Source: Thermalbibacter longus (GTDB lineage: Bacteria > Chloroflexota > Chloroflexia > Thermomicrobiales > Thermomicrobiaceae). From it: 64,000 nucleotides of DNA. The stretch covers positions 124,001-188,000 of the forward strand of contig NZ_JAMSLR010000002.1 of NCBI RefSeq assembly GCF_023806485.1, written 5' to 3'. Both the position numbers and the translations under genes were made by a program. This document shows positions 1-64,000 of this stretch, one piece after another; position 1 is the stretch's first letter, and each line of letters begins with the position of its first letter. Below the pieces are notes generated by a model. The model saw nothing but the letters and a program-made list of their open reading frames with translations. It ran no database searches and was not told the origin of the DNA.

Positions 1-452
1 GCCCCGTCGACGAACAGGGCGGGCGCCTTGACGATGGCGACCGTCTCGCCTTCCTCCACGACGCGACCGTCCAGCGCGGTCGCGACGAGAGCGACGCCGC
101 TCCGGTTGAGGCGGGCGACAGCCGCCCCGTCGACCCGGAGCAGCCCCGCGATGGCGGCGCGGAGGTTGACCTGCCCCTGGTGCGGCGGGTCCAGGGCAAT
201 GCCGGGGCCGGCCACGCCCTCGGCCAGCCGTGCCGAGGCGTCCGGCTGCGCGAGCTCACCGGCATCCGGGATCAAGACGGCAATCTCGATCCCGTCGTGT
301 CCCTGGGGCAGGCGTTCCAGGGCTTCGGCCAGCGGAACCCCGCGCCGGATGGTCACCGGTTTGCCGTCGGACGGCACCGAGACATCCCGGCACAAGACCG
401 CGCCGGCGAAGGCTGACAGGTCATCGCCGATCTTGAAGATGTGTCGCCGCAT
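1..452 (-). CDS. Molybdopterin-binding-like protein (N-terminal part, runs off the window)
   Basis: The reading frame starts at ATG 452 after a good ribosome site (AGGAAGAGG on the minus strand) and is open to base 1, giving about 150 residues of an incomplete protein. The beginning (KIGDDLSAFAGAVLCRDVSV, then an IRRGVPLAEALERLP segment) and the later VNLRAAIAGLLRVD ... LNRSGVALVATALDGRVVEEGETVAIVKA run resemble the N-terminal part of stand-alone molybdopterin-binding proteins related to MoeA/MogA, in which a short sandwich region precedes the MoCF-type fold. The fold itself lies outside the window, so a role in molybdenum cofactor handling is inferred from this partial resemblance. It is divergent from rpe, sharing the 230-base intergenic region. 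Confidence 0.6.
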   Translation of the reverse strand, partial: MRRHIFKIGDDLSAFAGAVLCRDVSVPSDGKPVTIRRGVPLAEALERLPQGHDGIEIAVLIPDAGELAQPDASARLAEGVAGPGIALDPPHQGQVNLRAAIAGLLRVDGAAVARLNRSGVALVATALDGRVVEEGETVAIVKAPALFVDG

Positions 453-682
453 GGCCGGTACCTCTTCCTGGCAGCGCGATCGGGTTCGCAAGCGGGCACC
501 TCTGCCTCGCGCTCATTAAGCCATGTGCGCTGAGCGGCCCGCTGACCCTTCAAGGATAACGGAGATCGCTGGGTCACGCTTCCTCTCGCCGCCTGATCTG
601 CGGAGTGCACGGTACACTCTACGGGAAGCATCACCCCAGCGCTGGGGTGTCGCCAGGCGAGGTGCGAGGAGCTGCGAGCCAC

Positions 683-1366
683 ATGCCGGATCTGCGAGCG
701 CGCCGGCCGGCGCTGTCGCCCTCGATCCTCAACGCTGACTTCGGTCACCTGGCCGAAGCGTTCCGGCAGCTCGAGCTGGGCGGGGCCGACTACGTTCACC
801 TCGACGTGATGGACGGCCGCTTCGTGCCCAACATCAGCTTCGGCCTGCCGGTCGTCGAGGCGGCACGCCGGGCGACGAGCTTGCCGCTCGACGTGCACCT
901 GATGATCGTCGAGCCGGAGCGCTACATCGGGGATTTCGTCGCGGCCGGCGCCTCGATCGTGACGATCCACGCCGAGGCGTGCCTGCATCTCCACCGGGCG
1001 GTGCGGCAGATCCACGAGACCGGAGCACTGGCCGGCGTCGCGCTCAATCCCGCCACTCCGCTCACCGCCGTCGAGGAGATCCTCCCGTTCGTCGACCTGG
1101 TGCTCATCATGACCGTGGATCCTGGTTTCGGCGGGCAGGCGCTTATCCCGGCCGCTCTACGCAAGGTCGAGCGCCTGCGCCGGCTCATCGACGAGCTCGG
1201 CCTGCCGGCGGTGATCGAGGTCGACGGCGGGGTCAAGGAGAGCAACGTGGCAGCGGTGATCAGAGCTGGCGCCGATGTGGTCGTGACCGGGTCGGCTGCC
1301 TTCCCGCCCGGCGGCTCGACGGTGGAGGCCTTGCAGGCGCTACGCCGCGCGATGCAGGGGTCGTGA
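683..1366 (+). CDS. rpe: Ribulose-phosphate 3-epimerase
   Basis: This cytoplasmic enzyme interconverts ribulose-5-phosphate and xylulose-5-phosphate in the pentose phosphate pathway. The 227-residue product has the family length and all the signature segments of the (beta/alpha)8 barrel: SPSILNADF near the start, HLDVMDGRFVPN with metal-ligand His and catalytic Asp, DVHLMI, MTVDPGFGGQ and EVDGGV near the C-terminal phosphate site. I chose ATG 683 because a GAGGAG ribosome site lies just upstream and homology begins a few residues later; upstream in-frame starts would add unrelated residues. It stands alone, convergent with the MFS gene, whose stop is 17 bases away. Very likely correct. Confidence 0.95.
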   Translation: MPDLRARRPALSPSILNADFGHLAEAFRQLELGGADYVHLDVMDGRFVPNISFGLPVVEAARRATSLPLDVHLMIVEPERYIGDFVAAGASIVTIHAEACLHLHRAVRQIHETGALAGVALNPATPLTAVEEILPFVDLVLIMTVDPGFGGQALIPAALRKVERLRRLIDELGLPAVIEVDGGVKESNVAAVIRAGADVVVTGSAAFPPGGSTVEALQALRRAMQGS

Positions 1367-1382
1367 GCGCTGGCGCTTCAGG

Positions 1383-2948
1383 CTAGGGTTCGTCGCCACC
1401 GGTCGCCACGACGACTGGCGACCAGCCGGGCTGGCGCGGGCGGCCACGGGCCAGGAACAGCGCTAACCCGGCACCCAGGAACGTCACCAGCGCGGCTGCC
1501 AGGAAGATCTCGTCGAAGGTCGCTCGCAGGATCGCCTGGTACTCCTCCGGAGAGGCGCTGAGCCCGCGCTGGCGGAACAGCTCGGCGGCCCGCTGGTCGA
1601 AGCGGCCGATCCCCTGTGTCGCCAGCAGCGCGGTGCCGGCGATCATGCCAGTGGTCTGAACCATCTGGGTGAGGGCGGCCGTCGTCGCCCGCTCGGCAGC
1701 GCGCACGTTGTCGAGTACACTGCTGAGGATCGGCGCGTCGTTCAGGCCGATGCCCAGACCGGCGATCAGGAGCGTACCCCATAGCATCGCCGACCCGGGC
1801 GAATCCGGCCAGCGGTACATCGCCAGGTAGGCCAGCGCCAGGAGCAGAAACGACAGGGCCGCGGTCGGCCGGTAGCCGAGACGCTGGGCGAACCAACCGC
1901 CCAGGATTCCGCCCACCGGCATCCAGACCATCATCTTCATCAGGTTGAGGCCGCCCTGCAGCGGGTCGCGGCCCCACAGCACGTTAGTCATCAGCGGGAT
2001 ACAGATCATGAGCGTGATGGTCGCCGCGCCGTCGATGAAGTAGAGCGCCATCCCTGATCCGACGACGCGCCGCCGCAGCGCCCGCACGGGGATGAGCGGG
2101 TCAGGGGCGCGTCGCTGGCGGGCGACGAACGCGGCCGTGCTGGCGAGCGCCAGAGCGACCCAAAGCGCAGTGATCCAAACCGAGCCGGCGCCATCTGTCT
2201 CATGGGTGAGCCCGATGGTCAGGCAGGCGAGCCCAGCAGCCAGCAGCAGCCCGCCGAGCCAGTCGACCCGGTGCTGGCCCAGGGCCGGAGTGCGCCGGAC
2301 CAGCAGCGCGACGGCCAGGAGCCAGGGGATCTGCAGCGGGATGTTCAGCCAGAAAAGGCCGCGCCAGCCGAGCGGCTCGACGAGCGCAGCCGCGTAGAGC
2401 GGGCCGAGCAGGCTGCTGGCGTCGTCGAGCGCGGCGATGAGCCCGATCGCCAGCGCGCGGCGGCCGAGCGGCAGGCGCGAGCCGGCGATCGCCATCGAGA
2501 TGGGGACGATCGCGCCCCCGCCGATCGCCTGCACGGCGCGGGCGGCGGCGAGCAGCTCCAGGTTCGGGGCGAGCGCCACCATCGCGGAGCCGGCCAGGAA
2601 CACGAGCGTGCTGACCGCGTAGATGCGCAGGTGGCCGAACGCATCGGCTACCCGGCCCATCAGCGGCATGGCCACGGTGTAGCCGAGCAGATAGCCGTTC
2701 ACGATCCAGGCCGCCCGGCCGAAGTTGTCGACCGTGATGCCGAGATCAGGCATCATGTCGGGCAGGATAGTTACCACCAACGTCTGATCGAGGCCGGCGA
2801 AGAAGACACCGAGAGCGAGCGCGGCCACCAGCAGGCCTGGCGACTGTGTCAGCGCCGCGATCGGGCTCCTGGCCATACCCACCGTAAGGGGATGACGCTC
2901 GCCGTGCGGCTGGTCTCCGGTTCCTGGCGGGGGCGATTTGCGGGTCAT
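1383..2948 (-). CDS. MFS exporter, DHA2 (14-helix) family, P55-like
   Basis: A 521-residue polytopic membrane protein of the drug:H+ antiporter-2 type (EmrB/QacA/P55 relatives). The first helix pair carries FFAGLDQTLVVTILP, motif A follows as GRVADAFGHLR, and the antiporter motif C region is around GLIAALDDASSLLGPLY; long hydrophobic stretches continue to the C-terminus. It follows the LppX/LprAFG-type lipoprotein gene by 18 bases on the same strand, so the two are almost certainly one operon. That order (lipoprotein, then DHA2 transporter) is the order of mycobacterial lprG-Rv1410c (P55), which moves lipids to the outer envelope. The substrate here is unknown. The start is ATG 2948; an internal ATG at 2879 is an alternative that would remove 23 polar residues. 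Confidence 0.85.
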   Translation of the reverse strand: MTRKSPPPGTGDQPHGERHPLTVGMARSPIAALTQSPGLLVAALALGVFFAGLDQTLVVTILPDMMPDLGITVDNFGRAAWIVNGYLLGYTVAMPLMGRVADAFGHLRIYAVSTLVFLAGSAMVALAPNLELLAAARAVQAIGGGAIVPISMAIAGSRLPLGRRALAIGLIAALDDASSLLGPLYAAALVEPLGWRGLFWLNIPLQIPWLLAVALLVRRTPALGQHRVDWLGGLLLAAGLACLTIGLTHETDGAGSVWITALWVALALASTAAFVARQRRAPDPLIPVRALRRRVVGSGMALYFIDGAATITLMICIPLMTNVLWGRDPLQGGLNLMKMMVWMPVGGILGGWFAQRLGYRPTAALSFLLLALAYLAMYRWPDSPGSAMLWGTLLIAGLGIGLNDAPILSSVLDNVRAAERATTAALTQMVQTTGMIAGTALLATQGIGRFDQRAAELFRQRGLSASPEEYQAILRATFDEIFLAAALVTFLGAGLALFLARGRPRQPGWSPVVVATGGDEP

Positions 2949-2966
2949 CCTTGCGCTCGCCGCGGG

Positions 2967-3710
2967 TTACTGGGGCGGCGTAATCGCGACCGGCTGGTCG
3001 AAGCCGGAGAGCTCGAGCGTGCGCTTCATGGTGGTTGCCTCATTGAACGTGAGTGCCCCGCTGACGACGACGCGGCGCACGAGCGAGTCGTCCTTGCCGA
3101 TCCAGAGGTCCACCGTCACTTCCAGCCCTGGCTCGGCGCCGCTCGGGACGACGGCTTCGAGGTCGGCAGAGTGCAGCTTCCCCTGGATGTGGTAGGTGGT
3201 TACCCCGTCGATGCGCTCCTCGCCGAGCAGGCGCGCGTCTCTGATCTTCCGCAACACCTCTGGCAACGCCTCGACGTTGAGGACATCGTCGGCGGCGATA
3301 TCGGGAAGCGGCTGCCATTCGGCGGGGTTGAAGGGGTTACTGAGCCAGGCTTCGTCTCCGATGCCGATGAACTGGAGCTGCAAGGCGGCGCCGACCGCCT
3401 CCACGTCGAGCTGGGCCTTCATCTGCCCCGGCCGCGCTACGTCCCCCTCGGCCTGGGTAAGGAGCATGGTCTGCAGGATTGGGGTTCCACCGCTCTCGTG
3501 AGTCAGCAGGAAGTGAAACGTCTTGACCTGGTCGAGCCGGTCGGCCGCAGCGCTCACGAGGTCAGCCGGGTCGACCGTCGTTTCCACCTCATTGCGTGAG
3601 CAGGCTGGCGCGAGCAGGAGAAGCAGCACGAGCCCGACCGCGGCCAGTCGCCGGCGCGATATCAGCCCGCGGGGGCGGCGTGTTCCGGGAGCTGTCTCGT
3701 GAGCGCGCAT
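2967..3710 (-). CDS. LppX/LprAFG-family lipoprotein (LprG-like)
   Basis: A 247-residue secreted lipoprotein. After a basic start (RRPRGLISRRRLAA) there is a hydrophobic segment and a lipobox, LLLLAPAC, with the lipidated Cys at about residue 38. The mature part follows the LppX_LprAFG pattern: DLVSAAADRLDQVKTFHFLLTHESGGTPI, a central MKAQLDVEAVG strand, a YHIQGKL segment and WIGKDDSLVRRVVVSG near the end. Family members in mycobacteria have a hydrophobic cavity that carries triacylated lipids. ATG 3710 is preceded by AAGGAT at suitable spacing; a longer version from 3779 lacks this. It is the first gene of an operon with the DHA2 exporter, which supports a shared role in envelope lipid or xenobiotic export (inference). 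Confidence 0.8.
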   Translation of the reverse strand: MRAHETAPGTRRPRGLISRRRLAAVGLVLLLLLAPACSRNEVETTVDPADLVSAAADRLDQVKTFHFLLTHESGGTPILQTMLLTQAEGDVARPGQMKAQLDVEAVGAALQLQFIGIGDEAWLSNPFNPAEWQPLPDIAADDVLNVEALPEVLRKIRDARLLGEERIDGVTTYHIQGKLHSADLEAVVPSGAEPGLEVTVDLWIGKDDSLVRRVVVSGALTFNEATTMKRTLELSGFDQPVAITPPQ

Positions 3711-3749
3711 CGAGTTCGATCCTTGCTCGTGCCAGCAACCAGTACCGGC

Positions 3750-3755
3750 ATTATA
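3750..3755 (-). promoter_or_regulatory. Probable -10 element of the lipoprotein/MFS operon
   Basis: On the minus strand this reads TATAAT, a perfect -10 hexamer, 39 bases before the lipoprotein ATG at 3710. A convincing -35 is not visible at 16-18 bases upstream, so the call rests on the -10 and its position only. Confidence 0.4.
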
Positions 3756-3791
3756 CGACCACGCGATCCAGGCGAGCATCGGCGGTCTCGG

Positions 3792-3820
3792 TTGTCGCCG
3801 TGCGGGTCACGCTCCATACT
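3792..3820 (+). promoter_or_regulatory. Probable promoter of the PP2C-hydrolase-ruvA operon
   Basis: TTGTCG (3792-3797) and CATACT (3815-3820) are separated by 17 bases and end about 40 bases before the TTG start of the phosphatase gene. It is divergent from the lipoprotein operon promoter. Confidence 0.45.
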
Positions 3821-3860
3821 AGTCGCTAGCGATGGTGGGGGGTTGCTGGAGGATCTGGGG

Positions 3861-4763
3861 TTGTCGGTTCGGCAGCGTGCGCGAGAGACGGTGCTGGTCG
3901 TCGGGGCTGCGACCGACCCAGGGCCGGTCCGCGAGCAAAACGAGGATGCTGTCCTCCTGACGGAGCCGGAGGGCGAGCTGGCACGCAGTCACGGCGTACT
4001 GCTGGCGGTCGCTGACGGCATGGGGGGATACCAGCGTGGCGAGGTTGCGGCTCAGCTCGCGATCGAGACGCTCCGTGACGTCTTCTACGGTAGCCCGCTG
4101 GAGCCGACCGAGATCCCGCAACGCCTGCGTGCGGCGATCCGCCAGGCCAACGAGCGGATCTTCAGCGAGTGGCAGCCGCTCGGCGAAGAGCACCTGATGG
4201 GCACCACGCTGGTCGCCGCCGTCATCCGCGAACACGACCTGACGGTAGCGAACGTCGGCGATAGCCGCGCCTACTTGATCCGGGCCAAGCGGGCGACGCA
4301 GATCACGCGCGACCACTCGCTGGTGGCCGAGCAGGTGGCGGCCGGGATGATGTCCGAGGAGGAGGCACGCGAGAGCCAGTACCGTAACGTGATCACCCGC
4401 GCGCTCGGGCATCGGCACCGGGTCGACGTGGATATCTTCGAGCTCCGGCTCCTGAGTGACGACCGCCTGGTGCTGACGACGGACGGCGTCCACGACTTCG
4501 TGAGCGTGGACGAGATCGCCTCGACGGTGCTGGCGCATCCGCCGGATGAGGCTGCCCGCCGGCTGGTCGAGCTGGCGATCGCGCACCAGACGAACGACAA
4601 TGCCACCGCCGTCGTCGCCTGGGTCAAGCCGGTCGTCGAGGAGGAACCGGTGCCGGTCGAGGCCGGCGGGACGAACCGGCTGATGGTGGCGCTGGTGCTG
4701 CTCGGCCTGCTGGTCTTCATCGCCATCGTGGCAGTGATCCTTGCCCTCGGCTACGGCGGGTAA
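3861..4763 (+). CDS. PP2C-type Ser/Thr protein phosphatase with C-terminal membrane anchor
   Basis: A 300-residue PPM/PP2C phosphatase (PrpC/Stp relatives) that removes phosphate from Ser/Thr of proteins, usually opposing Hanks-type kinases. Visible motifs in order: DPGPVREQNEDAVLL (metal/phosphate site), AVADGMGGYQRGEVAA (metal Asp and Gly), GTTLVAAV, VANVGDSRAYL, ITRDHSLV, LVLTTDGVHDFVS and NDNATAVV. The usual SDGL...D segment is TDGVHDFVS here, which keeps the Asp residues. A hydrophobic stretch (LMVALVLLGLLVFIAIVAV) in the last 30 residues makes it a tail-anchored enzyme facing the cytoplasm. The TTG start at 3861 is chosen because GGAGGA (3848-3853) lies 7 bases upstream. No kinase gene is in the window. 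The next gene begins 4 bases after its stop, which suggests translational coupling. Confidence 0.88.
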   Translation: MSVRQRARETVLVVGAATDPGPVREQNEDAVLLTEPEGELARSHGVLLAVADGMGGYQRGEVAAQLAIETLRDVFYGSPLEPTEIPQRLRAAIRQANERIFSEWQPLGEEHLMGTTLVAAVIREHDLTVANVGDSRAYLIRAKRATQITRDHSLVAEQVAAGMMSEEEARESQYRNVITRALGHRHRVDVDIFELRLLSDDRLVLTTDGVHDFVSVDEIASTVLAHPPDEAARRLVELAIAHQTNDNATAVVAWVKPVVEEEPVPVEAGGTNRLMVALVLLGLLVFIAIVAVILALGYGG

Positions 4764-4767
4764 CTCG

Positions 4768-5625
4768 GTGATCATCGATGCCCACACCCACATCTTCCCG
4801 CCGGAGATCGTCCGGCAACCTGAGGAGTACCGCCGTCGCGACCGCTGGTTCGGCGAGCTGTATGCGAGCCCTCGCGCGCTTCTCGTCACGGCCGAAGAGC
4901 TCCTCGCGTCGATGGACGGGGCGGCGATCGACCTCTCTGTAGCCTGCGGCTTCCCCTGGGCCGATCCTGGGCTGTGTCGCGAGCACAACGACTACCTGGC
5001 TGCCGCCTGCCGGCAATACGCCGGGCGTGTCGCCTGGCTCGGCATCGTCGTGCCGGGTGACCCGAGCGCGCCGGCGGAGGCGGAGCGCTGTTTCCGCGAG
5101 GGGGCGTCCGGGATCGGTGAGCTGAACGCCGATGCCCAGGGATTCGACTTCGCCGAGCCGCGGGTGCTGGCGCCGCTGGTAGAGGTGTGCCAGTCCTACG
5201 CCAAGCCGCTGCTCGTCCATGTGAGCGAGCCGCTGGGGCACCTGTATCCGGGGAAAGGTTCGGCCTGGCCCCAGCGGTTTATCCGCTTCCTGGAGGCGTT
5301 CCCCGACCAGGTGGTGGTGGCGGCTCACTGGGGCGGTGGCCTGCCCTTCTACGAGCTGATGCCGGAGGTAGCCAGGGCGGCCCGGAACGTGGTCTACGAC
5401 TCGGCCGCCAGCACCTACCTCTACCGGTTCGAGGTTTTCCGGACGGTGATCGATATCGCTGGGGTACACCGGGTGCTGATGGCGACCGACTATCCGGTGC
5501 TGCGGCAGAGACCGTTCCTCGAGCGGGTGCGGCGGGCGGGGTTGACCCAACAGGAGCTGGCCTTCGTGCTGGGAGAGAACGCCGCGCGCGTGTTCGATCT
5601 GCCAGTCCGGAGGGAGGCATCGTGA
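4768..5625 (+). CDS. Amidohydrolase-2 family metal-dependent hydrolase
   Basis: A 285-residue TIM-barrel hydrolase. It begins IIDAHTHIFPP, so the HxH metal ligands sit right at the N-terminus, and GTG 4768 is the natural start. Later segments LLVHVSEP, VVAAHWGGGLPFY and MATDYPVL provide the His and Asp ligands expected at barrel strands 5, 6 and 8. These enzymes hydrolyse or decarboxylate small organic substrates; nothing here fixes the substrate. It sits between a PP2C gene (4-base gap) and ruvA (GTGA overlap), so it is part of a three-gene operon with unrelated functions. Confidence 0.75.
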   Translation: MIIDAHTHIFPPEIVRQPEEYRRRDRWFGELYASPRALLVTAEELLASMDGAAIDLSVACGFPWADPGLCREHNDYLAAACRQYAGRVAWLGIVVPGDPSAPAEAERCFREGASGIGELNADAQGFDFAEPRVLAPLVEVCQSYAKPLLVHVSEPLGHLYPGKGSAWPQRFIRFLEAFPDQVVVAAHWGGGLPFYELMPEVARAARNVVYDSAASTYLYRFEVFRTVIDIAGVHRVLMATDYPVLRQRPFLERVRRAGLTQQELAFVLGENAARVFDLPVRREAS

Positions 5626-6206
5626 TCCGGGGGGTACGGGGCCGGCTGGTGGCCAAGCAGCCGGGCGCGGTGCTCGTCGATCTGCATGGCTTCATCCTGC
5701 GTCTCTACACGTCGCAGACCACGCTGGCTGACCTCGGCCAGCCGGGCGAGGAGGTGGAGCTGGTGACGCACCTGCGGGTGCGGGAGGACGAGCTGGCTCT
5801 CTATGGTTTTGCTTCGGCCGCCGAGCTCGAGCTCTTCGAGTTGCTGATCGGGGTGAGCGGGGTGGGCCCGCGGGCCGCGCTGGCGCTGCTCTCGATCGCG
5901 CGCCCCGACGAGTTGAGCCAGATCATCGCGGCGGAGGACGTTGACCGTCTCAGCCGGGCGCCGGGTATCGGGCGCAAGACGGCCAGCCGCATCGTGCTGG
6001 AGCTGCGCGGCAAGCTGCCGGCGCTGGCGCCCTCCGGTGAGCGAGCAGAGATGGCCCCGGATCGCGAGGTGGTCGAGGCGTTGATGGCGCTGGGCTATTC
6101 GGCAACGGAAGCGCGTGAGGCGGCTTCCCGCGTGAGCCCGGCCGAGGCGCCGACGCTCGAAGAGCGAGTGCTGGCCGCGCTTCGCCTGCTGGCTCGAACC
6201 GGCTAG
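5622..6206 (+). CDS. ruvA: Holliday junction branch migration protein RuvA
   Basis: RuvA tetramers bind Holliday junctions and load the RuvB motor during recombinational repair. The 194-residue product has the family length and its three domains: an OB-fold (IRGVRGRLVAKQPGAVLVD, residues 1-65), tandem helix-hairpin-helix motifs (LLIGVSGVGPRAALALLS and LSRAPGIGRKTASRIVLEL, about residues 68-130) and the short C-terminal RuvB-binding domain (EVVEALMALGYSATEAREA). GTG 5622 overlaps the previous stop as GTGA and follows AGGGAGG. Neither ruvB nor ruvC is adjacent, although these genes are often linked elsewhere. Confidence 0.95.
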   Translation: MIRGVRGRLVAKQPGAVLVDLHGFILRLYTSQTTLADLGQPGEEVELVTHLRVREDELALYGFASAAELELFELLIGVSGVGPRAALALLSIARPDELSQIIAAEDVDRLSRAPGIGRKTASRIVLELRGKLPALAPSGERAEMAPDREVVEALMALGYSATEAREAASRVSPAEAPTLEERVLAALRLLARTG

Positions 6207-6294
6207 GCTCGCCCGGCAGTGGTGGCCTCGCTTGCTGGGGGCGTGCCGGGCGGCGTTTTGGCGCTGCGCGGCCGCTCCCGCGCGCACGTACGCT

Positions 6295-6312
6295 TTGTTC
6301 TTTACTGAACAA
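6295..6312. repeat. Short inverted repeat in an AT-rich island after ruvA
   Basis: TTGTTC (6295-6300) and GAACAA (6307-6312) flank TTTACT. The surrounding 60 bases are clearly AT-richer than the genome average. It could be a weak terminator for ruvA or an operator for the LysM gene promoter that follows; the orientation of the half sites is opposite to a LexA box. Confidence 0.35.
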
Positions 6313-6346
6313 TGATTCTGTAGTCCACGAGATCATCTTTTCACTA

Positions 6347-6376
6347 TTGACTCGTCTAGTCTCTCCCGGCTATCCT
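6347..6376 (+). promoter_or_regulatory. Probable promoter of the LysM/M23 gene
   Basis: TTGACT (6347-6352) and TATCCT (6371-6376) are 18 bases apart, in the AT-rich stretch about 80 bases upstream of the ATG at 6457. Confidence 0.5.
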
Positions 6377-6456
6377 ACGGGCGGGGTTCACCCCGGGAAC
6401 CGGCGGTCGTTGTCTCAGGGGGTGACCGGCGGCCATCGGGGACGGGAAGGGAAGGG

Positions 6457-8304
6457 ATGATGAGACGCTGCGGTGCGCAGCGACCTGATTCGTCTATCCC
6501 GCACGACGACACGCTCTCCTCACCGACATCGCACTGCGACTGGTGGCCAGAATTGCTCAGCGAAACGAGCTCCGCGGCTGGCAGCCGGCGCGATCCGGAG
6601 CCGGTTTGGCGCCCGGCGTCTCCCGACCACCGCGCGCGACACCAACCGGTCATGAATGCCCAGCAACGGAGGCGGCTCTGGGGCCTCAGGGCAGGGCAGC
6701 AGCTCACCCATCCGGTCTTGCTCGCGGTCATCGTGGCGGTGATCGCTGCCAGCAGCCTCTGGCATCCGGGGCTCTCGGCTGCGCTGCCCCAGGGAAGCCG
6801 CCAGGCCGCAGTCGACGGCGCCGCGCCGGCTGCAGGTACCCCCGCGCCGGGTACCGCCACACCCAGCCTGACACTTGCGCACTACGTCACCCGCGAGGGG
6901 GAGACGCTGGCGGACGTCGCGGCCGCCACCGGGCGGTCAGTGGAGACCCTGCTCTGGGCCAACAGCATCCAGGAGCCGGCGGCACGATTCCCGGCCGGAG
7001 TCGTGCTCGACATCCCGCCGGCCGACGGCGTGCTCCACGTCGTCCAGCCGGGCGATACGCTGGCGAGCATCGCTGGCTACTACGGCACGACGGTCGAGGC
7101 GATCACCGGCTTCGGCCCCAACGGCGTGCACAGCGATACCGACCTCTCCCCCGGCAAGCTGCTGATGGTGCCGGGGGCGTCGATGCGCCAGCGAGGTAGC
7201 GTCATCACCTACACCGTGCGGGAAGGGGACACGATCCGCAGCATCGCCGCGCGCTTCGGGCTCCAGACGAAGACGATCCTCTGGGCCAACACGATCCCCG
7301 ACCCCGATCTGATCTATCCCGGCCAGCAGCTCACGATCCTCCCGACCGATGGTGTCCTCGTCCGTGTGGAGGAAGGCGACACGATCCGCGGGCTGGCCGA
7401 GCGCTACGGTGTCGACCCGGCGGATATCTACGGCTACGCGCCGAACGCTATCGACAACCCGGATCTGATCCTGGTCGGGCAGGAGCTGGTTATCCCGGGG
7501 GCCGAGCCGCTTCCCGCCGCGCCGCCGGAGCCGGAGGTCACTGAGACAGCGGACACGGGAGCTGCCCAAGCGACCACGGATTCCCAGGCCCAGGAGACAG
7601 CGAGCGGTGACCAGGCGGCTTCCAACGAGGCCACGGCAGTGCCTCTGGCCGTAGAGACGACCCCAGAGGCTACGCCTGAGGCCACGACGACGCCAGAGCC
7701 GGCAGCGGAGCAGCAGGAGGGCGAAACCCAGCAGGCGTCCGAGGAGGCGCAACCTTCCACGACACCGGAGCAGGCGACGCCGGAGGCGACTCCCGCCGAT
7801 ACCCCGGCTCCCGAAGCGACACCGGCCGAGACCCCTGCGCCCGAGGCCACCGAAGCCGCCCCGGCCCCGGAGCCATCTCCGACGGCAACGCCGGAGCCCG
7901 AGCCGGCGAAGACCCCCGAGCAGCCGGCGCAGCAGGCGCCGACCGGCTCGTTCATCTGGCCGGCCAAGGGGGTGATCACCCAGTATTTCCACCGCGGTCA
8001 CAACGGGTGGGACATCGCCAACCGGATGTACACCGAGATCGTGGCGGCCGACAGCGGCACCGTGATCTTCTCCGGCTGGAACACCTATGGCCTGGGCTAC
8101 GCGGTGGCGATCGACCACGGCAACGGCTACGTGACCTGGTACGGGCACATGGCGGAGCCGCCGCCGGTGCAGGTGGGGCAGTGGGTGAACCAGGGGCAGT
8201 ACATCGGGCCGATGGGCAGCACCGGCTACTCCACCGGGCCACACGTCCACTTCATGATCGTGAAGAACGGCGTGTACCAGGACCCCGCACTGTACTTGCG
8301 CTAG
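6457..8304 (+). CDS. Membrane-anchored LysM / M23 peptidase cell-wall protein
   Basis: A 615-residue envelope protein. Residues 1-80 are polar, then a hydrophobic anchor (PVLLAVIVAVIAASSLW). Four LysM repeats follow (starting HYVTREGETLADVA, LHVVQPGDTLASIA, TYTVREGDTIRSIA and LVRVEEGDTIRGLA, roughly residues 143-350), then about 135 residues of Pro/Thr/Glu-rich linker with repeated TPEATP-like units, and a C-terminal M23 domain. The M23 domain has HNGWD and HVHF, the metal-binding His/Asp and HxH motifs, so it looks catalytically intact as a Gly-Gly or peptidoglycan endopeptidase. ATG 6457 has a strong purine-rich ribosome site (GGGAAGGGAAGGG); ATG 6652, right before the anchor, has none. It is convergent with hisD, with only 6 bases between the stops. 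Confidence 0.88.
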   Translation: MMRRCGAQRPDSSIPHDDTLSSPTSHCDWWPELLSETSSAAGSRRDPEPVWRPASPDHRARHQPVMNAQQRRRLWGLRAGQQLTHPVLLAVIVAVIAASSLWHPGLSAALPQGSRQAAVDGAAPAAGTPAPGTATPSLTLAHYVTREGETLADVAAATGRSVETLLWANSIQEPAARFPAGVVLDIPPADGVLHVVQPGDTLASIAGYYGTTVEAITGFGPNGVHSDTDLSPGKLLMVPGASMRQRGSVITYTVREGDTIRSIAARFGLQTKTILWANTIPDPDLIYPGQQLTILPTDGVLVRVEEGDTIRGLAERYGVDPADIYGYAPNAIDNPDLILVGQELVIPGAEPLPAAPPEPEVTETADTGAAQATTDSQAQETASGDQAASNEATAVPLAVETTPEATPEATTTPEPAAEQQEGETQQASEEAQPSTTPEQATPEATPADTPAPEATPAETPAPEATEAAPAPEPSPTATPEPEPAKTPEQPAQQAPTGSFIWPAKGVITQYFHRGHNGWDIANRMYTEIVAADSGTVIFSGWNTYGLGYAVAIDHGNGYVTWYGHMAEPPPVQVGQWVNQGQYIGPMGSTGYSTGPHVHFMIVKNGVYQDPALYLR

Positions 8305-8310
8305 GCGGGC

Positions 8311-9666
8311 CTACGCCGGCCGGCGTCGCTCCAGTCGCTGCTCGATGGCGGCCGCGTGCGCGGTGAGTCCCTCGGCGCGGGCGAGCGTCGCGGCCGGCGG
8401 CCCGAGGGCCTCTAGCCCCTGCGGGTTGACGGCCACCACGCTGATGACCTTCACGAACGTGTCCACGTTGATGGGCGAGGAGAAGCGGGCTGTCTGTCCC
8501 GTCGGCATCACGTGGCTGGGGCCGGCCGTGTAGTCGCCGATGACTTCGGGTGAGCTCTCGCCGACGAAGACGCCGCCGGCGTGCCGCACGCGGTCGAGGT
8601 AAGCCCAGGGCTCCTCGATCAACAGGCAGAGATGCTCGGGCGCGTAGGCGTTGGCCAGCTCGAAGGCGGTCTCGAGGTCGGGCACGACGGCGACAGCGCC
8701 GTTGGTCGCCAGCGACTCCGCCGCGATGCTCGCGCGCTCCAGGCGGGTGAGCTGGCGCTCGAGCTGCGCGACGACCTCCCGGGCCAGCCCGGCGTCCGTG
8801 GTGAGCAGCACGGCGCTGGCTAGCGGGTCGTGCTCGGCCTGCGCCAGCATGTCGGCCGCGCAGAGCGCGGGGTCGGCGCTGGCGTCGGCGATCAGGAGCG
8901 TTTCGGTGGGGCCGGGCAACTGGTCGATGTCCACGTCACCGTAGACCAGGCGCTTGGCCAGCACCACGAAGATGTTGCCTGGCCCGACGATCTTGTCTAC
9001 CCGCGGGATGCTCTCGGTGCCGTAGGCCATGGCCGCGATCGCCTGGGCCCCGCCGACTTTGAACACCCGGTCGATCCCTGCCAGCTCGGCGGCGACCAGG
9101 ATCACCGGCGAGACGCTGCCGTCCGGTGAGGGTGGGGCGCAGGCGACGATCTCCTCGACACCGGCTACTCGCGCCGGGACGGCCGACATCAGGAGAGACG
9201 ACGGGTATGGCGCCCGCCCGGCTGGGGCGTAGACGCCGACCCGCTCGAGCGGTCGCACGAGCTGCCCGAAGCCGCCCGCCGGCTCGAAGTGGAGCCATGA
9301 CTGTCGGATTTGGCGCTGGTGGAACGCCTCGATCCGGTCGCGGGCCAGCGCCAGCGCCTGGCGAATCTCCTCCGGAACCTGGGCCCTCGCGCGAGCGAAC
9401 TCCTCCTCCGTGACGGCGAAGCCAGCGAGCTCGAGGCCATCGATTGCTCGGCTGTAGCGGTGCAGCGCGGCGTCGCCGTGTCTCCGGACGTCGTCGACGA
9501 TCCGCTGGACCACCTCCATGGCCGTCAGGTCTGCGCCGAAGACCTCGCGCACCTTCTGCCGCACCGCCGGTGGCAGCTCTACCTGCTCGAGCCGCCGGCT
9601 GCGCAGCAAGAAGTTCCGCGCCTGCTCGAGATCCTCGAAGACGCGGACGGGCAATCCCTGGCTCAT
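8311..9666 (-). CDS. hisD: Histidinol dehydrogenase
   Basis: Catalyses the last two oxidations of histidine synthesis (histidinol to histidine, NAD+- and Zn-dependent). The 451-residue product has the family length and motifs: AGRAPYPSSLLMSAVPARVAGV, KVGGAQAIAAMAYGTESIPRVDKIVGPGN, DQLPGPTETLLIAD, AQAEHDPLASA (Zn Gln/His) and the YAPEHLCLL segment with its His. ATG 9666 follows GGGAGGA and overlaps the hisG stop as ATGA, so translation is coupled. It is the last gene of the five-gene minus-strand operon. In E. coli hisD follows hisG as well. Confidence 0.95.
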   Translation of the reverse strand: MSQGLPVRVFEDLEQARNFLLRSRRLEQVELPPAVRQKVREVFGADLTAMEVVQRIVDDVRRHGDAALHRYSRAIDGLELAGFAVTEEEFARARAQVPEEIRQALALARDRIEAFHQRQIRQSWLHFEPAGGFGQLVRPLERVGVYAPAGRAPYPSSLLMSAVPARVAGVEEIVACAPPSPDGSVSPVILVAAELAGIDRVFKVGGAQAIAAMAYGTESIPRVDKIVGPGNIFVVLAKRLVYGDVDIDQLPGPTETLLIADASADPALCAADMLAQAEHDPLASAVLLTTDAGLAREVVAQLERQLTRLERASIAAESLATNGAVAVVPDLETAFELANAYAPEHLCLLIEEPWAYLDRVRHAGGVFVGESSPEVIGDYTAGPSHVMPTGQTARFSSPINVDTFVKVISVVAVNPQGLEALGPPAATLARAEGLTAHAAAIEQRLERRRPA

Positions 9667-10682
9667 GCTTCCTCCCGCAGCGCAGCACACAGGCGCTCGA
9701 ACGCCTCTGAGCAGCTATCGAACACGTAGTCCGGCGAGGAGACGGTGATCCCGCTGCTGCCGGCGCGGCGCAGGTGATCGACCGCCGCCAGGAGCAGGTC
9801 GCTGGGCACGATGATCGTGACCTCGTACCACCCCCCACTGGAGTCGCCCGCCTTCGGGTAGACCCGGGCGATGGTCGGCCCCCGCTCGCCGGCGGTGGCT
9901 CCCTGCGCCGTCACGTGGCGGGCGACGTCTTCCTCGCTCGCTCCCCGGACGTTGGCGGTGACGACGCGGTAGCGCCGGGTGCGCAGCCGGGCCTCGATGA
10001 GCTCGACGATGGCCCGGGCGCGCTCCAGCTTGGTGGGCGCGGCGCGCAGCCCCCGGCGCGACGCGATCAGGCAGGCCTGGGCACGCAGGATCACCCCGCC
10101 CTCGAGGACGCGCAGGCGGTTCTCGCGCAGCGTCACCCCGGTCTCGGTCAGGTCGCTGATGATGTCGGCGTGGCCGAGTGCCGGCGCCACCTCGAGCGCG
10201 CCGTGCGAGTCGACCAGGGTGAAGTAGTTCACCCCGTGGCGGTAGAGGAAATCGCGCGTCAGGTTCGGGAACTTGGTGGCTACGCGCAGCGAGCGGCCAG
10301 AGCGTTTGAAGTCGATAGAGAGATCGGCCAGGTCGGCCATGGTGGTGATGTCGAGCCATCCTTCGGGCACGGCCAGCACCAGCTCGCAGCGCCGGAATCC
10401 CAGGTCGTCGATCACGACGATCACGTTCGGGTCGTCGCCGGCATGCTCGGCTACCAGGTCGTAGCCGGTGATACCGAGGTCGGCGCTGCCATCGGCGACT
10501 TTGTGGATGATGTCGGCCGTGCGCTGGAACAGCACCTCGACGCCTGGGAGCCCGCTGACCCTGCCGACGTACTGGCGCGGGTTGGGTCGCCAGATGCCGA
10601 GGCCGGCGGATTCCAGAAAGCGGAGGGTTTCCTCCTCGTAGGAGCCCTTTGACGAGATCGCGAGACGCAGCGGCTCACTCAC
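9663..10682 (-). CDS. hisG: ATP phosphoribosyltransferase, long form
   Basis: Catalyses the first step of histidine synthesis, joining ATP and PRPP. The 339-residue protein is of the long type with its own C-terminal regulatory ACT-like domain (YEVTIIVPSDLLLAAVDHLRRAGSSGITVS at the end). The catalytic part shows RLAISSKGSYEEETLRFLESAG, a DLGITGYDLV segment and the PRPP-binding region around DLTETGVTLRENRLRVLEGG. A long HisG does not need HisZ, which matters for reading the neighbouring hisS. GTG 10682 overlaps the hisS stop by 8 bases. Feedback inhibition by histidine is expected from the family. Confidence 0.93.
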   Translation of the reverse strand: MSEPLRLAISSKGSYEEETLRFLESAGLGIWRPNPRQYVGRVSGLPGVEVLFQRTADIIHKVADGSADLGITGYDLVAEHAGDDPNVIVVIDDLGFRRCELVLAVPEGWLDITTMADLADLSIDFKRSGRSLRVATKFPNLTRDFLYRHGVNYFTLVDSHGALEVAPALGHADIISDLTETGVTLRENRLRVLEGGVILRAQACLIASRRGLRAAPTKLERARAIVELIEARLRTRRYRVVTANVRGASEEDVARHVTAQGATAGERGPTIARVYPKAGDSSGGWYEVTIIVPSDLLLAAVDHLRRAGSSGITVSSPDYVFDSCSEAFERLCAALREEA

Positions 10683-12147
10683 GGTCGTTTCCCTTGCCGG
10701 AGAGCATCTCAGTCTGTACCTCACCGTCCGCGTGAACCAGCACGAGCCGGTGAATCCCCCGGCGGCGGGCATAGCGACGGTTGGCGCTAGCGGAGCGGCC
10801 GCGGACGTCGAGCTCGACGACCTGCCCGGCAGTACGCAGCGCCTCGGCGACCTCGGCTGCCCGCGCCAGCGCCTCCGGCACGGCCGGAGCGACCAGCGTG
10901 ACCTCGGGCGCTGCCGGTGGCGGCAACGTGGCTGCCTCGGCGATCCGCTCCAGCCCGCAGGAGAATCCACAGGCTGGCAGTGGCGCGCGTGCCCCGAGCA
11001 CCTGCGCCAGGTCGTCGTAGCGGCCGCCGCCGCAGAGCTGGAGCGAGGGCTGATCGGCGGCGTAGACCTCGAAGAGGACGCCGGTGTAGTAGTGCAGCCC
11101 GCGCGCCATCCCTGGACTCAGCTCGATCCGGTCGCGCTCGATGCCGTAGGCGACTAGCAGGTCGAGCACAGTCTCCAGTTGCGCGATCGGCGACGGATCC
11201 AGCTCGTGCCGCTCGATGAGCGCTCGCAGCGCTGGGATCGCCTCGTCCGGCGGGCCGTGGATGGCGGCCAGGTCGCGCACGAAGGCGAACGACCGCCGGA
11301 CGACGTCGACGTCGTGCGAGCGGTTCAACTTGGCCAGCACACCGCTGACGATCTCCTCGGGCGTGCGCGAGCCGCCGGCCATCTGCACGCCGGTCTCCTG
11401 GAGGATCGCTAGCACCCAGCGCTCGAGCTGCTCGCCGGAGACGCCGCGCAGGGAGGATCCGAGTTCCTGGTAGAGCTCGGCCAGCCGTCCGCTGCCCGTC
11501 AGTCCGGCCAGTTCCGGCTCCAGATCCACCGGCTGGCCCTTGCGCAGGCGTTCCATGCTCCAGAGCAGCCAGTCGCGCACTCGCTGGCGGAGCGGGAGGC
11601 GGCTCAGGAAGTCGAGCACGATGCCGACGTGGCCGACCACGATGCGCGGCCGGATCCCGACCGCGTCCAGCACCTCGGCGGCCAGGTGGATCACCTCGGC
11701 GTCGCCGGCCGGCCCGGGAGCGCCGAGCAGCTCGCAGCCGACCTCGGTGAACTGCCGGCTTCGCCCGGCCTGCGGCCGCTCGTAGCGGAAGACCGGCCCG
11801 GCGTAGGCTAACCGTAGCGGCAGCGGCTCGGTCTGCAGCGACTCGACGTAATAACGCAGCACCGAGGCGGTGTGCTCGGGGCGCAGCGCGATCTCGCGGT
11901 TCCGGTAGGTAACGGCGTACATCTGCGCGATGCGCTCGGCGCCGGACTTGCGCAGGAACAGCTCGGTCGGCTCCAGCACCGGCGTCTCGATGAGCTGGTA
12001 CCCGTGACGTCCGAGCACGTCGAGCAGTCGCTCGAGCACGGTGCGCCGGCTACGGTACGCCTCCGGGCCGGCATCCTGCATGCCGCGCAGCCGCTCGACC
12101 GGCGTGGTCGCTTCGCGCTGGGAGGGGAGCGCGCCCGTGTCGGTCAC
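10675..12147 (-). CDS. hisS: Histidyl-tRNA synthetase (divergent)
   Basis: A class II aminoacyl-tRNA synthetase of 490 residues. Motif 2 (GPVFRYERPQAGRSRQFTEVG), the ALRPEHTASVLRY segment and motif 3 region (CGGGRYDDL ... CGFSCGLERI) are present, and a C-terminal anticodon-binding domain follows (VTLVAPAVPEALARAAEVAEAL). Two places depart from textbook HisRS: the EMYTF.D segment before the LRPE motif is missing (QMYAVTYRNREIALRPE instead), and the histidine loop reads ARGLHYYTG rather than RGLDYYTG. HisZ is an alternative reading because of hisG next door, but the anticodon domain and the long HisG speak against it. The GTG 12147 start overlaps the pheT stop as GTGA. Confidence 0.8.
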   Translation of the reverse strand: MTDTGALPSQREATTPVERLRGMQDAGPEAYRSRRTVLERLLDVLGRHGYQLIETPVLEPTELFLRKSGAERIAQMYAVTYRNREIALRPEHTASVLRYYVESLQTEPLPLRLAYAGPVFRYERPQAGRSRQFTEVGCELLGAPGPAGDAEVIHLAAEVLDAVGIRPRIVVGHVGIVLDFLSRLPLRQRVRDWLLWSMERLRKGQPVDLEPELAGLTGSGRLAELYQELGSSLRGVSGEQLERWVLAILQETGVQMAGGSRTPEEIVSGVLAKLNRSHDVDVVRRSFAFVRDLAAIHGPPDEAIPALRALIERHELDPSPIAQLETVLDLLVAYGIERDRIELSPGMARGLHYYTGVLFEVYAADQPSLQLCGGGRYDDLAQVLGARAPLPACGFSCGLERIAEAATLPPPAAPEVTLVAPAVPEALARAAEVAEALRTAGQVVELDVRGRSASANRRYARRRGIHRLVLVHADGEVQTEMLSGKGNDRE

Positions 12148-14597
12148 CGGCGGAGCTCTCCCTTCACCCGTCGCCGCAGGTGCCCTTCGATCCGCTCGCG
12201 CAGGCGTGCCAGCTCCTCGTCGGAGAGCGGGCGGTCGGGTGCGGAGAAGGTCACGCGGAAGGCCAGGCTCTTCTTGCCCGCTGGGATAGCCGGCCCGCGG
12301 TAGATGTCGAACAGCCGGACGGACACGGCCAGGGGGCCGGCGCCGGCCACGATCGCGTCGGAGACCTCGACGGCCGGCGTCGCTTCGTCCACCACGACCG
12401 CGAAGTCCTGGTCTACCGGCTGGTAGCGCGAGACGGGCCGCAGTCGCGGCGGCTCTAGGCCGATCTCCAGGAGCCGCTGCAGGTCGATCTCGGCGAAGAC
12501 GACGCGGGTGTCCGGATCGATCTCGAACGCCTCGACCACCTCGGGGTGTACCTCACCGAGGATGCCGACCGGCTGTCCCTTGACCAGTATCTCGGCAGCC
12601 CGGCCGGGGTGCAGGCTGGGATGCGTGAGTGGGCGGAAGCGGGCTTCAGGCACGCCGATCCGTGGCAGCGACGCCTCGAGCACGCCCTTGAGGTCGAAGT
12701 AGTCGACTGGCCGCTCTTCCTGGTAGAGGTCGCGCAGGTGGCGGGCTCCGGCCAGCAGGCAGCCGAGCGTGCGCCGCTCGTCGGGCAGCTCGTCCAGGCC
12801 GCGCGGCAGGTAGACCTTGCCGGTCTCGAAGATGGCCACCGCGCGGTTGAACTTCAGGTTCTCCCCCGCGCTGCGGAGCAGCGACGGCAGCAGCGACGGG
12901 CGCATGATAGCCCACTCGGGCCGGATCGGGTTGACCGCGCGCACCAGCTCGTGCTCCGGGCGCGGGTAGAAGCCGTAGCGATCCGGAAAGGTGGCGGCGC
13001 CGGGCAGCAGCGCGCGCAGCGCGGCCTCGTCCACCATCGGGTAGGTGATCACTTCGGTCAGGCCGGTAGCTGCCAGCGTGTCCTGAACCGCCCGGACGAG
13101 CCGGAGCTCTGGCGAGATCTCCACCGGCACCGTGCGCCCGAGCGGCAGCGCTTCCGGCAGCTCGTGGTAGCCGATGACACGGGCGACCTCCTCCACCAGA
13201 TCGGCCGCGATGGTGACGTCGCTCCGGTAGGTCGGCACCTGCACGACGATGACCGCTCGGCCGTCTTCCTGGCGTAGCTCCGGCTGGAACTCGAGCCGGT
13301 CGAGGACGTCGAGCACGACCTCGTCGGGGAAGTCGACGCCGAGCAGCCGCGGGATCTCGCTCCGCGGCATGCAGAGTTGGCGCGGCAGGCGCGGGTTCGG
13401 GTAGAGATCGACGACCGCGGTCACGCGACAGCCGGGGATGAGCTGCTGGAAGAGCGCGACGGCGCGGGTGGCTCCCTCCCAGGCCAGGTTGGGATCCAGG
13501 CCGCGCTCGAAGCGGGCCGAGGCTTCGGTACGCAGCCGCTGCGCCCGTGCCGTGCGGCGGATGCTGCGCATCTCGAAGTTGGCGGTCTCGAGCAGCACTG
13601 TCCGCGTCTGCTCGGTGATCTCGCTCTCCAGGCCGCCCATCACTCCGGCGATGCCGACTGCCCGCTCGGCGTCGGCGATCACCAGCGTGTCGGGGTCGAG
13701 CTCGCGGAGTACCCCGTCGAGGGTCTCCAGCGTCTCGCCCGGCCGCGCCCGGCGGACGACGATACGCCCCTCGCGCAGCCGATCGCGGTCGAAAGCGTGT
13801 TGCGGCTGGCCCCACTCCAGCATCACGTAGTTCGTGATGTCCACCACGTTGTTGATCGGGCGCATGCCGGCGGCCTGCAGCCGCTGCTGCATCCACCAGG
13901 GCGAGGGGCCGACAGTCACATCCTCGATCACCACGCCGACGAACCGGTAGCAGAGATCCGGTGCCTCGATCGTCACCAATCCCTCTGGCCCGCTGACCGG
14001 CAGCGGCGCGCGCTCCGGATAGCGCACGCGCTGCCCGACGAGCGCGCCCAGCTCGCGCGCCACCCCGACGACCGAGAAGGCGTGCACCAGGTTGGGCGTG
14101 ATTTCCAGCTCCAGCACCTGATCGCCGAGGTATTCCCGCAGCGGTACCCCGACCGGCGCGTCGGCGTGAAGAACCATGATCCCCTCGTGCTCGTCGGAGA
14201 GCCCCAGCTCCTTCTCCGAGCAGACCATGCCCTCGGAGCGCACGCCGCGGATCGTGCTGGGCTTGAGGGTGATCAACTTCGGCTCCTCGCTGTGGCCGTC
14301 GTAGAGCGTGGCTCCTGGGAGCGCCAGCGCCACCTTCTGGCCCGGCGCGATGTTGGGCGCGCCGGTCACGACCGTCAACCGGTGCGCTCCGGCGTCTACG
14401 GTCGCCAGCACCAGCCGGTCGGCGTTCGGGTGCGGATCGACGCGCTCGACAATCCCGACGTAGATGTTGTCCCAGGTCGAGCCGATCTCGGTAATCGCCT
14501 CGACCTCCAGGCCCGCCAGGGTCAGCCGCTCGGCGATCTCGCGGGCGCTCAGGTCGGTGGGAACCAGCTCCTTGAGCCACCTGACCGGTACCTTCAT
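12144..14597 (-). CDS. pheT: Phenylalanyl-tRNA synthetase beta subunit
   Basis: An 817-residue beta chain of the (alpha-beta)2 enzyme that charges tRNA-Phe. Domains in order: N-terminal tRNA-binding OB domain (about 40-150), the B3/4 editing domain, B5 (LLGVDFPDEVVLDVLDRL, about 410-480), the class II core-like domain and the ferredoxin-like anticodon-binding domain at the C-terminus (SRYQPVDQDFAVVVDEATPAVEVSDAI). The length matches bacterial PheT (about 800). It lies 79 bases after pheS and overlaps the start of hisS, in the middle of the minus-strand operon. Confidence 0.95.
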   Translation of the reverse strand: MKVPVRWLKELVPTDLSAREIAERLTLAGLEVEAITEIGSTWDNIYVGIVERVDPHPNADRLVLATVDAGAHRLTVVTGAPNIAPGQKVALALPGATLYDGHSEEPKLITLKPSTIRGVRSEGMVCSEKELGLSDEHEGIMVLHADAPVGVPLREYLGDQVLELEITPNLVHAFSVVGVARELGALVGQRVRYPERAPLPVSGPEGLVTIEAPDLCYRFVGVVIEDVTVGPSPWWMQQRLQAAGMRPINNVVDITNYVMLEWGQPQHAFDRDRLREGRIVVRRARPGETLETLDGVLRELDPDTLVIADAERAVGIAGVMGGLESEITEQTRTVLLETANFEMRSIRRTARAQRLRTEASARFERGLDPNLAWEGATRAVALFQQLIPGCRVTAVVDLYPNPRLPRQLCMPRSEIPRLLGVDFPDEVVLDVLDRLEFQPELRQEDGRAVIVVQVPTYRSDVTIAADLVEEVARVIGYHELPEALPLGRTVPVEISPELRLVRAVQDTLAATGLTEVITYPMVDEAALRALLPGAATFPDRYGFYPRPEHELVRAVNPIRPEWAIMRPSLLPSLLRSAGENLKFNRAVAIFETGKVYLPRGLDELPDERRTLGCLLAGARHLRDLYQEERPVDYFDLKGVLEASLPRIGVPEARFRPLTHPSLHPGRAAEILVKGQPVGILGEVHPEVVEAFEIDPDTRVVFAEIDLQRLLEIGLEPPRLRPVSRYQPVDQDFAVVVDEATPAVEVSDAIVAGAGPLAVSVRLFDIYRGPAIPAGKKSLAFRVTFSAPDRPLSDEELARLRERIEGHLRRRVKGELRR

Positions 14598-14676
14598 CGT
14601 GCGCGTGCCATCCTCTCGCGAACTGCTAAGAGTCCTGTCCGGGTGTCCTGCAAGCTACCCCGTGCTCCGGCGACCC

Positions 14677-15720
14677 TCAGGCGAGTGCCCGGTTGAACTG
14701 GGCCAGGAAGCGGAGGTCGCCCTGGTAGAACAGCCGGATGTCGGGCACCCCGTACTTCAGCATCACCAGTCGCTCGACGCCCATGCCGAAGGCCCAGCCG
14801 GTGTAGCGCTCCGGATCGTAGCCCACGTTGCGCAGCACCTGCGGGTGAACCATGCCGGCGCCCAAGATCTCGATCCACCCCGTCCCCTTGCAGACCCGGC
14901 AGCCCTCGCCGCGGCAGAACATGCAGTCGATCGCGAAGTCGACCCCCGGCTCGACGAACGGGAAGTAGTCACAGCGGAAGCGCACCTTGCGCTCCTGGCC
15001 GAAGAGCTGGCGCGCGAACTCGGCCAGCGTCCCCTTGAGGTCGGCCATCGTGATGTGCTCGTCGACGGCCAGGCCCTCGATCTGGTGGAAGTGCCACTCG
15101 TGGGTCGCGTCGACCGCCTCGAAGCGGTAGCAGCGGCCGGGCACGACGACGCGTACCGGTGGCTGGCGTCGCTCCATCGTACGGATCTGCATGGGCGACG
15201 TGTGCGGCCGCAGCACGATCTCCTTCTGATCGGAGACGATGAAGATCGTATCCCAGACATCGCGCGCCGGGTGGTCCTGCGGGATGTTGAGCGCGTCGAA
15301 GGCGTAGTAGCCGTACTCGACCTCCGGCCCCTCGACCGTCTGGAAGCCGAGGTGGTTGAAGATGGTCGTCACCTCGCGGATCATCTGGGTGACCGGGTGT
15401 AGCCCGGCTACGTCCGCCGGGCGGCCGGGCAGGGTGACATCGACCGCTTCGGCTGCGAGCCGCTGGCTGAGCTCGCTTCGCTTGACCTCCGCTTCGCGCT
15501 GCTCGAACCGGGCTGTGAGCTCCTCTTTGAGGGCGTTGACCGCCTGCCCGTAGGCCGGCCGCTCCTCCGGCGGAACCTGGCTGATCCGGCGCATGAGCTG
15601 GGTCAGTTCGCCTCGCCGTCCCAGGTAACGACCGTGCCACTCGGCCAGCGCTGTTGTTGAGCTAGCCTGCTGGAGCTCGGCCAGCGCCTGCTGCCTGATC
15701 CGCTCGACCTCACCGCTCAA
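14677..15720 (-). CDS. pheS: Phenylalanyl-tRNA synthetase alpha subunit
   Basis: The catalytic alpha chain, 347 residues with the TTG start at 15720. I chose that start because GGGAGGTGA lies 5 bases upstream and the resulting length matches the family; longer versions to 15795 would put the coding start inside the leader hairpin. An N-terminal coiled coil (about 1-85) precedes the class II core with HPVTQMIREVTTIF, GFQTVEGPEVE, HTSPMQIRTM (motif 2 region) and FGMGVERLVMLKYG (motif 3). A four-Cys insertion (CMFCRGEGCRVCKGTGW) probably binds zinc, as in many bacterial PheS proteins. First structural gene of the pheS-pheT-hisS-hisG-hisD operon. Confidence 0.95.
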   Translation of the reverse strand: MSGEVERIRQQALAELQQASSTTALAEWHGRYLGRRGELTQLMRRISQVPPEERPAYGQAVNALKEELTARFEQREAEVKRSELSQRLAAEAVDVTLPGRPADVAGLHPVTQMIREVTTIFNHLGFQTVEGPEVEYGYYAFDALNIPQDHPARDVWDTIFIVSDQKEIVLRPHTSPMQIRTMERRQPPVRVVVPGRCYRFEAVDATHEWHFHQIEGLAVDEHITMADLKGTLAEFARQLFGQERKVRFRCDYFPFVEPGVDFAIDCMFCRGEGCRVCKGTGWIEILGAGMVHPQVLRNVGYDPERYTGWAFGMGVERLVMLKYGVPDIRLFYQGDLRFLAQFNRALA

Positions 15721-15783
15721 GACCGTCACCTCCCTGCCCTGCTGTGTCTCCTCGCTCCAGGGGAGCTTATCGAGCAAACAAAC

Positions 15784-15807
15784 GAGCAGAGGCATACACC
15801 TCTGCTC
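15784..15807 (-). terminator. Attenuator-type terminator hairpin before pheS
   Basis: On the minus strand a perfect 9-bp stem (GAGCAGAGG / CCTCTGCTC) with a 6-base loop is followed by GTTTGTTTG. It lies between the promoter at 15951-15980 and the pheS start, so it can stop transcription before the operon unless an alternative fold forms. Confidence 0.7.
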
Positions 15808-15836
15808 GCCGACGTCGCCGGTTGAGGGCTACACGC

Positions 15837-15941
15837 TTACCGGGCCAGCACCGCGTGCCCCACCGGCAACGCCGGCGGGCTAAAGTGAACGTGGTGGCTG
15901 ATGCACACGGTGCACTGGTACTGGCCACGCCTCGCGCCCAT
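15837..15941 (-). CDS. Putative leader peptide of the pheST-hisSGD operon
   Basis: A 34-codon frame starting at ATG 15941, only about 10 bases after the -10 box, so the mRNA would be essentially leaderless. Codons 16-20 read His-His-Val-His-Phe, with a fourth His near the end; the operon behind it makes tRNA-Phe and tRNA-His synthetases and histidine. The stop (TAA 15837) is 30 bases before the terminator stem. A segment overlapping its 3' end (TGCTGGCC) can pair with GGCGAGCA at the 5' side of the terminator with one mismatch, an antiterminator option. This is inference; a chance frame in GC-rich DNA remains possible. Confidence 0.4.
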   Translation of the reverse strand: MGARRGQYQCTVCISHHVHFSPPALPVGHAVLAR

Positions 15942-15950
15942 AGCGACACC

Positions 15951-15980
15951 AGCATAAGCGACGGCTTCTGGCGCTGTCAA
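15951..15980 (-). promoter_or_regulatory. Promoter of the pheST-hisSGD operon
   Basis: Minus strand TTGACA (15980-15975) and TATGCT (15956-15951) are separated by 18 bases. It sits in the 284-base gap between pheS and the upstream amidase gene and would start transcription near 15944, giving a leader of about 225 bases. Confidence 0.75.
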
Positions 15981-16004
15981 GGCGCGGGCGGACTCGGCCC
16001 CCCC

Positions 16005-17645
<1,641 letters not shown>

Positions 17646-18058
17646 AGCTCACCCCCTTCCCGGAAGAAGACCGCTCGCCACGCGCTTCCCTGTCTATCCT
17701 CGACCTCTCCAGACCAGCGATAAGACCGCGACCGCCGACAAGACCGCTCGACCCTTCTCCGAGACGCATGCAGCCTGGTAGGATGGGCCACGAGCCCGCT
17801 TGTGCCTGGCTCGACGAGGACGGCGCGGCCATGCGAGCGAACCAGGTGATCGCCAAGAGCTCAACCCGCATTCTACCCGTCAGCAGCTCAGGCCAGGAAA
17901 TGGTTCCTGGCCGGTTGAGCAGCGAGGCCTTGGGATGTTGGGTTTCTTGCCGGCCTCGCCGAAATCGATGCGCGAGACAGACGGCGCGTTTAGGGTGCAG
18001 GGACGACCGGCCGCTCGCGCGGTGGCTGGCGTGACGGCAAAATCGAGAGGGGGACAGG
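17646..18058. other. Gene-free stretch between divergent amidase and RraA-like genes
   Basis: I see no convincing gene. The first 110 bases contain three copies of AAGACCGC. A weak TAGGAT (17776-17781) could be a -10 for the plus strand. It must hold the promoters of both flanking genes, but I cannot place them with confidence. Confidence 0.4.
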
Positions 18059-18739
18059 GTGGCGCAGGGACCGCTCAGCCCGGCGGTGCTCCGGGCGCTC
18101 CAGACGCTCAACACACCAACCGTCGCGAACGCGATCGAGACGTTCAACCTCCGGCCGCGGAACCAGGGGTTCATGGACGCCAGCGTGCGCTGCATGCTGC
18201 CCGGCCTGGGCGTGATGGTGGGCTATGCTGTGACGGCCAAGATCCGGGCAGCCGAGCCGCCGGCCCCTGGGGCGGCCATCCCGCGTCGCCGGATGTGGGA
18301 GTACATCCTCTCGATCCCGGAACCACGCGTCGTCGTGATTCAAGACCTCGACGACCCGCCGGTCGGCTCCTTCTGGGGTGAGGTGAACGCCAACATCCAC
18401 CGCGCGCTCGGCTGTGTCGGCACGGTGACCAACGGCGGCGTGCGCGACCTGGACGAGGTGGAGCAGCTCGGCTTCCACCTGTTCGCCTCCCAGGTGCACG
18501 TCTCGCACGCCTACGTCCACGTGGTCGAGATCGGCACGCCGGTGGAGGTCGGCGGGCTGACGGTCCATCCCGGCGACCTCCTGCACGGCGACAAGCACGG
18601 CGTGATCCAGATCCCGCTCGAGATCGCGCCGGACCTCTTCCGAGCGGCCAAGGAGGTCGAGGCGCGCGAGCGACGCATCATCGAGGTCTGCCAGTCGCCC
18701 GACTTCAGCATCGAGAAGCTGAGCGAGCTGTACGGGTGA
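18059..18739 (+). CDS. RraA-like protein (HMG/CHA aldolase family fold)
   Basis: A 226-residue member of the RraA / 4-hydroxy-4-methyl-2-oxoglutarate aldolase family. The segments NTPTVANAIETF, GYAVTAKI, GEVNANIHRALGCVGTVTNGGVRDLDEVEQLGF and PGDLLHGDKHGVIQIP are typical, with the Gly-rich metal/substrate loop around GEVNA and the Arg-Asp pair in GGVRDLDE that binds substrate and metal in aldolases. Whether it is an aldolase or one of the many uncharacterised relatives cannot be decided. GTG 18059 follows GAGAGGGGGA. Monocistronic; convergent with the OsmC-like gene 7 bases downstream. Confidence 0.75.
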   Translation: MAQGPLSPAVLRALQTLNTPTVANAIETFNLRPRNQGFMDASVRCMLPGLGVMVGYAVTAKIRAAEPPAPGAAIPRRRMWEYILSIPEPRVVVIQDLDDPPVGSFWGEVNANIHRALGCVGTVTNGGVRDLDEVEQLGFHLFASQVHVSHAYVHVVEIGTPVEVGGLTVHPGDLLHGDKHGVIQIPLEIAPDLFRAAKEVEARERRIIEVCQSPDFSIEKLSELYG

Positions 18740-18746
18740 GCCCCGC

Positions 18747-19244
18747 TCAGCTCCAGCGGGTCTCCACCGGCGGCGGATTCAGCAGCGTCTGCATGACCAC
18801 GCAGTACTGCTCGGTCTTCTCGCGCAGCGCCTCGAGCTGCTCGGGAGTGGCCTGGGGTGCCTCGACATCGAAGCGGACCCGGATCGCCTGGAAGCCGACC
18901 GGCACGTCCTGGGCAATGCCGAGCGTGCCGCGCAGGTCGAGATCGCCCTCGACGGTCACCTCGATGCGCTCGAAGGGGATGCCCATGGCGGTGGCGACCA
19001 TCTGGCAGGTGAGCTGTGCGCAGGCTGCCAGCGCCCCGAGCAGCAGGTCTCCCGAGCACGCGGCCGTCCCCGAGCCGCCCACCCCGGCGTGGGCTTCGGC
19101 CTGGTAGATCGCGCGGCCGATGTCGACCGAGCAGCTCAGCGGGGTATCGACTTGGCTGCCGGTCGCCCGCAGCGTGATCCTGGCTGCCTCCGGGTCGCTA
19201 CGATACCGCTCTTTGAGCGGCCGCTGGATCGAGCGGAGATCCAT
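18747..19244 (-). CDS. OsmC/Ohr-family protein
   Basis: A 165-residue OsmC-like thiol peroxidase or relative. The two Cys of the family are visible in AACSGDLLLGALAACAQLT and EQYCVVMQTLLNPP; the first motif sits on the central helix, the second near the C-terminus. Members reduce organic hydroperoxides using a redox-active Cys pair. ATG 19244 follows GGAGGGA; an extension to 19298 lacks support. It is divergent from the MerR gene and convergent with the RraA-like gene, so it is probably transcribed alone. Confidence 0.75.
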   Translation of the reverse strand: MDLRSIQRPLKERYRSDPEAARITLRATGSQVDTPLSCSVDIGRAIYQAEAHAGVGGSGTAACSGDLLLGALAACAQLTCQMVATAMGIPFERIEVTVEGDLDLRGTLGIAQDVPVGFQAIRVRFDVEAPQATPEQLEALREKTEQYCVVMQTLLNPPPVETRWS

Positions 19245-19363
19245 CCGACTCCCTCCGGTCATGATCTGCCGTGACGCGTGCACCTCCCAGTGGAACAATC
19301 ATGCCGTGGATCGAATGCCGGGCGCCACGCCAGGTTCACATCACAGCGCGAGGCGGGCTCACG

Positions 19364-19843
19364 ATGAGTAAACGACGCGAGACGACCCATCTTCGGATCG
19401 GCGAGCTAGCCAGGCGAGCCGGCGTCAACTCCAGGACCATCCGGTTCTACGAGGCCATCGGCCTGCTGCCTGAGCCAGCGCGGTTGCCGAACGGCTACCG
19501 TGTCTACGGAGCGCGCGACCTCGAGCGGCTGCGCTTCATCCGGCGGGCGCAGTCCCTCGGCCTGCCGCTCGACGCCATTCGCGATATCCTGGCGCTCCAC
19601 AGCGCGGGGAGCCGGCCTTGCTGCCGAGTCCGCGAGCTGGCTGAGCAGCGGCTCGCCGAGATCGACCGCCAGATCCGCGAGCTGCAGCGGCTGCGCTCCG
19701 AGCTGGCGGCGCTGGTCGAGCGCGCGGCGCGGACGCCACAGTCGGAGGCCGGTGACGGCGTCTGTCCGGCGATCGAAGACGCGAGGCCGGAACTCCACGT
19801 GACGACGGCCCGTGCGCCGGTCGCCCCTCGCCCCCAGCGCTGA
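19364..19843 (+). CDS. MerR-family metal-responsive regulator
   Basis: A 159-residue MerR-family activator. The winged helix-turn-helix is LRIGELARRAGVNSRTIRFYEAIGLLPEPAR with the usual NGYRVYGARDLERL continuation. The long dimerisation helix follows, and the metal site should include Cys-Cys of RPCCRVRELAEQRL and the late Cys in GDGVCPAIE, a layout like ZntR/CadR (two adjacent Cys after the loop plus one near the end). Copper sensors of the CueR type have a different, two-Cys loop. It lies 258 bases upstream of the P1B ATPase gene, in the same direction, with its probable operator between. ATG 19364 follows GAGGCGG. Confidence 0.82.
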   Translation: MSKRRETTHLRIGELARRAGVNSRTIRFYEAIGLLPEPARLPNGYRVYGARDLERLRFIRRAQSLGLPLDAIRDILALHSAGSRPCCRVRELAEQRLAEIDRQIRELQRLRSELAALVERAARTPQSEAGDGVCPAIEDARPELHVTTARAPVAPRPQR

Positions 19844-19963
19844 CGCGACCACGTTCGAACACCAGGATGACCAGCGGCTCATCGAAGCGAGGGGCGCCCA
19901 CTCCGGCGCGACGGCCGGGCCGCGCCCGCGGCTGATCCCGCGTACCCCACGAGCTCAAGGGAC

Positions 19964-19995
19964 TTGACCTTCCAGTGCACTGGAAGGTGTAGGCT
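19964..19995 (+). promoter_or_regulatory. MerR-type promoter/operator of the metal ATPase gene
   Basis: TTGACC (19964-19969) and TAGGCT (19990-19995) are separated by 20 bases, longer than the 17 bases of a normal promoter and typical of MerR-activated ones. Between them lies a perfect 22-bp palindrome (19967-19988), half site ACCTTCCAGTG. The sequence is like known metal-sensor operators. Confidence 0.88.
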
Positions 19996-20101
19996 GGCCA
20001 GGTGAGGGAGAGCGAGCGAGTCGGATTCAGGCACCGGTTCCTCGCTCGACCGAGCAGGCTGCTCTTTGCTCGAGTGGGTTTGATCCACGGAGATACGGGC
20101 C

Positions 20102-22636
20102 ATGAACGCGGGATTCTCGCCCCAGCCGGTCGATTCGCAGGCGTCGGCAGCGGACGCAGCGCTGCTGGCGAACGGCCGGCGCACGAAGAAGCTCCACCTC
20201 AAGGTCGGTGGGATGCACTGCTCGCTGTGCACCGCCTCGATCGAGCGGGCGGTCGGGCGACTCGACGGCGTGCGCTCGGTCCATGCGAGCATCGCCCACG
20301 AGGAGGTGCTCGTGGAGTACGACCCGGAGCGAGTCGCCCCGGCGACCATCGAAGCCGCGCTCGAGGCGATCGGCTTCTCAGTCCGGGCGCCTGATGAGAG
20401 GCTGGCGCTACTCGAAGAGGAGCGGGAGCTTGCGATCGCGCGGCGCAAGGCGCTGCAGGCGGCGATCCTTCTCGCGGCAGCGTCGGCGCTGATGCTGGCG
20501 AGCGCGCTCTTCGGGCCGAGCCGGACTCGCATGCTCATCATGGCGGCTCTCGCGCTGTATGCGGTCGGCGGGCCGGCACGGTTCATCGTGGCCCGCAACG
20601 GGTGGCAGTCGGTCCGCCGCGGTATCCTCAACCAGGACGTGCTCGCGTCGGCCTCGGCGCTCGCCGGGCTCGGCGGCGGGCTCGTCGGGCTGGCGCTGCC
20701 GGCTCTCCCGGCGGGCGAGTTCTTCGGCGCGACGGTGTTCGTCCTGGCGTTCCACCTGATCGGCGGGTATACATCGGTCCTCGTCCATCTGCGGGCGTCC
20801 CAGTCGGTACGCCGGCTGCTCGCGCTCGTTCCACCGGTCGCCCGTCGGGTCGCGGCGGACGGCAGCGAGGTCACCGTGCCGGTCGACCGGCTGGCCGTCG
20901 GCGATCTCGTGCGGATCCGCCCCGGCGAGCGGATCCCGGTCGACGGCCGCGTCGTGGAGGGAGCCTCGTCGGTCGATGAGAGCCTGGTGACGGGCGAGTC
21001 GGTGCCGGTGGACAAGCTGCCCGGCAGCGAGGTCATCGGCGGCGCGCTCAACCTGACTGGGGCACTGGTCGTTCAGGTGACGCGCGTCGGGCCCGACACG
21101 TTCCTCCAGAGCGTGGCCCGGCAGGTCGCCGAGGCGCGGGCGATGAAGCCAGGGATCTTGCGGCTCGTCGATCAGGTGCTCCTGGTCTACGTGCCCACCG
21201 TGTTCGGCGCGAGCGTGCTCGGCTTGCTCCTCTGGGCGGCCGGGAGCTGGCTGGTCTCCGGCGACGTCGACCTCCTCCGGGCGAGCTTCGCCGCGCTCGG
21301 CGCGCTGATCATGGGGTACCCCTGCGCGCTGGGCATGGCGACACCGCTCGCGCTCATCCGCGCCTCGGGCGAGGCGGCGGCGCGCGGCATCCTGATGCGC
21401 TCAGGGGAGGCATTCCAGGTGTTCCGCAACGTGCGCGCCATTGCCTTCGACAAGACCGGTACGCTCACGGAGGGGAAGCCTGCGCTCGCCGGTTGCCACG
21501 CCCTGGCCGGCACGCCGAGCGATCTCCTGAAGCTGGCCGCGAGCGCGGAGCACCCGTCCGAACACCCGCTGGCTCGAGCGATCGTGAGCGCTGCCCGCCA
21601 GCAGGGCATCCGGCTCAGCGAGCCTGAAGGGTTCGTAGCCGAACCCGGGCGAGGAGTCCGGGCAAGGGTCGAAGGGCATGACGTCCTCGTCGGTACATCG
21701 CGCTTCCTGGCAGAGCAGGGGATCGACCTCACTCCCTTGCATCCCCTGGTCGAGCGCGTCCAGCGCGAGGGCCAGACTGCCGTCCTGGTGGCGATCGATG
21801 GCCAGGCTGCCGGTGTGCTCGGGCTCGCGGACCGGGTGAAGGCTGATGCTCGCGCGACGATCGAGGCGTTCCGGCGGCGAGGGATCGAGCCGATCCTGCT
21901 GTCGGGGGATCATCGTCGCGTGGTGAACGCGGTGGCGGCCGCCGCTGGGATCGAGGTGGTGAGGGCCGAGATGCTGCCTGCGGACAAGGCGGCAGCCATC
22001 CGCGAGCTCCAGCACGGGGGTGTGCGCGTCGCGATGGTCGGCGACGGCATCAACGATGCCCCCGCGCTCATGCAGGCCGACGTCGGCATCGCGATCGGCG
22101 CTGGGACCGACATCGCCATCGAAGCGGCCGACATCGTGCTCATCGGCGACCGCCTCTCGGCGCTCGTCGACGCCTATGAGCTGGCCCGCCGGAGCTATCG
22201 GCTGACGGCCGCGAACGTCGCGCTGGCTCTGGTCTTCAATGGAGCGGGCATCGCGGTCGCCGTGACTGGGCTCGTCACGCCGGTCTGGGCGATGGGGGCG
22301 ATGGCAGTTAGCGTCAGCCTGGTGCTGGGACACTCCTTCGCCGGCCGGCTTCTGCCCCGGCCCAGGCCTTCGACTCAGCCCGCTCCGCCACCGCGCATGG
22401 CCTACGTGTTCACGGTCCCGACGATCCACTGTGAAGGGTGCTACCGGAGAATCCAGAGGAAGCTCCGTCGCTGTACCGGCGTGCTCGAGGTCGAAGGGGA
22501 GATTCCCGAGCGGCGCGTGGTGGTCATCGTCGAGCGAGGGCGAGCGCGTAAGGAGGAACTGCGCGCTGAGCTGGAGCGGCTCGGCCAGGAGGTAGCCAGC
22601 GTCGAAGTGCTCGAGCCGGTTGGCGAGCGGTATTGA
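20102..22636 (+). CDS. P1B-type heavy-metal-translocating ATPase with N- and C-terminal HMA domains
   Basis: An 844-residue membrane pump that exports a soft metal ion with ATP. An N-terminal HMA domain (residues about 20-85, GMHCSLC) is followed by transmembrane helices, the actuator TGES loop, the ion motif GYPCALGMATP, the phosphorylation site DKTGTLT, SEHP of the nucleotide domain and GDGINDAPALM. The TM7-8 region (FNGAGIAVAV, MAVSVSLVLGHS) looks like Cu-ATPases. A second HMA-like domain with HCEGC closes the protein (about 765-835). The usual CPC in TM6 is YPC here. The metal is uncertain: the regulator looks Zn/Cd/Pb-like, the transmembrane residues partly Cu-like. Confidence 0.88.
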   Translation: MNAGFSPQPVDSQASAADAALLANGRRTKKLHLKVGGMHCSLCTASIERAVGRLDGVRSVHASIAHEEVLVEYDPERVAPATIEAALEAIGFSVRAPDERLALLEEERELAIARRKALQAAILLAAASALMLASALFGPSRTRMLIMAALALYAVGGPARFIVARNGWQSVRRGILNQDVLASASALAGLGGGLVGLALPALPAGEFFGATVFVLAFHLIGGYTSVLVHLRASQSVRRLLALVPPVARRVAADGSEVTVPVDRLAVGDLVRIRPGERIPVDGRVVEGASSVDESLVTGESVPVDKLPGSEVIGGALNLTGALVVQVTRVGPDTFLQSVARQVAEARAMKPGILRLVDQVLLVYVPTVFGASVLGLLLWAAGSWLVSGDVDLLRASFAALGALIMGYPCALGMATPLALIRASGEAAARGILMRSGEAFQVFRNVRAIAFDKTGTLTEGKPALAGCHALAGTPSDLLKLAASAEHPSEHPLARAIVSAARQQGIRLSEPEGFVAEPGRGVRARVEGHDVLVGTSRFLAEQGIDLTPLHPLVERVQREGQTAVLVAIDGQAAGVLGLADRVKADARATIEAFRRRGIEPILLSGDHRRVVNAVAAAAGIEVVRAEMLPADKAAAIRELQHGGVRVAMVGDGINDAPALMQADVGIAIGAGTDIAIEAADIVLIGDRLSALVDAYELARRSYRLTAANVALALVFNGAGIAVAVTGLVTPVWAMGAMAVSVSLVLGHSFAGRLLPRPRPSTQPAPPPRMAYVFTVPTIHCEGCYRRIQRKLRRCTGVLEVEGEIPERRVVVIVERGRARKEELRAELERLGQEVASVEVLEPVGERY

Positions 22637-22707
22637 GCGGCGATGGGTCTGCGGGTACGCTTGGCGGCGATCCCGGTATCCACGGGGTGGGGATCGGAGC
22701 GCAGACG

Positions 22708-23916
22708 ATGGCGGAGGGAGCAGGGGCCGCTGCCCCGCGGCTGAGCGTGCTGGATCGCAGCCTGCGCTGGCTGCTCCTAGGGTGTGCCGGTTGGATCATC
22801 CTGCTGAGCGCCGTCGTCGTCGCCGGCTTTCTCCTGCTCGCCATCCCGCTGGTCGCCCTGGTGGTGGCTGGCCTCGCTGCTGTTCTGCTGGTCCCGGCCT
22901 ATGCTGCCCTGATCCTCGCTCTGGACCCGCGCGAGCCGGAGCCGGCGGTGCTCCTGGGTGCCGCCTTCTTCTGGGGTGCGTTCGTCGCCGTCCTCGTCTC
23001 AGCGCTCATCGAGGTACTCACCGGAGCCGCCCTGGCGGCAGTGCTGGGAGGCGGCGTCGCGGATCTCCTCGGCGCATCCGTTGTGGCGCCGATCGTCGAG
23101 GAGACTGCGAAGGGCAGCGCGCTGGCCCTGCTGTTCCTGCTGGCGCGCCACGAGTTCGATGACATTGTCGACGGGATCGTCTACGGGGCGCTGGTCGGGC
23201 TCGGCTTCGCCATGGTCGAAAACGTCCTCTACTTCTCAGGCGCATATCTGGAAGGCGGGCTGGTCGGTGTCGGCGTGCTGTTCTTCCTGCGCAGCGTGCT
23301 GGGTGGGTTGGCGCACTCCCTGTTCACCAGCGCGACTGGCATCGGGCTGGGGCTCTACCGCCAGGCCGCCGTCGGTAAGCGCCGCCTGCTGTGGCCGATT
23401 GCCGGCTTCGCCATCGCTATCCTGCTCCATGCGCTGTGGAATGGCGCCTCGACGCTGCTGCAGATCACGAACCTGGCTCAGGAGAACCCGCTCCTCACAC
23501 TGGGACTCGTGCTCGGCTTGCCGCTCGCGCTGACGGTACCCGGACTGCTCACCCTGATCGTCCTCTCGGTGGTCGGCGGGCGGCGGGCGGCCCGCATTAT
23601 CCGCCAGCAGCTCGCCGATGAGGTGGAGCAGGGCACGGCATTGCCCGAAGATCTCGAAATACTGGCCCGTCCCTGGGCACGGCGACGCCGTCTGTGGCGG
23701 GCGCTGAGACGCGGCGGGCTGCGGGCGTGGCTGCTCCAGCGCCAGCTCGACGAACTTCTGGTCGACCTGGCGTTTCGCCAGTGGCACCTCAGCAGAGGGG
23801 AACGCCTCCCGCGCTTCCTGCAGGCGTACAGCGAAGGGCACTACCGCGAGCGCATCGCCGCGCTCCGGGCCCGGCTCGGGCAGCACGACGCGGCGGCAGG
23901 CCGGCATCCGGCCTGA
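22708..23916 (+). CDS. PrsW-family intramembrane metalloprotease homologue
   Basis: A 402-residue membrane protein with about eight hydrophobic segments. PrsW-family motifs are present: the glutamate pair in PIVEETAKG, the ENVLYF segment of GFAMVENVLYF, AHSLFTSATGIGLGLY and LHALWNG, which supply the acidic and His residues of the metal site. In Bacillus, PrsW cleaves an anti-sigma factor; here the substrate is unknown. The cytosolic tail after about residue 290 is long and rich in Arg, more than usual. ATG 22708 with GGAGCG upstream is preferred over a TTG at 22633 that overlaps the ATPase stop. The direction and the short gap suggest possible co-transcription with the ATPase. Confidence 0.75.
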   Translation: MAEGAGAAAPRLSVLDRSLRWLLLGCAGWIILLSAVVVAGFLLLAIPLVALVVAGLAAVLLVPAYAALILALDPREPEPAVLLGAAFFWGAFVAVLVSALIEVLTGAALAAVLGGGVADLLGASVVAPIVEETAKGSALALLFLLARHEFDDIVDGIVYGALVGLGFAMVENVLYFSGAYLEGGLVGVGVLFFLRSVLGGLAHSLFTSATGIGLGLYRQAAVGKRRLLWPIAGFAIAILLHALWNGASTLLQITNLAQENPLLTLGLVLGLPLALTVPGLLTLIVLSVVGGRRAARIIRQQLADEVEQGTALPEDLEILARPWARRRRLWRALRRGGLRAWLLQRQLDELLVDLAFRQWHLSRGERLPRFLQAYSEGHYRERIAALRARLGQHDAAAGRHPA

Positions 23917-23971
23917 GCAACCCTGGTGGTACACTTCTGCTCCGATGCAGTCTAGATAGGTGAGCCTACCG

Positions 23972-25114
23972 ATGGCGGCGGCGACACGATCTACAACCCA
24001 TCTTCTGCGCGCACGGCCAGCGCTGCCGCGCAGCCGGCGCCCCTCGACCCTGCACGACTTCACGCTGGCCGAGCTCGAGGGGTGGCTAGTCGAGCGCGGC
24101 CAGCCGCGCTACCGGGCGCGGCAGCTCTTCCACTGGGCGTATCAGCAACTCGCGCTCGATTACCAGGCTATGACCGTGCTGCCCAAGCCGCTGCGCGCCG
24201 AGCTGGCCCAGACGCTGCCGCTGACCACCCTGACCCTGGTGCGCGAGGTCAGCACGGACGACGGCGAGACGCAGAAGTTCCTGTTCCGCACCTTCGACGG
24301 GCAGCACGTCGAGACCGTCCTGATGTTCTACCCTGACCGCACGACCGTCTGCGTCTCCTGCCAGATCGGCTGTGCGGTCGGCTGTGCCTTCTGCGCTACT
24401 GGCATGACCGGGTTGATCCGCAACCTGAGCGCCGGCGAAATGGTCAGCCAGGTCGTGTTCGCCGCCCGCTGGGCACGCGAGCGTGGACGGCCGCTGACGA
24501 ACGTGGTCGTGATGGGCATGGGCGAGCCGTTCCAGAACTACGACGCGACCAGGAAGATGGTGGCCATCCTCCACGAGCCCGCCGGGATGAACTTCGGCGC
24601 GCGGCGGATCACGCTCTCCACCTCCGGCCTCGTGCCGTTCATCGACCGGCTAGCCGAGGAGCCGTACCAGGTCAAGCTGGCGGTCTCGCTCCACGCGCCG
24701 AACGACGAGCTGCGCTCGCGGCTAGTCCCGCTCAATCGCCGCTACCCGGTCGCTGAGCTGCTGGCCGCCTGCCGGCGCTACGTCGCCAGGACCGGCCGGA
24801 GGTTGTCCTTCGAATACACGCTGATCAAGGGGGTCAATGATCAGGATGAGACGGCCGAGGAGCTGGCACGGCTGCTGCGCGGCCTGCTCTGCCACGTGAA
24901 CCTGATCCCGCTCAACCCCACGCCGGCCGAGCCCTCGTTCGAGCGGCCTTCCCCCGAGCGGATCGAGCGCTTCGCCGAGATCCTGCGCCGGCACGGGATC
25001 TCGACCACCGTGCGCTACTCCCGCGGCGTCGAGATCGCGGCCGCCTGTGGCCAGCTCCGCGCCGACCAAGAGCGGCAGGCGTTCGACGCAGGCCCTCCGG
25101 GTGAAGCCGAGTAG
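23972..25114 (+). CDS. rlmN: Dual-specificity RNA methyltransferase RlmN
   Basis: A 380-residue radical SAM enzyme that methylates C2 of A2503 in 23S rRNA and A37 of some tRNAs. The CxxxCxxC cluster motif is in [11 protein letters not shown], the SAM-binding [10 protein letters not shown] follows, and the C-terminal AACGQL holds the methyl-accepting Cys; the other conserved Cys is in CVSCQIG. ATG 23972 has AGGTGAG 8 bases upstream; GTG 23960 in the same frame would add four residues. Monocistronic as far as can be seen. Confidence 0.95.
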
Positions 25115-25363
25115 GGTATCCGCGTGCGGTGCGGGGGCTGGGGGACGGTGAGGCTGCCCGTCCGTAGAGCGACCAGCCGGTCGCCCTCGCGATGCAACGG
25201 GGCGCTCTGCCGGGGCTGTTCATGTCCCTGACCGAGAGGCTGCCGGGCTCCGGCGCGTTTCGGGTTCGCCGCGCGTGTCGGGATGTCCAGGGCCGCGGGC
25301 AGGCTCGGGCTCTGCTGGCGCGGATCGACCTGTGGTAAAGGACCGTCGACGAGGAGGCACGGC

Positions 25364-26590
25364 GTGCGTATCGGCTACGTCGATCCCTTCTCCGGAGCGA
25401 GCGGCGATATGCTGCTCGGCGCGTTGGTCGACGCCGGCCTGTCGCTCGACCGGCTCCGCGAGCTGCTGGCCGCCGGGTTGGAGCTCAGCGGCTACGAGAT
25501 CTCCGCGGATCGCGCCCAGCAGCACGGGCTGACCGGTACGCGCGTAACGGTCAGCGTCACCGAAGCTCAGCCGGCCCGCGCCTGGCAAGAGATCCGCTCG
25601 CTGCTGGAGCGAGCCGTGCTCCCCGAGCGCGCCCGCGGGCAGGCCCTGGCAGTCTTCCAGGCGCTGGCCGAGGCCGAAGCGCAGGTGCACGGGGTGCCAC
25701 CGGCCGAGGTGCATTTCCATGAACTGGGTGCGGTCGACTCGATCGTAGACATTGTCGGGATCGCGCTCGGCCTGGAGTTGCTGGGCATCGAGGCGCTGTA
25801 TTCGGGGCCGCTGCCGCTCGGCCGCGGCTTCGTCCAGACCCAGCACGGCCTGCTGCCGATCCCGGCTCCGGCGACCGCCGCGTTGCTGGCGGGAGCACGT
25901 GCTCCCACGCGGCCGCTCGAGGTGGAGGCCGAGCTGGTGACGCCGACCGGGGCTGCGGTCTTGGCCACGCTGGCCCGCTTCGAGCAGCCGCCGATGCGCG
26001 TGGAGGCGGTCGGCTACGGGTTCGGGACTCGCGAGCTCCCCTGGCCCAACGCGCTCCGGCTGTGGGTCGGCGAGGCGGCCGGCGCAGCGGCCGGCCCGTT
26101 CGACGAGGGGCCGGAGGAGCTGCTGCTCGAGACCAATATCGACGACATGAACCCGGAGTTCTTCGAGCCGCTGGTGGATCGACTCTTCGAGGCCGGCGCG
26201 CTCGATGCCTGGCTGGAGCCGATCACCATGAAGCGCGGCCGCCCGGGGACGAAGGTGAGCGCCATCTGCCGGACGACCGACCGGGCCGAGCTGGAGCGTA
26301 TCTTCATCGAGCACTCGACCACCTTCGGCGTGCGGGCGCTGCCGATCGATCGGGTCAAGGCCGGGCGGCGCACCGAGCAGATTGCGACCCGCTGGGGAGA
26401 TGTGCGGATCAAGCTCAAGCTCTGGCGTGGCCGGGTGATCGATGCCGTGCCGGAGTACCGCGACTGCCTGGCCATCCACGAGCGGACCGGCATGCCGATC
26501 CGCCTCGTCTACAACGAGGCGGCGCGCATCGCTGAGGCCTGGATCGGCCGCAAGGTCGAGGCCGGAATCGACCGACCAACGCCGTCTTGA
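25364..26590 (+). CDS. larC: Nickel-pincer cofactor biosynthesis protein LarC
   Basis: LarC inserts nickel into the pyridinium dithio-dicarboxylate mononucleotide to give the cofactor of lactate racemase and related epimerases (CTP-dependent cyclometallase in studied systems). The 408-residue product begins VRIGYVDPFSGASGDMLLGAL, the family hallmark, then VHFHELGAVDSIVDIVG and TNIDDMNPEFFEPLVDRLFEAGALD in the second half. It is one uninterrupted frame, unlike species that need a programmed frameshift between LarC1 and LarC2. GTG 25364 follows a perfect AGGAGG. larA, larB and larE are not in the window. Confidence 0.9.
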   Translation: MRIGYVDPFSGASGDMLLGALVDAGLSLDRLRELLAAGLELSGYEISADRAQQHGLTGTRVTVSVTEAQPARAWQEIRSLLERAVLPERARGQALAVFQALAEAEAQVHGVPPAEVHFHELGAVDSIVDIVGIALGLELLGIEALYSGPLPLGRGFVQTQHGLLPIPAPATAALLAGARAPTRPLEVEAELVTPTGAAVLATLARFEQPPMRVEAVGYGFGTRELPWPNALRLWVGEAAGAAAGPFDEGPEELLLETNIDDMNPEFFEPLVDRLFEAGALDAWLEPITMKRGRPGTKVSAICRTTDRAELERIFIEHSTTFGVRALPIDRVKAGRRTEQIATRWGDVRIKLKLWRGRVIDAVPEYRDCLAIHERTGMPIRLVYNEAARIAEAWIGRKVEAGIDRPTPS

Positions 26591-26651
26591 CAGGAGAGTC
26601 CGCCCGTGCGATGGTACTGCCGGGTTTGTAGCCAGTTGAAGGGAGGAGGCA

Positions 26652-26906
26652 GTGAACGAGCTTTTCCCGATCGCAGCGGGTGTGCTGCTGGGCTTGCTCA
26701 CCTTCCGGATCGCTCAGCCCCGCGTGCGTGTGCTCGCGCTAGTCGTTTTGAGCGTGCTCTTCGGCTTTGCGGCAAGCGCCATCAGCGGGGAGCTCGCGTT
26801 GAGCTGGGGGTTCTTGCTGATCGACATCCCGCTGGTCTTCCTCGCGGCCACGGCCACGGTCCTGGTCGTGAACCGGGTGCGCAGCGCGCGAGAGGCCAGC
26901 CATTAG
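26652..26906 (+). CDS. Small hydrophobic membrane protein
   Basis: An 84-residue protein with two or three predicted membrane segments (FPIAAGVLLGLLTF, VRVLALVVLSVLFGFAA and FLLIDIPLVFLAATATVLVV). GTG 26652 is preceded by GGGAGGAGG. I do not recognise the family. It lies 61 bases after larC and could be its operon partner; a hairpin terminator follows at 26965. No function can be assigned. Confidence 0.6.
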   Translation: MNELFPIAAGVLLGLLTFRIAQPRVRVLALVVLSVLFGFAASAISGELALSWGFLLIDIPLVFLAATATVLVVNRVRSAREASH

Positions 26907-26964
26907 GCCCGCGAGCACAAGCAGCACGCGGGCTCGCTGAGAGCTCACGGACGAGTAGAGAATG

Positions 26965-26994
26965 GGCCCGCTGGCGAAACGACGCCAGCGGGCC
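26965..26994 (+). terminator. Hairpin terminator after the larC unit
   Basis: A perfect 12-bp stem (26965-26976 with 26983-26994; left arm GGCCCGCTGGCG) and a 6-base loop. It is followed by TGGTGTTAGG, so the U-tract is poor. Confidence 0.65.
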
Positions 26995-27043
26995 TGGTGT
27001 TAGGAATGTCTGGCTGGCGAGGCCGATAGGTGAGTAGGTCCCG

Positions 27044-28642
27044 ATGAGTGCTGAGCAATACCTCTGGTGGCAGCGCGGGGTGATCTACCAGATTTATCCC
27101 CGCTCCTTCATGGACGGCAATGATGACGGTATCGGCGACTTGCCGGGCATCCTCAGCCGGCTCGATTACCTTGAGTGGCTCGGGGTCGACGCGATCTGGC
27201 TCTCTCCTATCTTCCCCTCGCCCATGGCCGACTTCGGCTACGACGTCTCGGATTATGTCGGGATCGACCCGGTCTTCGGGACGATGGAAGACTTCGACCG
27301 GCTCGTGCGTGAGGCCCACGCGCGCGGCATCCGCGTGCTCCTCGACTTCGTCGCCAACCACACCTCCGACCAGCATCCCTGGTTCCTCGAGTCACGCTCG
27401 TCGCGCCAGAGCCCGAAGCGCGACTGGTACATCTGGCGCGATGCGGCGCCAGGCGGCGGACCGCCGAATAACTGGCTGAGTGCCTTCGGGGGCAGCGCCT
27501 GGGAGTGGGACGCGGAGACGGGCCAGTACTACTTCCATGCATTCCTCAAAGAGCAGCCGGATCTCAACTGGCGTAATCCCGACGTCCAGCGCGCCATGCT
27601 CGATGCGATGCGCTTCTGGTTCGACCGCGGAGTCGATGGATTCCGGCTGGACGCCATCTGGCACCTGATCAAGGACGGCCAGTTCCGGGATAACCCGCCT
27701 AATCCCGACTATAAGCCCACAGATTCACCCTACCACCGGCTGCTTCCCGTCTTCACCACCGACCGTCCTGAGATCCATCCCGTGCTGGCGATGATGCGAC
27801 GGCTGGCCGACGAATACGACGAGCGCGTGCTGATCGGAGAGATCTATCTCCCGGTCGAACGGCTGGTCACGTACTATGGCCTCTCCGAACCTGAACTTCA
27901 CCTGCCGTACAACTTCCAGCTCCTGCTGCTGCCCTGGGATGCCCGGCGCATCCAGGCTACGATCGATGTCTACGAGGCCTTGCTGCCTAGTGGCGCCTGG
28001 CCCAACTGGGTCCTCGGCAATCATGATCGCCCGCGGATCGCCAGCCGCGTGGGGAGGGCGCAGGCGCGCGTCGCGACCATGCTGCTCCTGACGCTCCGTG
28101 GCACGCCGACGATCTACTACGGCGACGAGATCGGCATGGTCAACGTCGAGATCCCGCCGGAGGCGATTCAGGACCCCGTCGAGAGGACCGCGGGGCGTGG
28201 CTTCGGCCGGGACCCCGAGCGCACGCCGATGCAGTGGGACAGCGTGCCCAACGCCGGCTTTACCCTTGGCCAGCCCTGGCTCCCGCTGTCTCCTGACTAT
28301 CCCACCTGCAATGTCGAGGCCCAGCGCGACGATCCCCGATCGATCCTGACGCTGCACCGCCGGCTACTCGCGCTCCGCCGCGCTGAGCCGGCGCTGTCGA
28401 TCGGCAGCTACCGGTCGCTGCCGGCTGAGGGCGAGCTAATCGCCTACCTTCGCGAGGACGGCGAGCGGCGCTTCCTGATCGTGCTGAATTTCGGCCACTG
28501 GGTTCGCCGCTACGCCTGTGGCCAGATCGATCTGCGCGGCTCGGTCGTCCTCTCGACCTATCTGGATCGCGAGGGTGAGATGGTCGATCGAGATCTCCTG
28601 CTGCGCCCGGACGAGGGAGTGATCATCGGCCTTACGGGATGA
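27044..28642 (+). CDS. GH13 alpha-glucosidase (oligo-1,6-glucosidase / trehalose-type)
   Basis: A 532-residue cytoplasmic glycoside hydrolase family 13 enzyme without a signal peptide. The conserved regions are DFVANHTS, GFRLDAI (nucleophile Asp), IGEIY (acid/base Glu) and VLGNHDRPR (third Asp). The opening WWQRGVIYQIYPRSFMDGNDDGIGD is that of alpha-glucosidases acting on short alpha-glucosides such as isomaltose, maltose, sucrose or trehalose; the exact linkage is not decidable. The sugar-importer genes begin 345 bases downstream, so imported alpha-glucosides are its likely substrate. ATG 27044 has TAGGTGAGTAGG upstream. Confidence 0.88.
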   Translation: MSAEQYLWWQRGVIYQIYPRSFMDGNDDGIGDLPGILSRLDYLEWLGVDAIWLSPIFPSPMADFGYDVSDYVGIDPVFGTMEDFDRLVREAHARGIRVLLDFVANHTSDQHPWFLESRSSRQSPKRDWYIWRDAAPGGGPPNNWLSAFGGSAWEWDAETGQYYFHAFLKEQPDLNWRNPDVQRAMLDAMRFWFDRGVDGFRLDAIWHLIKDGQFRDNPPNPDYKPTDSPYHRLLPVFTTDRPEIHPVLAMMRRLADEYDERVLIGEIYLPVERLVTYYGLSEPELHLPYNFQLLLLPWDARRIQATIDVYEALLPSGAWPNWVLGNHDRPRIASRVGRAQARVATMLLLTLRGTPTIYYGDEIGMVNVEIPPEAIQDPVERTAGRGFGRDPERTPMQWDSVPNAGFTLGQPWLPLSPDYPTCNVEAQRDDPRSILTLHRRLLALRRAEPALSIGSYRSLPAEGELIAYLREDGERRFLIVLNFGHWVRRYACGQIDLRGSVVLSTYLDREGEMVDRDLLLRPDEGVIIGLTG

Positions 28643-28654
28643 GCATGCCGAGAC

Positions 28655-28683
28655 TTGACAGTTGCACCTCCGCGTGTTACCGT
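28655..28683 (+). promoter_or_regulatory. Probable promoter of the sugar ABC operon
   Basis: TTGACA (28655-28660) and TACCGT (28678-28683) are 17 bases apart. It lies just after the glucosidase stop. The remaining roughly 300 bases to the binding-protein gene show no further gene. Confidence 0.55.
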
Positions 28684-28987
28684 CCAGGCGATGAAATCAG
28701 GACGATCACGAAGAGAACACGGTTTGTTGGAGGGCGCGCGTCGCCAGGCGGCGTGCTCGGTTGGACACGGAGCGCGCTCAGGATAGCCGGTGAAGAGCAG
28801 TGAATCGTAGCCCGAGTACCCTGTGACCCTGACTGTTGCCTCAACGTATTTCCTCTACACACGGGGAGAAGGGAGGTGCTGATCCGGACACGAGACCAGT
28901 CCACTCAGCCGGTACAGCGGTGCTGTGAGGGTGTTGGAGGGGTACTGGACTCGGAGATCTGTCCGTACGAACGTGAGGAGCAGAGCA

Positions 28988-30490
28988 ATGCGCGATATGC
29001 GACCTGATCGGCTGGCCCCGGATCTACTTGCCGTGCGATTCTCTCGCCGGCAAGTGCTCCGGCGAGCCGCGGCGCTCGGCCTTTCGGTGCCCGCTCTTTC
29101 GGCCCTACTAGCTGCCTGCGCGGGCGAAGAGGCGACGCCGACGCAGGCTCCGGCAGTACAGCCGACGGCAACCCCCACTGAAGCTGCGGCTGAGACTCCG
29201 ACCGCCGCGGAAACCCCGGCCGGGACTCCCACCGTCATCACGACGCCTGAGACGACCTACTCCATGGACAACCCGCCTGAGGTGTTCAACGCCGACCAGG
29301 CGAGCCAGTACAGTGGAGCCACGTTGACATACTATGGTGACTCCGTTGGCATCGGCGCGGAGATGGATCAGGCTCTGGCCGGCGCCTTCAGCGAGGCGAC
29401 GGGGATAACCATCAACGTGGTGCCCAAACCCGAGAGCGCCACCGAGAACTACGCGGCCTACCAGCGGTTCTTCTCCGCCCAGTCGCCGGACGTCGACGTG
29501 ATGATGATCGATGTCATCTGGCCCGGCGCTTTTGCACCGCACCTGGTTGACCTGAGCCAGGCGCTGGGCGAGGAGGCGAAGGCGCATTACGAGACGATCA
29601 TCGAGAACAACACCGTCGACGGCAAGCTCGTGGGTATGCCCTGGTTCGGCGACTTCGGGATGCTCTACTACCGGACCGATCTGCTGGAGAAGTACGGCTT
29701 CAGCAATCCTCCGGAGACCTGGGACGAGCTGGAAGAGATGGCCCAGACGATCCTAGAGGGGGAGCGAGGAGCCAACCCGAACTTTGCCGGCTTCGTCTTC
29801 CAGGGCAACGCCTACGAGGGGTTGACCTGTAACGCGCTGGAATGGCTGGCATCGAGCGGCGGCGGCCGCTTCATCGAAAATGGCCAGGTCACGATCAACA
29901 ACCCGCAGGCTGTGGAGATGCTCAACAAGGTGCGTGGCTGGGTCGGTACCATCGCTCCGCAGGGCGTCACCACGTACCAGGAAGAGGACTCGCGCCAGGT
30001 GTTCCAGGGCGGCAACGCCGCCTTCCTGCGCAACTGGCCGTATGTCTACTCATTGGCGACCGGCGAGGATTCCCCGGTGCGAGACATGGTCGGCGTCGCG
30101 CCGCTGCCGGCTCAACCTGGGAATCCCCACGTCGGCACAGTCGGTGGATGGCAGCTCGCCGTCTCGATGTACTCGCGCGCGCCGGAGGCTGCAATCGAGT
30201 TCGTGCGCTACATGACGAGCCCCGAGGTGCAGACCTGGCGAGCGGTGCTCGGGAGTTTCGTCCCGACGATCCCGGATGTGGCGTCGAGACCCGAAGTTCT
30301 TCAGGCTATGCCGTTCCTGGAGCCGATGGAGGCTGTCGAACGGGTCACCCGGCCCTCACGGGAGACGGGCGAGCGGTACAACGAGGTCTCGACCATCGTC
30401 TTCCAGGGCGTAAACCAGATCCTCACCGGGCAGGACGCGGCGCAGGTGTTGCCCGGAGTGGCCCAGCGCTTGCAGCGGATCGTCGGCTAG
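28988..30490 (+). CDS. Sugar ABC transporter solute-binding lipoprotein
   Basis: A 500-residue extracellular binding protein of the MalE/SBP_bac_1 type. The N-terminus has a twin-arginine motif (FSRRQVLRR) and lipobox LLAAC, followed by a Thr/Pro/Glu-rich tether of about 50 residues, so it is a Tat-exported lipoprotein. The binding domain shows YNE-type segments such as GLTCNALEWLASSGGG and YMTSPEVQTWRAV near the end, typical of sugar-binding proteins. With the GH13 enzyme upstream an alpha-glucoside ligand is likely (inference). ATG 28988 follows GTGAGGAGCAG. The first gene of a three-gene importer unit. Confidence 0.85.
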   Translation: MRDMRPDRLAPDLLAVRFSRRQVLRRAAALGLSVPALSALLAACAGEEATPTQAPAVQPTATPTEAAAETPTAAETPAGTPTVITTPETTYSMDNPPEVFNADQASQYSGATLTYYGDSVGIGAEMDQALAGAFSEATGITINVVPKPESATENYAAYQRFFSAQSPDVDVMMIDVIWPGAFAPHLVDLSQALGEEAKAHYETIIENNTVDGKLVGMPWFGDFGMLYYRTDLLEKYGFSNPPETWDELEEMAQTILEGERGANPNFAGFVFQGNAYEGLTCNALEWLASSGGGRFIENGQVTINNPQAVEMLNKVRGWVGTIAPQGVTTYQEEDSRQVFQGGNAAFLRNWPYVYSLATGEDSPVRDMVGVAPLPAQPGNPHVGTVGGWQLAVSMYSRAPEAAIEFVRYMTSPEVQTWRAVLGSFVPTIPDVASRPEVLQAMPFLEPMEAVERVTRPSRETGERYNEVSTIVFQGVNQILTGQDAAQVLPGVAQRLQRIVG

Positions 30491-30544
30491 AGGGGGTGGA
30501 CATCGCCGGGCTCATACGAGCCTGAGAACACCGAGCGGGCATGA

Positions 30545-30576
30545 GCGGGTGGGGAGCACGCGCGCTCCTTACCCGC
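30545..30576 (+). other. Intercistronic stem-loop between binding protein and permease genes
   Basis: GCGGGT (30545-30550) pairs with ACCCGC (30571-30576) and GGAGC (30553-30557) with GCTCC (30564-30568), giving an interrupted 11-bp stem. It is placed as in other ABC operons where such structures raise the level of binding protein over permease. Confidence 0.45.
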
Positions 30577-30621
30577 AGCCGCAACTCCTGATGCGTCTCG
30601 AGTCCACGGAAGGAGGTCGCG

Positions 30622-31559
30622 ATGAGTCGACCCGCGATCGCTGAGCCGAGGCGAGCTGCGCTTCCGCTGCGCCGCTGGCGGACGATGACGCTTGCCGAGC
30701 GGCAGGCCTGGCTCGCCTGGCTCTTCCTGTTACCCGCACTCCTCGTCGTGATCGCCGTCGCCATGATCCCCCTCGCCCAGACGCTGTACTTCAGCTTTAC
30801 CGACAAGCGACTCGGAGCGCTGGAGCCGGAACAGTGGGTCGGTCTCGAAAACTATCGCTTCTTGCTTAGTGACTCCCTGTGGTGGACGGCGGTCAAAGTC
30901 ACCGTCCAATTCACGGTTATCACGGTCGCACTCGAATTTCTGCTCGGGCTCCTGATCGCGCTCGTCGTGAATTCGCGGTTTCCGGGTCGCGGCCCGATGC
31001 GCGCCGCCATGCTGGTGCCCTGGGCTATCCCGACGGTCCTCTCGGCCCAGATGTGGAAGTGGATGTACAACGATATCTTCGGTGTCATCAACGACCTGCT
31101 GAAACGGGTCGGCCTGATCGAGCAGAACATCGCCTGGTTGGCCCGGCCCGATACCTCGCTGATCGCAGTAGCCTCGATCGATATCTGGAAGACGACGCCG
31201 TTCGTAGCGCTCCTGCTCCTGGCAGGGCTTCAGGTCATCCCGGACGAGCTCTACGAGGCGGCGACGGTAGATGGCGCGAATAGAATCCGACAGTTCTTCA
31301 CGATCACCTTGCCGCTGCTCCGGCCGGCCATCGTGGTGGCGTTGATCTTCCGCACGCTCGACGCGCTCCGTGTCTTCGACGTCTTCTATGTGCTCTTCGG
31401 CGCTCGCCCGGATATGCAGACCATGGCCGTGTACGCCCAGAACTACATCGTCGCGTTCAGCGACGTGGGCTACGGCTCGGCTATCAGCGTGGCGATCTTC
31501 CTCGTCATCGCGATCTTCGTGGTCGCCTATGTCACCACCCTGAAGGTGGAGGTGCAGAC

Positions 31560-31563
<4 letters not shown>
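30622..31563 (+). CDS. Sugar ABC transporter permease (MalF/UgpA-like)
   Basis: A 313-residue inner-membrane permease with six hydrophobic segments. The EAA loop that contacts the ATPase reads YEAATVDGANRIRQFFTITLPLL (EAA...G with the motif shifted as in the carbohydrate-1 family). ATG 30622 has AAGGAGGTCGCG upstream. It forms a heterodimer with the next gene product. The gene ends with ATGA, which is also the start of the second permease. Confidence 0.9.
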
Positions 31564-32429
<866 letters not shown>

Positions 32430-32466
32430 CGCGCTCGCGCTCCGCAGTTCGGATCGCGGTTGCTGC

Positions 32467-32492
32467 GCGCGGCCGCTCGAGCAGCCGCGCGG
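32467..32492 (+). terminator. Hairpin after the sugar importer genes
   Basis: CGCGCGGC (32467-32474) and GCCGCGCG (32485-32492) form an 8-bp stem 37 bases after the permease stop. There is no U-tract, so this is a modest terminator candidate. Confidence 0.4.
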
Positions 32493-32582
32493 TGCTCCTG
32501 CATGCAAGTTCGCGACCGATCGCCCACGACCCGCCCGCCGCCTATACTAGGCAGAGCGAGAGCGACATGGGGCGGAGGAGGC

Positions 32583-34313
32583 ATGCGGGACATTCGCGTG
32601 TTGCGGTCGATCCTCCAGCGGATCGACCGCCGTGGCTACAAGGCCTACGAAGAGATCCGTGGTGTCTACCAGGACGGCGAGGTGGCGCTCGCGATCGATC
32701 ATGTTCAGGGCGATCCCTTCGCCTCGCCCTCGCGCGTCCGGCTGATCGTCGAGCGGCGACATCTGGTCCTGCCGGAGTGCGCCGGCCGTATCCGCCGGGT
32801 CGCTCTGGAGGACTTCCTGGCGCGCCGTGCCCGGCGGGCCATCGCGTCGCTGGGGCAGCGACGGCGGGGCACGGGCAAGTCTGGCCTCATCCTGATCGAC
32901 GCTGGCGGGCAGGAAGTGCTGGAACGTACCGCCTGTCGAGTGTTCCCTGACCGGGTCGAGCTTCGCCTCTCCGTCGGGCTGCCGGCTGCCGGGCGCACGA
33001 TCCTCGGCGACGAGGCGATCGAGCTCCTGGTGGAGACCGTGCCAGCCGTGGCTCGGGCCACCCTCTGGCTGCGGCCGCCCGACCTGGAGCAGGCCGAGCG
33101 TTTTATCGCCACCGTCGAGGATGCCGAGGCACTGCGCGCCGCGCTGCCGGAGCACGGGCTGGTCGCCTTCGTCGGCGAGGGGGGCGTGCTGCCGCGCCGT
33201 AGCGGCGTCAGCCAGGAGCCGCTGACCGGCCGCGTGATCCGCTTCCAGCCGCCGCCTGATCTCACGGTCGAGTTGGAGACGCCCCACAGCGGACGGGTGC
33301 GAGGGATGGGGATCCCCGAAGGCGTCACGCTGATCGTCGGCGGTGGCTTCCACGGCAAGTCGACGCTGCTGGAGGCGCTCGCGCGCGGTGTCTACAACCA
33401 CATCCCGGGCGACGGCCGCGAGCGGGTGGTCACGCGCGCCGACGCGGTGAAGATCCGAGCCGAGGACGGCCGGCGAGTGGTGGGCGTCGATCTCCGCTCC
33501 TTCATCCGTAACCTGCCGCTGGGACAGTCGACGGCCGACTTCACCAGCGACAACGCGAGCGGGTCGACCTCACAGGCAGCCAACATCCTCGAGGCGCTGG
33601 AGGTCGGCTGCCGGCTGCTGCTGATGGACGAGGACACCTGCGCCACCAACTTTATGATCCGCGACCACCTGATGCGTGAGTTAGTGCCGGCAGAGGCCGA
33701 GCCGATCGTCCCCTTGATCGACCGGGTACGCCAGTTGCACCGCGAGGCCGGCGTCTCGACGATCCTGGTGATGGGCGGGGCCGGCGACTACCTGAGTGTG
33801 GCCGACACCGTGATCTGGATGCACGCCTACGTGCCGGAGCACGTGACGGGGCGCGCGCACGAGCTCGCGGCGCGCTACGGAGAGGGAGGCTTCGGGCCAC
33901 CGGATCCCTGGCCGGGGGTAGTGGCCCGCGTTCCGATTCCGGAGAGCATCGACCCCCGCCGGCGCGACCGCACGCGGGTGCGGGCGCGGGGGACGGACGA
34001 GGTCGGCTTCGGCTACGAGTCGATCGACCTGCGCCACGTGGAGCAGATCGTCGACCCGAGCCAGACGCGGGCGATCGGGGATGCGCTCGTCTATGCGCTC
34101 GAGCAGGGGCTGATCGATGGCCGGCGGACGCTGCGCGAGGTGCTCGACGCGCTCGACGCGGTGCTCGACCAGCACGGGCTGGACGTGCTCTCGCCGCACC
34201 GGGGGCATCCGGGGGACTACGCCCGGCCGCGGCGCTACGAGCTGGCGGCGGCGCTCAACCGGCTGCGGACGCTCTCAGTGCGCCAGGTCGCTACCGGCGC
34301 TCGCCGGAACTGA
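32583..34313 (+). CDS. Predicted ABC-class P-loop ATPase (COG3044 type)
   Basis: A 576-residue protein of the family annotated as predicted ATPase of the ABC class, a stand-alone nucleotide-binding protein without membrane domains. The N-terminal 240 residues form a conserved domain, then Walker A as GGGFHGKSTLLEAL and a Walker-B-like LLLMDEDTCATNF with an ABC-signature-like region GSTSQAANI between them. A studied relative in trypanosomes binds RNA; the bacterial function is unknown. ATG 32583 follows GGAGGAGG; a TATACT -10 box lies at 32543-32548. Its end overlaps the convergent rsmE by 23 bases. Confidence 0.82.
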   Translation: MRDIRVLRSILQRIDRRGYKAYEEIRGVYQDGEVALAIDHVQGDPFASPSRVRLIVERRHLVLPECAGRIRRVALEDFLARRARRAIASLGQRRRGTGKSGLILIDAGGQEVLERTACRVFPDRVELRLSVGLPAAGRTILGDEAIELLVETVPAVARATLWLRPPDLEQAERFIATVEDAEALRAALPEHGLVAFVGEGGVLPRRSGVSQEPLTGRVIRFQPPPDLTVELETPHSGRVRGMGIPEGVTLIVGGGFHGKSTLLEALARGVYNHIPGDGRERVVTRADAVKIRAEDGRRVVGVDLRSFIRNLPLGQSTADFTSDNASGSTSQAANILEALEVGCRLLLMDEDTCATNFMIRDHLMRELVPAEAEPIVPLIDRVRQLHREAGVSTILVMGGAGDYLSVADTVIWMHAYVPEHVTGRAHELAARYGEGGFGPPDPWPGVVARVPIPESIDPRRRDRTRVRARGTDEVGFGYESIDLRHVEQIVDPSQTRAIGDALVYALEQGLIDGRRTLREVLDALDAVLDQHGLDVLSPHRGHPGDYARPRRYELAAALNRLRTLSVRQVATGARRN

Positions 34314-35100
34314 CTGGTCTGGCTGGCCGCGGTTCCTCCGCCGGCGGCACGGCGACAGGGCCGTGCCGGGTGGCCAGCGCCTGCGCCTGGGCGATCGCCG
34401 CCAGTGCCGCCGTCTCGCTGCGCAGGACCAGCGGCCCCAGCGAGGCCAGCTCCGCGCCAGCGGCCCTGAGCCGCTCGACCTCACCCGGCGTCCAGCCACC
34501 CTCCGGCCCAACGAGCAGCAGCACCGGCGTCTCCGGCTCTAGCTCCAGCGCGGCCAGCGGCTGTGCTTCCGCCCCCTCCCACAGCAGGATCGCCCGGTAC
34601 GAGCCGATCGTCGCCTCGATCTCGTCCAACCTCCGCGGCGGCTCGATCGCCGGGAGGCTCGCTCGCCCGCACTGCTCGGCAGCCTCGATCGCGATCCGCC
34701 GCCAGCGGTCGAGGCGCCCGCTCACCGCCTCGGGCTTCACGGCCACCACGCAGCGCTGGGCAAGCAGCGGCACGATCCACTGCACGCCGAGTTCGGTCGC
34801 CTTCTGTATCACCAGCTCGAAGTGGTCGTGCTTGAGGAGCGACTGCGCGAGCGCGATCGGCGGGCAGGGCAGCGGCCGGCCCGGCACCGGTTGCCCGAGC
34901 CTGACGGTGATCGATTCGCCCTGCATGCTCTCGATCGTCGCGGGGACGTCGAAGCCATCTCCCGTGAACAGCGTGACGGCGTCGCCGGGGCGCAGCCGGA
35001 GCACCCGGGCGACCTGGCGCGCCGTCTCCCGCGGCAGTGCCAGCGCGGCTCCGGGCGGTGGTAGCTCCGCGACATAGAAGCGGTGTCCATGCCGGCTCAT
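34291..35100 (-). CDS. rsmE: 16S rRNA (uracil-1498-N3)-methyltransferase
   Basis: A 269-residue SPOUT-class methyltransferase for U1498 of 16S rRNA. An N-terminal PUA-like domain (HRFYVAELPP ... HVLRLRPGD-like ARVLRLRPGDAVTLFTGDG) is followed by the knot: IQKATELGVQWIVPLL, RWRRIAIEAAEQCGR, LLVGPEGGWTPGEVE and LGPLVLRSETAALAA, all family signatures. ATG 35100 overlaps the prmA stop as ATGA, making an operon prmA-rsmE, a frequent bacterial arrangement. Confidence 0.95.
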   Translation of the reverse strand: MSRHGHRFYVAELPPPGAALALPRETARQVARVLRLRPGDAVTLFTGDGFDVPATIESMQGESITVRLGQPVPGRPLPCPPIALAQSLLKHDHFELVIQKATELGVQWIVPLLAQRCVVAVKPEAVSGRLDRWRRIAIEAAEQCGRASLPAIEPPRRLDEIEATIGSYRAILLWEGAEAQPLAALELEPETPVLLLVGPEGGWTPGEVERLRAAGAELASLGPLVLRSETAALAAIAQAQALATRHGPVAVPPAEEPRPARPVSSGERR

Positions 35101-36050
35101 CGGCGTTCCAGCTTCTCGTAGAGTAGGGTCACCCAATCACCGTCGACGCGGCGGCCGGCCAGCCTGGCCCCGAGCTCCTCGTAGCGCTCACGCACTGCCG
35201 CCTCGTACGGCTCGATGATCCCGCTGAGGACGAGCAGACCGCCTGGCCGGGCGGCTTCGACCAGCCGCTCGCCCGCCTCGATCAGCACCCGGGAGATGAT
35301 GTTGGCGAGCACCAGGTCATATTCCACTCCGAGGGGGATCGCCGCCTGCACGTCTCCGGGGATGACACGGACACGATCAGCGACCTGGTTATGCGCCACG
35401 TTCTGCCGTAGCACCTCGACCGCGACCGGGTCGAGCTCGACGGCGTCGACGATCGCCGCTCCCAGGTGGACGGCGGCGATGGAGAGGATGCCCGAGCCGG
35501 CTCCGGCGTCGAGGACGCGGGCGCCAGCGACCGGCAGCTCCTCCAGCCACTCCAGGCAGTGGCGGGTGGTCGGGTGCAGCCCGGTGCCGAAGGCCATGCC
35601 GGGGTCGAGGTGGATCACGATGTCGTCGTGCGCTGCCTGGTACTCGAGCCAGCTCGGGCGGATCACGAGCCGCCGGCCGATCCGAGTCACCGGGAAGTGC
35701 TGCTTCCAGGCCTCAGCCCAATCCTGCTCCGCCAGCTCGCGCACCCTCAGCTCTCCGACCGCGCCGAGCTGGCCGAGGTGCCACAGCCCCTCGCGAAGAC
35801 GGGACAGGATGGCCTGGCCCGCCTCGTCGGCCGGCAGGTAGGTGCTGACCAGGAGCGGCCCAGTAAGGTCGATCTCAGCGTCCTCACCGTCCAGCCCCTG
35901 TCGTACCGGGTACTCGATCGCCACGCCCTGGCCGTAGCCGTAGCGGCTCAACAGCTCCGCCACCGCGTCGACCGACTCGGCGTCGGCCTCCACGCTCACC
36001 TCGAGCCAGTGGCCGCCTCGCGCCGCTGCGGGAGGGTCACGCCGGTTCAT
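35097..36050 (-). CDS. prmA: Ribosomal protein L11 methyltransferase
   Basis: A 317-residue SAM-dependent enzyme that trimethylates ribosomal protein L11. The N-terminal substrate domain (HWLEVSVEADAESVDAVAELL) is followed by a Rossmann domain with DPGMAFGTGLHPTTRHCLEWL, VLDAGAGSGILSIAAVHLGA (motif I, SAM binding), and NIISRVLIEAGE. ATG 36050 starts the conserved part; ATG 36068 would add six residues and overlap the preceding nucleotidyltransferase gene by 11 bases. Either choice makes this the second gene of a three-gene minus-strand operon. Confidence 0.93.
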   Translation of the reverse strand: MNRRDPPAAARGGHWLEVSVEADAESVDAVAELLSRYGYGQGVAIEYPVRQGLDGEDAEIDLTGPLLVSTYLPADEAGQAILSRLREGLWHLGQLGAVGELRVRELAEQDWAEAWKQHFPVTRIGRRLVIRPSWLEYQAAHDDIVIHLDPGMAFGTGLHPTTRHCLEWLEELPVAGARVLDAGAGSGILSIAAVHLGAAIVDAVELDPVAVEVLRQNVAHNQVADRVRVIPGDVQAAIPLGVEYDLVLANIISRVLIEAGERLVEAARPGGLLVLSGIIEPYEAAVRERYEELGARLAGRRVDGDWVTLLYEKLERR

Positions 36051-36057
36051 GGCTAGC

Positions 36058-37050
36058 TCACGCTCCATCGGCCCGCGAGAAGACGATTTCCGAGGAGTCC
36101 CCTACGTTCACGCGCAGGGGATCGCCCTGCACCCGGGCACGCCGCCCGACGATCGAGCGCGTCAGGATCGCGCTGGCGATCGTCGCGCCCTCGTCGATGA
36201 TCGAGTCGGCGACGATCGAGTGGGAGACGCAGGCGCCGCTCCCGATGCTGACGTAAGGGCCGATGACCGCGTGCTCGACGCGCGCGCTCGGGTCGATGAC
36301 CACTGGCGGCACGATGACGGCGGTGGAGCACGAGGGCGGAGCCTCTGGCTGGCGCTCGAGCAGGTAGCGGTTCGTCTGAAGCAGTGCCTCGACCGTGCCG
36401 CAGTCTTCCCAGACGGAGACGGGCAGCGAGACGAGCCGACTGCCGGTATCGATCATGTGCTGGATCGCGTCAGCCAGGTAGAACTCGCCGCCCTTGCGCA
36501 GGTCGTGCTCCATCTGGTACTCGATGGCCTCGAAGAGATCGGTGATCTCGCGGAAATAGTACAGCCCGACGACGGCCAGGTTCGAGACCGGAGTCGCTGG
36601 CTTCTCGACGAGCTGCGTGATCTGGCCGTCACGAGTGACGACGACGCCGAAGCGACGTGGATCTTCGACCTCCTTGACGAAGATCGCGCCGTCGGCGTCG
36701 AGGGAGACCACCGCATCGAGATCGGCTTCGAAGATCAGGTCGGGGAACACGATCAGTGCCGGGCCGGTCATCAACCCCTTCGCCTGGATCACCGCGTGGG
36801 ACTGGCCGAGCGGCTCCGGCTGCTCGACGAAGCGCGCGTCGAAGCGGTAGTGCGAGCGGACATACTCTTCGATCTGCTCGCCGAGATAGCCGGTGACGAA
36901 GACGACGGTCTCGAGAGGCAGCCGGATCAGCCGGTCGAGCACATGGCCGAGAATGGGTTTACCGGCGACGGTGACCAGCGGCTTGGGCTTGCTCCAGGTG
37001 TGAGGACGCAGCCGGGTGCCGAGCCCGGCGACCGGAATGATGACGTGCAT
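36058..37050 (-). CDS. Sugar nucleotidyltransferase (glucose-1-phosphate thymidylyl-/uridylyltransferase-like)
   Basis: A 330-residue NTP_transferase protein. It begins HVIIPVAGLGTRLRPHTWSKPKPLVTVAGKPIL, the nucleotide-binding G-x-G-T-R-L-x-P and PKP motifs, and continues with VEKPATPVSNLAVVGLYYF and EFYLADAIQHMI. The last 90 residues carry hexapeptide-type repeats (VVIDPSARVEHAVIGPYVSIGSG), a left-handed beta-helix as in long-form RmlA-like and GlmU-like proteins. It makes an activated sugar for surface polysaccharides or trehalose; the nucleotide preference is not decidable. ATG 37050 follows AAGGAGG. First gene of the unit with prmA and rsmE. Confidence 0.85.
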   Translation of the reverse strand: MHVIIPVAGLGTRLRPHTWSKPKPLVTVAGKPILGHVLDRLIRLPLETVVFVTGYLGEQIEEYVRSHYRFDARFVEQPEPLGQSHAVIQAKGLMTGPALIVFPDLIFEADLDAVVSLDADGAIFVKEVEDPRRFGVVVTRDGQITQLVEKPATPVSNLAVVGLYYFREITDLFEAIEYQMEHDLRKGGEFYLADAIQHMIDTGSRLVSLPVSVWEDCGTVEALLQTNRYLLERQPEAPPSCSTAVIVPPVVIDPSARVEHAVIGPYVSIGSGACVSHSIVADSIIDEGATIASAILTRSIVGRRARVQGDPLRVNVGDSSEIVFSRADGA

Positions 37051-37236
37051 GTGTCCTCCTTCAGTCTCTCGTTCTCAGGCTCTGGCCTGGTTCCTGCCTA
37101 CTCCCGCGGGCACCTCCCAGCGAGCGAGGAGGCGGCCCCCGAGCGAGAGCGAAGAGCAGTCCGGTCAACAGTATGCACGCCGAGCTCCGGTGTCGTCAGG
37201 CGGCACCACGTTGCCCAGGCGAGTACACTTCAGACC

Positions 37237-37638
37237 ATGACAAGGAGAAGCGCCCTGGCTCGAGTCTCCAGTATCGCCGGGTCACTCCTGGCCACTCTCG
37301 TCGTCTCGATTCTCCTGCACGCCGCCCTGTACCACACCGGTCATCCTGGGGCGGAGACGATGGTAGCGGCCGCGGTGCCAGCCAGCATGGAATCTGGCCC
37401 GGCGGCGCTTCACCACCACCGCACGCCAGCGACGTACCATGTGGCCTCGTTGGCTGAGAAATCCGAACGTTGCCCGGCGCCGGATCTCATCATGTCGCCG
37501 GTAATTCCCCTCGGTCTCGCGGGCCCGGTCGCCCTTGCCGATGCAGCCCTCGCTGCCGAGCCGGCGATCCGGTGCTCGCCCTGGAGGGCTCTCCCCGAGC
37601 GACCGCCGCGAGTCGTGCTCCAGCGCTTTCTGCTATGA
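37237..37638 (+). CDS. Small secreted or membrane protein, His-rich, unknown function
   Basis: A 133-residue protein with one N-terminal hydrophobic segment (IAGSLLATLVVSILLHAAL), a LHHHR cluster near residue 60, a weaker hydrophobic stretch around residue 95 and two isolated Cys. It resembles in layout the small DUF6153-type proteins found near copper genes, but I cannot confirm membership. No ribosome site is visible; TACACT at 37224-37229 would start transcription about at the ATG, so a leaderless mRNA is possible. It precedes the DUF305 lipoprotein by 61 bases. Confidence 0.5.
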   Translation: MTRRSALARVSSIAGSLLATLVVSILLHAALYHTGHPGAETMVAAAVPASMESGPAALHHHRTPATYHVASLAEKSERCPAPDLIMSPVIPLGLAGPVALADAALAAEPAIRCSPWRALPERPPRVVLQRFLL

Positions 37639-37699
37639 GCCTCCTCCGAGCCTGACTGACGACGTCGCCGAGATGGCAGCTCGAAGGAGGTAACGAGCG

Positions 37700-38290
37700 A
37701 TGAAGCGAGCCTGGTTGATGCCGGCGCTTGGCGCGCTGGCCGTTCTCCTGGTCGCCTGCGGCGAAGCAGGCACGAGTCCGACGCCGGCGGGTGCTCCCTC
37801 GCCCGGCGAGCCGACGCCGGCCAGCGCGGCGCTGAGCGACGAGCAGTTCCTGGCCGCGATGATCGAGCACCATCAGGGAGCGATCGATATGGCGGAGATC
37901 GCCCTCGACCGGGCTGAGCATCCCGAGGTACGCCAGCTCTCCGAGGAGATCATCGCGGCCCAGCAGGCTGAGATCGAGCAGATGCGCGCCTGGCAGCGCG
38001 AGTGGTTCGGCGCGGAGGCGACTCCCGGCGGGCATGCGGGCCACGGCATGTCCGATGAGGAGATGGGGATGGATGTGGACTTGGAAGAGCTGCGTCGCGC
38101 CGAGCCGTTCGACCGGGCCTTCCTGGAGGCGATGATCCGGCACCACGAGGGCGCCGTCCGCATGGCCGAGCAGATCCGCTCGAGCACCAAGCGCCCCGAG
38201 CTGCGGGAGCTGGCCGACGACATCATCGCGACCCAGCAACGGGAGATCGAGCAGATGCGCGCCTGGCTCGCCGACTGGTACGGGCAGTGA
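37700..38290 (+). CDS. DUF305-family lipoprotein with two ferritin-like half repeats
   Basis: A 196-residue secreted protein. Signal LGALAVLLVAC with a lipobox Cys at about residue 20 is followed by a Pro/Thr/Ala linker and two homologous units: MIEHHQGAIDMAEIAL...QMRAW at about 53-100 and MIRHHEGAVRMAEQI...QMRAW at about 145-193, separated by a His/Met-rich stretch (GGHAGHGMSDEEMGM). The HH and M residues fit metal binding, and DUF305 proteins often sit in copper-handling contexts. A perfect AAGGAGGTAACG ribosome site precedes ATG 37700. The function is unproven. Confidence 0.85.
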   Translation: MKRAWLMPALGALAVLLVACGEAGTSPTPAGAPSPGEPTPASAALSDEQFLAAMIEHHQGAIDMAEIALDRAEHPEVRQLSEEIIAAQQAEIEQMRAWQREWFGAEATPGGHAGHGMSDEEMGMDVDLEELRRAEPFDRAFLEAMIRHHEGAVRMAEQIRSSTKRPELRELADDIIATQQREIEQMRAWLADWYGQ

Positions 38291-38316
38291 GGCGCAGCCG
38301 GGAAGATCTCGCATAG

Positions 38317-38360
38317 GGCAGGCGAGGTCGAGCCCGCGCGGGCGAGTTGCGTCGCCTGCC
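38317..38360. terminator. Nested inverted repeat between the DUF305 gene and tRNA-Glu
   Basis: GGCAGGCGA (38317-38325) pairs with TCGCCTGCC (38352-38360), and the loop contains a second palindrome GCCCGCGCGGGC (38332-38343). It could terminate both converging transcripts. The rest of the 38291-38533 gap shows nothing else. Confidence 0.4.
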
Positions 38361-38533
38361 GATTCGGGGCATAGCGTGGCCTCTCGCTGGAGACAGCCGC
38401 GAAGGCTGCTCTGGCGAGAGGCTCTTCCCCGCGGCAAGCGCGTGAACCATCGACCGCTCCTCGGCAGTGACCACGGAGATCGGTGACAGCCATCGGTTAC
38501 TCGTCGATCAGCTCGAGGGTAGAGAGGAGGAAG

Positions 38534-38607
38534 TGCCCCCAGCGGGATTCGAACCCGCGATCTCCACCTTGAAAGGGTGGTGTCCTAGGCCTCTAGACGA
38601 TGGGGGC
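38534..38607 (-). tRNA. tRNA-Glu (anticodon TTC)
   Basis: 74-base cloverleaf on the minus strand. Acceptor GCCCCCA pairs with TGGGGGC, the anticodon stem is CCACC/GGTGG with loop CTTTCAA (anticodon TTC), and the T-loop is GGTTCGAATCC. The CCA end is not encoded. It reads GAA and probably GAG codons. Confidence 0.95.
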
Positions 38608-38788
38608 AAGCGCGCGCACCGCGCGGTGCGCGCGAAATCCCTCCAAGTCTACGCGTTCCGGGCCCTCGCCGTCAAATGCTGCCGACACCAGTTCCCTTGT
38701 CTCTTGCCTGACCTCGTGCAGCATGCACAGGTACGGTACTATTGAGCACGACGGGAATCATGCCGCGCGACTCCAGGAGAGTACACCC

Positions 38789-39433
38789 GTGGATCGACCG
38801 GTGACGCCAGCCTTCGATGTGCCTGCGGCGCCTGAGCTCCGTTCCGGCGCTGCCCCGGCCCCGCTCACCCGCGAGGCACGCCTGATCCTGGCGGTCGACC
38901 GCTTCATCTACCGGGTCGCCCGGCGCTGGCTCTGGATCGCCAACGCTGCCGGGGCAGCCATGGTGATCCTGCCGCTCCTCGCCCCGCTCCTGATGGCGAC
39001 CGGCCACCAGGCGCTGGCTGGCGTGATCTACCGCGTCTTCAGCCTCGTGTGCCACCAGATGCCGGAGCGCAGCTTCTTCCTCTTCGGCTACCAGATGGCC
39101 TACTGCCAGCGCGACCTGGCGATCTACGGCGGGGTGCTCGCCCTCGGGCTGCTCTATGGCCTCGTCCGCCGGTGTGTCAGCCCGCTGCGCCTGCGTTGGG
39201 CGGCGCTCCTCGCCCTGCCGATGGCGATCGATGGCTTCACCCAGCTCTTCGGCCTGCGCGAGAGCACCTGGGAGCTGCGCGTCGTCACCGGCTCTCTGTT
39301 CGCCCTCGCGGTGGTCTGGGTCGTCTTCCCGCGGCTAGAGCAGGGCTTCGCCGAGATCCGAGCTGTCCTCGAGGAGCGGTTCGACCGGCTCGCGCGCGAG
39401 GGCCGCGCCCGGCCGCTCGTCTCCCAGCAGTGA
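38789..39433 (+). CDS. DUF2085 membrane protein
   Basis: A 214-residue integral membrane protein with about four to five helices. The DUF2085 hallmark CHQMPERSFFLFGYQMAYCQRDLAIY is present, followed by MAIDGFTQLFGLRES. The conserved Cys-His and Cys suggest metal or redox activity, but no function is known. GTG 38789 is preceded by AGGAGAG. coaBC starts 5 bases after its stop, so the two form an operon. Confidence 0.82.
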   Translation: MDRPVTPAFDVPAAPELRSGAAPAPLTREARLILAVDRFIYRVARRWLWIANAAGAAMVILPLLAPLLMATGHQALAGVIYRVFSLVCHQMPERSFFLFGYQMAYCQRDLAIYGGVLALGLLYGLVRRCVSPLRLRWAALLALPMAIDGFTQLFGLRESTWELRVVTGSLFALAVVWVVFPRLEQGFAEIRAVLEERFDRLAREGRARPLVSQQ

Positions 39434-39438
39434 GGCCG

Positions 39439-40686
39439 ATGATCAGAGTGCTGCGCGACCGCCGCATCGTCCTGGGAGTCTCCGGGGGCATCGCTGCCTA
39501 TAAGTGCATCGAGCTGGCGCGCGCGCTCACCCAGGGCGGCGCGCTGGTGGACGTCATTCTCACCGAGGCGGCGCTACAATTCGTCACGCCGCTCACCTTC
39601 CAGGCCCTGACCCGCCGTCCGGTGCACACGACGGTCTTCGAAGCCTGGGATGCCCGCTCGGCCGGGCACGTCACGCTGGGGGCCGAGGCCGACCTGATCG
39701 TGGTCGCGCCGGCAACTGCCAACGTCATCGCCAAGCTGGCGTACGGGCTGGCCGATGACGCCCTTACGGTGACGGCGCTGGCCTGCCCGGCGCCGCTGAT
39801 CGTCGCCCCGGCGATGGATCACCACATGTATCACCACCCGGCGACCCAGGCGAACCTGCGCACGCTGCGCGAGCGCGGCGCAGTAATCGTAGGCCCTGAG
39901 TCCGGCCCGCTGGCCTCGGGGATGGTCGGCGAGGGGCGGCTGGTGGAGCCGGAGCGCCTGCTGGCGGTCATCCGGGCCATGCTGGGGCGACACGGCCCGC
40001 TGGCTGGTGCCCGCGTCGTGGTCACTGCGGGCCCCACCCGCGAGCCGATCGACCCGATCCGCTTCATCAGCAATCACTCGAGTGGCCGCATGGGCTACGC
40101 GCTGGCCGAGGCCGCTCGCGATGCCGGGGCCCAGGTCACGCTCATCACCGGCCCGACCGAGCGGCAGCTGCCCTTCGAGGTCGAGGTGGTCCATGTGCAG
40201 ACGGCCGCCGAGATGGCGGAGGCTGTCCAGGCAGCCGTTGAGACTGCCGATGCGCTGATCATGTGTGCCGCGGTGGCCGACTACCGCCCTAGCCGGGTAG
40301 CGCCCGAGAAGATCAAGAAGACGGAGGAGCAGCTCAGCCTGCCCCTGGAGCGAACGATCGATATCCTGGCTAGCGTGCAGCGCCCCGGGCTGGTCAAAGT
40401 CGGCTTCGCGGCCGAGACCGAGCGGTTGCTCGAGCATGGGCGGGCCAAGCTGGAAGCCAAGCGTCTCGACCTCCTGGTCGCGAACGACGCGCGCGAGACG
40501 ATGGGGCGCGAGGAATCGCAAGCGTATCTCCTGACCGCTGAGCGCGAGCCGGAAGCGTTGCCGCGGTTACCCAAGACGGTGCTGGCGGAGATCATCGTCG
40601 ACCGGGTGGCGAGGCTCGTCCGCGCGCGCCGGGCGACGTCGGAGGTATCCGATGGAGCCGCCACGGCCACGCCGCCGGCGAGCTAG
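39439..40686 (+). CDS. coaBC: Bifunctional CoaBC (phosphopantothenoylcysteine synthetase/decarboxylase)
   Basis: A 415-residue fusion of two CoA-biosynthesis steps. The N-terminal flavin decarboxylase CoaC has VSGGIAAYKCIELARAL, the His of AGHVTLGAEADLIVVAPATAN and PAMDHHMYHHP. The C-terminal ligase CoaB shows VVTAGPTREPIDPIRFISNHSSGRMGYALA, CAAVADYRP and KIKK. In the CoaC site the conserved Cys of the ACG.xGxGRM motif is replaced by Ser (PLASGMVGEGRL). ATG 39439 is close behind the DUF2085 stop. The product is cytoplasmic. Its 3' end overlaps the next small gene by 35 bases. Confidence 0.93.
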   Translation: MIRVLRDRRIVLGVSGGIAAYKCIELARALTQGGALVDVILTEAALQFVTPLTFQALTRRPVHTTVFEAWDARSAGHVTLGAEADLIVVAPATANVIAKLAYGLADDALTVTALACPAPLIVAPAMDHHMYHHPATQANLRTLRERGAVIVGPESGPLASGMVGEGRLVEPERLLAVIRAMLGRHGPLAGARVVVTAGPTREPIDPIRFISNHSSGRMGYALAEAARDAGAQVTLITGPTERQLPFEVEVVHVQTAAEMAEAVQAAVETADALIMCAAVADYRPSRVAPEKIKKTEEQLSLPLERTIDILASVQRPGLVKVGFAAETERLLEHGRAKLEAKRLDLLVANDARETMGREESQAYLLTAEREPEALPRLPKTVLAEIIVDRVARLVRARRATSEVSDGAATATPPAS

Positions 40687-41035
40687 ACGCCGGCCGCTCA
40701 GCCCGTTCCTCACGATGCTGGTCATCAACGCGATCGCCCTGTACTGGACCGTGCTGCTTGCGCGCGGGGTCTTGCTTCTGGTTCCGGCCGGCGATCGGCT
40801 CGACTGGGCTTCCCTGGTTCGCCGCGCGACTGAGCCGGCTGTGCTCTGGCTGTCGTGGCTGCCCCCGCTGCGCGCGCGACTGCTCGGTGAGCTCACGCTC
40901 GCGGAGCCGCTGGCGCTCCTGCTGAGCGGCATCGTGGCCGCGATGGCGCTGGGCGTGCTGGCCGGTTGGCAGGAAGAGGCACGCTGGTTCCGCCGCCCGA
41001 TCGGGTGGCGGCGTGAGAGACCAGGCAGCAGCTAG
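40652..41035 (+). CDS. Small membrane protein, possibly YggT-like
   Basis: A 127-residue protein: a very basic start (RPRRRRARRRP), two long hydrophobic segments (FLTMLVINAIALYWTVLLARG and PLALLLSGIVAAMALGVLAG) and a WLSWLPPLR segment between them. The arrangement recalls YggT proteins, but the match is weak. ATG 40652 lies inside coaBC in another frame with GGAGG upstream, so translation is probably coupled. Convergent with the amidohydrolase gene 36 bases downstream. Confidence 0.5.
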   Translation: MEPPRPRRRRARRRPLSPFLTMLVINAIALYWTVLLARGVLLLVPAGDRLDWASLVRRATEPAVLWLSWLPPLRARLLGELTLAEPLALLLSGIVAAMALGVLAGWQEEARWFRRPIGWRRERPGSS

Positions 41036-41070
41036 CCCCAGGCGCTGAGCTTGCCCCTGTTGCCGGATGG

Positions 41071-42069
41071 TCAAGCCGCGAGCGTCTCGGCAGCCCGCTG
41101 GCGGATGGGCTCCAGGTCGATGCCGTAGAGCCGGGCCGAGTTCTCGGCCAGGATCTTGCGCTTGGTCGTCTCGGTCACGGTGACACCGTATTCCTGGGCG
41201 AGGTCCTCCGGCATCTGGAAGTCGATGATCACGTCGATCTCCCACTTCGGGTGCCAGATGTAGAAGTCGGAGCCGAACATGATCCGGTCTTCGCCCAGCC
41301 AGTAGAGCAGGTTCGCCAGCGTCTCAGCGAAGTAGCGCTTGCGCTTGCCGCCGAACGCGACCGCCACCGAGAGGCCGGCGTAGACGTTCGGCTGCTTCAC
41401 CGCGATCCAGCAGAACTTATCGAGATTGGGCAGCCCGACGTGGTCGACGATGAAGTTGAGGCGCGGGAATGCGACGGCCGCGCCGTCGATGTCCCCGACG
41501 TCGAACCCGTCGAGCGTCAGTGGATCGATCCCCGGCCCTTTGTGGAAGTGCAGGTTCTTGATCCCGAGCTTCTCGCACTCCTCGTAGAGGCGCATCGCCT
41601 CGGGGCTATCGGCGCGCCAGCCCTGCGGTGAGCCCTGGTGCCACTCGGCGGTGTAGAGCTTGAGCCCCTGGATGCCGTACTGCTCCTTCTGGCGGTGCAA
41701 CTCCTCGATCGCCGCGTCGCCGTCATGCGGATCGACCCGGCCGTTGAGGATGAGCCGATCAGGTGCCTTCCGCCAGACCTCGGCGTTCTGCTCGACGGTG
41801 TTGAAGCCCCGGTGGAAGAAGTCCATCAGGTGGGTGGGCTGGAGAATGCCGACGTCGACTCCGCTCTCGTCGAAGAGCGTCCGCATCCACCAGTCCTCCG
41901 GCGCCTTGCGGAAGAGGTCGAGATCCCAGAGGTACTCGTCTGATGGGGTCATCGCCTTGTGGTACGCATGGAAGCACTTGATCCAGCGATGCCCGTACTC
42001 GTTGCAGTTCTCCGGGCTCGCATCCCAGTAATGAATGTGATTGTCGATAACGATATAGCCCCGCCGCAT
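41071..42069 (-). CDS. Amidohydrolase-2 protein of the type linked to propane/soluble diiron monooxygenases
   Basis: A 332-residue TIM-barrel hydrolase. It starts GYIVIDNHIHYWDASPEN, with HxH, and continues with WIKCFHAYHK, MRTLFDESGVDVGILQPTHL, GLKLYTAEWHQGSP, NLHFHKGPGIDPL, VDHVGLPNL and GSDFYIWHPKWE, a pattern I know from amidohydrolases located in actinobacterial propane monooxygenase (prm/mim) operons. Metal ligands His-x-His, His, His and Asp look intact. The DUF59 gene lies just upstream (18-base gap), exactly the partner seen in those operons, but the monooxygenase genes are not in the window. ATG 42069 follows GAGAGGAGGGCAG. Confidence 0.8.
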   Translation of the reverse strand: MRRGYIVIDNHIHYWDASPENCNEYGHRWIKCFHAYHKAMTPSDEYLWDLDLFRKAPEDWWMRTLFDESGVDVGILQPTHLMDFFHRGFNTVEQNAEVWRKAPDRLILNGRVDPHDGDAAIEELHRQKEQYGIQGLKLYTAEWHQGSPQGWRADSPEAMRLYEECEKLGIKNLHFHKGPGIDPLTLDGFDVGDIDGAAVAFPRLNFIVDHVGLPNLDKFCWIAVKQPNVYAGLSVAVAFGGKRKRYFAETLANLLYWLGEDRIMFGSDFYIWHPKWEIDVIIDFQMPEDLAQEYGVTVTETTKRKILAENSARLYGIDLEPIRQRAAETLAA

Positions 42070-42087
42070 CGCTGCCCTCCTCTCTGC

Positions 42088-42777
42088 TCAGGTTTCCGTT
42101 GCCCGCTCGGTACCGGATGGTCTATCTCGCTCCGATCCGTGGAAGGCATCCGAGGTGTCACGGCAGATCGCTGCATACGTACGCTGGGTCACCTGGGCCA
42201 GCCGCGCCCGCCTGGCCCAGGCGGCCAGATCGGTGATCGGGCGGCCATCGGCGGTGAGCAGGAACAGCCCATCGTCGGGCAGCCCCAGGTGTCGCCGCCA
42301 GGTTCGCCAGGCTTCCAGCGCTCCCCGGCCGGGCTCGGAGATGAGCTGCTCGACCTCGGCAACGGTGAGGCTCACCAGGCGGGACTCGTCGACCCCGGCC
42401 AGTTGTAGCGCGGCGATCAGGTGGACCAAGCTGACAGTGTAGCTGCGCTCCCAGAACTCGCGCAGGCGCTCCGGGTGCTGCTCTACCTCCTGGATGACGG
42501 CATCCATGCTCTCTGGGGAAATGAGCATAGCGGGCTCGACCTGGACCTCGGCACCCCAGCCCCGCGCCTCGGCGTAGCGGCGAATGCTGCGGACGATCCC
42601 GGCCATGGCCAGTGGCCAGCACTCCGGCGTGCAGGGGCGGAGTCGTACCCGAAGCTGCCTGTCGTTAAGCTCGACGGTGCGGATGATACCGAGCTCGCCG
42701 ATTGTCCGGTTGACTGCGGGGTCGCGGACAGTCTCGGCGATCTCACGCCAGATCGCGGTGACGTGCTCGGCCGCCAT
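42088..42777 (-). CDS. DUF59 (MIP18-like) iron-sulfur assembly protein with C-terminal extension
   Basis: A 229-residue protein. Residues about 12-85 are a MIP18/PaaD-type domain: RDPAVNRTIGELGIIRTVEL, LRPCTPECWPLAMAGIVRSI. The Thr-Pro-x-Cys motif carries the conserved reactive Cys. DUF59 proteins deliver or mature Fe-S or diiron centres. The remaining about 140 residues (ERLREFWERSYTVSLVHLI ... WRRHLGLPDDGLFLL) are not part of the standard domain. It is first in the operon with the amidohydrolase. The 330-base gap to the peptide importer carries the promoter on the plus strand. Confidence 0.7.
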   Translation of the reverse strand: MAAEHVTAIWREIAETVRDPAVNRTIGELGIIRTVELNDRQLRVRLRPCTPECWPLAMAGIVRSIRRYAEARGWGAEVQVEPAMLISPESMDAVIQEVEQHPERLREFWERSYTVSLVHLIAALQLAGVDESRLVSLTVAEVEQLISEPGRGALEAWRTWRRHLGLPDDGLFLLTADGRPITDLAAWARRARLAQVTQRTYAAICRDTSDAFHGSERDRPSGTERATET

Positions 42778-42972
42778 GGCTCACCTCACGAGCCACCGCC
42801 TCACCGGCAAGCCTGTAGGGGATTAGCTAGCAAGATCATACTCGAGCTCATGCTTCGCCGTCAACAGCCGGGGAGTGGGTATCGACGAGGCGACCGCACG
42901 GGGCCGTGCCTGCCTTGACGTCCTTTGTATTGCATCTGGTGAAATATGCTTGTGGCTTGTACAAGTGGGCGC

Positions 42973-43002
42973 TTGACCGGCCTTCATCAGCCCTGTTACA
43001 AT
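42973..43002 (+). promoter_or_regulatory. Promoter of the Dpp/Opp-type importer operon
   Basis: TTGACC (42973-42978) and TACAAT (42997-43002) are 18 bases apart. A 10-bp palindrome CTTGTACAAG (42956-42965) sits just upstream of the -35 and could be an operator. The start codon is 122 bases downstream. Confidence 0.7.
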
Positions 43003-43124
43003 GAACCCACAAATGGCTTGGTGAAAACCAGCACGCGGGGCTCAGGCTCGCCTTTCCTCCGGCGTGGCGCGTAAGCTCTCGCCCTCTCCAGGCGTAGTGG
43101 GGCTCCGTGAGGAGGAGGGATGCC

Positions 43125-45041
43125 ATGAGACGAGACCAGGGTCTCGAGGCTCGGTTGCTCGCGGATGCGCTGAGCGGGCGGCTGTCACGTCGTGACGTGC
43201 TCAAGCGGGCCAGTGCCCTCGGGCTGAGCGCGTCCTTCATCTCGACCCTGCTCGCTGCCTGCCGCCGGGCCGAGGAAGCTGCACCGACCGCGCCGGCGGC
43301 TCAGACCCCAGCGCCAGGAATGACCCCTTCGCCCGCTGGGGCTGTCACGCCGGCTCCCGGGCAGGTGCGGCAGGTGCCACGCGAGCGGACGCTGATCGTC
43401 ATGCAGGGAGGTGATGCTGGTCAGAACCCCGACTACGCCAACTTCAACCTCTACGTGACCGGCTCGCAGAACGGCTGGCACGCCGGGCCACTGCAGACCA
43501 TGAACGAGCCGCTGATCATGTTCAACGTGCTGACCGGCGAGTACGAGAACTGGCTGGCGGAATCCTGGGAGTATAACGACGATTTCACTGAGATCCTGCT
43601 CAAACTCCGCCAGGGAATCGAGTGGAGCGATGGCACCCCGTTCACGGCCGAGGACGTCGCCTTTACATTCAATCTGCTGCGCGACCACCAAGACGAGTTG
43701 ATCAACACCGCCGAAATCTCCTTCCTCGAGGAGGCCATCGCTGAGGACGAGCTGACCGTCCGGTTCGTGCTCAATAAGGCGAACCCGCGCTGGTGGGCGA
43801 CGACACTGACCAGCAACCACGGCGTGGCCGAGCAGATCCTGCCCAAGCACATCTGGGAGGGCCAGGATATTACCACCTTCAGCTTCTACGATCCCCAGAA
43901 GGGCTGGCCAATCGCGACCGGTCCCTTCAAGCTGGTCTCCACCTCGCCGGAGCAGAAGATCTTCGACCGCCGGGACGACTGGTGGGCGGCCAAGACCGGC
44001 TTCAAGCAGTTGCCTCAAGTTGAGCGGGTGATCTATATCCCGATCCGGGATGAGTCGCAATCCGCCCAGATGCTCATCACCGGCGAGATCGACATGTCGA
44101 AGATCCTCTCGGTACCCACGATCCAGAGTGCCATCGCGCAGAACCCGAAGATCATCACCTTCAGCGGGCAAAATCCACCCTATGGCTACCTCGACTGGTG
44201 CCCGATCGACCTCAACTTCAACTGCGATGTCGAACCGTGGAACAATCCCAAGCTGCGCTGGGCGGTCAACTACGCGCTCGACCGCGAGAAGCTCGTGTCG
44301 CTGGCCGAGGCCGGTGCCGGCGTGACCGCGCTGCACCAGTTCACGCCCTACGACTGGTTCAAGCCGTTCGAGGAGGCGCTGCAGCCGCTTTATCAGAAGT
44401 ACGGCCTCGATACCAAGGCGCACCCGGACAAGGTCGAGCAGCTTATGACCGAACTGGGCTACCAGAAGAACGCGGATGGGTTCTGGGCCAAGGACGGCCA
44501 AGTGCTGGACATGACGATCTACGTCCCGGACTGGCTCAAGGCCTATGGCCCGCCGCTGACCCAGCAGCTCAACGACGCCGGCTTCAAGGCGCAGTTCGAC
44601 CCCTCGCCCGGTCTCGGTACCCAGGTGCAGACCGGCGAGCAAGCGCTCGGCTTCGGTTGCAAGGGCCCGGCAGGTGTGAAGGGCATGGACCCGTACTTTA
44701 TGCTCTCGATCTATACCTCGCAGTACTACCGGCCAACCGGTCAACCTGCCCCCATCTGGTGGGCCACGTCCCGCTGGCGCAACGAGGAGTACGATCAGAT
44801 CGTGGCCCAGATGGACACGCTCCAGCCGGAGGACCCGAAGACGCTCGAGCTGTTCGTGCAGGCCATGGATATCTGGTTCCGCGAGATGCCGGACGTGTTC
44901 GTGGCGCAGCTCATCATCCGCTACCCGATGAGCACGGAGTACTGGACCGGCTGGCCCACGCAGGAGGACCCCTACGGGTTCCCGCACTCGTGGCAGCAGG
45001 AGTTCCTCAAGACGATCCTCCGGCTCAAGCCCGCCAAGTAG
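43125..45041 (+). CDS. Dpp/Opp-family ABC transporter solute-binding lipoprotein
   Basis: A 638-residue extracellular binding protein of SBP_bac_5 type. The Tat-like start LSRRDVLKRASALGLSASF leads to the lipobox LLAAC; a Pro/Ala/Thr tether follows. The domain shows LRQGIEWSDGTPFTAEDVAFTFNLL and RWAVNYALDREKLV, family signatures. The opening part resembles binding proteins that take sugars such as cello- or xylo-oligosaccharides in thermophiles (WHAGPLQTMNEPLIMFNVLTGEY), so peptides are not the only candidate ligand. ATG 43125 follows GGAGGAGGG. First of five genes for a complete importer. Confidence 0.88.
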   Translation: MRRDQGLEARLLADALSGRLSRRDVLKRASALGLSASFISTLLAACRRAEEAAPTAPAAQTPAPGMTPSPAGAVTPAPGQVRQVPRERTLIVMQGGDAGQNPDYANFNLYVTGSQNGWHAGPLQTMNEPLIMFNVLTGEYENWLAESWEYNDDFTEILLKLRQGIEWSDGTPFTAEDVAFTFNLLRDHQDELINTAEISFLEEAIAEDELTVRFVLNKANPRWWATTLTSNHGVAEQILPKHIWEGQDITTFSFYDPQKGWPIATGPFKLVSTSPEQKIFDRRDDWWAAKTGFKQLPQVERVIYIPIRDESQSAQMLITGEIDMSKILSVPTIQSAIAQNPKIITFSGQNPPYGYLDWCPIDLNFNCDVEPWNNPKLRWAVNYALDREKLVSLAEAGAGVTALHQFTPYDWFKPFEEALQPLYQKYGLDTKAHPDKVEQLMTELGYQKNADGFWAKDGQVLDMTIYVPDWLKAYGPPLTQQLNDAGFKAQFDPSPGLGTQVQTGEQALGFGCKGPAGVKGMDPYFMLSIYTSQYYRPTGQPAPIWWATSRWRNEEYDQIVAQMDTLQPEDPKTLELFVQAMDIWFREMPDVFVAQLIIRYPMSTEYWTGWPTQEDPYGFPHSWQQEFLKTILRLKPAK

Positions 45042-45067
45042 GGGGCGGCTGAGGAGAGCGAGAGATG

Positions 45068-45099
45068 AGCGAGGGGGAACCATGTGGATCCCCCTCGCT
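45068..45099 (+). other. Intercistronic stem-loop after the binding-protein gene
   Basis: AGCGAGGGGGA (45068-45078) pairs perfectly with TCCCCCTCGCT (45089-45099) around a 10-base loop. It can act as a partial terminator or as an RNase barrier that raises binding-protein levels relative to the permeases, as known in other ABC operons. Confidence 0.65.
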
Positions 45100-45132
45100 A
45101 GGAAATGAGACGCGAGAGGGGTTGAGCGCTCG

Positions 45133-46137
45133 ATGCCGCTAGGGTATCTGCTGCGGCGGCTCGCCGTCTTCCTGCTCATCGTCTGGGTGGCGGCGACAGT
45201 CAACTTCTTCATTCCCCGGCTCTCCGGTGCCGATCCGGTGCGAGAGCGGTTGCTCCAGATGGCCGCTGTCGGCGGGACCGGCACTGGCACGGTCGAGGAG
45301 GTAATCAAGAGCTACCAGGCGAAGTTCGGCCTGGATAAGCCGCTCTGGCAGCAATACCTCTTCTATCTCTGGGACATGGCTCGCTTCGACTTCGGCGTCT
45401 CGATCACACGCTTCCCGAACAGCGTCTCTGGCATGATTCTCGATGCCCTTCCCTGGACGCTGGTGCTGGTCACCATTGCCACGCTGATGGCCTTCGCTAT
45501 CGGTAGCCTGTTCGGGGCGCTGGTCGCCTGGCCACGGGCTCCCCGGTTCATTCATGCCCTCGCGCCTCCGCTCTTGACGCTCTCGGCCATCCCGTACTAC
45601 CTGCTCGGGCTGATCCTCGTATACTTTCTGGCCTTTACCTGGCGCCTCTTCCCGCTCGGCGGTGGCTACAAGGTGGGGAGCGAGCCCTCCTGGAGCTGGT
45701 CCTTCATCCAGGACGCAGCCTACCATTCGATCTTGCCTGCGCTCTCGATCATCCTGTCCGGCATCGGGTTCTGGGCGCTCAGCATGCGTGGCATGATGAT
45801 CACGACGCAGGGCGAAGACTACGTGACCTTTGCCGAGGCGAAAGGGCTGCGACCCCGGCGCATCTTCCTGCGCTACGCGCTGCGGAACGCGATCCTGCCC
45901 CAGACCACGGCCCTGGCGCTGGCGCTCGGCCACGTGGTATCGGGCGCTGTGCTGGTCGAGATCGTGTTCGGGTACCCGGGCGTCGGCAACCTCCTCTACC
46001 AGGCCATCCGCACCTTCGACTACCCGATCATCTACGGCGTCACGTTCATGGTGATCGTCGCGATCGGCCTGGCGACCTTGATCCTCGACCTGCTCTTGCC
46101 GGTGCTCGATCCGCGTATCACCTACCAGCGAAGCTAG
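45133..46137 (+). CDS. ABC transporter permease, DppB/OppB type
   Basis: A 334-residue inner-membrane permease with six helices and a long periplasmic loop after the first helix. The EAA loop is FAEAKGLRPRRIFLRYALRNAILPQTT, and the N-terminus LGYLLRRLAVFLLIVWVAATVNFFIPR is typical of OppB-like subunits. It pairs with the DppC-type product of the next gene, 9 bases downstream. The substrate depends on the binding protein. Confidence 0.93.
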   Translation: MPLGYLLRRLAVFLLIVWVAATVNFFIPRLSGADPVRERLLQMAAVGGTGTGTVEEVIKSYQAKFGLDKPLWQQYLFYLWDMARFDFGVSITRFPNSVSGMILDALPWTLVLVTIATLMAFAIGSLFGALVAWPRAPRFIHALAPPLLTLSAIPYYLLGLILVYFLAFTWRLFPLGGGYKVGSEPSWSWSFIQDAAYHSILPALSIILSGIGFWALSMRGMMITTQGEDYVTFAEAKGLRPRRIFLRYALRNAILPQTTALALALGHVVSGAVLVEIVFGYPGVGNLLYQAIRTFDYPIIYGVTFMVIVAIGLATLILDLLLPVLDPRITYQRS

Positions 46138-46146
46138 GGGGCTGCA

Positions 46147-47033
46147 GTGATCGCGATGCCTGCTCGCCTGGAGCGAACGCAGGACCGGATGGGACAGGTG
46201 CTGAGAGGGCTGCGGACGTATCCGATGCTTACCGCAGGCCTGCTCCTGCTCCTGCTCGTGCTCTTGATCAGCCTGATCGGGCCGCTCTTCGTGCCCCGGG
46301 AAGGGGTTCAGGTCGGGTCGGCGCCGCCCGATCAGCGGCCGTCGCGCGAATACCTCCTCGGTACCGACACGGTCGGCCGGCAGATCCTGGCCATCATCAT
46401 CTACGGCACGCCGCTCACGCTCCAGATCGGCCTGATCGCCGGTGCGATCGGGCTCGGGGTGGGCATGGTCTTCGGCTTCGTGGCTGGCTACTATGGTGGA
46501 GCGCTGGATCATCTCTTCCGCGGTGCGGCCGACGTCTTTCTCACCGTCCCAGGGCTGCTGATCCTGGTCGTGATCGCGACTACCTTCAAGGGAGCCGTCA
46601 GCGTCATGACCCAGGCACTGGTCGTCTCGGCGCTGGCCTGGATGTACCCGACGCGGACCATCCGCTCGCAGGTGCTCAGCATGCGCGAGCGGGGGTATGT
46701 CCAGCTCGCCAAGCTGTCGGGCATGAGTGGCCCGGAGATCATCGTGCGGGAACTCATGCCCAACCTGCTGCCGTATCTGGCGGCGAGCTTCGTCAGCGCC
46801 GTCTCGGCGGCTATCCTGGCCTCGATCGGACTGGAGGCGCTGGGACTGGGGCCACAGAACGAGCCGACGCTCGGGATGACGATCTACTGGAGCCTGTACT
46901 ACACCTCGGTGTTGCGGAACCTATGGTGGTGGTGGGCGCCACCGATCGTCATGATCGTGATCATCTTCGTCGGCCTGTTCCTGATCTCGGCCGGGCTCGA
47001 TCAGGTCGCGAACCCGCGCTTGAGGAGAGCAGC

Positions 47034-47037
<4 letters not shown>
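46147..47037 (+). CDS. ABC transporter permease, DppC/OppC type
   Basis: A 296-residue permease with an N-terminal OppC-type helix (MLTAGLLLLLLVLLISLIGPLFVP) and five further segments. YLLGTDTVGRQILAIIIYGTPLTL is the family signature before helix 2, and the EAA loop is QLAKLSGMSGPEIIVRELMPNLLPY. The GTG start at 46147 is in a weak context. Its end overlaps the DppD gene by 4 bases (GTGA). Confidence 0.93.
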
Positions 47038-48070
<1,033 letters not shown>

Positions 48071-48074
<4 letters not shown>

Positions 48075-49147
48075 CCACGCTGCTCGAAGCCCGCAAAGTG
48101 ACCAAGGTCTACGGCGGGGGACTGTTCCGGCGCGATCGCACGGTGGCGCTCGAAGACTTCTCGCTCAGGATCGAGCCCGAGCCGCCCTCGATCACTGCTA
48201 TCGTCGGTGAGAGCGGCAGTGGCAAGACGACGCTGGCCCGGCTGCTGCTGGGCATGACGATGCCGACCGCTGGGGCCATCCTCTATCAGGGCAAAGACCT
48301 CCGCACGCTCTCGCGCCGCGAGTGGCGCGCGTTCCGGCGAGATGTGCAGGCCATCTTCCAGGACCCGTACGAGGTCTACAACCCCTTCTACCGGATCGAC
48401 CACGTGCTGCACACGCCGCTGAAGAAGTTCGGCCTGGTGAAGTCGGAGCGGGAGGCCCAGCAGCGCATCGTGGAGGCGCTGCAGGCAGTCGGCCTGCGCC
48501 CCGAGGAGACGCTAGGCCGCTACCCGCACCAGCTCAGCGGCGGCCAGCGCCAGCGCGTCATGGTGGCGCGGGCACTCCTGGTGCGGCCCCGGCTGATCAT
48601 CGCCGACGAGCCGGTCTCGATGGTGGACGCCTCGTTGCGGGCGACGATCCTCGACAGCCTGCGCGCGTTGACGCGAGACTTCGGCGTCTCGCTGATCTAC
48701 ATCACGCACGACCTGATCACCGCCTACCAGATCAGCGACAATATCATCGTGCTGTACCGCGGCTCGGTGGCAGAGGCCGGCCACGCCGAGCCGGTGGTGC
48801 AGGAGCCACAGCACCCGTATACGCGCCTGCTGATCGGCTCGATCCCGTTGCCCGACCCCGATCGCGCCTGGAGCGAGGAGCAGGAGCCGTCCGAGATCGG
48901 TCGCCTGGCCGATGCGAGCACCGGCTGCACGTTTGCGAACCGGTGCCCGTACGCGATGGAGATGTGCCTGGAGCGGCACCCGCCGCTATATCAGACCGAG
49001 CGGTATCGCGTGACTGCCTGCTACCTCTACCGGGAGTCTCCGCTGCTGGCGAGCGAGCACCTCGATGAGGCGTTCGTCCGGCCGGGCGTCGCTGGCCCGG
49101 CGGTGGCCACGAGTGGCGCGGCGGACGACAGCACGGCGGGCGCCTAG
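48071..49147 (+). CDS. ABC transporter ATP-binding protein, DppF/OppF type
   Basis: A 358-residue ATPase that pairs with the preceding one. Walker A is GESGSGKTT, the signature LSGGQRQRV, Walker B LIIADEPVSMVD, then YITHDL with the switch His. Q-loop AIFQDPYEVYNPFYRI includes an unusual NPFY segment typical of importers for larger or sugar-like substrates. The C-terminal Cys cluster (GCTFANRCPYAMEMC) is intact. The last 40 residues are an Ala/Gly-rich tail. Last gene of the operon; a hairpin terminator follows at 49266. Confidence 0.94.
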
Positions 49148-49265
49148 CCGCTTTCCCGGATGCTGGCCCAGATCTAAGGAGCCGAGCGGGTGAACGGGAC
49201 GGGCCCGGGGCCGAAAGGGATCGCCCTGAGCCACTGTCCGCTGGACAGGAGATCCCCAAATGGCC

Positions 49266-49293
49266 GTCGAGGCGCACATGCGTGCGCCTCGAC
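49266..49293. terminator. Bidirectional hairpin terminator
   Basis: A perfect 12-bp stem (49266-49277 with 49282-49293; left arm GTCGAGGCGCAC) with loop ATGC between the converging importer operon and DUF2171 gene. No clear U-tract on either side. Confidence 0.6.
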
Positions 49294-49344
49294 TCGACCG
49301 ATCGCCGATGCGATCGCCAGCAGGGCTGCTCTCGAACCGATGGG

Positions 49345-49581
49345 CTACATGCTCATCGGCGGGTTCTCCCAGCCCATGCTGTCGACCTGGTCGCTCGCCA
49401 CGTTCAGCACGATGCGGTCGCTGCTGATATCGCGGATCGCGTCGAACGGAACGTAGACATCGCGCTGCATGGAGCGCTCCAGCAGGAAGTCCGTGCTGCG
49501 GACGTCCTTCACCCAGCCGAGCTCATCCCCGTCTGCGGCGAGGACTTCCATCCCGGGTCGCAGGCGCATCTGGTCGATCAT
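49345..49581 (-). CDS. DUF2171 / PRC-barrel-like small protein
   Basis: A 78-residue cytoplasmic protein of the DUF2171 type, related to PRC barrels: RPGMEVLAADGDELGWVKDVR, DVYVPFDAIRDISSDRIVLNV. Such proteins often occur in multiple copies and have unknown roles, possibly in stress. ATG 49581 follows GGAGGGA. Monocistronic. Confidence 0.75.
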   Translation of the reverse strand: MIDQMRLRPGMEVLAADGDELGWVKDVRSTDFLLERSMQRDVYVPFDAIRDISSDRIVLNVASDQVDSMGWENPPMSM

Positions 49582-49752
49582 AGCCTGTCCCTCCGATTTC
49601 CTGTGATAGGCCGCGATCCCGCCGCGGCTCCCTCTCTCGACCCGCCTCCCGGCGGGTACCCGGAGTCTAGCTCATTTTGACATAATGTACAAGTCCGGAG
49701 TCGAAAGAGGCTCCGGCGTGTGTGGATCGCTATCGCCCGGGAGGAAGAGACG

Positions 49753-50214
49753 ATGCGACGGGTAATCGGTGGGGCACTGGCCGGACTGCTGGCGACGGCC
49801 CCGATGACGGCGGTGATCTACGCTGGTCGGCGGGCCGGGCTACTGTGGAATCCGCCTCCCCGGCAGATCACCGGGCGAGTGCTGCAGCGGATACGTGGCC
49901 GGGGGCGGATGCCCCGGCCGGCGTTCCAGGCGAGCTGGCTGGCCGCGCACTTCGGCTACGGGTCAGCAGCTGGAGTCGTCTACTCCCTGGTGCGGCGGCT
50001 GCTCCCAGGGCGCCCTGTCCTTGCTGGCCTGACCTTCGGAGAAGGGGTGTGGGCGGCCAGCTATCTCGGGTTGATGCCGGAGATGCGACTCTACCCTCGC
50101 CCTCAGCAGGACACCGGATCGCGCACAGCGGTGATGATCGCCGCCCATGCGGTCTATGGCGTCGCGCTGGCCGAGCTCTTCACCCGGCTTACCGGCCGGC
50201 GAACCCGGCCGTAG
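49753..50214 (+). CDS. DUF1440-like small membrane protein
   Basis: A 153-residue hydrophobic protein with three to four helices. The segments GALAGLLATAPMTAVIYAGR, HFGYGSAAGVVYSLVRRLLPG, GEGVWAASYLGLMP and AAHAVYGVALAELFTRL resemble the DUF1440/YagU-type inner-membrane family. ATG 49753 follows GGGAGGAAGAG. Function unknown; not linked to a neighbour. Confidence 0.55.
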   Translation: MRRVIGGALAGLLATAPMTAVIYAGRRAGLLWNPPPRQITGRVLQRIRGRGRMPRPAFQASWLAAHFGYGSAAGVVYSLVRRLLPGRPVLAGLTFGEGVWAASYLGLMPEMRLYPRPQQDTGSRTAVMIAAHAVYGVALAELFTRLTGRRTRP

Positions 50215-50671
50215 CTGGAGCGACTCGTCCACTCGGCGCTGTGACGCTGGTCTGGGTGGAGCATGTGGGGGCAACAGACGCGCATCTCCTCGGGGCGGTG
50301 TAGCGTGCGAGCCCACGAGGCGAGGAGAGCCCGCGCGTTTCGTACCTGCGTGCTGACCGGGAGAAGCCCGGCCTCACTCTAGTGGCAGGACGGACACGTA
50401 CCGTTCCCCTGAGCCAACTCGTTCCGTACGGTCGAGCCCATGACAACCCGCCAGTGCGAGCGGAGACAGTTTCAGGAGGCTCGATGCCTCCCTGGTTCTA
50501 CTTGTTGACACACCCTGCTGCTCGACTCAAGGCGGCCGAGCGCCAAAGCTCGATCGATGGGTTACTCGCGACGTTCGGTGATGGATCGGAGCACGAGAGG
50601 GAAGAGAACAGGCCATAGGGAGGACACCGTGCGGCGTGGTGAGGCTCAAGGGGCAGCACTCGCGTCATGGC
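50215..50671. other. Gene-poor stretch upstream of the leu promoter
   Basis: About 460 bases without a gene I can defend. A 44-codon frame at 50484-50618 has a fine ribosome site (CAGGAGGCTCG before the ATG, MPPWFYLLTHPAARLKAA...), but nothing else supports it; it could be a small unknown gene. No repeats or hairpins stand out. Confidence 0.4.
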
Positions 50672-50701
50672 TTGACAGCGACCCGCGTGATCTGCTAGCA
50701 T
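50672..50701 (+). promoter_or_regulatory. leuA: Promoter of the leuACDB operon
   Basis: TTGACA (50672-50677) and TAGCAT (50696-50701) are separated by 18 bases. Transcription would start near 50708, giving a leader of about 500 bases before leuA. Confidence 0.8.
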
Positions 50702-50707
50702 GCCGGC

Positions 50708-50950
50708 GAAGGCGCAGATGGGGAGCAGTAGCGCGCCTGGCCGGCCAGCGAGCCGGGGTTGCGGTGGGAGCCCGGCCCGAGCACTGCGCGTGAACTCGCC
50801 CCGGAGCCGTGCCGGCGAACCGTTCGAGTAGTCGGCGCCGGGTCGCGCTCGTTATCGCGCGGAGAGTGGGCATCGTACCGGATACGGTTCGATGCCAAGT
50901 AGGGTGGTACCACGGCATGGCCCGTCCCTTCGTGGACGGGCCACTTCAGT
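50708..50950 (+). promoter_or_regulatory. T-box riboswitch, Leu-specific (CUC specifier), with terminator
   Basis: The 14-base T-box core is AGGGTGGTACCACGG (50901-50915); its TGGT would pair with the ACCA end of uncharged tRNA-Leu. Stem I has the S-turn pair AGTA (50727-50730) and GAA (50792-50794), directly followed by CTC (50795-50797), a Leu codon as specifier. ATGCC (50892-50896) and GGCAT (50914-50918) can close the antiterminator. A terminator with a perfect 10-bp stem, TGGCCCGTCC / GGACGGGCCA (50918-50943), overlaps the 3' end of that structure; a short U-rich run follows. Binding of uncharged tRNA-Leu should favour read-through into the leu genes. The T-box assignment is firm; the specifier register is inferred. 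Confidence 0.88.
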
Positions 50951-51014
50951 TTCTGGGGTTGGCGCTCGGCGCGAGCGCGGGCCAGCCCGATCGCGAGGAA
51001 GAGTGAGCCGGACG

Positions 51015-51128
51015 ATGGCACGACGACGATCGACGTCGATGGAGCGACTGGCCGGGTTGCTTCGTCTCTCCCTTAGTCGGCCCCGCGGAGGGGCCACGCG
51101 GAGAGCTGGGAGGTCGTGTTTGTCGTAG
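51015..51128 (+). CDS. Putative Leu-rich leader peptide of the leuACDB operon
   Basis: A 37-codon frame in the leader after the T-box. Codons 12-20 contain five Leu codons in nine (Leu-Ala-Gly-Leu-Leu-Arg-Leu-Ser-Leu, 51048-51074), using CTG, TTG, CTT, CTC and CTT. GAGGAAGAG lies 11 bases before ATG 51015; ATG 51039 is an alternative start. The stop TAG (51126-51128) is 24 bases before the terminator arm. The distribution of Leu codons, the stop position and the pairing segments together match a transcription attenuator of the trp/leu type. It is too short and too basic to look like a functional protein. Confidence 0.6.
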   Translation: MARRRSTSMERLAGLLRLSLSRPRGGATRRAGRSCLS

Positions 51129-51177
51129 TGGACAGGCATGCAGGTTCGCCCGCCGGCCTCCCCATCGGGGAGGCCGG
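51067..51177 (+). terminator. Ribosome-dependent attenuator with terminator before leuA
   Basis: The terminator is a perfect 11-bp stem (51153-51163 / 51167-51177, arm CCGGCCTCCCC) with a 3-base loop, 27 bases before leuA. Alternative pairings: TCTCCC (51067-51072, inside the Leu codons) with GGGAGG (51108-51113); and GGGAGGTC (51108-51115) with GGCCTCCC (51155-51162), which blocks the terminator. A further stem GGCCCC/GGGGCC lies at 51079-51095. These are the 1:2, 2:3 and 3:4 pairings of a classical attenuator: ribosomes stalled at Leu codons cover segment 1, free segment 2 and allow read-through. Confidence 0.65.
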
Positions 51178-51204
51178 TATCGTTGAGAGCCAGGAGGGAG
51201 CAGG

Positions 51205-52737
51205 ATGAGCGATCGGCTGATCATCTTCGATACGACGCTGCGTGATGGGGAGCAGTCCCCGGGCGCGACCATGACCGAGGACGAGAAGATAGAGGTAGCT
51301 CGCCAGCTTGCCAGGCTGGGAGTAGACATCATCGAGGCGGGCTTCCCGGCTGCCTCGCCGGGCGACTTGGCCGCGGTGAAGCGGATCAGCCAGGAGATCA
51401 AGGGCGTCACCATCTGCGGCCTGGCGCGCGCCAACTTCGCCGACATCGACGCCGCCTGGGAGGGCGTGCGCGATGCCGAGCAGCCGCGCATCCATACCTT
51501 TATCGCCACCTCGCCCATCCATATGGAGTACAAGCTGCGCAAGACGCCGGACGAGGTGGTCGAGGCCGCCCGCGCCGCCGTCCGCCACGCTCGGAGTTAC
51601 GTGAGCGACGTCGAGTTCTCGGCCGAGGACGCGACCCGCAGCGACCGGGACTTCCTCTGCCGCATCTTCGCCGCGGCCATCGAGGAGGGCGCCACCACCA
51701 TCAATATTCCCGACACCGTCGGCTACGCGACGCCGCAGGAGTTCGCGGAGCTGGTGCGCTACATCCAGGAGCACACGCCGGGCATCGAGAAGGTCACCAT
51801 CAGTGTCCACTGCCACAACGACCTGGGCCTGGCGACGGCGAATACGCTGGCTGCGATCCAGGTGGGCGCACGGCAGGCCGAAGTGACGATCAACGGGCTG
51901 GGGGAGCGGGCCGGCAACACCGCGCTGGAAGAGGTGGTCATGGCCCTGCACACCCGCAAGGACATCTATGGAGGCGTCCTGCCCCGGGTCGTCACCGAGC
52001 AGATCGTGCCGACCAGCAAGCTGGTGCAGCGGATCACCGGGATCCACGTCCAGCCGAACAAGGCGATCGTCGGGGCGAATGCCTTCGCCCACGAGGCCGG
52101 CATCCACCAGGACGGCATGCTGAAGCACCGCGCGACCTATGAGATCATGACGCCGCAGTCGGTAGGCTGGGAGGCCAGCCGCCTCGTGCTGGGCAAGCAT
52201 TCCGGCCGGGCCGGCTTCAGCGCCCGGCTGAAGGAGCTAGGCTACGGCGATCTCTCCCGCGAGCGGATCGAGGAGCTGTACCAGCGATTCATCGCGCTCT
52301 GCGACCGCAAGAAGACGGTGACCGACGCCGACATCGTCGCGATCGTCGAGGAGCAGCTCGCGCAGGTGCCGGAGCAGTACGTGCTCAAGGGCTGGCGAGC
52401 GCACTCCGGCTCTGATGGCCGAGCTGAGGCCTGGGTGAAGCTGCTCGTCAACGGCGTCGAGCGCGAGGCGTCGGCGTCGGGCAACGGGCAGATCGACGCG
52501 CTCTTCAAGGCCATCGACCGGCTGGTAGGCCGGCACTGCGAGCTGGCGTCGTTCCACGTCGACGCGGTGACGCCCGGTGAGGATGCCCAGGGAGAGGTGA
52601 GCGTCCATCTGCGGTGCGGCGATCACGTCTATAATGGCCGGGGAGTGGCGACGGACGTCATCGAGGCCAGCGTTCGCGCCTATCTGATGGCCCTGAACCG
52701 TGCAGCCCTGACGTCATCAGCGGAGGTGGTGAGCTAG
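51205..52737 (+). CDS. leuA: 2-isopropylmalate synthase
   Basis: The first committed enzyme of leucine synthesis, condensing acetyl-CoA with 2-oxoisovalerate. The 510-residue protein starts with IFDTTLRDGEQSPGATMTEDEK and has the metal and substrate motifs EDATRSDRDF, HCHNDLGLATAN (H-x-H) and GLGERAGNTALEEVVMAL in the catalytic TIM barrel (1-280), then two subdomains and the C-terminal regulatory LeuA domain (about 385-500) that binds leucine for feedback inhibition. ATG 51205 has CAGGAGGGAG upstream. It opens the leuA-leuC-leuD-leuB operon and is controlled by the leader. Confidence 0.96.
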   Translation: MSDRLIIFDTTLRDGEQSPGATMTEDEKIEVARQLARLGVDIIEAGFPAASPGDLAAVKRISQEIKGVTICGLARANFADIDAAWEGVRDAEQPRIHTFIATSPIHMEYKLRKTPDEVVEAARAAVRHARSYVSDVEFSAEDATRSDRDFLCRIFAAAIEEGATTINIPDTVGYATPQEFAELVRYIQEHTPGIEKVTISVHCHNDLGLATANTLAAIQVGARQAEVTINGLGERAGNTALEEVVMALHTRKDIYGGVLPRVVTEQIVPTSKLVQRITGIHVQPNKAIVGANAFAHEAGIHQDGMLKHRATYEIMTPQSVGWEASRLVLGKHSGRAGFSARLKELGYGDLSRERIEELYQRFIALCDRKKTVTDADIVAIVEEQLAQVPEQYVLKGWRAHSGSDGRAEAWVKLLVNGVEREASASGNGQIDALFKAIDRLVGRHCELASFHVDAVTPGEDAQGEVSVHLRCGDHVYNGRGVATDVIEASVRAYLMALNRAALTSSAEVVS

Positions 52738-52739
52738 CT

Positions 52740-53999
52740 ATGGGCATGACCATGAGCGAGAAGATCCTGGCGCGCGCGGCCGGCCGGCGCTCGGTCGAGC
52801 CAGGAGAGATCATCGAGGTCGCGGTCGATCTGGTGATGACCAATGACATCACCGCGCCCCTCTCGATCGCCGAGTTCAAGAAGCTCGGCCTGGAGCGCGT
52901 CTTCGACCCGCAGAAGGTGGTCTTCGTCCCCGACCACTTCGTCCCGGCCAAGGACATCAAGGCGGCCGAGCAGTCGAAGATCATGCGGGAGTTCGCGCTG
53001 GCTCAAGGGGCGCTCTACTTCGAGATCGGCCGGGCTGGCATCGAGCATGTGGTGCTGCCGGAGAACGGGCTGACCCTGCCCGGGCAGGTCATCATCGGCG
53101 CCGACTCGCACACCTGCACGTACGGCGCCTTCAACTGCTTCGCCACTGGCATGGGCTCGACCGACATCGCGGCGGCCATGGCGCTCGGCACCACCTGGGT
53201 ACGGGTGCCGCCGACCATCAAGTTCGTCTACAAGGGCACGTTGCCGCCGGACGTTGGCGGCAAGGACTTGATTCTCTACACCATCGGCCAGATCGGGGTA
53301 GACGGCGCGCTGTACGCGGTGATGGAGTTCACCGGCGAGGTGATCGACAACCTGCCGATGGACGACCGCATCGCGATGGCCAACATGGCCATCGAGGCCG
53401 GCGCCAAGACTGGCATCTTCGGCTTCGACGAGAAGACGCGCGAGTGGCTGGCCCGCGTCACCGACAAGCCCTACGAGCCGGTCGACAGCGACCCCGATGC
53501 CCGTTACCAGCAGGTCATCGAATTCGATGTCTCGAACCTGCGGCCGCTGGTGGCGCTGCCGCACCTGCCCTCCAACGTGTACCCGGCTGACGAGATCGAG
53601 GACATGCCGATTGACCAGGTGGTCATCGGCTCCTGCACCAACGGCCGCCTGAGCGACCTGCGGATCGCTGCCGAGATCCTCAAGGGCCGGCAGGTGCACC
53701 CACGGGTGCGCTGCATCATCGTGCCGGGCAGCCAGGAGGTGGCGAAGCAGGCGACCCGCGAGGGGCTGGCTGACATCTTCCTGGAAGCGGGCGCGGTCTT
53801 CTCGACCTCGACCTGTGGCCCCTGCCTGGGTGGCTACATGGGGGTGCTGGCCAAGGGTGAGCGGTGCGTCTCGACGACGAACCGCAACTTCCGCGGCCGG
53901 ATGGGGCACCGGGAGTCGGAGGTCATCCTGGCCGGGCCAGCGGTGGCGGCGGCCAGCGCAGTGTTGGGCCGGGTGGCCTCGCCGGCGCAGCTCAACTAG
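52740..53999 (+). CDS. leuC: 3-isopropylmalate dehydratase large subunit
   Basis: The large, 4Fe-4S-carrying subunit of isopropylmalate isomerase, 419 residues, i.e. the shorter bacterial/archaeal LeuC2/HacA-type. Cluster Cys are in [13 protein letters not shown] (one) and [14 protein letters not shown] (two). [25 protein letters not shown] is the substrate-binding region. Starts at ATG 52740, 2 bases after leuA; ATG 52746 is equally possible. Members of this subgroup may act on isopropylmalate, citramalate or homoaconitate, but the leu context fixes the job. Confidence 0.95.
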
Positions 54000-54010
54000 A
54001 GGAGCGTGCG

Positions 54011-54520
54011 ATGATCATCCGTGGCAGGGTCTGGAAGTTCGGCGACAACGTCGATACCGACGTCATCATCCCCGCCCGCTATCTCGTCACGATCGACCCC
54101 GAGGAGCTGGCGAAGCACGTGATGGAGGACATCGACCCCGAATTCGCTGGCAAGGTGCAGCCGGGCGATATCATCGTCGCCGGCCGGAACTTCGGCTGCG
54201 GCTCCTCGCGGGAGCACGCGCCCATTGCCATCAAGGCGGCCGGGGTCCAGGCGGTGGTGGCCGAGTCGTTCGCGCGCATCTTCTTCCGCAACGCGATCAA
54301 TATCGGCCTGCCGGTCGTGGAGGCTCCGGAGGCGATCGCCGAGACCGAGACGGGCGACGTCATCGAGATCGACACCGAGGCGGGCACCGTGCGCAACACC
54401 CGCACCGGCAAGACGTACCAGTCGACGCAGTACGACGAGTTCATCCAGCAGATCATCCGGGCGGGCGGGCTGATGCAGGCGGTGGCCGAGCGCGTGAAGG
54501 CGAGGCAGCAGGCCGGATGA
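54011..54520 (+). CDS. leuD: 3-isopropylmalate dehydratase small subunit
   Basis: A 169-residue swivel-domain subunit that completes the LeuCD isomerase. [22 protein letters not shown] and the loop [21 protein letters not shown] are hallmark sequences, and [16 protein letters not shown] follows. ATG 54011 is 11 bases after leuC with GAGGAGCG nearby. Its end overlaps leuB as ATGA. Very safe call. Confidence 0.95.
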
Positions 54521-55641
54521 GCGAGGTGCGTGTCCTGCTGCTGCCGGGGGACGGCATCGGCCCGGAGGTGCTGGCCGAGGCACGGGCGCTGCTGGAGGCG
54601 CTCGGCCCGGCGACCGGCCTGCGCTTCAGCTTCAGCGACGATCTGATCGGCGGCGCGGCGATCGATGCCTATGGCACGCCGCTGCGCGAGGAGACGATCG
54701 AGGCGGCGCGGCAGTCCGACGCGGTGTTGCTGGGCGCCGTGGGTGGGCCGAAATGGGATTACCTGCCCAAGGCGACCCGGCCGGAGGCTGGGCTGCTCGG
54801 GCTGCGCAAAGAACTGGGTCTCTTCGCCAACCTACGGCCGGTCAAGGTCTTCGACGCCCTGGCCGACGCCTCGCCGCTCAAGCCGGAGATCGTGCGCGGG
54901 GTCGACCTGCTCGTGGTGCGCGAGCTGACCGGTGGGCTGTACTTCGGCCAGCCATCGGAGCTGGTGCGCGGGCCGGAGGGGCGGCGCGCGGTCGATACGC
55001 TCCCGTACACCGAGGCGGAGATCGCCCGCATCGTCGACCTGGCGTTCCGCCTGGCCCGCGAGCGACGGCGCAAGGTGACCAGCGTCGACAAGGCCAACGT
55101 GCTCAATACCTCGCAGCTCTGGCGAGAGGTGGCGACCGAAGTGGCCTCCCGCTACCCGGAGGTCACGCTGGAGCACGCGCTGGTCGATTCCTGCGCCATG
55201 CGGCTGGTGAGCCGGCCGCGCGACTTCGACGTGCTGGTGATGGAGAACCTGTTCGGCGATATCCTAAGCGACGAGGCGGCAGTGCTGGCCGGCTCGCTCG
55301 GCATGCTGCCCTCGGCAAGCTTGCACGGCGCGCCGCCCTCCCGGCCCGGCTCGCCGGCACGGCTCTTCGGCCTCTACGAGCCGGTACACGGCTCGGCGCC
55401 GGATATCGCCGGCCGCGGCATCGCTAACCCGATCGGCGCGATCCTGAGCGCCGCCATGCTGCTGCGCTGGACGCTGGGGCAGGAGGCCGCCGCGACCGCA
55501 GTCGAAGCCGCGGTGGCCGACGTGCTCGATGCCGGTATCCGCACGGCGGATCTCGCTGGCTCAGGGACGCAACCGGTCGGCACGGCGGAGTTCGGCCGGC
55601 TCGTGCGCGAGCGGGCACTCGCACGGCTCAGCGCAGGGTGA
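54517..55641 (+). CDS. leuB: 3-isopropylmalate dehydrogenase
   Basis: A 374-residue NAD+-dependent oxidative decarboxylase, the third step of leucine synthesis. The start [16 protein letters not shown], the Arg-containing [42 protein letters not shown] and [28 protein letters not shown] are signatures; the last includes the NAD-preferring Asp-Ile pair. ATG 54517 overlaps leuD by 4 bases. Last gene of the operon, followed by a hairpin at 55663-55692. Confidence 0.96.
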
Positions 55642-55662
55642 TCCAGGAAAGACGAGAGCAGG

Positions 55663-55692
55663 TGAGCCCGGCGAGCGTTCCCGCCGGGCTCA
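55663..55692 (+). terminator. Terminator of the leu operon
   Basis: A perfect 11-bp stem: TGAGCCCGGCG (55663-55673) with CGCCGGGCTCA (55682-55692) and an 8-base loop, 21 bases after leuB. The tail is TCGCTTGC, so the U-tract is weak. Confidence 0.7.
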
Positions 55693-55728
55693 TCGCTTGC
55701 TGTCGACCGTTGCGCGTCCGGTGGCGGC

Positions 55729-55914
55729 TCAGGCAGCGGCCGCCGGTGGTGCCGCCTGCTCTACCCGGTGCCGGATACCTCGCAGCATCGCCCGCGTCAT
55801 GATGAAGGAGATGATCGAGACCGGTTCGATCAGCAGGGCAGCCCCCGCCGGTGGCAGCGGTAGCGCTCGCGCAGGAGCACGCGCGTGCTGCCGCCAGGCT
55901 GCGCGGGTACCGGG
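55729..55914 (-). pseudogene. Coding-like remnant directly behind the nirK stop
   Basis: In the same minus-strand frame as the NirK-type gene, reading continues after its TAG stop (55915-55917) for about 60 codons to a TGA at 55729. The last part is hydrophobic then basic (LLIEPVSIISFIMTRAMLRG, IRHRVEQ), as in the C-terminal end of a membrane protein, and no start codon with a ribosome site is visible. It could be the decayed end of another gene or a chance frame. Confidence 0.3.
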
Positions 55915-57039
55915 CTAGTGGCCAGCATGCAGCTCGACGCCGGGCACGACGACCTCGAACACCTCGGGGTTCTCCGGGCCCTCGACGTGGATGACTCCGC
56001 TGGCGCCCTTCATCAGCCGGCCCAGCGCGTGGTCGACCATCACGTAATCGCCTGGCACTTCGAGCGTGAACTCGACGATGGTCGCCCCGCCCGGCGGGAC
56101 GCTCGTCGTCTGCACGTTCTCGGCCCAGACCGAGCCGGCCTCGAGCGCGACCCGGTCGAAGATCTCGCCGATCACGTGGAAGCTCGAGGTCAGGTTGACG
56201 CCGCCGTTGCCGAAGAAGATCCGCACCCGCTCGCCGACCTTAGCCTGGAGTGCCCGCTCCCCGGCCAGCGCGCCCACCGAGCCGTTGAAGACCACGTAGT
56301 CGGGCTGCTCGGCCAGGCACTTCTCCAGCGAGAATCCGTGACGGCCGGGCTGGCCCCGCTGTCCGCTCAAGTAGAAGTCGCCCTGCATCACGTAGAACTC
56401 GCGGTCGACCGGTGGTAGACCCCCAGGCGGCTCCACGACGATCAGCCCGTACATGCCGCTGGAGACGTGCATCGGGATCGGCGGCACGGCGCAGTGATAG
56501 ACGTAGACGCCCGGGTTGAGGGCCTTGAACCGGATCGTCGCCGACCCACCCGGGTTGACCACGGTGTACTTAGCGCCGCCGCCCGGGCCGGTCACCGCGT
56601 GCAGGTCGATGTTGTGCGGCGTCTTGTTGTTCGGGTTGTTCTTAAGCGTCAGCTCCACGGTATCGCCCTGCCGCACACGGATCATCGGGCCAGGCACCGT
56701 GCCGTTGAACGTCCAGAACGTGTAGGCCACGCCGTCGTCGATCAGCGCTTCCACCTCGAGCGTCTCCAGCTCGACCTTGACGAGCTGCGGCTCGCGCCCC
56801 CCGACCGGCGGCGCGACTGCCGGCAGGGGCAGGCGGGTCAGGCCCTCGACGCTCTCGGAGGTTGCCGGTGCGGCCGGCGTGGAGGCAGCCGATGCGGGCG
56901 GCGCTTCCTGCTCCCCGCAGGCGGCCAGGATAGTGGCGGCTAGGGGCACGGCGGCGCCGGCCAGACCCAGCCGCTGCAACGCCTGGCGGCGGGTCAGCGG
57001 CCCGTTGACCTCTCGCAGTCCTGCCATCGTCCGAACCAT
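55915..57039 (-). CDS. NirK-type two-domain copper nitrite reductase, Tat lipoprotein
   Basis: A 374-residue two-domain cupredoxin. Tat-like signal LTRRQALQRLGLAGAAVPL and lipobox LAAC are followed by an Ala/Pro linker. Domain 1 has THE type-1 and type-2 ligands: PHNIDLHAV (His, catalytic Asp, His), YHCAVPPIPMHVSSGM (His, Cys, His, Met). Domain 2 has SFHVIGEIF and YVMVDHALGRLMKGA, matching the second-domain His ligands of NirK. So both copper sites and the catalytic Asp-His pair appear intact and nitrite reduction to NO is likely. ATG 57039 is favoured over GTG 57051 because a leader motif shared with doxX then lies at the same distance. Confidence 0.82.
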   Translation of the reverse strand: MVRTMAGLREVNGPLTRRQALQRLGLAGAAVPLAATILAACGEQEAPPASAASTPAAPATSESVEGLTRLPLPAVAPPVGGREPQLVKVELETLEVEALIDDGVAYTFWTFNGTVPGPMIRVRQGDTVELTLKNNPNNKTPHNIDLHAVTGPGGGAKYTVVNPGGSATIRFKALNPGVYVYHCAVPPIPMHVSSGMYGLIVVEPPGGLPPVDREFYVMQGDFYLSGQRGQPGRHGFSLEKCLAEQPDYVVFNGSVGALAGERALQAKVGERVRIFFGNGGVNLTSSFHVIGEIFDRVALEAGSVWAENVQTTSVPPGGATIVEFTLEVPGDYVMVDHALGRLMKGASGVIHVEGPENPEVFEVVVPGVELHAGH

Positions 57040-57190
57040 CGTCTCCACCACCTTCGAAATCCTCTCGTTTGTGTTCCGACGCGCTCGTTGCGTCCGGTTC
57101 TCTCTTTCCAGTCACTAGGATCGGCCTTTGAGCAGCCCGCTACCACGCGCGGAGGGATAGTTCTCGACTGCCCGGGAGGGGTAATTGCCT

Positions 57191-57208
57191 CCTACCCGCC
57201 TGGGTAGG
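57191..57208. promoter_or_regulatory. Palindromic operator candidate upstream of nirK
   Basis: CCTACCC-GCCT-GGGTAGG, a perfect 7-bp inverted repeat with a 4-base spacer, centred about 160 bases before the nirK start. A related site lies before doxX at 58293-58310. Nearby GGATAGTTC (57155-57163) is also shared. Confidence 0.55.
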
Positions 57209-57304
57209 TACAGGCCGTGGTTGCCCGGTGAGGGAGGCGGAGGAACGTGCCGCCGGCCTCGGGACGACCCGGGGCCGGCGAAGGGGAGAGTGCCGTGGCG
57301 TGGT

Positions 57305-58177
57305 CTACGCGTACCCGTTCGCAGGGGCTTGACCCCGGAACAGCCGGCCCGGGCTCCAGGGCGCGCCCAGCGCCGGGAGCAGGTAGCGGTCGATGCCCCA
57401 GTACCCGGCGACCTTCCAGGCCAGGATCAAGAGGATGCCCAGCGAGAAGAGCACTGGGTTAGTGCTGGCGGTTCCGGCGAGCATGAAATTGAGGTTCATG
57501 ATCGCCCCGAAGAAGGCGGCGATCCCGACCAGCCCGCCGACGATCAGGCCGAGCCCGACGAGGATCTCGCCACCGATGACCACCCAGGAGAACCAGCCGT
57601 ACCAGCCCTGATCCAGCATGAACTGGATGAAGTCGCGGTACCAGCCGTAGACGATAGGTGGCCGGCCCTGCTCCGGGATCGCGACCGCGCGTTCCCAGAA
57701 CCCTTTGAGCGCCGTGCCGCCCTGCGTCCAGCTCGGATCCTCCAGCTTGTGCCAGCCCGCCTCCAGCCACTGGTAGCCGAGGTAGAGCCGCACGCCGAGC
57801 CAGAGCGGGGCCGAGCGCGTGTCGTTGAACAGCCAGTGGGCGAGCTGGGGATCGCGGATACCGATCTGGGCGACATCGGTCGACTCGCCACGGGTGGCCT
57901 GGCGCAGCGGGTAGACTGCGGCCAGCACCAGGATCAGCGCGCCGAGGATGCCGGTCAGCAGGTAGAACCCGCCGATCGACGGGCCGACCTTGCTCAGCGA
58001 CTCGATCGGCCCCAGCGGGCCGAAGATCCGGCTCCCTCCCCAGCCGCCGAGGAATCCCAGGACGAGCAGGTAGCCGAACTGGCGATCCAGCGTCACCTGC
58101 CGGGCGATCAGCCGTTGCCCCAGCACAGCCGCTGTCGCTGCCACGATGACCGTGATGATGTAGCCGAGCGGTTCCAT
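57305..58177 (-). CDS. DoxX/DoxD-family membrane protein
   Basis: A 290-residue protein with about seven or eight hydrophobic segments. The C-terminal two thirds follow the DoxX/DoxD pattern: WLGVRLYLGYQWLEAGWHKLEDPSW, GFWERAVAIPEQG, WFSWVVIGGEILVGLGLIVGG and MNLNFMLAGTASTNP. DoxD is a subunit of thiosulfate:quinone oxidoreductase in Acidianus; many DoxX proteins have other or unknown redox roles, so I do not assign the substrate. The N-terminal 90 residues add two or three helices. ATG 58177 follows AAGGAGAGG. It precedes nirK in the same direction and shares leader motifs with it. Confidence 0.75.
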   Translation of the reverse strand: MEPLGYIITVIVAATAAVLGQRLIARQVTLDRQFGYLLVLGFLGGWGGSRIFGPLGPIESLSKVGPSIGGFYLLTGILGALILVLAAVYPLRQATRGESTDVAQIGIRDPQLAHWLFNDTRSAPLWLGVRLYLGYQWLEAGWHKLEDPSWTQGGTALKGFWERAVAIPEQGRPPIVYGWYRDFIQFMLDQGWYGWFSWVVIGGEILVGLGLIVGGLVGIAAFFGAIMNLNFMLAGTASTNPVLFSLGILLILAWKVAGYWGIDRYLLPALGAPWSPGRLFRGQAPANGYA

Positions 58178-58282
58178 GGTTCCTCTCCTTCGCCTCGGTC
58201 TCTCGTTTGTCTGGCTCCAGAGTAGCCGAGGCGCATGCGCGTGATCAGCCCTCGTTGGGTGGGATTCTCTTTGCTGGCAGGG

Positions 58283-58320
58283 TAGTTCCGGTCCCGCCCG
58301 TTCGGGTAGGGGAAGAACTA
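58283..58320. promoter_or_regulatory. Extended palindromic operator candidate upstream of doxX
   Basis: TAGTTC (58283-58288), CCCGCCC (58293-58299), GGGTAGG (58304-58310) and GAACTA (58315-58320) are all symmetric about 58301.5, giving a 38-bp two-layer palindrome about 125 bases before the doxX start. The inner part matches the site before nirK except for two positions in one arm. Confidence 0.55.
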
Positions 58321-58386
58321 GCGCATACCGTGCTGAGCGCGGGTGGGTGCCAGCGCTTCTGAGGATCTACTGGGCCGTCGAGCGGC

Positions 58387-59037
58387 TTAGCTGGGAGGCC
58401 CGGCTGGCTTGACCAGGCCAGTGCGCAGCGCGTAGGCGATGACCTGGGCCCGGTTCTCGAGGTGGAGCTTGGCCATGATGTTCTTGAGGTGGTATTTGAC
58501 CGTGTTCTCGCTGATAAAGAGGCGGTCGGCCAGCTCGCGGTTCGAGGTGACCCCCTGGACGAGCAGCTCCAGGATCTCCCGCTCGCGGTCGGTGAGCGCG
58601 GCTGCCGGCTCCTGCGCGGACGGGCCTTGGGCCAGTTCCTGTAATAGCCGGCGGGCCAGCCGCGGGGTCAGCACCGGCTCGCCGGCCATCACCGATTCCA
58701 GCGCCTGGAAGAACTCGTCTGCCTCCAGGTTCTTCAGCAGATAGCCTTGAGCGCCGGACTTGATCGCCTCGAAGAGGTCGGCCTCGTCGTCGGACGCGGT
58801 GAGGATAACGACCCGGACATCCGGCAGCTCAGTGGCCACCAGCCGGGTGGCGGTAAGCCCGTCGACCTCCGGCATCGTCAGATCCATCAACACGATGTCG
58901 GGCCGGTGACGTCGCGCCAGCTCGATCGCCTCGCGGCCGTTCTTCGCCTCGCCGACGACTTCGACGCCGCGCGCCTCGAGCAGGCTGCGCAGGCCATCGC
59001 GGAAGAGCGCATGGTCATCAGCGATCAAGACGCGCAT
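58387..59037 (-). CDS. NarL/FixJ-family response regulator
   Basis: A 216-residue two-component regulator. The receiver has the acidic pair in LIADDHALFRDG, the phosphorylation Asp in IVLMDLTMPEVDG, Thr in VVILTASDD and Lys in YLLKNLEA. A LuxR-type helix-turn-helix follows: LTDREREILELLVQGVTSNRELADRLFISENTVKYHLKNIM at about 150-190. It overlaps the histidine kinase gene by 20 bases, so the two are co-translated. The adjacent nirK/doxX genes with palindromes of NarL-like type (TACCC half sites) are the obvious candidate targets. Confidence 0.92.
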   Translation of the reverse strand: MRVLIADDHALFRDGLRSLLEARGVEVVGEAKNGREAIELARRHRPDIVLMDLTMPEVDGLTATRLVATELPDVRVVILTASDDEADLFEAIKSGAQGYLLKNLEADEFFQALESVMAGEPVLTPRLARRLLQELAQGPSAQEPAAALTDREREILELLVQGVTSNRELADRLFISENTVKYHLKNIMAKLHLENRAQVIAYALRTGLVKPAGPPS

Positions 59038-60445
59038 CGCTTCCTCCCACAGTGAGTGCGTGCTGCCTGAGCGGGATCTCGACCTCCACGGTGGTACCCT
59101 GCCCAGGCTGCGAGCGGATATCGAGCGTGCCGCCGACCGCCTCGGCCCGCTCGCGCATCGTTGCCAGCCCGAAGCGCGGGTAGCCGGTACGCTCGTGGGC
59201 CTCGGGGTCGAAGCCGGCGCCGTTGTCGGTAACGGTCACGGTCACAGCATCGTCAGTCTTGCAGATCTGGACGGTCACGCGGGTGGCGCCGGCGTGCTTG
59301 CGCACGTTGGTCAGCGCCTCCTGGACGATCCGCAGGAGCTGGAGCTCGGCGATCGTCGAGAGCCCGGTGAGCTCGTCGCCCGGCGGCTCCACGGTCAGTT
59401 CGACTGCGATGCCGCTCTGCTCCCGCCAGCGCTCCAGGTAGCGCTCCAGCGCCTGGAGCAGGGTCTGCGAGGGGTCGAGGCCGGTCCGGAGTCCGAGGAT
59501 ACCCTCGCGCACGTCGGCGTAGGCATCGCGCGCGGCCTGCTCGAGCTGGCGCAGGTGCTGCTCCGCGTCGGCGACTCGCCCGGCTTGTCCGAGCAGCTCG
59601 CGCGCGGCCGATGCCTTGGTGATCACGTAGCCGAGCACCTGTGCCAGGCTATCGTGCATCTCGCGGGCGAGCCGCTCGCGCTCCTCGGCGATCGCCAGGC
59701 TGGTAATCCTGCGGTGCAGCCGGGCGTTGGTGATGGCCAGCGCTGCCTGGGTGGCGAACCGCTCGAGCCGGAGCTGATCCTGCGTCGTATACGGGGCGCC
59801 GTTATCTCGATCAGCGAGGTAGAGTGCGCCCAGGATCGTGTCCCCGCTCCGGATCGGTACGCCCAGGAGCGTGCGCATCGCTGGGTGGCCCTCCGGGAAG
59901 TGCCGCTGGCCGGGGTAGCGCTCGAGGTCGTCGATGCGGAGGGAGCGACCTTCCCGCAAGACCTGGTCGAGCAGGCCATGCGAGGTGATCTCGGAGATCC
60001 GGCACTCGCGATCGGCGGGCAAGCCAGAGGCGAAGACGATCGGCGGCATGCCGGGCTGCTCGCGCATGATCAGCAAGCCGTAGCGCGCGCCGATAAGCCG
60101 GCGAGCTTGATCCACGACCTGTGCCAGGAGCTTATCCAGGTCGAGGTCGGAGGCGATCGCCAGTCCGGCCTCGTGGAGAGCCTGGAGTTCGGCGTTCTGC
60201 TGGGCCAGCGTGGCCTGCTGCCTGGCGATGATGCGGAAGATCCACTCAGCGAAGACGACGATGCCGATCAGGACGAGCGCGATGACCGCGAGCCGGGGAG
60301 CCCAGGGGTTTGGCAGGAGCCGTTCCATGAGCTGGCTGCCGAGCAGGAGCAGCAGCATATAGGCGGCCGGCGCCAGGATCGCGATGCGCTTCAGGCGACG
60401 CAGCCGCTGCTCGGCGGGGAGCGGGGCGGAGACGTTGCGCTCCAT
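59018..60445 (-). CDS. Membrane histidine kinase with GAF domain (HisKA_3 type)
   Basis: A 475-residue sensor kinase. Two transmembrane segments (RIAILAPAAYMLLLLLGSQL and LAVIALVLIGIVVFAEWIF, within residues 20-75) with almost no outside loop are followed by a GAF domain (about 100-245). Then the phosphoacceptor helix REMHDSLAQVLGYVITK of HisKA_3 type and an ATPase domain with EALTNVRKHAGATRV, DNGAGFDPE and GLATMRERAEAVGG. The lack of an extracytoplasmic sensor suggests signal sensing in the GAF domain or the membrane, as in NreB/LiaS-type systems. ATG 60445 starts the conserved protein; the ribosome site is distant (GAGAGGAC). First of two genes with the response regulator. Confidence 0.9.
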   Translation of the reverse strand: MERNVSAPLPAEQRLRRLKRIAILAPAAYMLLLLLGSQLMERLLPNPWAPRLAVIALVLIGIVVFAEWIFRIIARQQATLAQQNAELQALHEAGLAIASDLDLDKLLAQVVDQARRLIGARYGLLIMREQPGMPPIVFASGLPADRECRISEITSHGLLDQVLREGRSLRIDDLERYPGQRHFPEGHPAMRTLLGVPIRSGDTILGALYLADRDNGAPYTTQDQLRLERFATQAALAITNARLHRRITSLAIAEERERLAREMHDSLAQVLGYVITKASAARELLGQAGRVADAEQHLRQLEQAARDAYADVREGILGLRTGLDPSQTLLQALERYLERWREQSGIAVELTVEPPGDELTGLSTIAELQLLRIVQEALTNVRKHAGATRVTVQICKTDDAVTVTVTDNGAGFDPEAHERTGYPRFGLATMRERAEAVGGTLDIRSQPGQGTTVEVEIPLRQHALTVGGSDARLDR

Positions 60446-60545
60446 ACGCGAGCCCGTCCTCTCGGATGGAAGGATAGCACGGCACTTCACGTCTCCCGAA
60501 CGGTAGAGTTGCTCCGCGAGCGTTCGAGCGCGGCTTGCTGGCGGC

Positions 60546-60573
60546 TTGACATCGCGTGTGGATGCGTTATCAT
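60546..60573 (+). promoter_or_regulatory. Promoter of the IscA/ErpA-like gene
   Basis: TTGACA (60546-60551) and TATCAT (60568-60573) with a 16-base spacer. It is divergent from the histidine kinase gene, which starts 100 bases away. Confidence 0.75.
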
Positions 60574-60643
60574 TGCCTCGGTTGGCTTTCGCAATGGTTG
60601 GGTTGCGAATCCTGGAGTTCCCGGACGCTGGAGGAGAGCCGCG

Positions 60644-61015
60644 ATGTTGACGATGACGCCGGAAGCAGTCGAGCAGCTCAAGGAGTTCATGGAAGAGCAG
60701 GGCATGCCCAATGCGTTGCTCCGTGTCTTCGTCGCGCCGGGTGGCTGCTCGGGCTTGCAGTACGGCATGGCGCTCGAGGAGACGGCGGAGGAAGATGACC
60801 ACGTCGTCGATATCGACGGGGTACGGGTGGTGGTAGACCAGTTCAGCGCCATGTACCTCGAGGGCGCCGAGATCGACTACATCAACAGCCTGATGGGCGG
60901 TGGCTTCACCGTCCGCAACCCGAACGCTGTCGCGACGTGTGCCTGCGGCCACTCCTTCGATGCCGGTGGGAACGCAGCGACGGCACAGGGCTGCGGCTGC
61001 GGCAGCGGCTGGTAG
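60644..61015 (+). CDS. A-type iron-sulfur carrier (HesB/IscA/ErpA family)
   Basis: A 123-residue protein that carries or delivers Fe-S clusters. The A-type Cys triad is present: APGGCSGLQYGM (first) and VATCACGHSF (two). After it comes a tail, AGGNAATAQGCGCGSGW, with two additional Cys not found in canonical IscA. ATG 60644 follows GGAGGAGAG. Without isc or suf genes nearby it is a stand-alone unit. Two hairpins follow the gene. Confidence 0.9.
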   Translation: MLTMTPEAVEQLKEFMEEQGMPNALLRVFVAPGGCSGLQYGMALEETAEEDDHVVDIDGVRVVVDQFSAMYLEGAEIDYINSLMGGGFTVRNPNAVATCACGHSFDAGGNAATAQGCGCGSGW

Positions 61016-61042
61016 CGTCGCGTCCTGAAGCGCACGTCGATC

Positions 61043-61071
61043 GACGCACAGGTGAGTGTGGCCTGTGCGTC
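61043..61071 (+). terminator. Terminator of the IscA/ErpA-like gene
   Basis: GACGCACAGG (61043-61052) pairs with CCTGTGCGTC (61062-61071) around a 9-base loop, 27 bases after the stop. TCTGCTTGT follows. Confidence 0.6.
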
Positions 61072-61080
61072 TCTGCTTGT

Positions 61081-61126
61081 GGGCGACTCCACCGCGCCTC
61101 TGCGAAGAGGCGCGGTGGAGTCGCCC
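61081..61126. repeat. Perfect 21-bp inverted repeat with 4-base loop
   Basis: Positions 61081-61101 and 61106-61126 are exact reverse complements around GCGA; the left arm begins GGGCGACTCC and ends GCGCCTCT. It lies between the IscA-like gene and tRNA-Leu, directly behind another hairpin. It may be a strong terminator without U-tract, or a dispersed palindromic element. Confidence 0.8.
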
Positions 61127-61229
61127 GAGTGCGCTGATGGGGCGGTCACGTCAGTGAGTCCGGACGCTCAGTCTCGTATACTTTTGCGTGGTGGTGTGGC
61201 CGCGACAGAGGCACGCGCCGCACGCGCTT

Positions 61230-61311
61230 GGGGGAATGTCGGAATTGGCAGACGAGCGTGACTTAGGATCACGTGCCGCGAGGCGTGTGGGTTCGAGTCC
61301 CACTTCCCCCA
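61230..61311 (+). tRNA. tRNA-Leu (anticodon TAG)
   Basis: 82-base class II tRNA. Acceptor GGGGGAA pairs with TTCCCCC, the anticodon stem CGTGA/TCACG holds loop CTTAGGA (anticodon TAG), the variable arm is TGCCGCGAGGCG and the T-loop GGTTCGAGTCC. CCA is not encoded. A TATACT box at 61177-61182 could be its -10. It reads CUA codons. Confidence 0.95.
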
Positions 61312-62009
61312 CCGACGCGACAGCCCTGGCAGCAACCCGATCTCGCTTCCGGTCATCGGCCTTCAGCGTCATGCTGGAGCGTCCGTGGCTGGACGGGAGT
61401 AAGACAGGACACCGCCAGGCGGTGAGACCGGCGGGGGCGATGTGTCCTTTCCTCCCACCCACGACAAGGGATCACCGTTCTGCCGCTCAGCTCGGTGTTG
61501 CCCCCTGTTGACTGGCTAGGCGCAACGATGCGCGACGCCACACGCTCTTCCCCCACGGTGGAAAGAGAGGGCTCGACGATGCCCTCGTGCCCCGGGAATC
61601 TGCACTTTTCCCCAAGGTGGCGAGCGTCGATGCCTGAGGTGGGCAGTCACCAGGACAGGTTTGGGGGCACCCGCTGCCGATCGGTTCGGTGCGGCGAGTC
61701 GAGGACTTGGGTGTCTCTCGTAGTGGTGACCACCCCTTGCCGCCCCTGCTATACGAGCTCCTGGTCCCTTCGAGCAGACCTGGAGCCCGCGCCCTGCCGC
61801 CGATATGATATGCGGCGGCCGCGCTCTCCAGGCCGCCAGTGGGTCGGAGGGAGAGCGTTCGCGAGGTCGAAACGTCATTGTCCTCGACCGGGCCGCTGTA
61901 AGGGACGTCGCTGTTTCAGGGGGCTGTAACGCGCTTGCCCCCGAGCTGGTGCGCCGACCGGCGAGCGACCCGGTGGCGTGTGGACTGGCCGGTGACTGCG
62001 GAGGGAAGG
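61312..62009. other. Gene-free stretch of about 700 bases
   Basis: I find no credible gene. Two similar segments, CTTCCCCCACGGTGG (61547-61561) and CTTTTCCCCAAGGTGG (61605-61620), form an imperfect direct repeat. The rest is unremarkable. It carries the promoter of the M20 gene, which I cannot place; a TATGAT near 61803 is a weak -10 candidate. Confidence 0.4.
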
Positions 62010-63191
62010 ATGACAGGGTCCGTTTTCCCGTTCTCAGGCGAGGCGATCGCTGACTTCACGCTGCGCTTGATCCGCACGCCGAGCCCGTCCGGCCAGGAAG
62101 ACGGCGTGGCACGCCTGGTCTTCGAGGAGATGGCAAAGCTCGGCTTCAAGGTGCAGATCGATGCTTTCGGTAACGTCATCGGCACCGTCTCCGCCGGACC
62201 GGGGCCGGCGGTGCTGCTCGACGCGCACATGGACACCGTCGGCGTCTCTAGCCCCGAGCTCTGGACGCGTAACCCCTGGGGCGAGCGTGTGGGCGACCGC
62301 ATCTACGGGCGCGGCGCGATGGACATGAAGGGGCCGCTCGCAGCCGCTGTCTACGGCATCGCCGCGCTCCGGGGACGCCTGGAGCGCGGGACAGTGGTCG
62401 TCTCGGCCACGGTGGCCGAGGAGCTGGTCGAAGGGCCGGCGCTCGTGCGCGTCGCCGAGCGGCTTCGCCCGGACTTCGTCGTGATCTGCGAGGCCACCTC
62501 GCTCAAGCTGGCGCGCGGGCAGCGCGGCCGCGCCGAGGTCAGGGTGGAGGTGTTCGGCAAGCCGACGCACTCGTCCCGGCCGGAGCTCGGCGTCAACGCC
62601 GCCGAGGCCATGGTCGATGTCGTCCGCGCCCTCCGCGAGCTCCAGCCGCCGCGCCATCCGGTGCTCGGGCCCGGCATTCTCGTCCTGACCGACGTGAAGT
62701 CCGAGCCTTACCCGGGGCTCTCGGTCGTCCCCGATTACTGCCTCGCGACCTACGACCGCCGCACGCTGCCGGGAGAACTGGAGGACGACATCCTGCAGCC
62801 GATCCGCACGCTGGCCGAGCGCGCCCTCGAGGGCTCGGGGGCACACGCGCAGGTCGCGATCGCGGAGGACGACTTCCAGACCTATACCGGGCAGCGGATC
62901 GCGGCCCCGAACTTCGCCCCTGCTTGGTTCTTCGACGAGGATGCCCCGATCGTGGCCGGGGCGGTCGAGGGGCTGCGCCAGGCCGGGATCGCGCCGGAGC
63001 TCTCGCACTACGCCTTCTGCACCAACGGCAGCGGCACGGCCGGCCGACTCGGGATTCCGACCATCGGGTTCGGGCCAGGGGACGAGGAGCTGGCCCACCG
63101 GGTCGACGAGTACATCGATGTGGACGAGCTGGTGCTGGCAGCGCGCGGCTACGCGGCCATCGCCTGCCAGCTCGTGCGCCTGGGAGGCTGA
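62010..63191 (+). CDS. M20-family metallopeptidase/hydrolase (YgeY/ArgE/DapE relatives)
   Basis: A 393-residue zinc hydrolase of the M20 fold. Metal and catalytic motifs: LLDAHMDTV (His, catalytic Asp), GAMDMKGPL (bridging Asp), TVAEELVEG (catalytic Glu pair), then the dimerisation domain with KPTHSSRPELGVNA and the C-terminal HYAFCTNGSGTA region. Its overall look is close to YgeY-type hydrolases of ring-opened purine/amidohydrolysis pathways. Which amide it splits is not clear. ATG 62010 follows GGAGGGAAGG. The threonine-synthase-like gene begins 2 bases after the stop. Confidence 0.85.
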   Translation: MTGSVFPFSGEAIADFTLRLIRTPSPSGQEDGVARLVFEEMAKLGFKVQIDAFGNVIGTVSAGPGPAVLLDAHMDTVGVSSPELWTRNPWGERVGDRIYGRGAMDMKGPLAAAVYGIAALRGRLERGTVVVSATVAEELVEGPALVRVAERLRPDFVVICEATSLKLARGQRGRAEVRVEVFGKPTHSSRPELGVNAAEAMVDVVRALRELQPPRHPVLGPGILVLTDVKSEPYPGLSVVPDYCLATYDRRTLPGELEDDILQPIRTLAERALEGSGAHAQVAIAEDDFQTYTGQRIAAPNFAPAWFFDEDAPIVAGAVEGLRQAGIAPELSHYAFCTNGSGTAGRLGIPTIGFGPGDEELAHRVDEYIDVDELVLAARGYAAIACQLVRLGG

Positions 63192-63193
63192 GG

Positions 63194-64000
63194 ATGGGGA
63201 CTCCGGTCGCTGCCACCGTGACCTTCGAAGACGGGACCAGCCGGTGCGTCGACGATGTCGCCCAGGCTCTGGCGCTGGGCGATGTGGCTCGGGTGGAGCT
63301 GCTCTACGAGTACGGGCCTGACCTGGTGCCACGCGGGCCGCTCGACCCGATCGGCATGTGGCGCTACCGGGATCTCCTGCCGCTCGATCCCGGGCCGATC
63401 GCCTATCCCCTGCCTGTCGGTGGCACGCCGCTCATCGCGCCTCCCGGGCTCCGCCGCGCGAGCGGATGCGACGGTCTCTGGGTAAAAGACGAGACCCGGG
63501 GGCCGACCGGATCCAACAAAGACCGCGCCACGGCGCTGGTGCTCGAGCAGGCGCTGCGCCAGGGGCACGAGACGGTGAGTTGCGCCTCCACCGGTAACGT
63601 GGCGGTCTCGCTGGCAGTGGGCGCGGCGGCGGCCGGCAAGCGGGCTGTCATCTTCGTGCCGGCGGAGGTGGATGATACCAAGCTGGCGTTCATGCTCTTC
63701 GCGGGGGCGACTGTCGTCAAGGTGCGGCAGGGGTACGCGGCGGCCTTCCGGCTCTCCCGCGAGGCAGCTCGTGCCTTCGGCTGGTGTGACCGCAACACCG
63801 GCGTCAACCCATTGACGGTCGAGGCCAAGAAGACGGTGGCGCTCGAAATCTGGGAACAGCTCGGTCGTACCGTCCCTGACGCGGTGGTGGCGCCGGTCGG
63901 CGATGGCCCCACGCTCTGCGGCCTGGCCAAAGGTTTCCGCGAACTGGTTGCCTGCGGCGTGGCCGAGCGGATGCCGCGGCTGATCGGCGTGCAAGCCGAG
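63194..64000 (+). CDS. Threonine-synthase-like PLP enzyme (incomplete, runs off the window)
   Basis: The first 269 residues of a fold-type II PLP enzyme. After an N-terminal cap (about 1-80) come GGTPLIAPPGLRR, WVKDETRGPTGSNKDRATALV with the PLP-binding Lys in SNKDRA, and CASTGNVAVSLAVGAAAAGKRAVIFVP, the phosphate loop. These fit threonine synthase and its relatives (threonine dehydratase, diaminopropionate lyase). The tight linkage with an M20 hydrolase suggests a small degradative pathway rather than plain threonine synthesis (inference). ATG 63194 has GGCTGAGG upstream. Confidence 0.8.
   Translation, partial: MGTPVAATVTFEDGTSRCVDDVAQALALGDVARVELLYEYGPDLVPRGPLDPIGMWRYRDLLPLDPGPIAYPLPVGGTPLIAPPGLRRASGCDGLWVKDETRGPTGSNKDRATALVLEQALRQGHETVSCASTGNVAVSLAVGAAAAGKRAVIFVPAEVDDTKLAFMLFAGATVVKVRQGYAAAFRLSREAARAFGWCDRNTGVNPLTVEAKKTVALEIWEQLGRTVPDAVVAPVGDGPTLCGLAKGFRELVACGVAERMPRLIGVQAE

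Follow-up and report, generated by a model that had tools for sequence, protein, structure and literature searches.

The copper nitrite reductase gene (nirK) and the doxX-family gene of this Thermalbibacter longus genome are each preceded by three tandem predicted operators of about 18 bp, with the consensus CCTACCC-N4-GGGTAGG. Relative to a predicted sigma70-type promoter the operators are centred at about -42.5, -66 and -89.5, and this geometry is identical for the two genes. The sites, their geometry, their conservation, their linkage to the gene of the response regulator RRn and their presence at held-out targets were observed directly. We consider it likely from these sequence features that the sensor kinase HKn and RRn are an O2/NO-responsive two-component activator of denitrification and terminal oxidase genes. 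In such a mechanism HKn would be a DosS-like GAF sensor that binds haem and senses O2 and/or NO, while phosphorylated RRn would bind as dimers to the three tandem CCTACCC-N4-GGGTAGG-type operators and, from the sites near -42.5, -66 and -89.5, would activate the sigma70-type promoters. The target genes would be those that serve respiration on nitrogen oxides or low oxygen. In this genome these may be nirK, doxX, a ba3-type oxidase, a cupredoxin and probably a ctaG-linked cox operon, and in relatives nosZ, ctaA/haem genes and a molybdo-oxidoreductase.

The window, a stretch of 64,000 nucleotides, is contig C12:124001-188000 of a 3.63-Mb genome that is 99.9% complete and whose nearest named relatives are Thermomicrobiaceae MAGs, Bacterium HR28 and Sphaerobacter. 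Four genes follow one another on its minus strand. The first encodes HKn (59018..60445), a sensor histidine kinase with N-terminal hydrophobic segments (by inspection) and the Pfam domains GAF, HisKA_3 and HATPase. The second encodes RRn (58387..59037), the proposed activator, a NarL/LuxR-type response regulator with a receiver and a GerE helix-turn-helix (Pfam Response_reg 105 bits, GerE 71 bits) whose PDB matches include VraR, DevR and NarL. The doxX-family membrane protein (57305..58177) has 290 aa (Pfam PF07681 DoxX, 23.9 bits, cut-off 23.6). The nirK frame (55915..57051) gives 378 aa from GTG 57051 (NCBIfam TIGR02376, 361 bits, cut-off 296); the likely start is GTG 57048 or ATG 57039, and orthologues start at a codon aligned with GTG 57048 (MIENMIRT...). 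Elsewhere in the window, at about 61085-61130, a long inverted repeat (GACTCCACCGCGCCTCT/AGAGGCGCGGTGGAGTC) lies between an iron-sulfur-assembly-like gene and tRNA-Leu.

Operator arrays and promoters of nirK and doxX

An earlier note on this DNA had described CCYRCCC-N4-GGGTAGG palindromes and copies of GGRTAGTTC before both genes, and all of these are present. On the forward strand the palindromes are CCTACCC-GCCT-GGGTAGG at 57191-57208 and CCCGCCC-GTTC-GGGTAGG at 58293-58310, and the GGRTAGTTC copies are GGATAGTTC at 57155-57163 and GGGTAGTTC at 58280-58288. The shared promoter architecture that the note proposed is borne out, the palindrome being one of three tandem sites in each case. Read on the minus strand, nirK operator A is CCTACCC-AGGC-GGGTAGG (57191..57208, centre about -89.5), which is kept in nirK orthologues. 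Operator B is ATTACCC-CTCC-CGGGCAG (57168..57185, centre about -66.5), at whose place the orthologues in two genomes, G002 and G003, carry ACTATCC-CGTC-GGGT(G/C)GG. Operator C (57144..57161, centre about -42.5) is ACTATCC, corresponding to GGATAGTTC, with a degenerate right half; its AACTATCC/AACTACCC is kept in G002, G003, HR28 and a Sphaerobacter sp. The predicted -35, TGGTAG (57140..57145), stands 9 bp past the operator C half-site and the predicted -10, GATCCT (57117..57122), 17 bp further on; GATCCT and its spacing are the same in the G002 and G003 nirK promoters.

The minus-strand array of doxX consists of operator A, CCTACCC-GAAC-GGGCGGG (58293..58310, centre about -89.5), operator B, ACTACCC-TGCC-AGCAAAG (58269..58286, centre about -65.5), which includes GGGTAGTTC, and operator C, CCCACCC-AACG-AGGGCTG (58246..58263, centre about -42.5). 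These are followed by a predicted -35, TGATCA (58242..58247), and, 17 bp past it, a predicted -10, TACTCT (58219..58224). The spacing is thus 23 bp from A to B and 24 bp from B to C for nirK, with TGGTAG-N17-GATCCT, and 24 and 23 bp for doxX, with TGATCA-N17-TACTCT. GGRTAGTTC is the outer half of an operator, namely site C in nirK and site B in doxX. The second symmetric layer (TAGTTC/GAACTA) that had been described at doxX could not be maintained, since GAACTACCC makes up the left half of the array's middle operator and the two elements are half-sites of tandem operators.

An alignment of promoters from this genome and its relatives follows a common plan. Sites A, B and C stand at intervals of 22-25 bp, distances that are partly imposed by the spacing script, which limited A-B to 22-25 bp and B-C to 21-25 bp. 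The site C half-site is followed by exactly 9 bp and then a TG at -35 in 25 of the 33 promoters, a position that played no part in choosing the alignment. A -10 (for example GATCCT, GACACT, TATTCT or TACTCT) follows after a further 17 bp; it was likewise unused in the choice, and the spacer was picked among 16, 17 and 18. With this geometry site C is centred at -42.5, where activators that touch the -35 usually bind.

The two genes also share the word ACAAACGAGAG on the minus strand, in the nirK 5' UTR (57062..57072) and close to where the doxX mRNA is predicted to begin (58200..58210). It was said to lie 22 bases before both starts; the coordinates hold, although for nirK the 22 bases require the ATG at 57039, and GTG 57048 gives 13 bp. 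A whole-genome search found exactly two copies in 3.63 Mb, before nirK and doxX only, and the word is absent from the upstream regions of orthologous nirK genes in the relatives checked. Being unique in the genome yet absent before orthologues, it was dropped as part of the control element and is, judging from this distribution, a lineage-specific 5'-UTR word outside the operator. It might act in translation or mRNA stability, or be a recent local copy. If the whole likeness of the two promoters came from recent local duplication or gene conversion rather than regulation, a non-conserved word confined to these two genes is what one might expect to see. By inspection, however, the two 5' regions share little beyond the operator elements, and the same array stands before unlinked genes in this and other genomes, with the nosZ and cox sites described below contradicting duplication for the operators. 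We therefore regard this explanation as extremely improbable.

Conservation in relatives and further candidate targets

Lack of conservation before orthologues was one outcome by which the earlier note would have judged its own proposal wrong. We checked this and the palindrome is kept, so this check does not refute the proposal. Orthologous nirK genes are preceded, at similar distances, by the same palindrome and by (G)AACTAYCC; their identity is 88% in G002/G003, 75-76% in HR28 and about 50% in a further group of genomes (g4). Overall the palindrome precedes nirK in 10 of 15 genomes, where 0.035 would be expected in shuffles. RRn orthologues with at least 66% identity were found in 30 of the 61 genomes searched. 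Among the 29 genomes with an RRn orthologue and usable sequence, 17 genomes in three families have a palindrome just 3' of the RRn gene (score of at least 20 of 24, within 320 bp) against a shuffle expectation of 0.02, and the other 12 neighbourhoods are without a good palindrome. These expectations come from dinucleotide shuffles; a figure from control slices was left unused as it was contaminated by real sites.

The gene next to the RRn-linked site varies. It is doxX in two families (f2 and f3), nirK in HR28 and G005, and a molybdo-oxidoreductase in G002/G003. Since regulator, site and target remain linked across families, the arrangement of kinase, regulator, operator and target is an old one. 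In the g4 genomes RRn is unlinked to nirK and nirK still has the array, so the array is more than a flank of RRn. Sites without a detected RRn occur in three genomes (G001, G019 and G038) that are 62-82% complete. RRn is present and no nirK was detected in G014, G016 and G018. Farther away close RRn homologues are patchy, with 11 among 301 sampled Chloroflexota genomes (E 1e-75). G265, from a different family, carries an array of the 9-bp/TG geometry ahead of a complex that includes an NrfD-like subunit (by inspection), and in G217 RRn homologues lie beside cydA-like and universal-stress-protein-like genes (names by inspection).

Several individual loci may be recorded here. In G003 (L116:1143-5950), and likewise in G002, the RRn-linked array precedes a molybdopterin oxidoreductase that takes the place of doxX and nirK, with an NrfD-like subunit and then a possible chaperone after it (names by inspection). 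In HR28 (L020 at about 5877-5910, and likewise L138) the distal nirK operator, CCTATCC-TATT-GGATAGG, lies inside a hairpin followed by a stretch of T residues (GGCGACCTATCCTATTGGATAGGTCGCCTTTTT). This structure resembles a terminator for the regulator gene, so that the operator would sit within an intrinsic terminator. A nirK remnant covering 135 of 378 residues at 59% identity lies 3' of the RRn orthologue in G011 (C1:1296750-1297163, L135) and still has two operator-like palindromes. This suggests that nirK was lost there, with the regulator and its putative sites left behind. In G037 (C49, L240) an array precedes a universal-stress-protein-like gene; DosR controls universal-stress-protein-like genes in mycobacteria.

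The genome-wide search that the earlier note had called for was run, and CCYRCCCN4GGGTAGG occurs at three places only in the 3.63 Mb, before nirK, before doxX and at C34:281607, which is beyond chance as the reversed control pattern has 0 matches. The C34 site is upstream of a coxBA operon judged ba3-type by inspection of the CoxB and CoxA sequences. An exact search with the shorter CTACCC-N4-GGGTAG yields in addition C4:71947, which lies in the gap from ctaG to a coxBA-ctaA operon. With the spacer opened to CTACCC-N{0,12}-GGGTAG there is overall no excess over the reversed control; the three sites of this genome that have a role are all N4, and CTACCC-N6-GGGTAG is absent from it. The ba3-oxidase operon and its site on C34 adjoin an apparent CRISPR array (L004, about 7500-9200) in whose repeats several frames encode the phrases IIPTHVGVDR/HPHARGGGP; a possible cas gene lies at 10696-11646.

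A sequence-only covariance model built from 16 training sites (nirK, doxX or RRn-linked) was run over 41 genomes. It recovered the held-out C34 site before the ba3-type coxBA operon (E 0.0045) and gave a weak match before a cupredoxin-like gene at C1:636134, which is also found in G001. In Sphaerobacter it matched a ctaG-site-coxB arrangement and a ctaA/radical-SAM intergenic region, and in HR28 and its genus a site before nosZ (NosZ by TIGR04246, >900 bits). Some weak matches are clear coding-sequence false positives. The match at C5:11003 of this genome, kept in G002/G003 with equal score, was rejected as an operator because it falls within a coding sequence, where the conservation is that of the protein; those at L243 and L249 look spurious, and that at L248 has no evident respiratory target.

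The nosZ gene is unlinked to the RRn gene. A palindrome scoring at least 19 upstream of nosZ was found in 10 of 12 genomes with RRn versus 2 of 10 without (Fisher p 0.008, shared ancestry ignored). The two exceptions, G001 and G019, are incomplete members of one family, and the G001 site was counted by eye, having a weaker palindrome (17.4) with a following ACTACCC. Among genomes at least 85% complete the counts become 10 of 11 with RRn versus 0 of 5 without (p 0.0014, shared ancestry ignored). In G028 and G015 RRn is present and nosZ has no site. The small nitrogen-oxide or redox regulon of the earlier note thus holds in being respiratory, but it is wider than nirK and doxX. The added candidates are the ba3-type oxidase operon, the cupredoxin and probably the second oxidase operon of this genome, and nosZ in relatives.

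Most of these targets are copper enzymes, which brings up the idea that a copper-responsive, CsoR-like regulator uses the TACCC...GGGTA palindromes. NirK, NosZ, oxidases, multicopper oxidases, the cupredoxin and CopD-like genes all have copper in common, and CsoR operators are also palindromes of a C run and a G run. Here, though, the central four bases vary freely, and three tandem sites with one at -42.5 beside the -35 form the geometry of an activator. Targets outside copper also exist (the Mo-oxidoreductase and a radical SAM haem enzyme), and no copper-efflux gene, the kind of gene at which CsoR operators lie, overlapping the promoter, stood out beside the matches examined, which adjoin respiratory genes. 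A copper regulator is thus very unlikely to be what reads these sites.

The proposed regulator and its possible signal

The adjacent kinase and regulator pair, already named as the controller in the earlier note, is the best candidate by linkage and co-occurrence. RRn is present in 17 of 20 genomes with a model match at E <=0.02 versus 7 of 21 other genomes, a comparison that is supportive only, because many of these genomes contributed training sites. The recognition helix of RRn, TVKYHLK, is nearly invariant in orthologues and has the Lys-x3-Lys pattern through which NarL contacts DNA. RRn fails the curated NarL model (175.1 bits, cut-off 250) and the NarP model (142.9, cut-off 343), and its closest solved regulator by sequence is the VraR/LiaR-type 5hev (E 5e-47).

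RRn is not the only candidate regulator that adjoins a site here; the other is a LuxR regulator encoded next to ctaG on C4 of this genome. It belongs to a second pair of GAF kinase and LuxR regulator (L114:8970-10879) beside ctaG and coxBA-ctaA, with close relatives in this genus only. A different LuxR-type regulator, notably this one, could be the protein that binds, with RRn a mere neighbour that is perhaps itself regulated. The C4 pair does directly adjoin one exact palindrome in this genome (G000), G002 and G003. Its regulator, however, has close orthologues only within the genus (87% identity in G002 and G003, <=63% elsewhere), whereas the array is order-wide and RRn adjoins it in three families. 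Additionally, the ctaG-site-coxB arrangement of Sphaerobacter persists without an adjacent regulator gene. It is therefore improbable that another regulator fills this role, and RRn remains the proposed activator.

As to the signal, the best solved relatives of the HKn GAF domain are the GAF-A haem domains of DosS/DevS and DosT type (E about 1e-23 to 5e-22). HKn H187 and Y209 align with DosS His149, the haem ligand, and Tyr171, which hydrogen-bonds bound O2 (PMC4082495). Both residues are kept in nearly all HKn orthologues with a readable GAF, even where the flanks change, with one clear exception (L159), and among the 16 GAF_2 domains of the genome only that of HKn has both. DosS Glu87 and His89 are not kept in the GAF alignment. 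A DosS-like GAF with its haem-pocket residues kept favors a haem-bound gas sensor; the residue pattern alone is no proof of haem binding, and we put the chance that HKn is such a sensor at about even.

The same regulator pair could instead respond to nitrate/nitrite, as NarX/NarL does, or to redox/quinone state. This would suit the resemblance of RRn to NarL in sequence and of the half-site to the NarL heptamer TACYYMT, as well as the presence of nirK and nosZ among the targets. Set against it are the DosS-like GAF with both haem-pocket residues, the oxidase operons that are also among the targets, and the domains of HKn, for which Pfam gives only GAF, HisKA_3 and HATPase, with no separate nitrate-sensor domain or HAMP. 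Such a signal is somewhat unlikely, and haem-bound gas remains the preferred one. The NarL-type system of the earlier note therefore stands for the regulator, but the sensor is DosS-like, not NarX-like.

Relation to known systems

A close parallel is DosS/DosT-DosR (DevS/DevR) of Mycobacterium, which likewise joins a GAF sensor with a HisKA_3 kinase to a NarL-family regulator and has respiratory targets, and whose His149 and Tyr171 have equivalents in HKn. DosS and DosT bind haem, and O2, CO or NO gates their kinase activity. It differs in that DosS and DosT have two tandem GAF domains, whereas HKn has a single one (Pfam) and N-terminal hydrophobic segments. The DosR box is TTSGGGACTWWAGTCCCSAA, compared with the conserved CCTACCC-N4-GGGTAGG here, and the targets here are denitrification and oxidase genes. 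NarX/NarL and NarQ/NarP of enterobacteria likewise place nitrogen-oxide respiration under a NarL-family regulator, and TACCC fits the heptamer TACYYMT. However, NarL and NarP use a 7-2-7 site with TACCC cores 6 bp apart (TACCC-N6-GGGTA), whereas here the N4 spacer is conserved and the cores are 4 bp apart; NarX and NarQ have a nitrate-sensor architecture, a periplasmic sensor domain together with HAMP, that HKn does not share. The VraR/LiaR-type regulators, to which RRn is closest in sequence, govern cell-envelope stress regulons, and we know of no respiratory role for them. In staphylococci NreBC, a cytoplasmic O2-responsive kinase with a NarL-type regulator, controls nitrate/nitrite respiration, and NreB senses through a PAS-bound Fe-S cluster in contrast to the GAF domain of HKn.

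In the literature we searched, no prior description was found of a Chloroflexi NarL-type regulon, a nirK regulator in Thermomicrobium/Nitrolancea, DevS in Chloroflexi or clade II nosZ motifs, nor any described denitrification or oxidase regulon for these Chloroflexota. What is known is two-component activation by the NarL family; what is new is the combination of sensor, operator and regulon. We give roughly equal odds for and against the full picture, in which an order-wide and patchily phylum-wide regulon would pair a NarL-type activator, reading an operator code of its own, with a haem-GAF kinase anchored in the membrane, and in response to O2 and/or NO the two would jointly turn on nitrite reductase, nitrous oxide reductase and the terminal oxidases.

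The operator code, the promoter geometry and the likely cognate sensor and regulator pair can be read from sequence, and there are cultivable relatives such as Sphaerobacter thermophilus. In these bacteria nosZ, whose product is the N2O sink enzyme, would thereby be linked to a specific control system. The findings further suggest that a DosS-type haem-GAF sensor, known from mycobacterial dormancy, serves elsewhere as a respiratory master switch.
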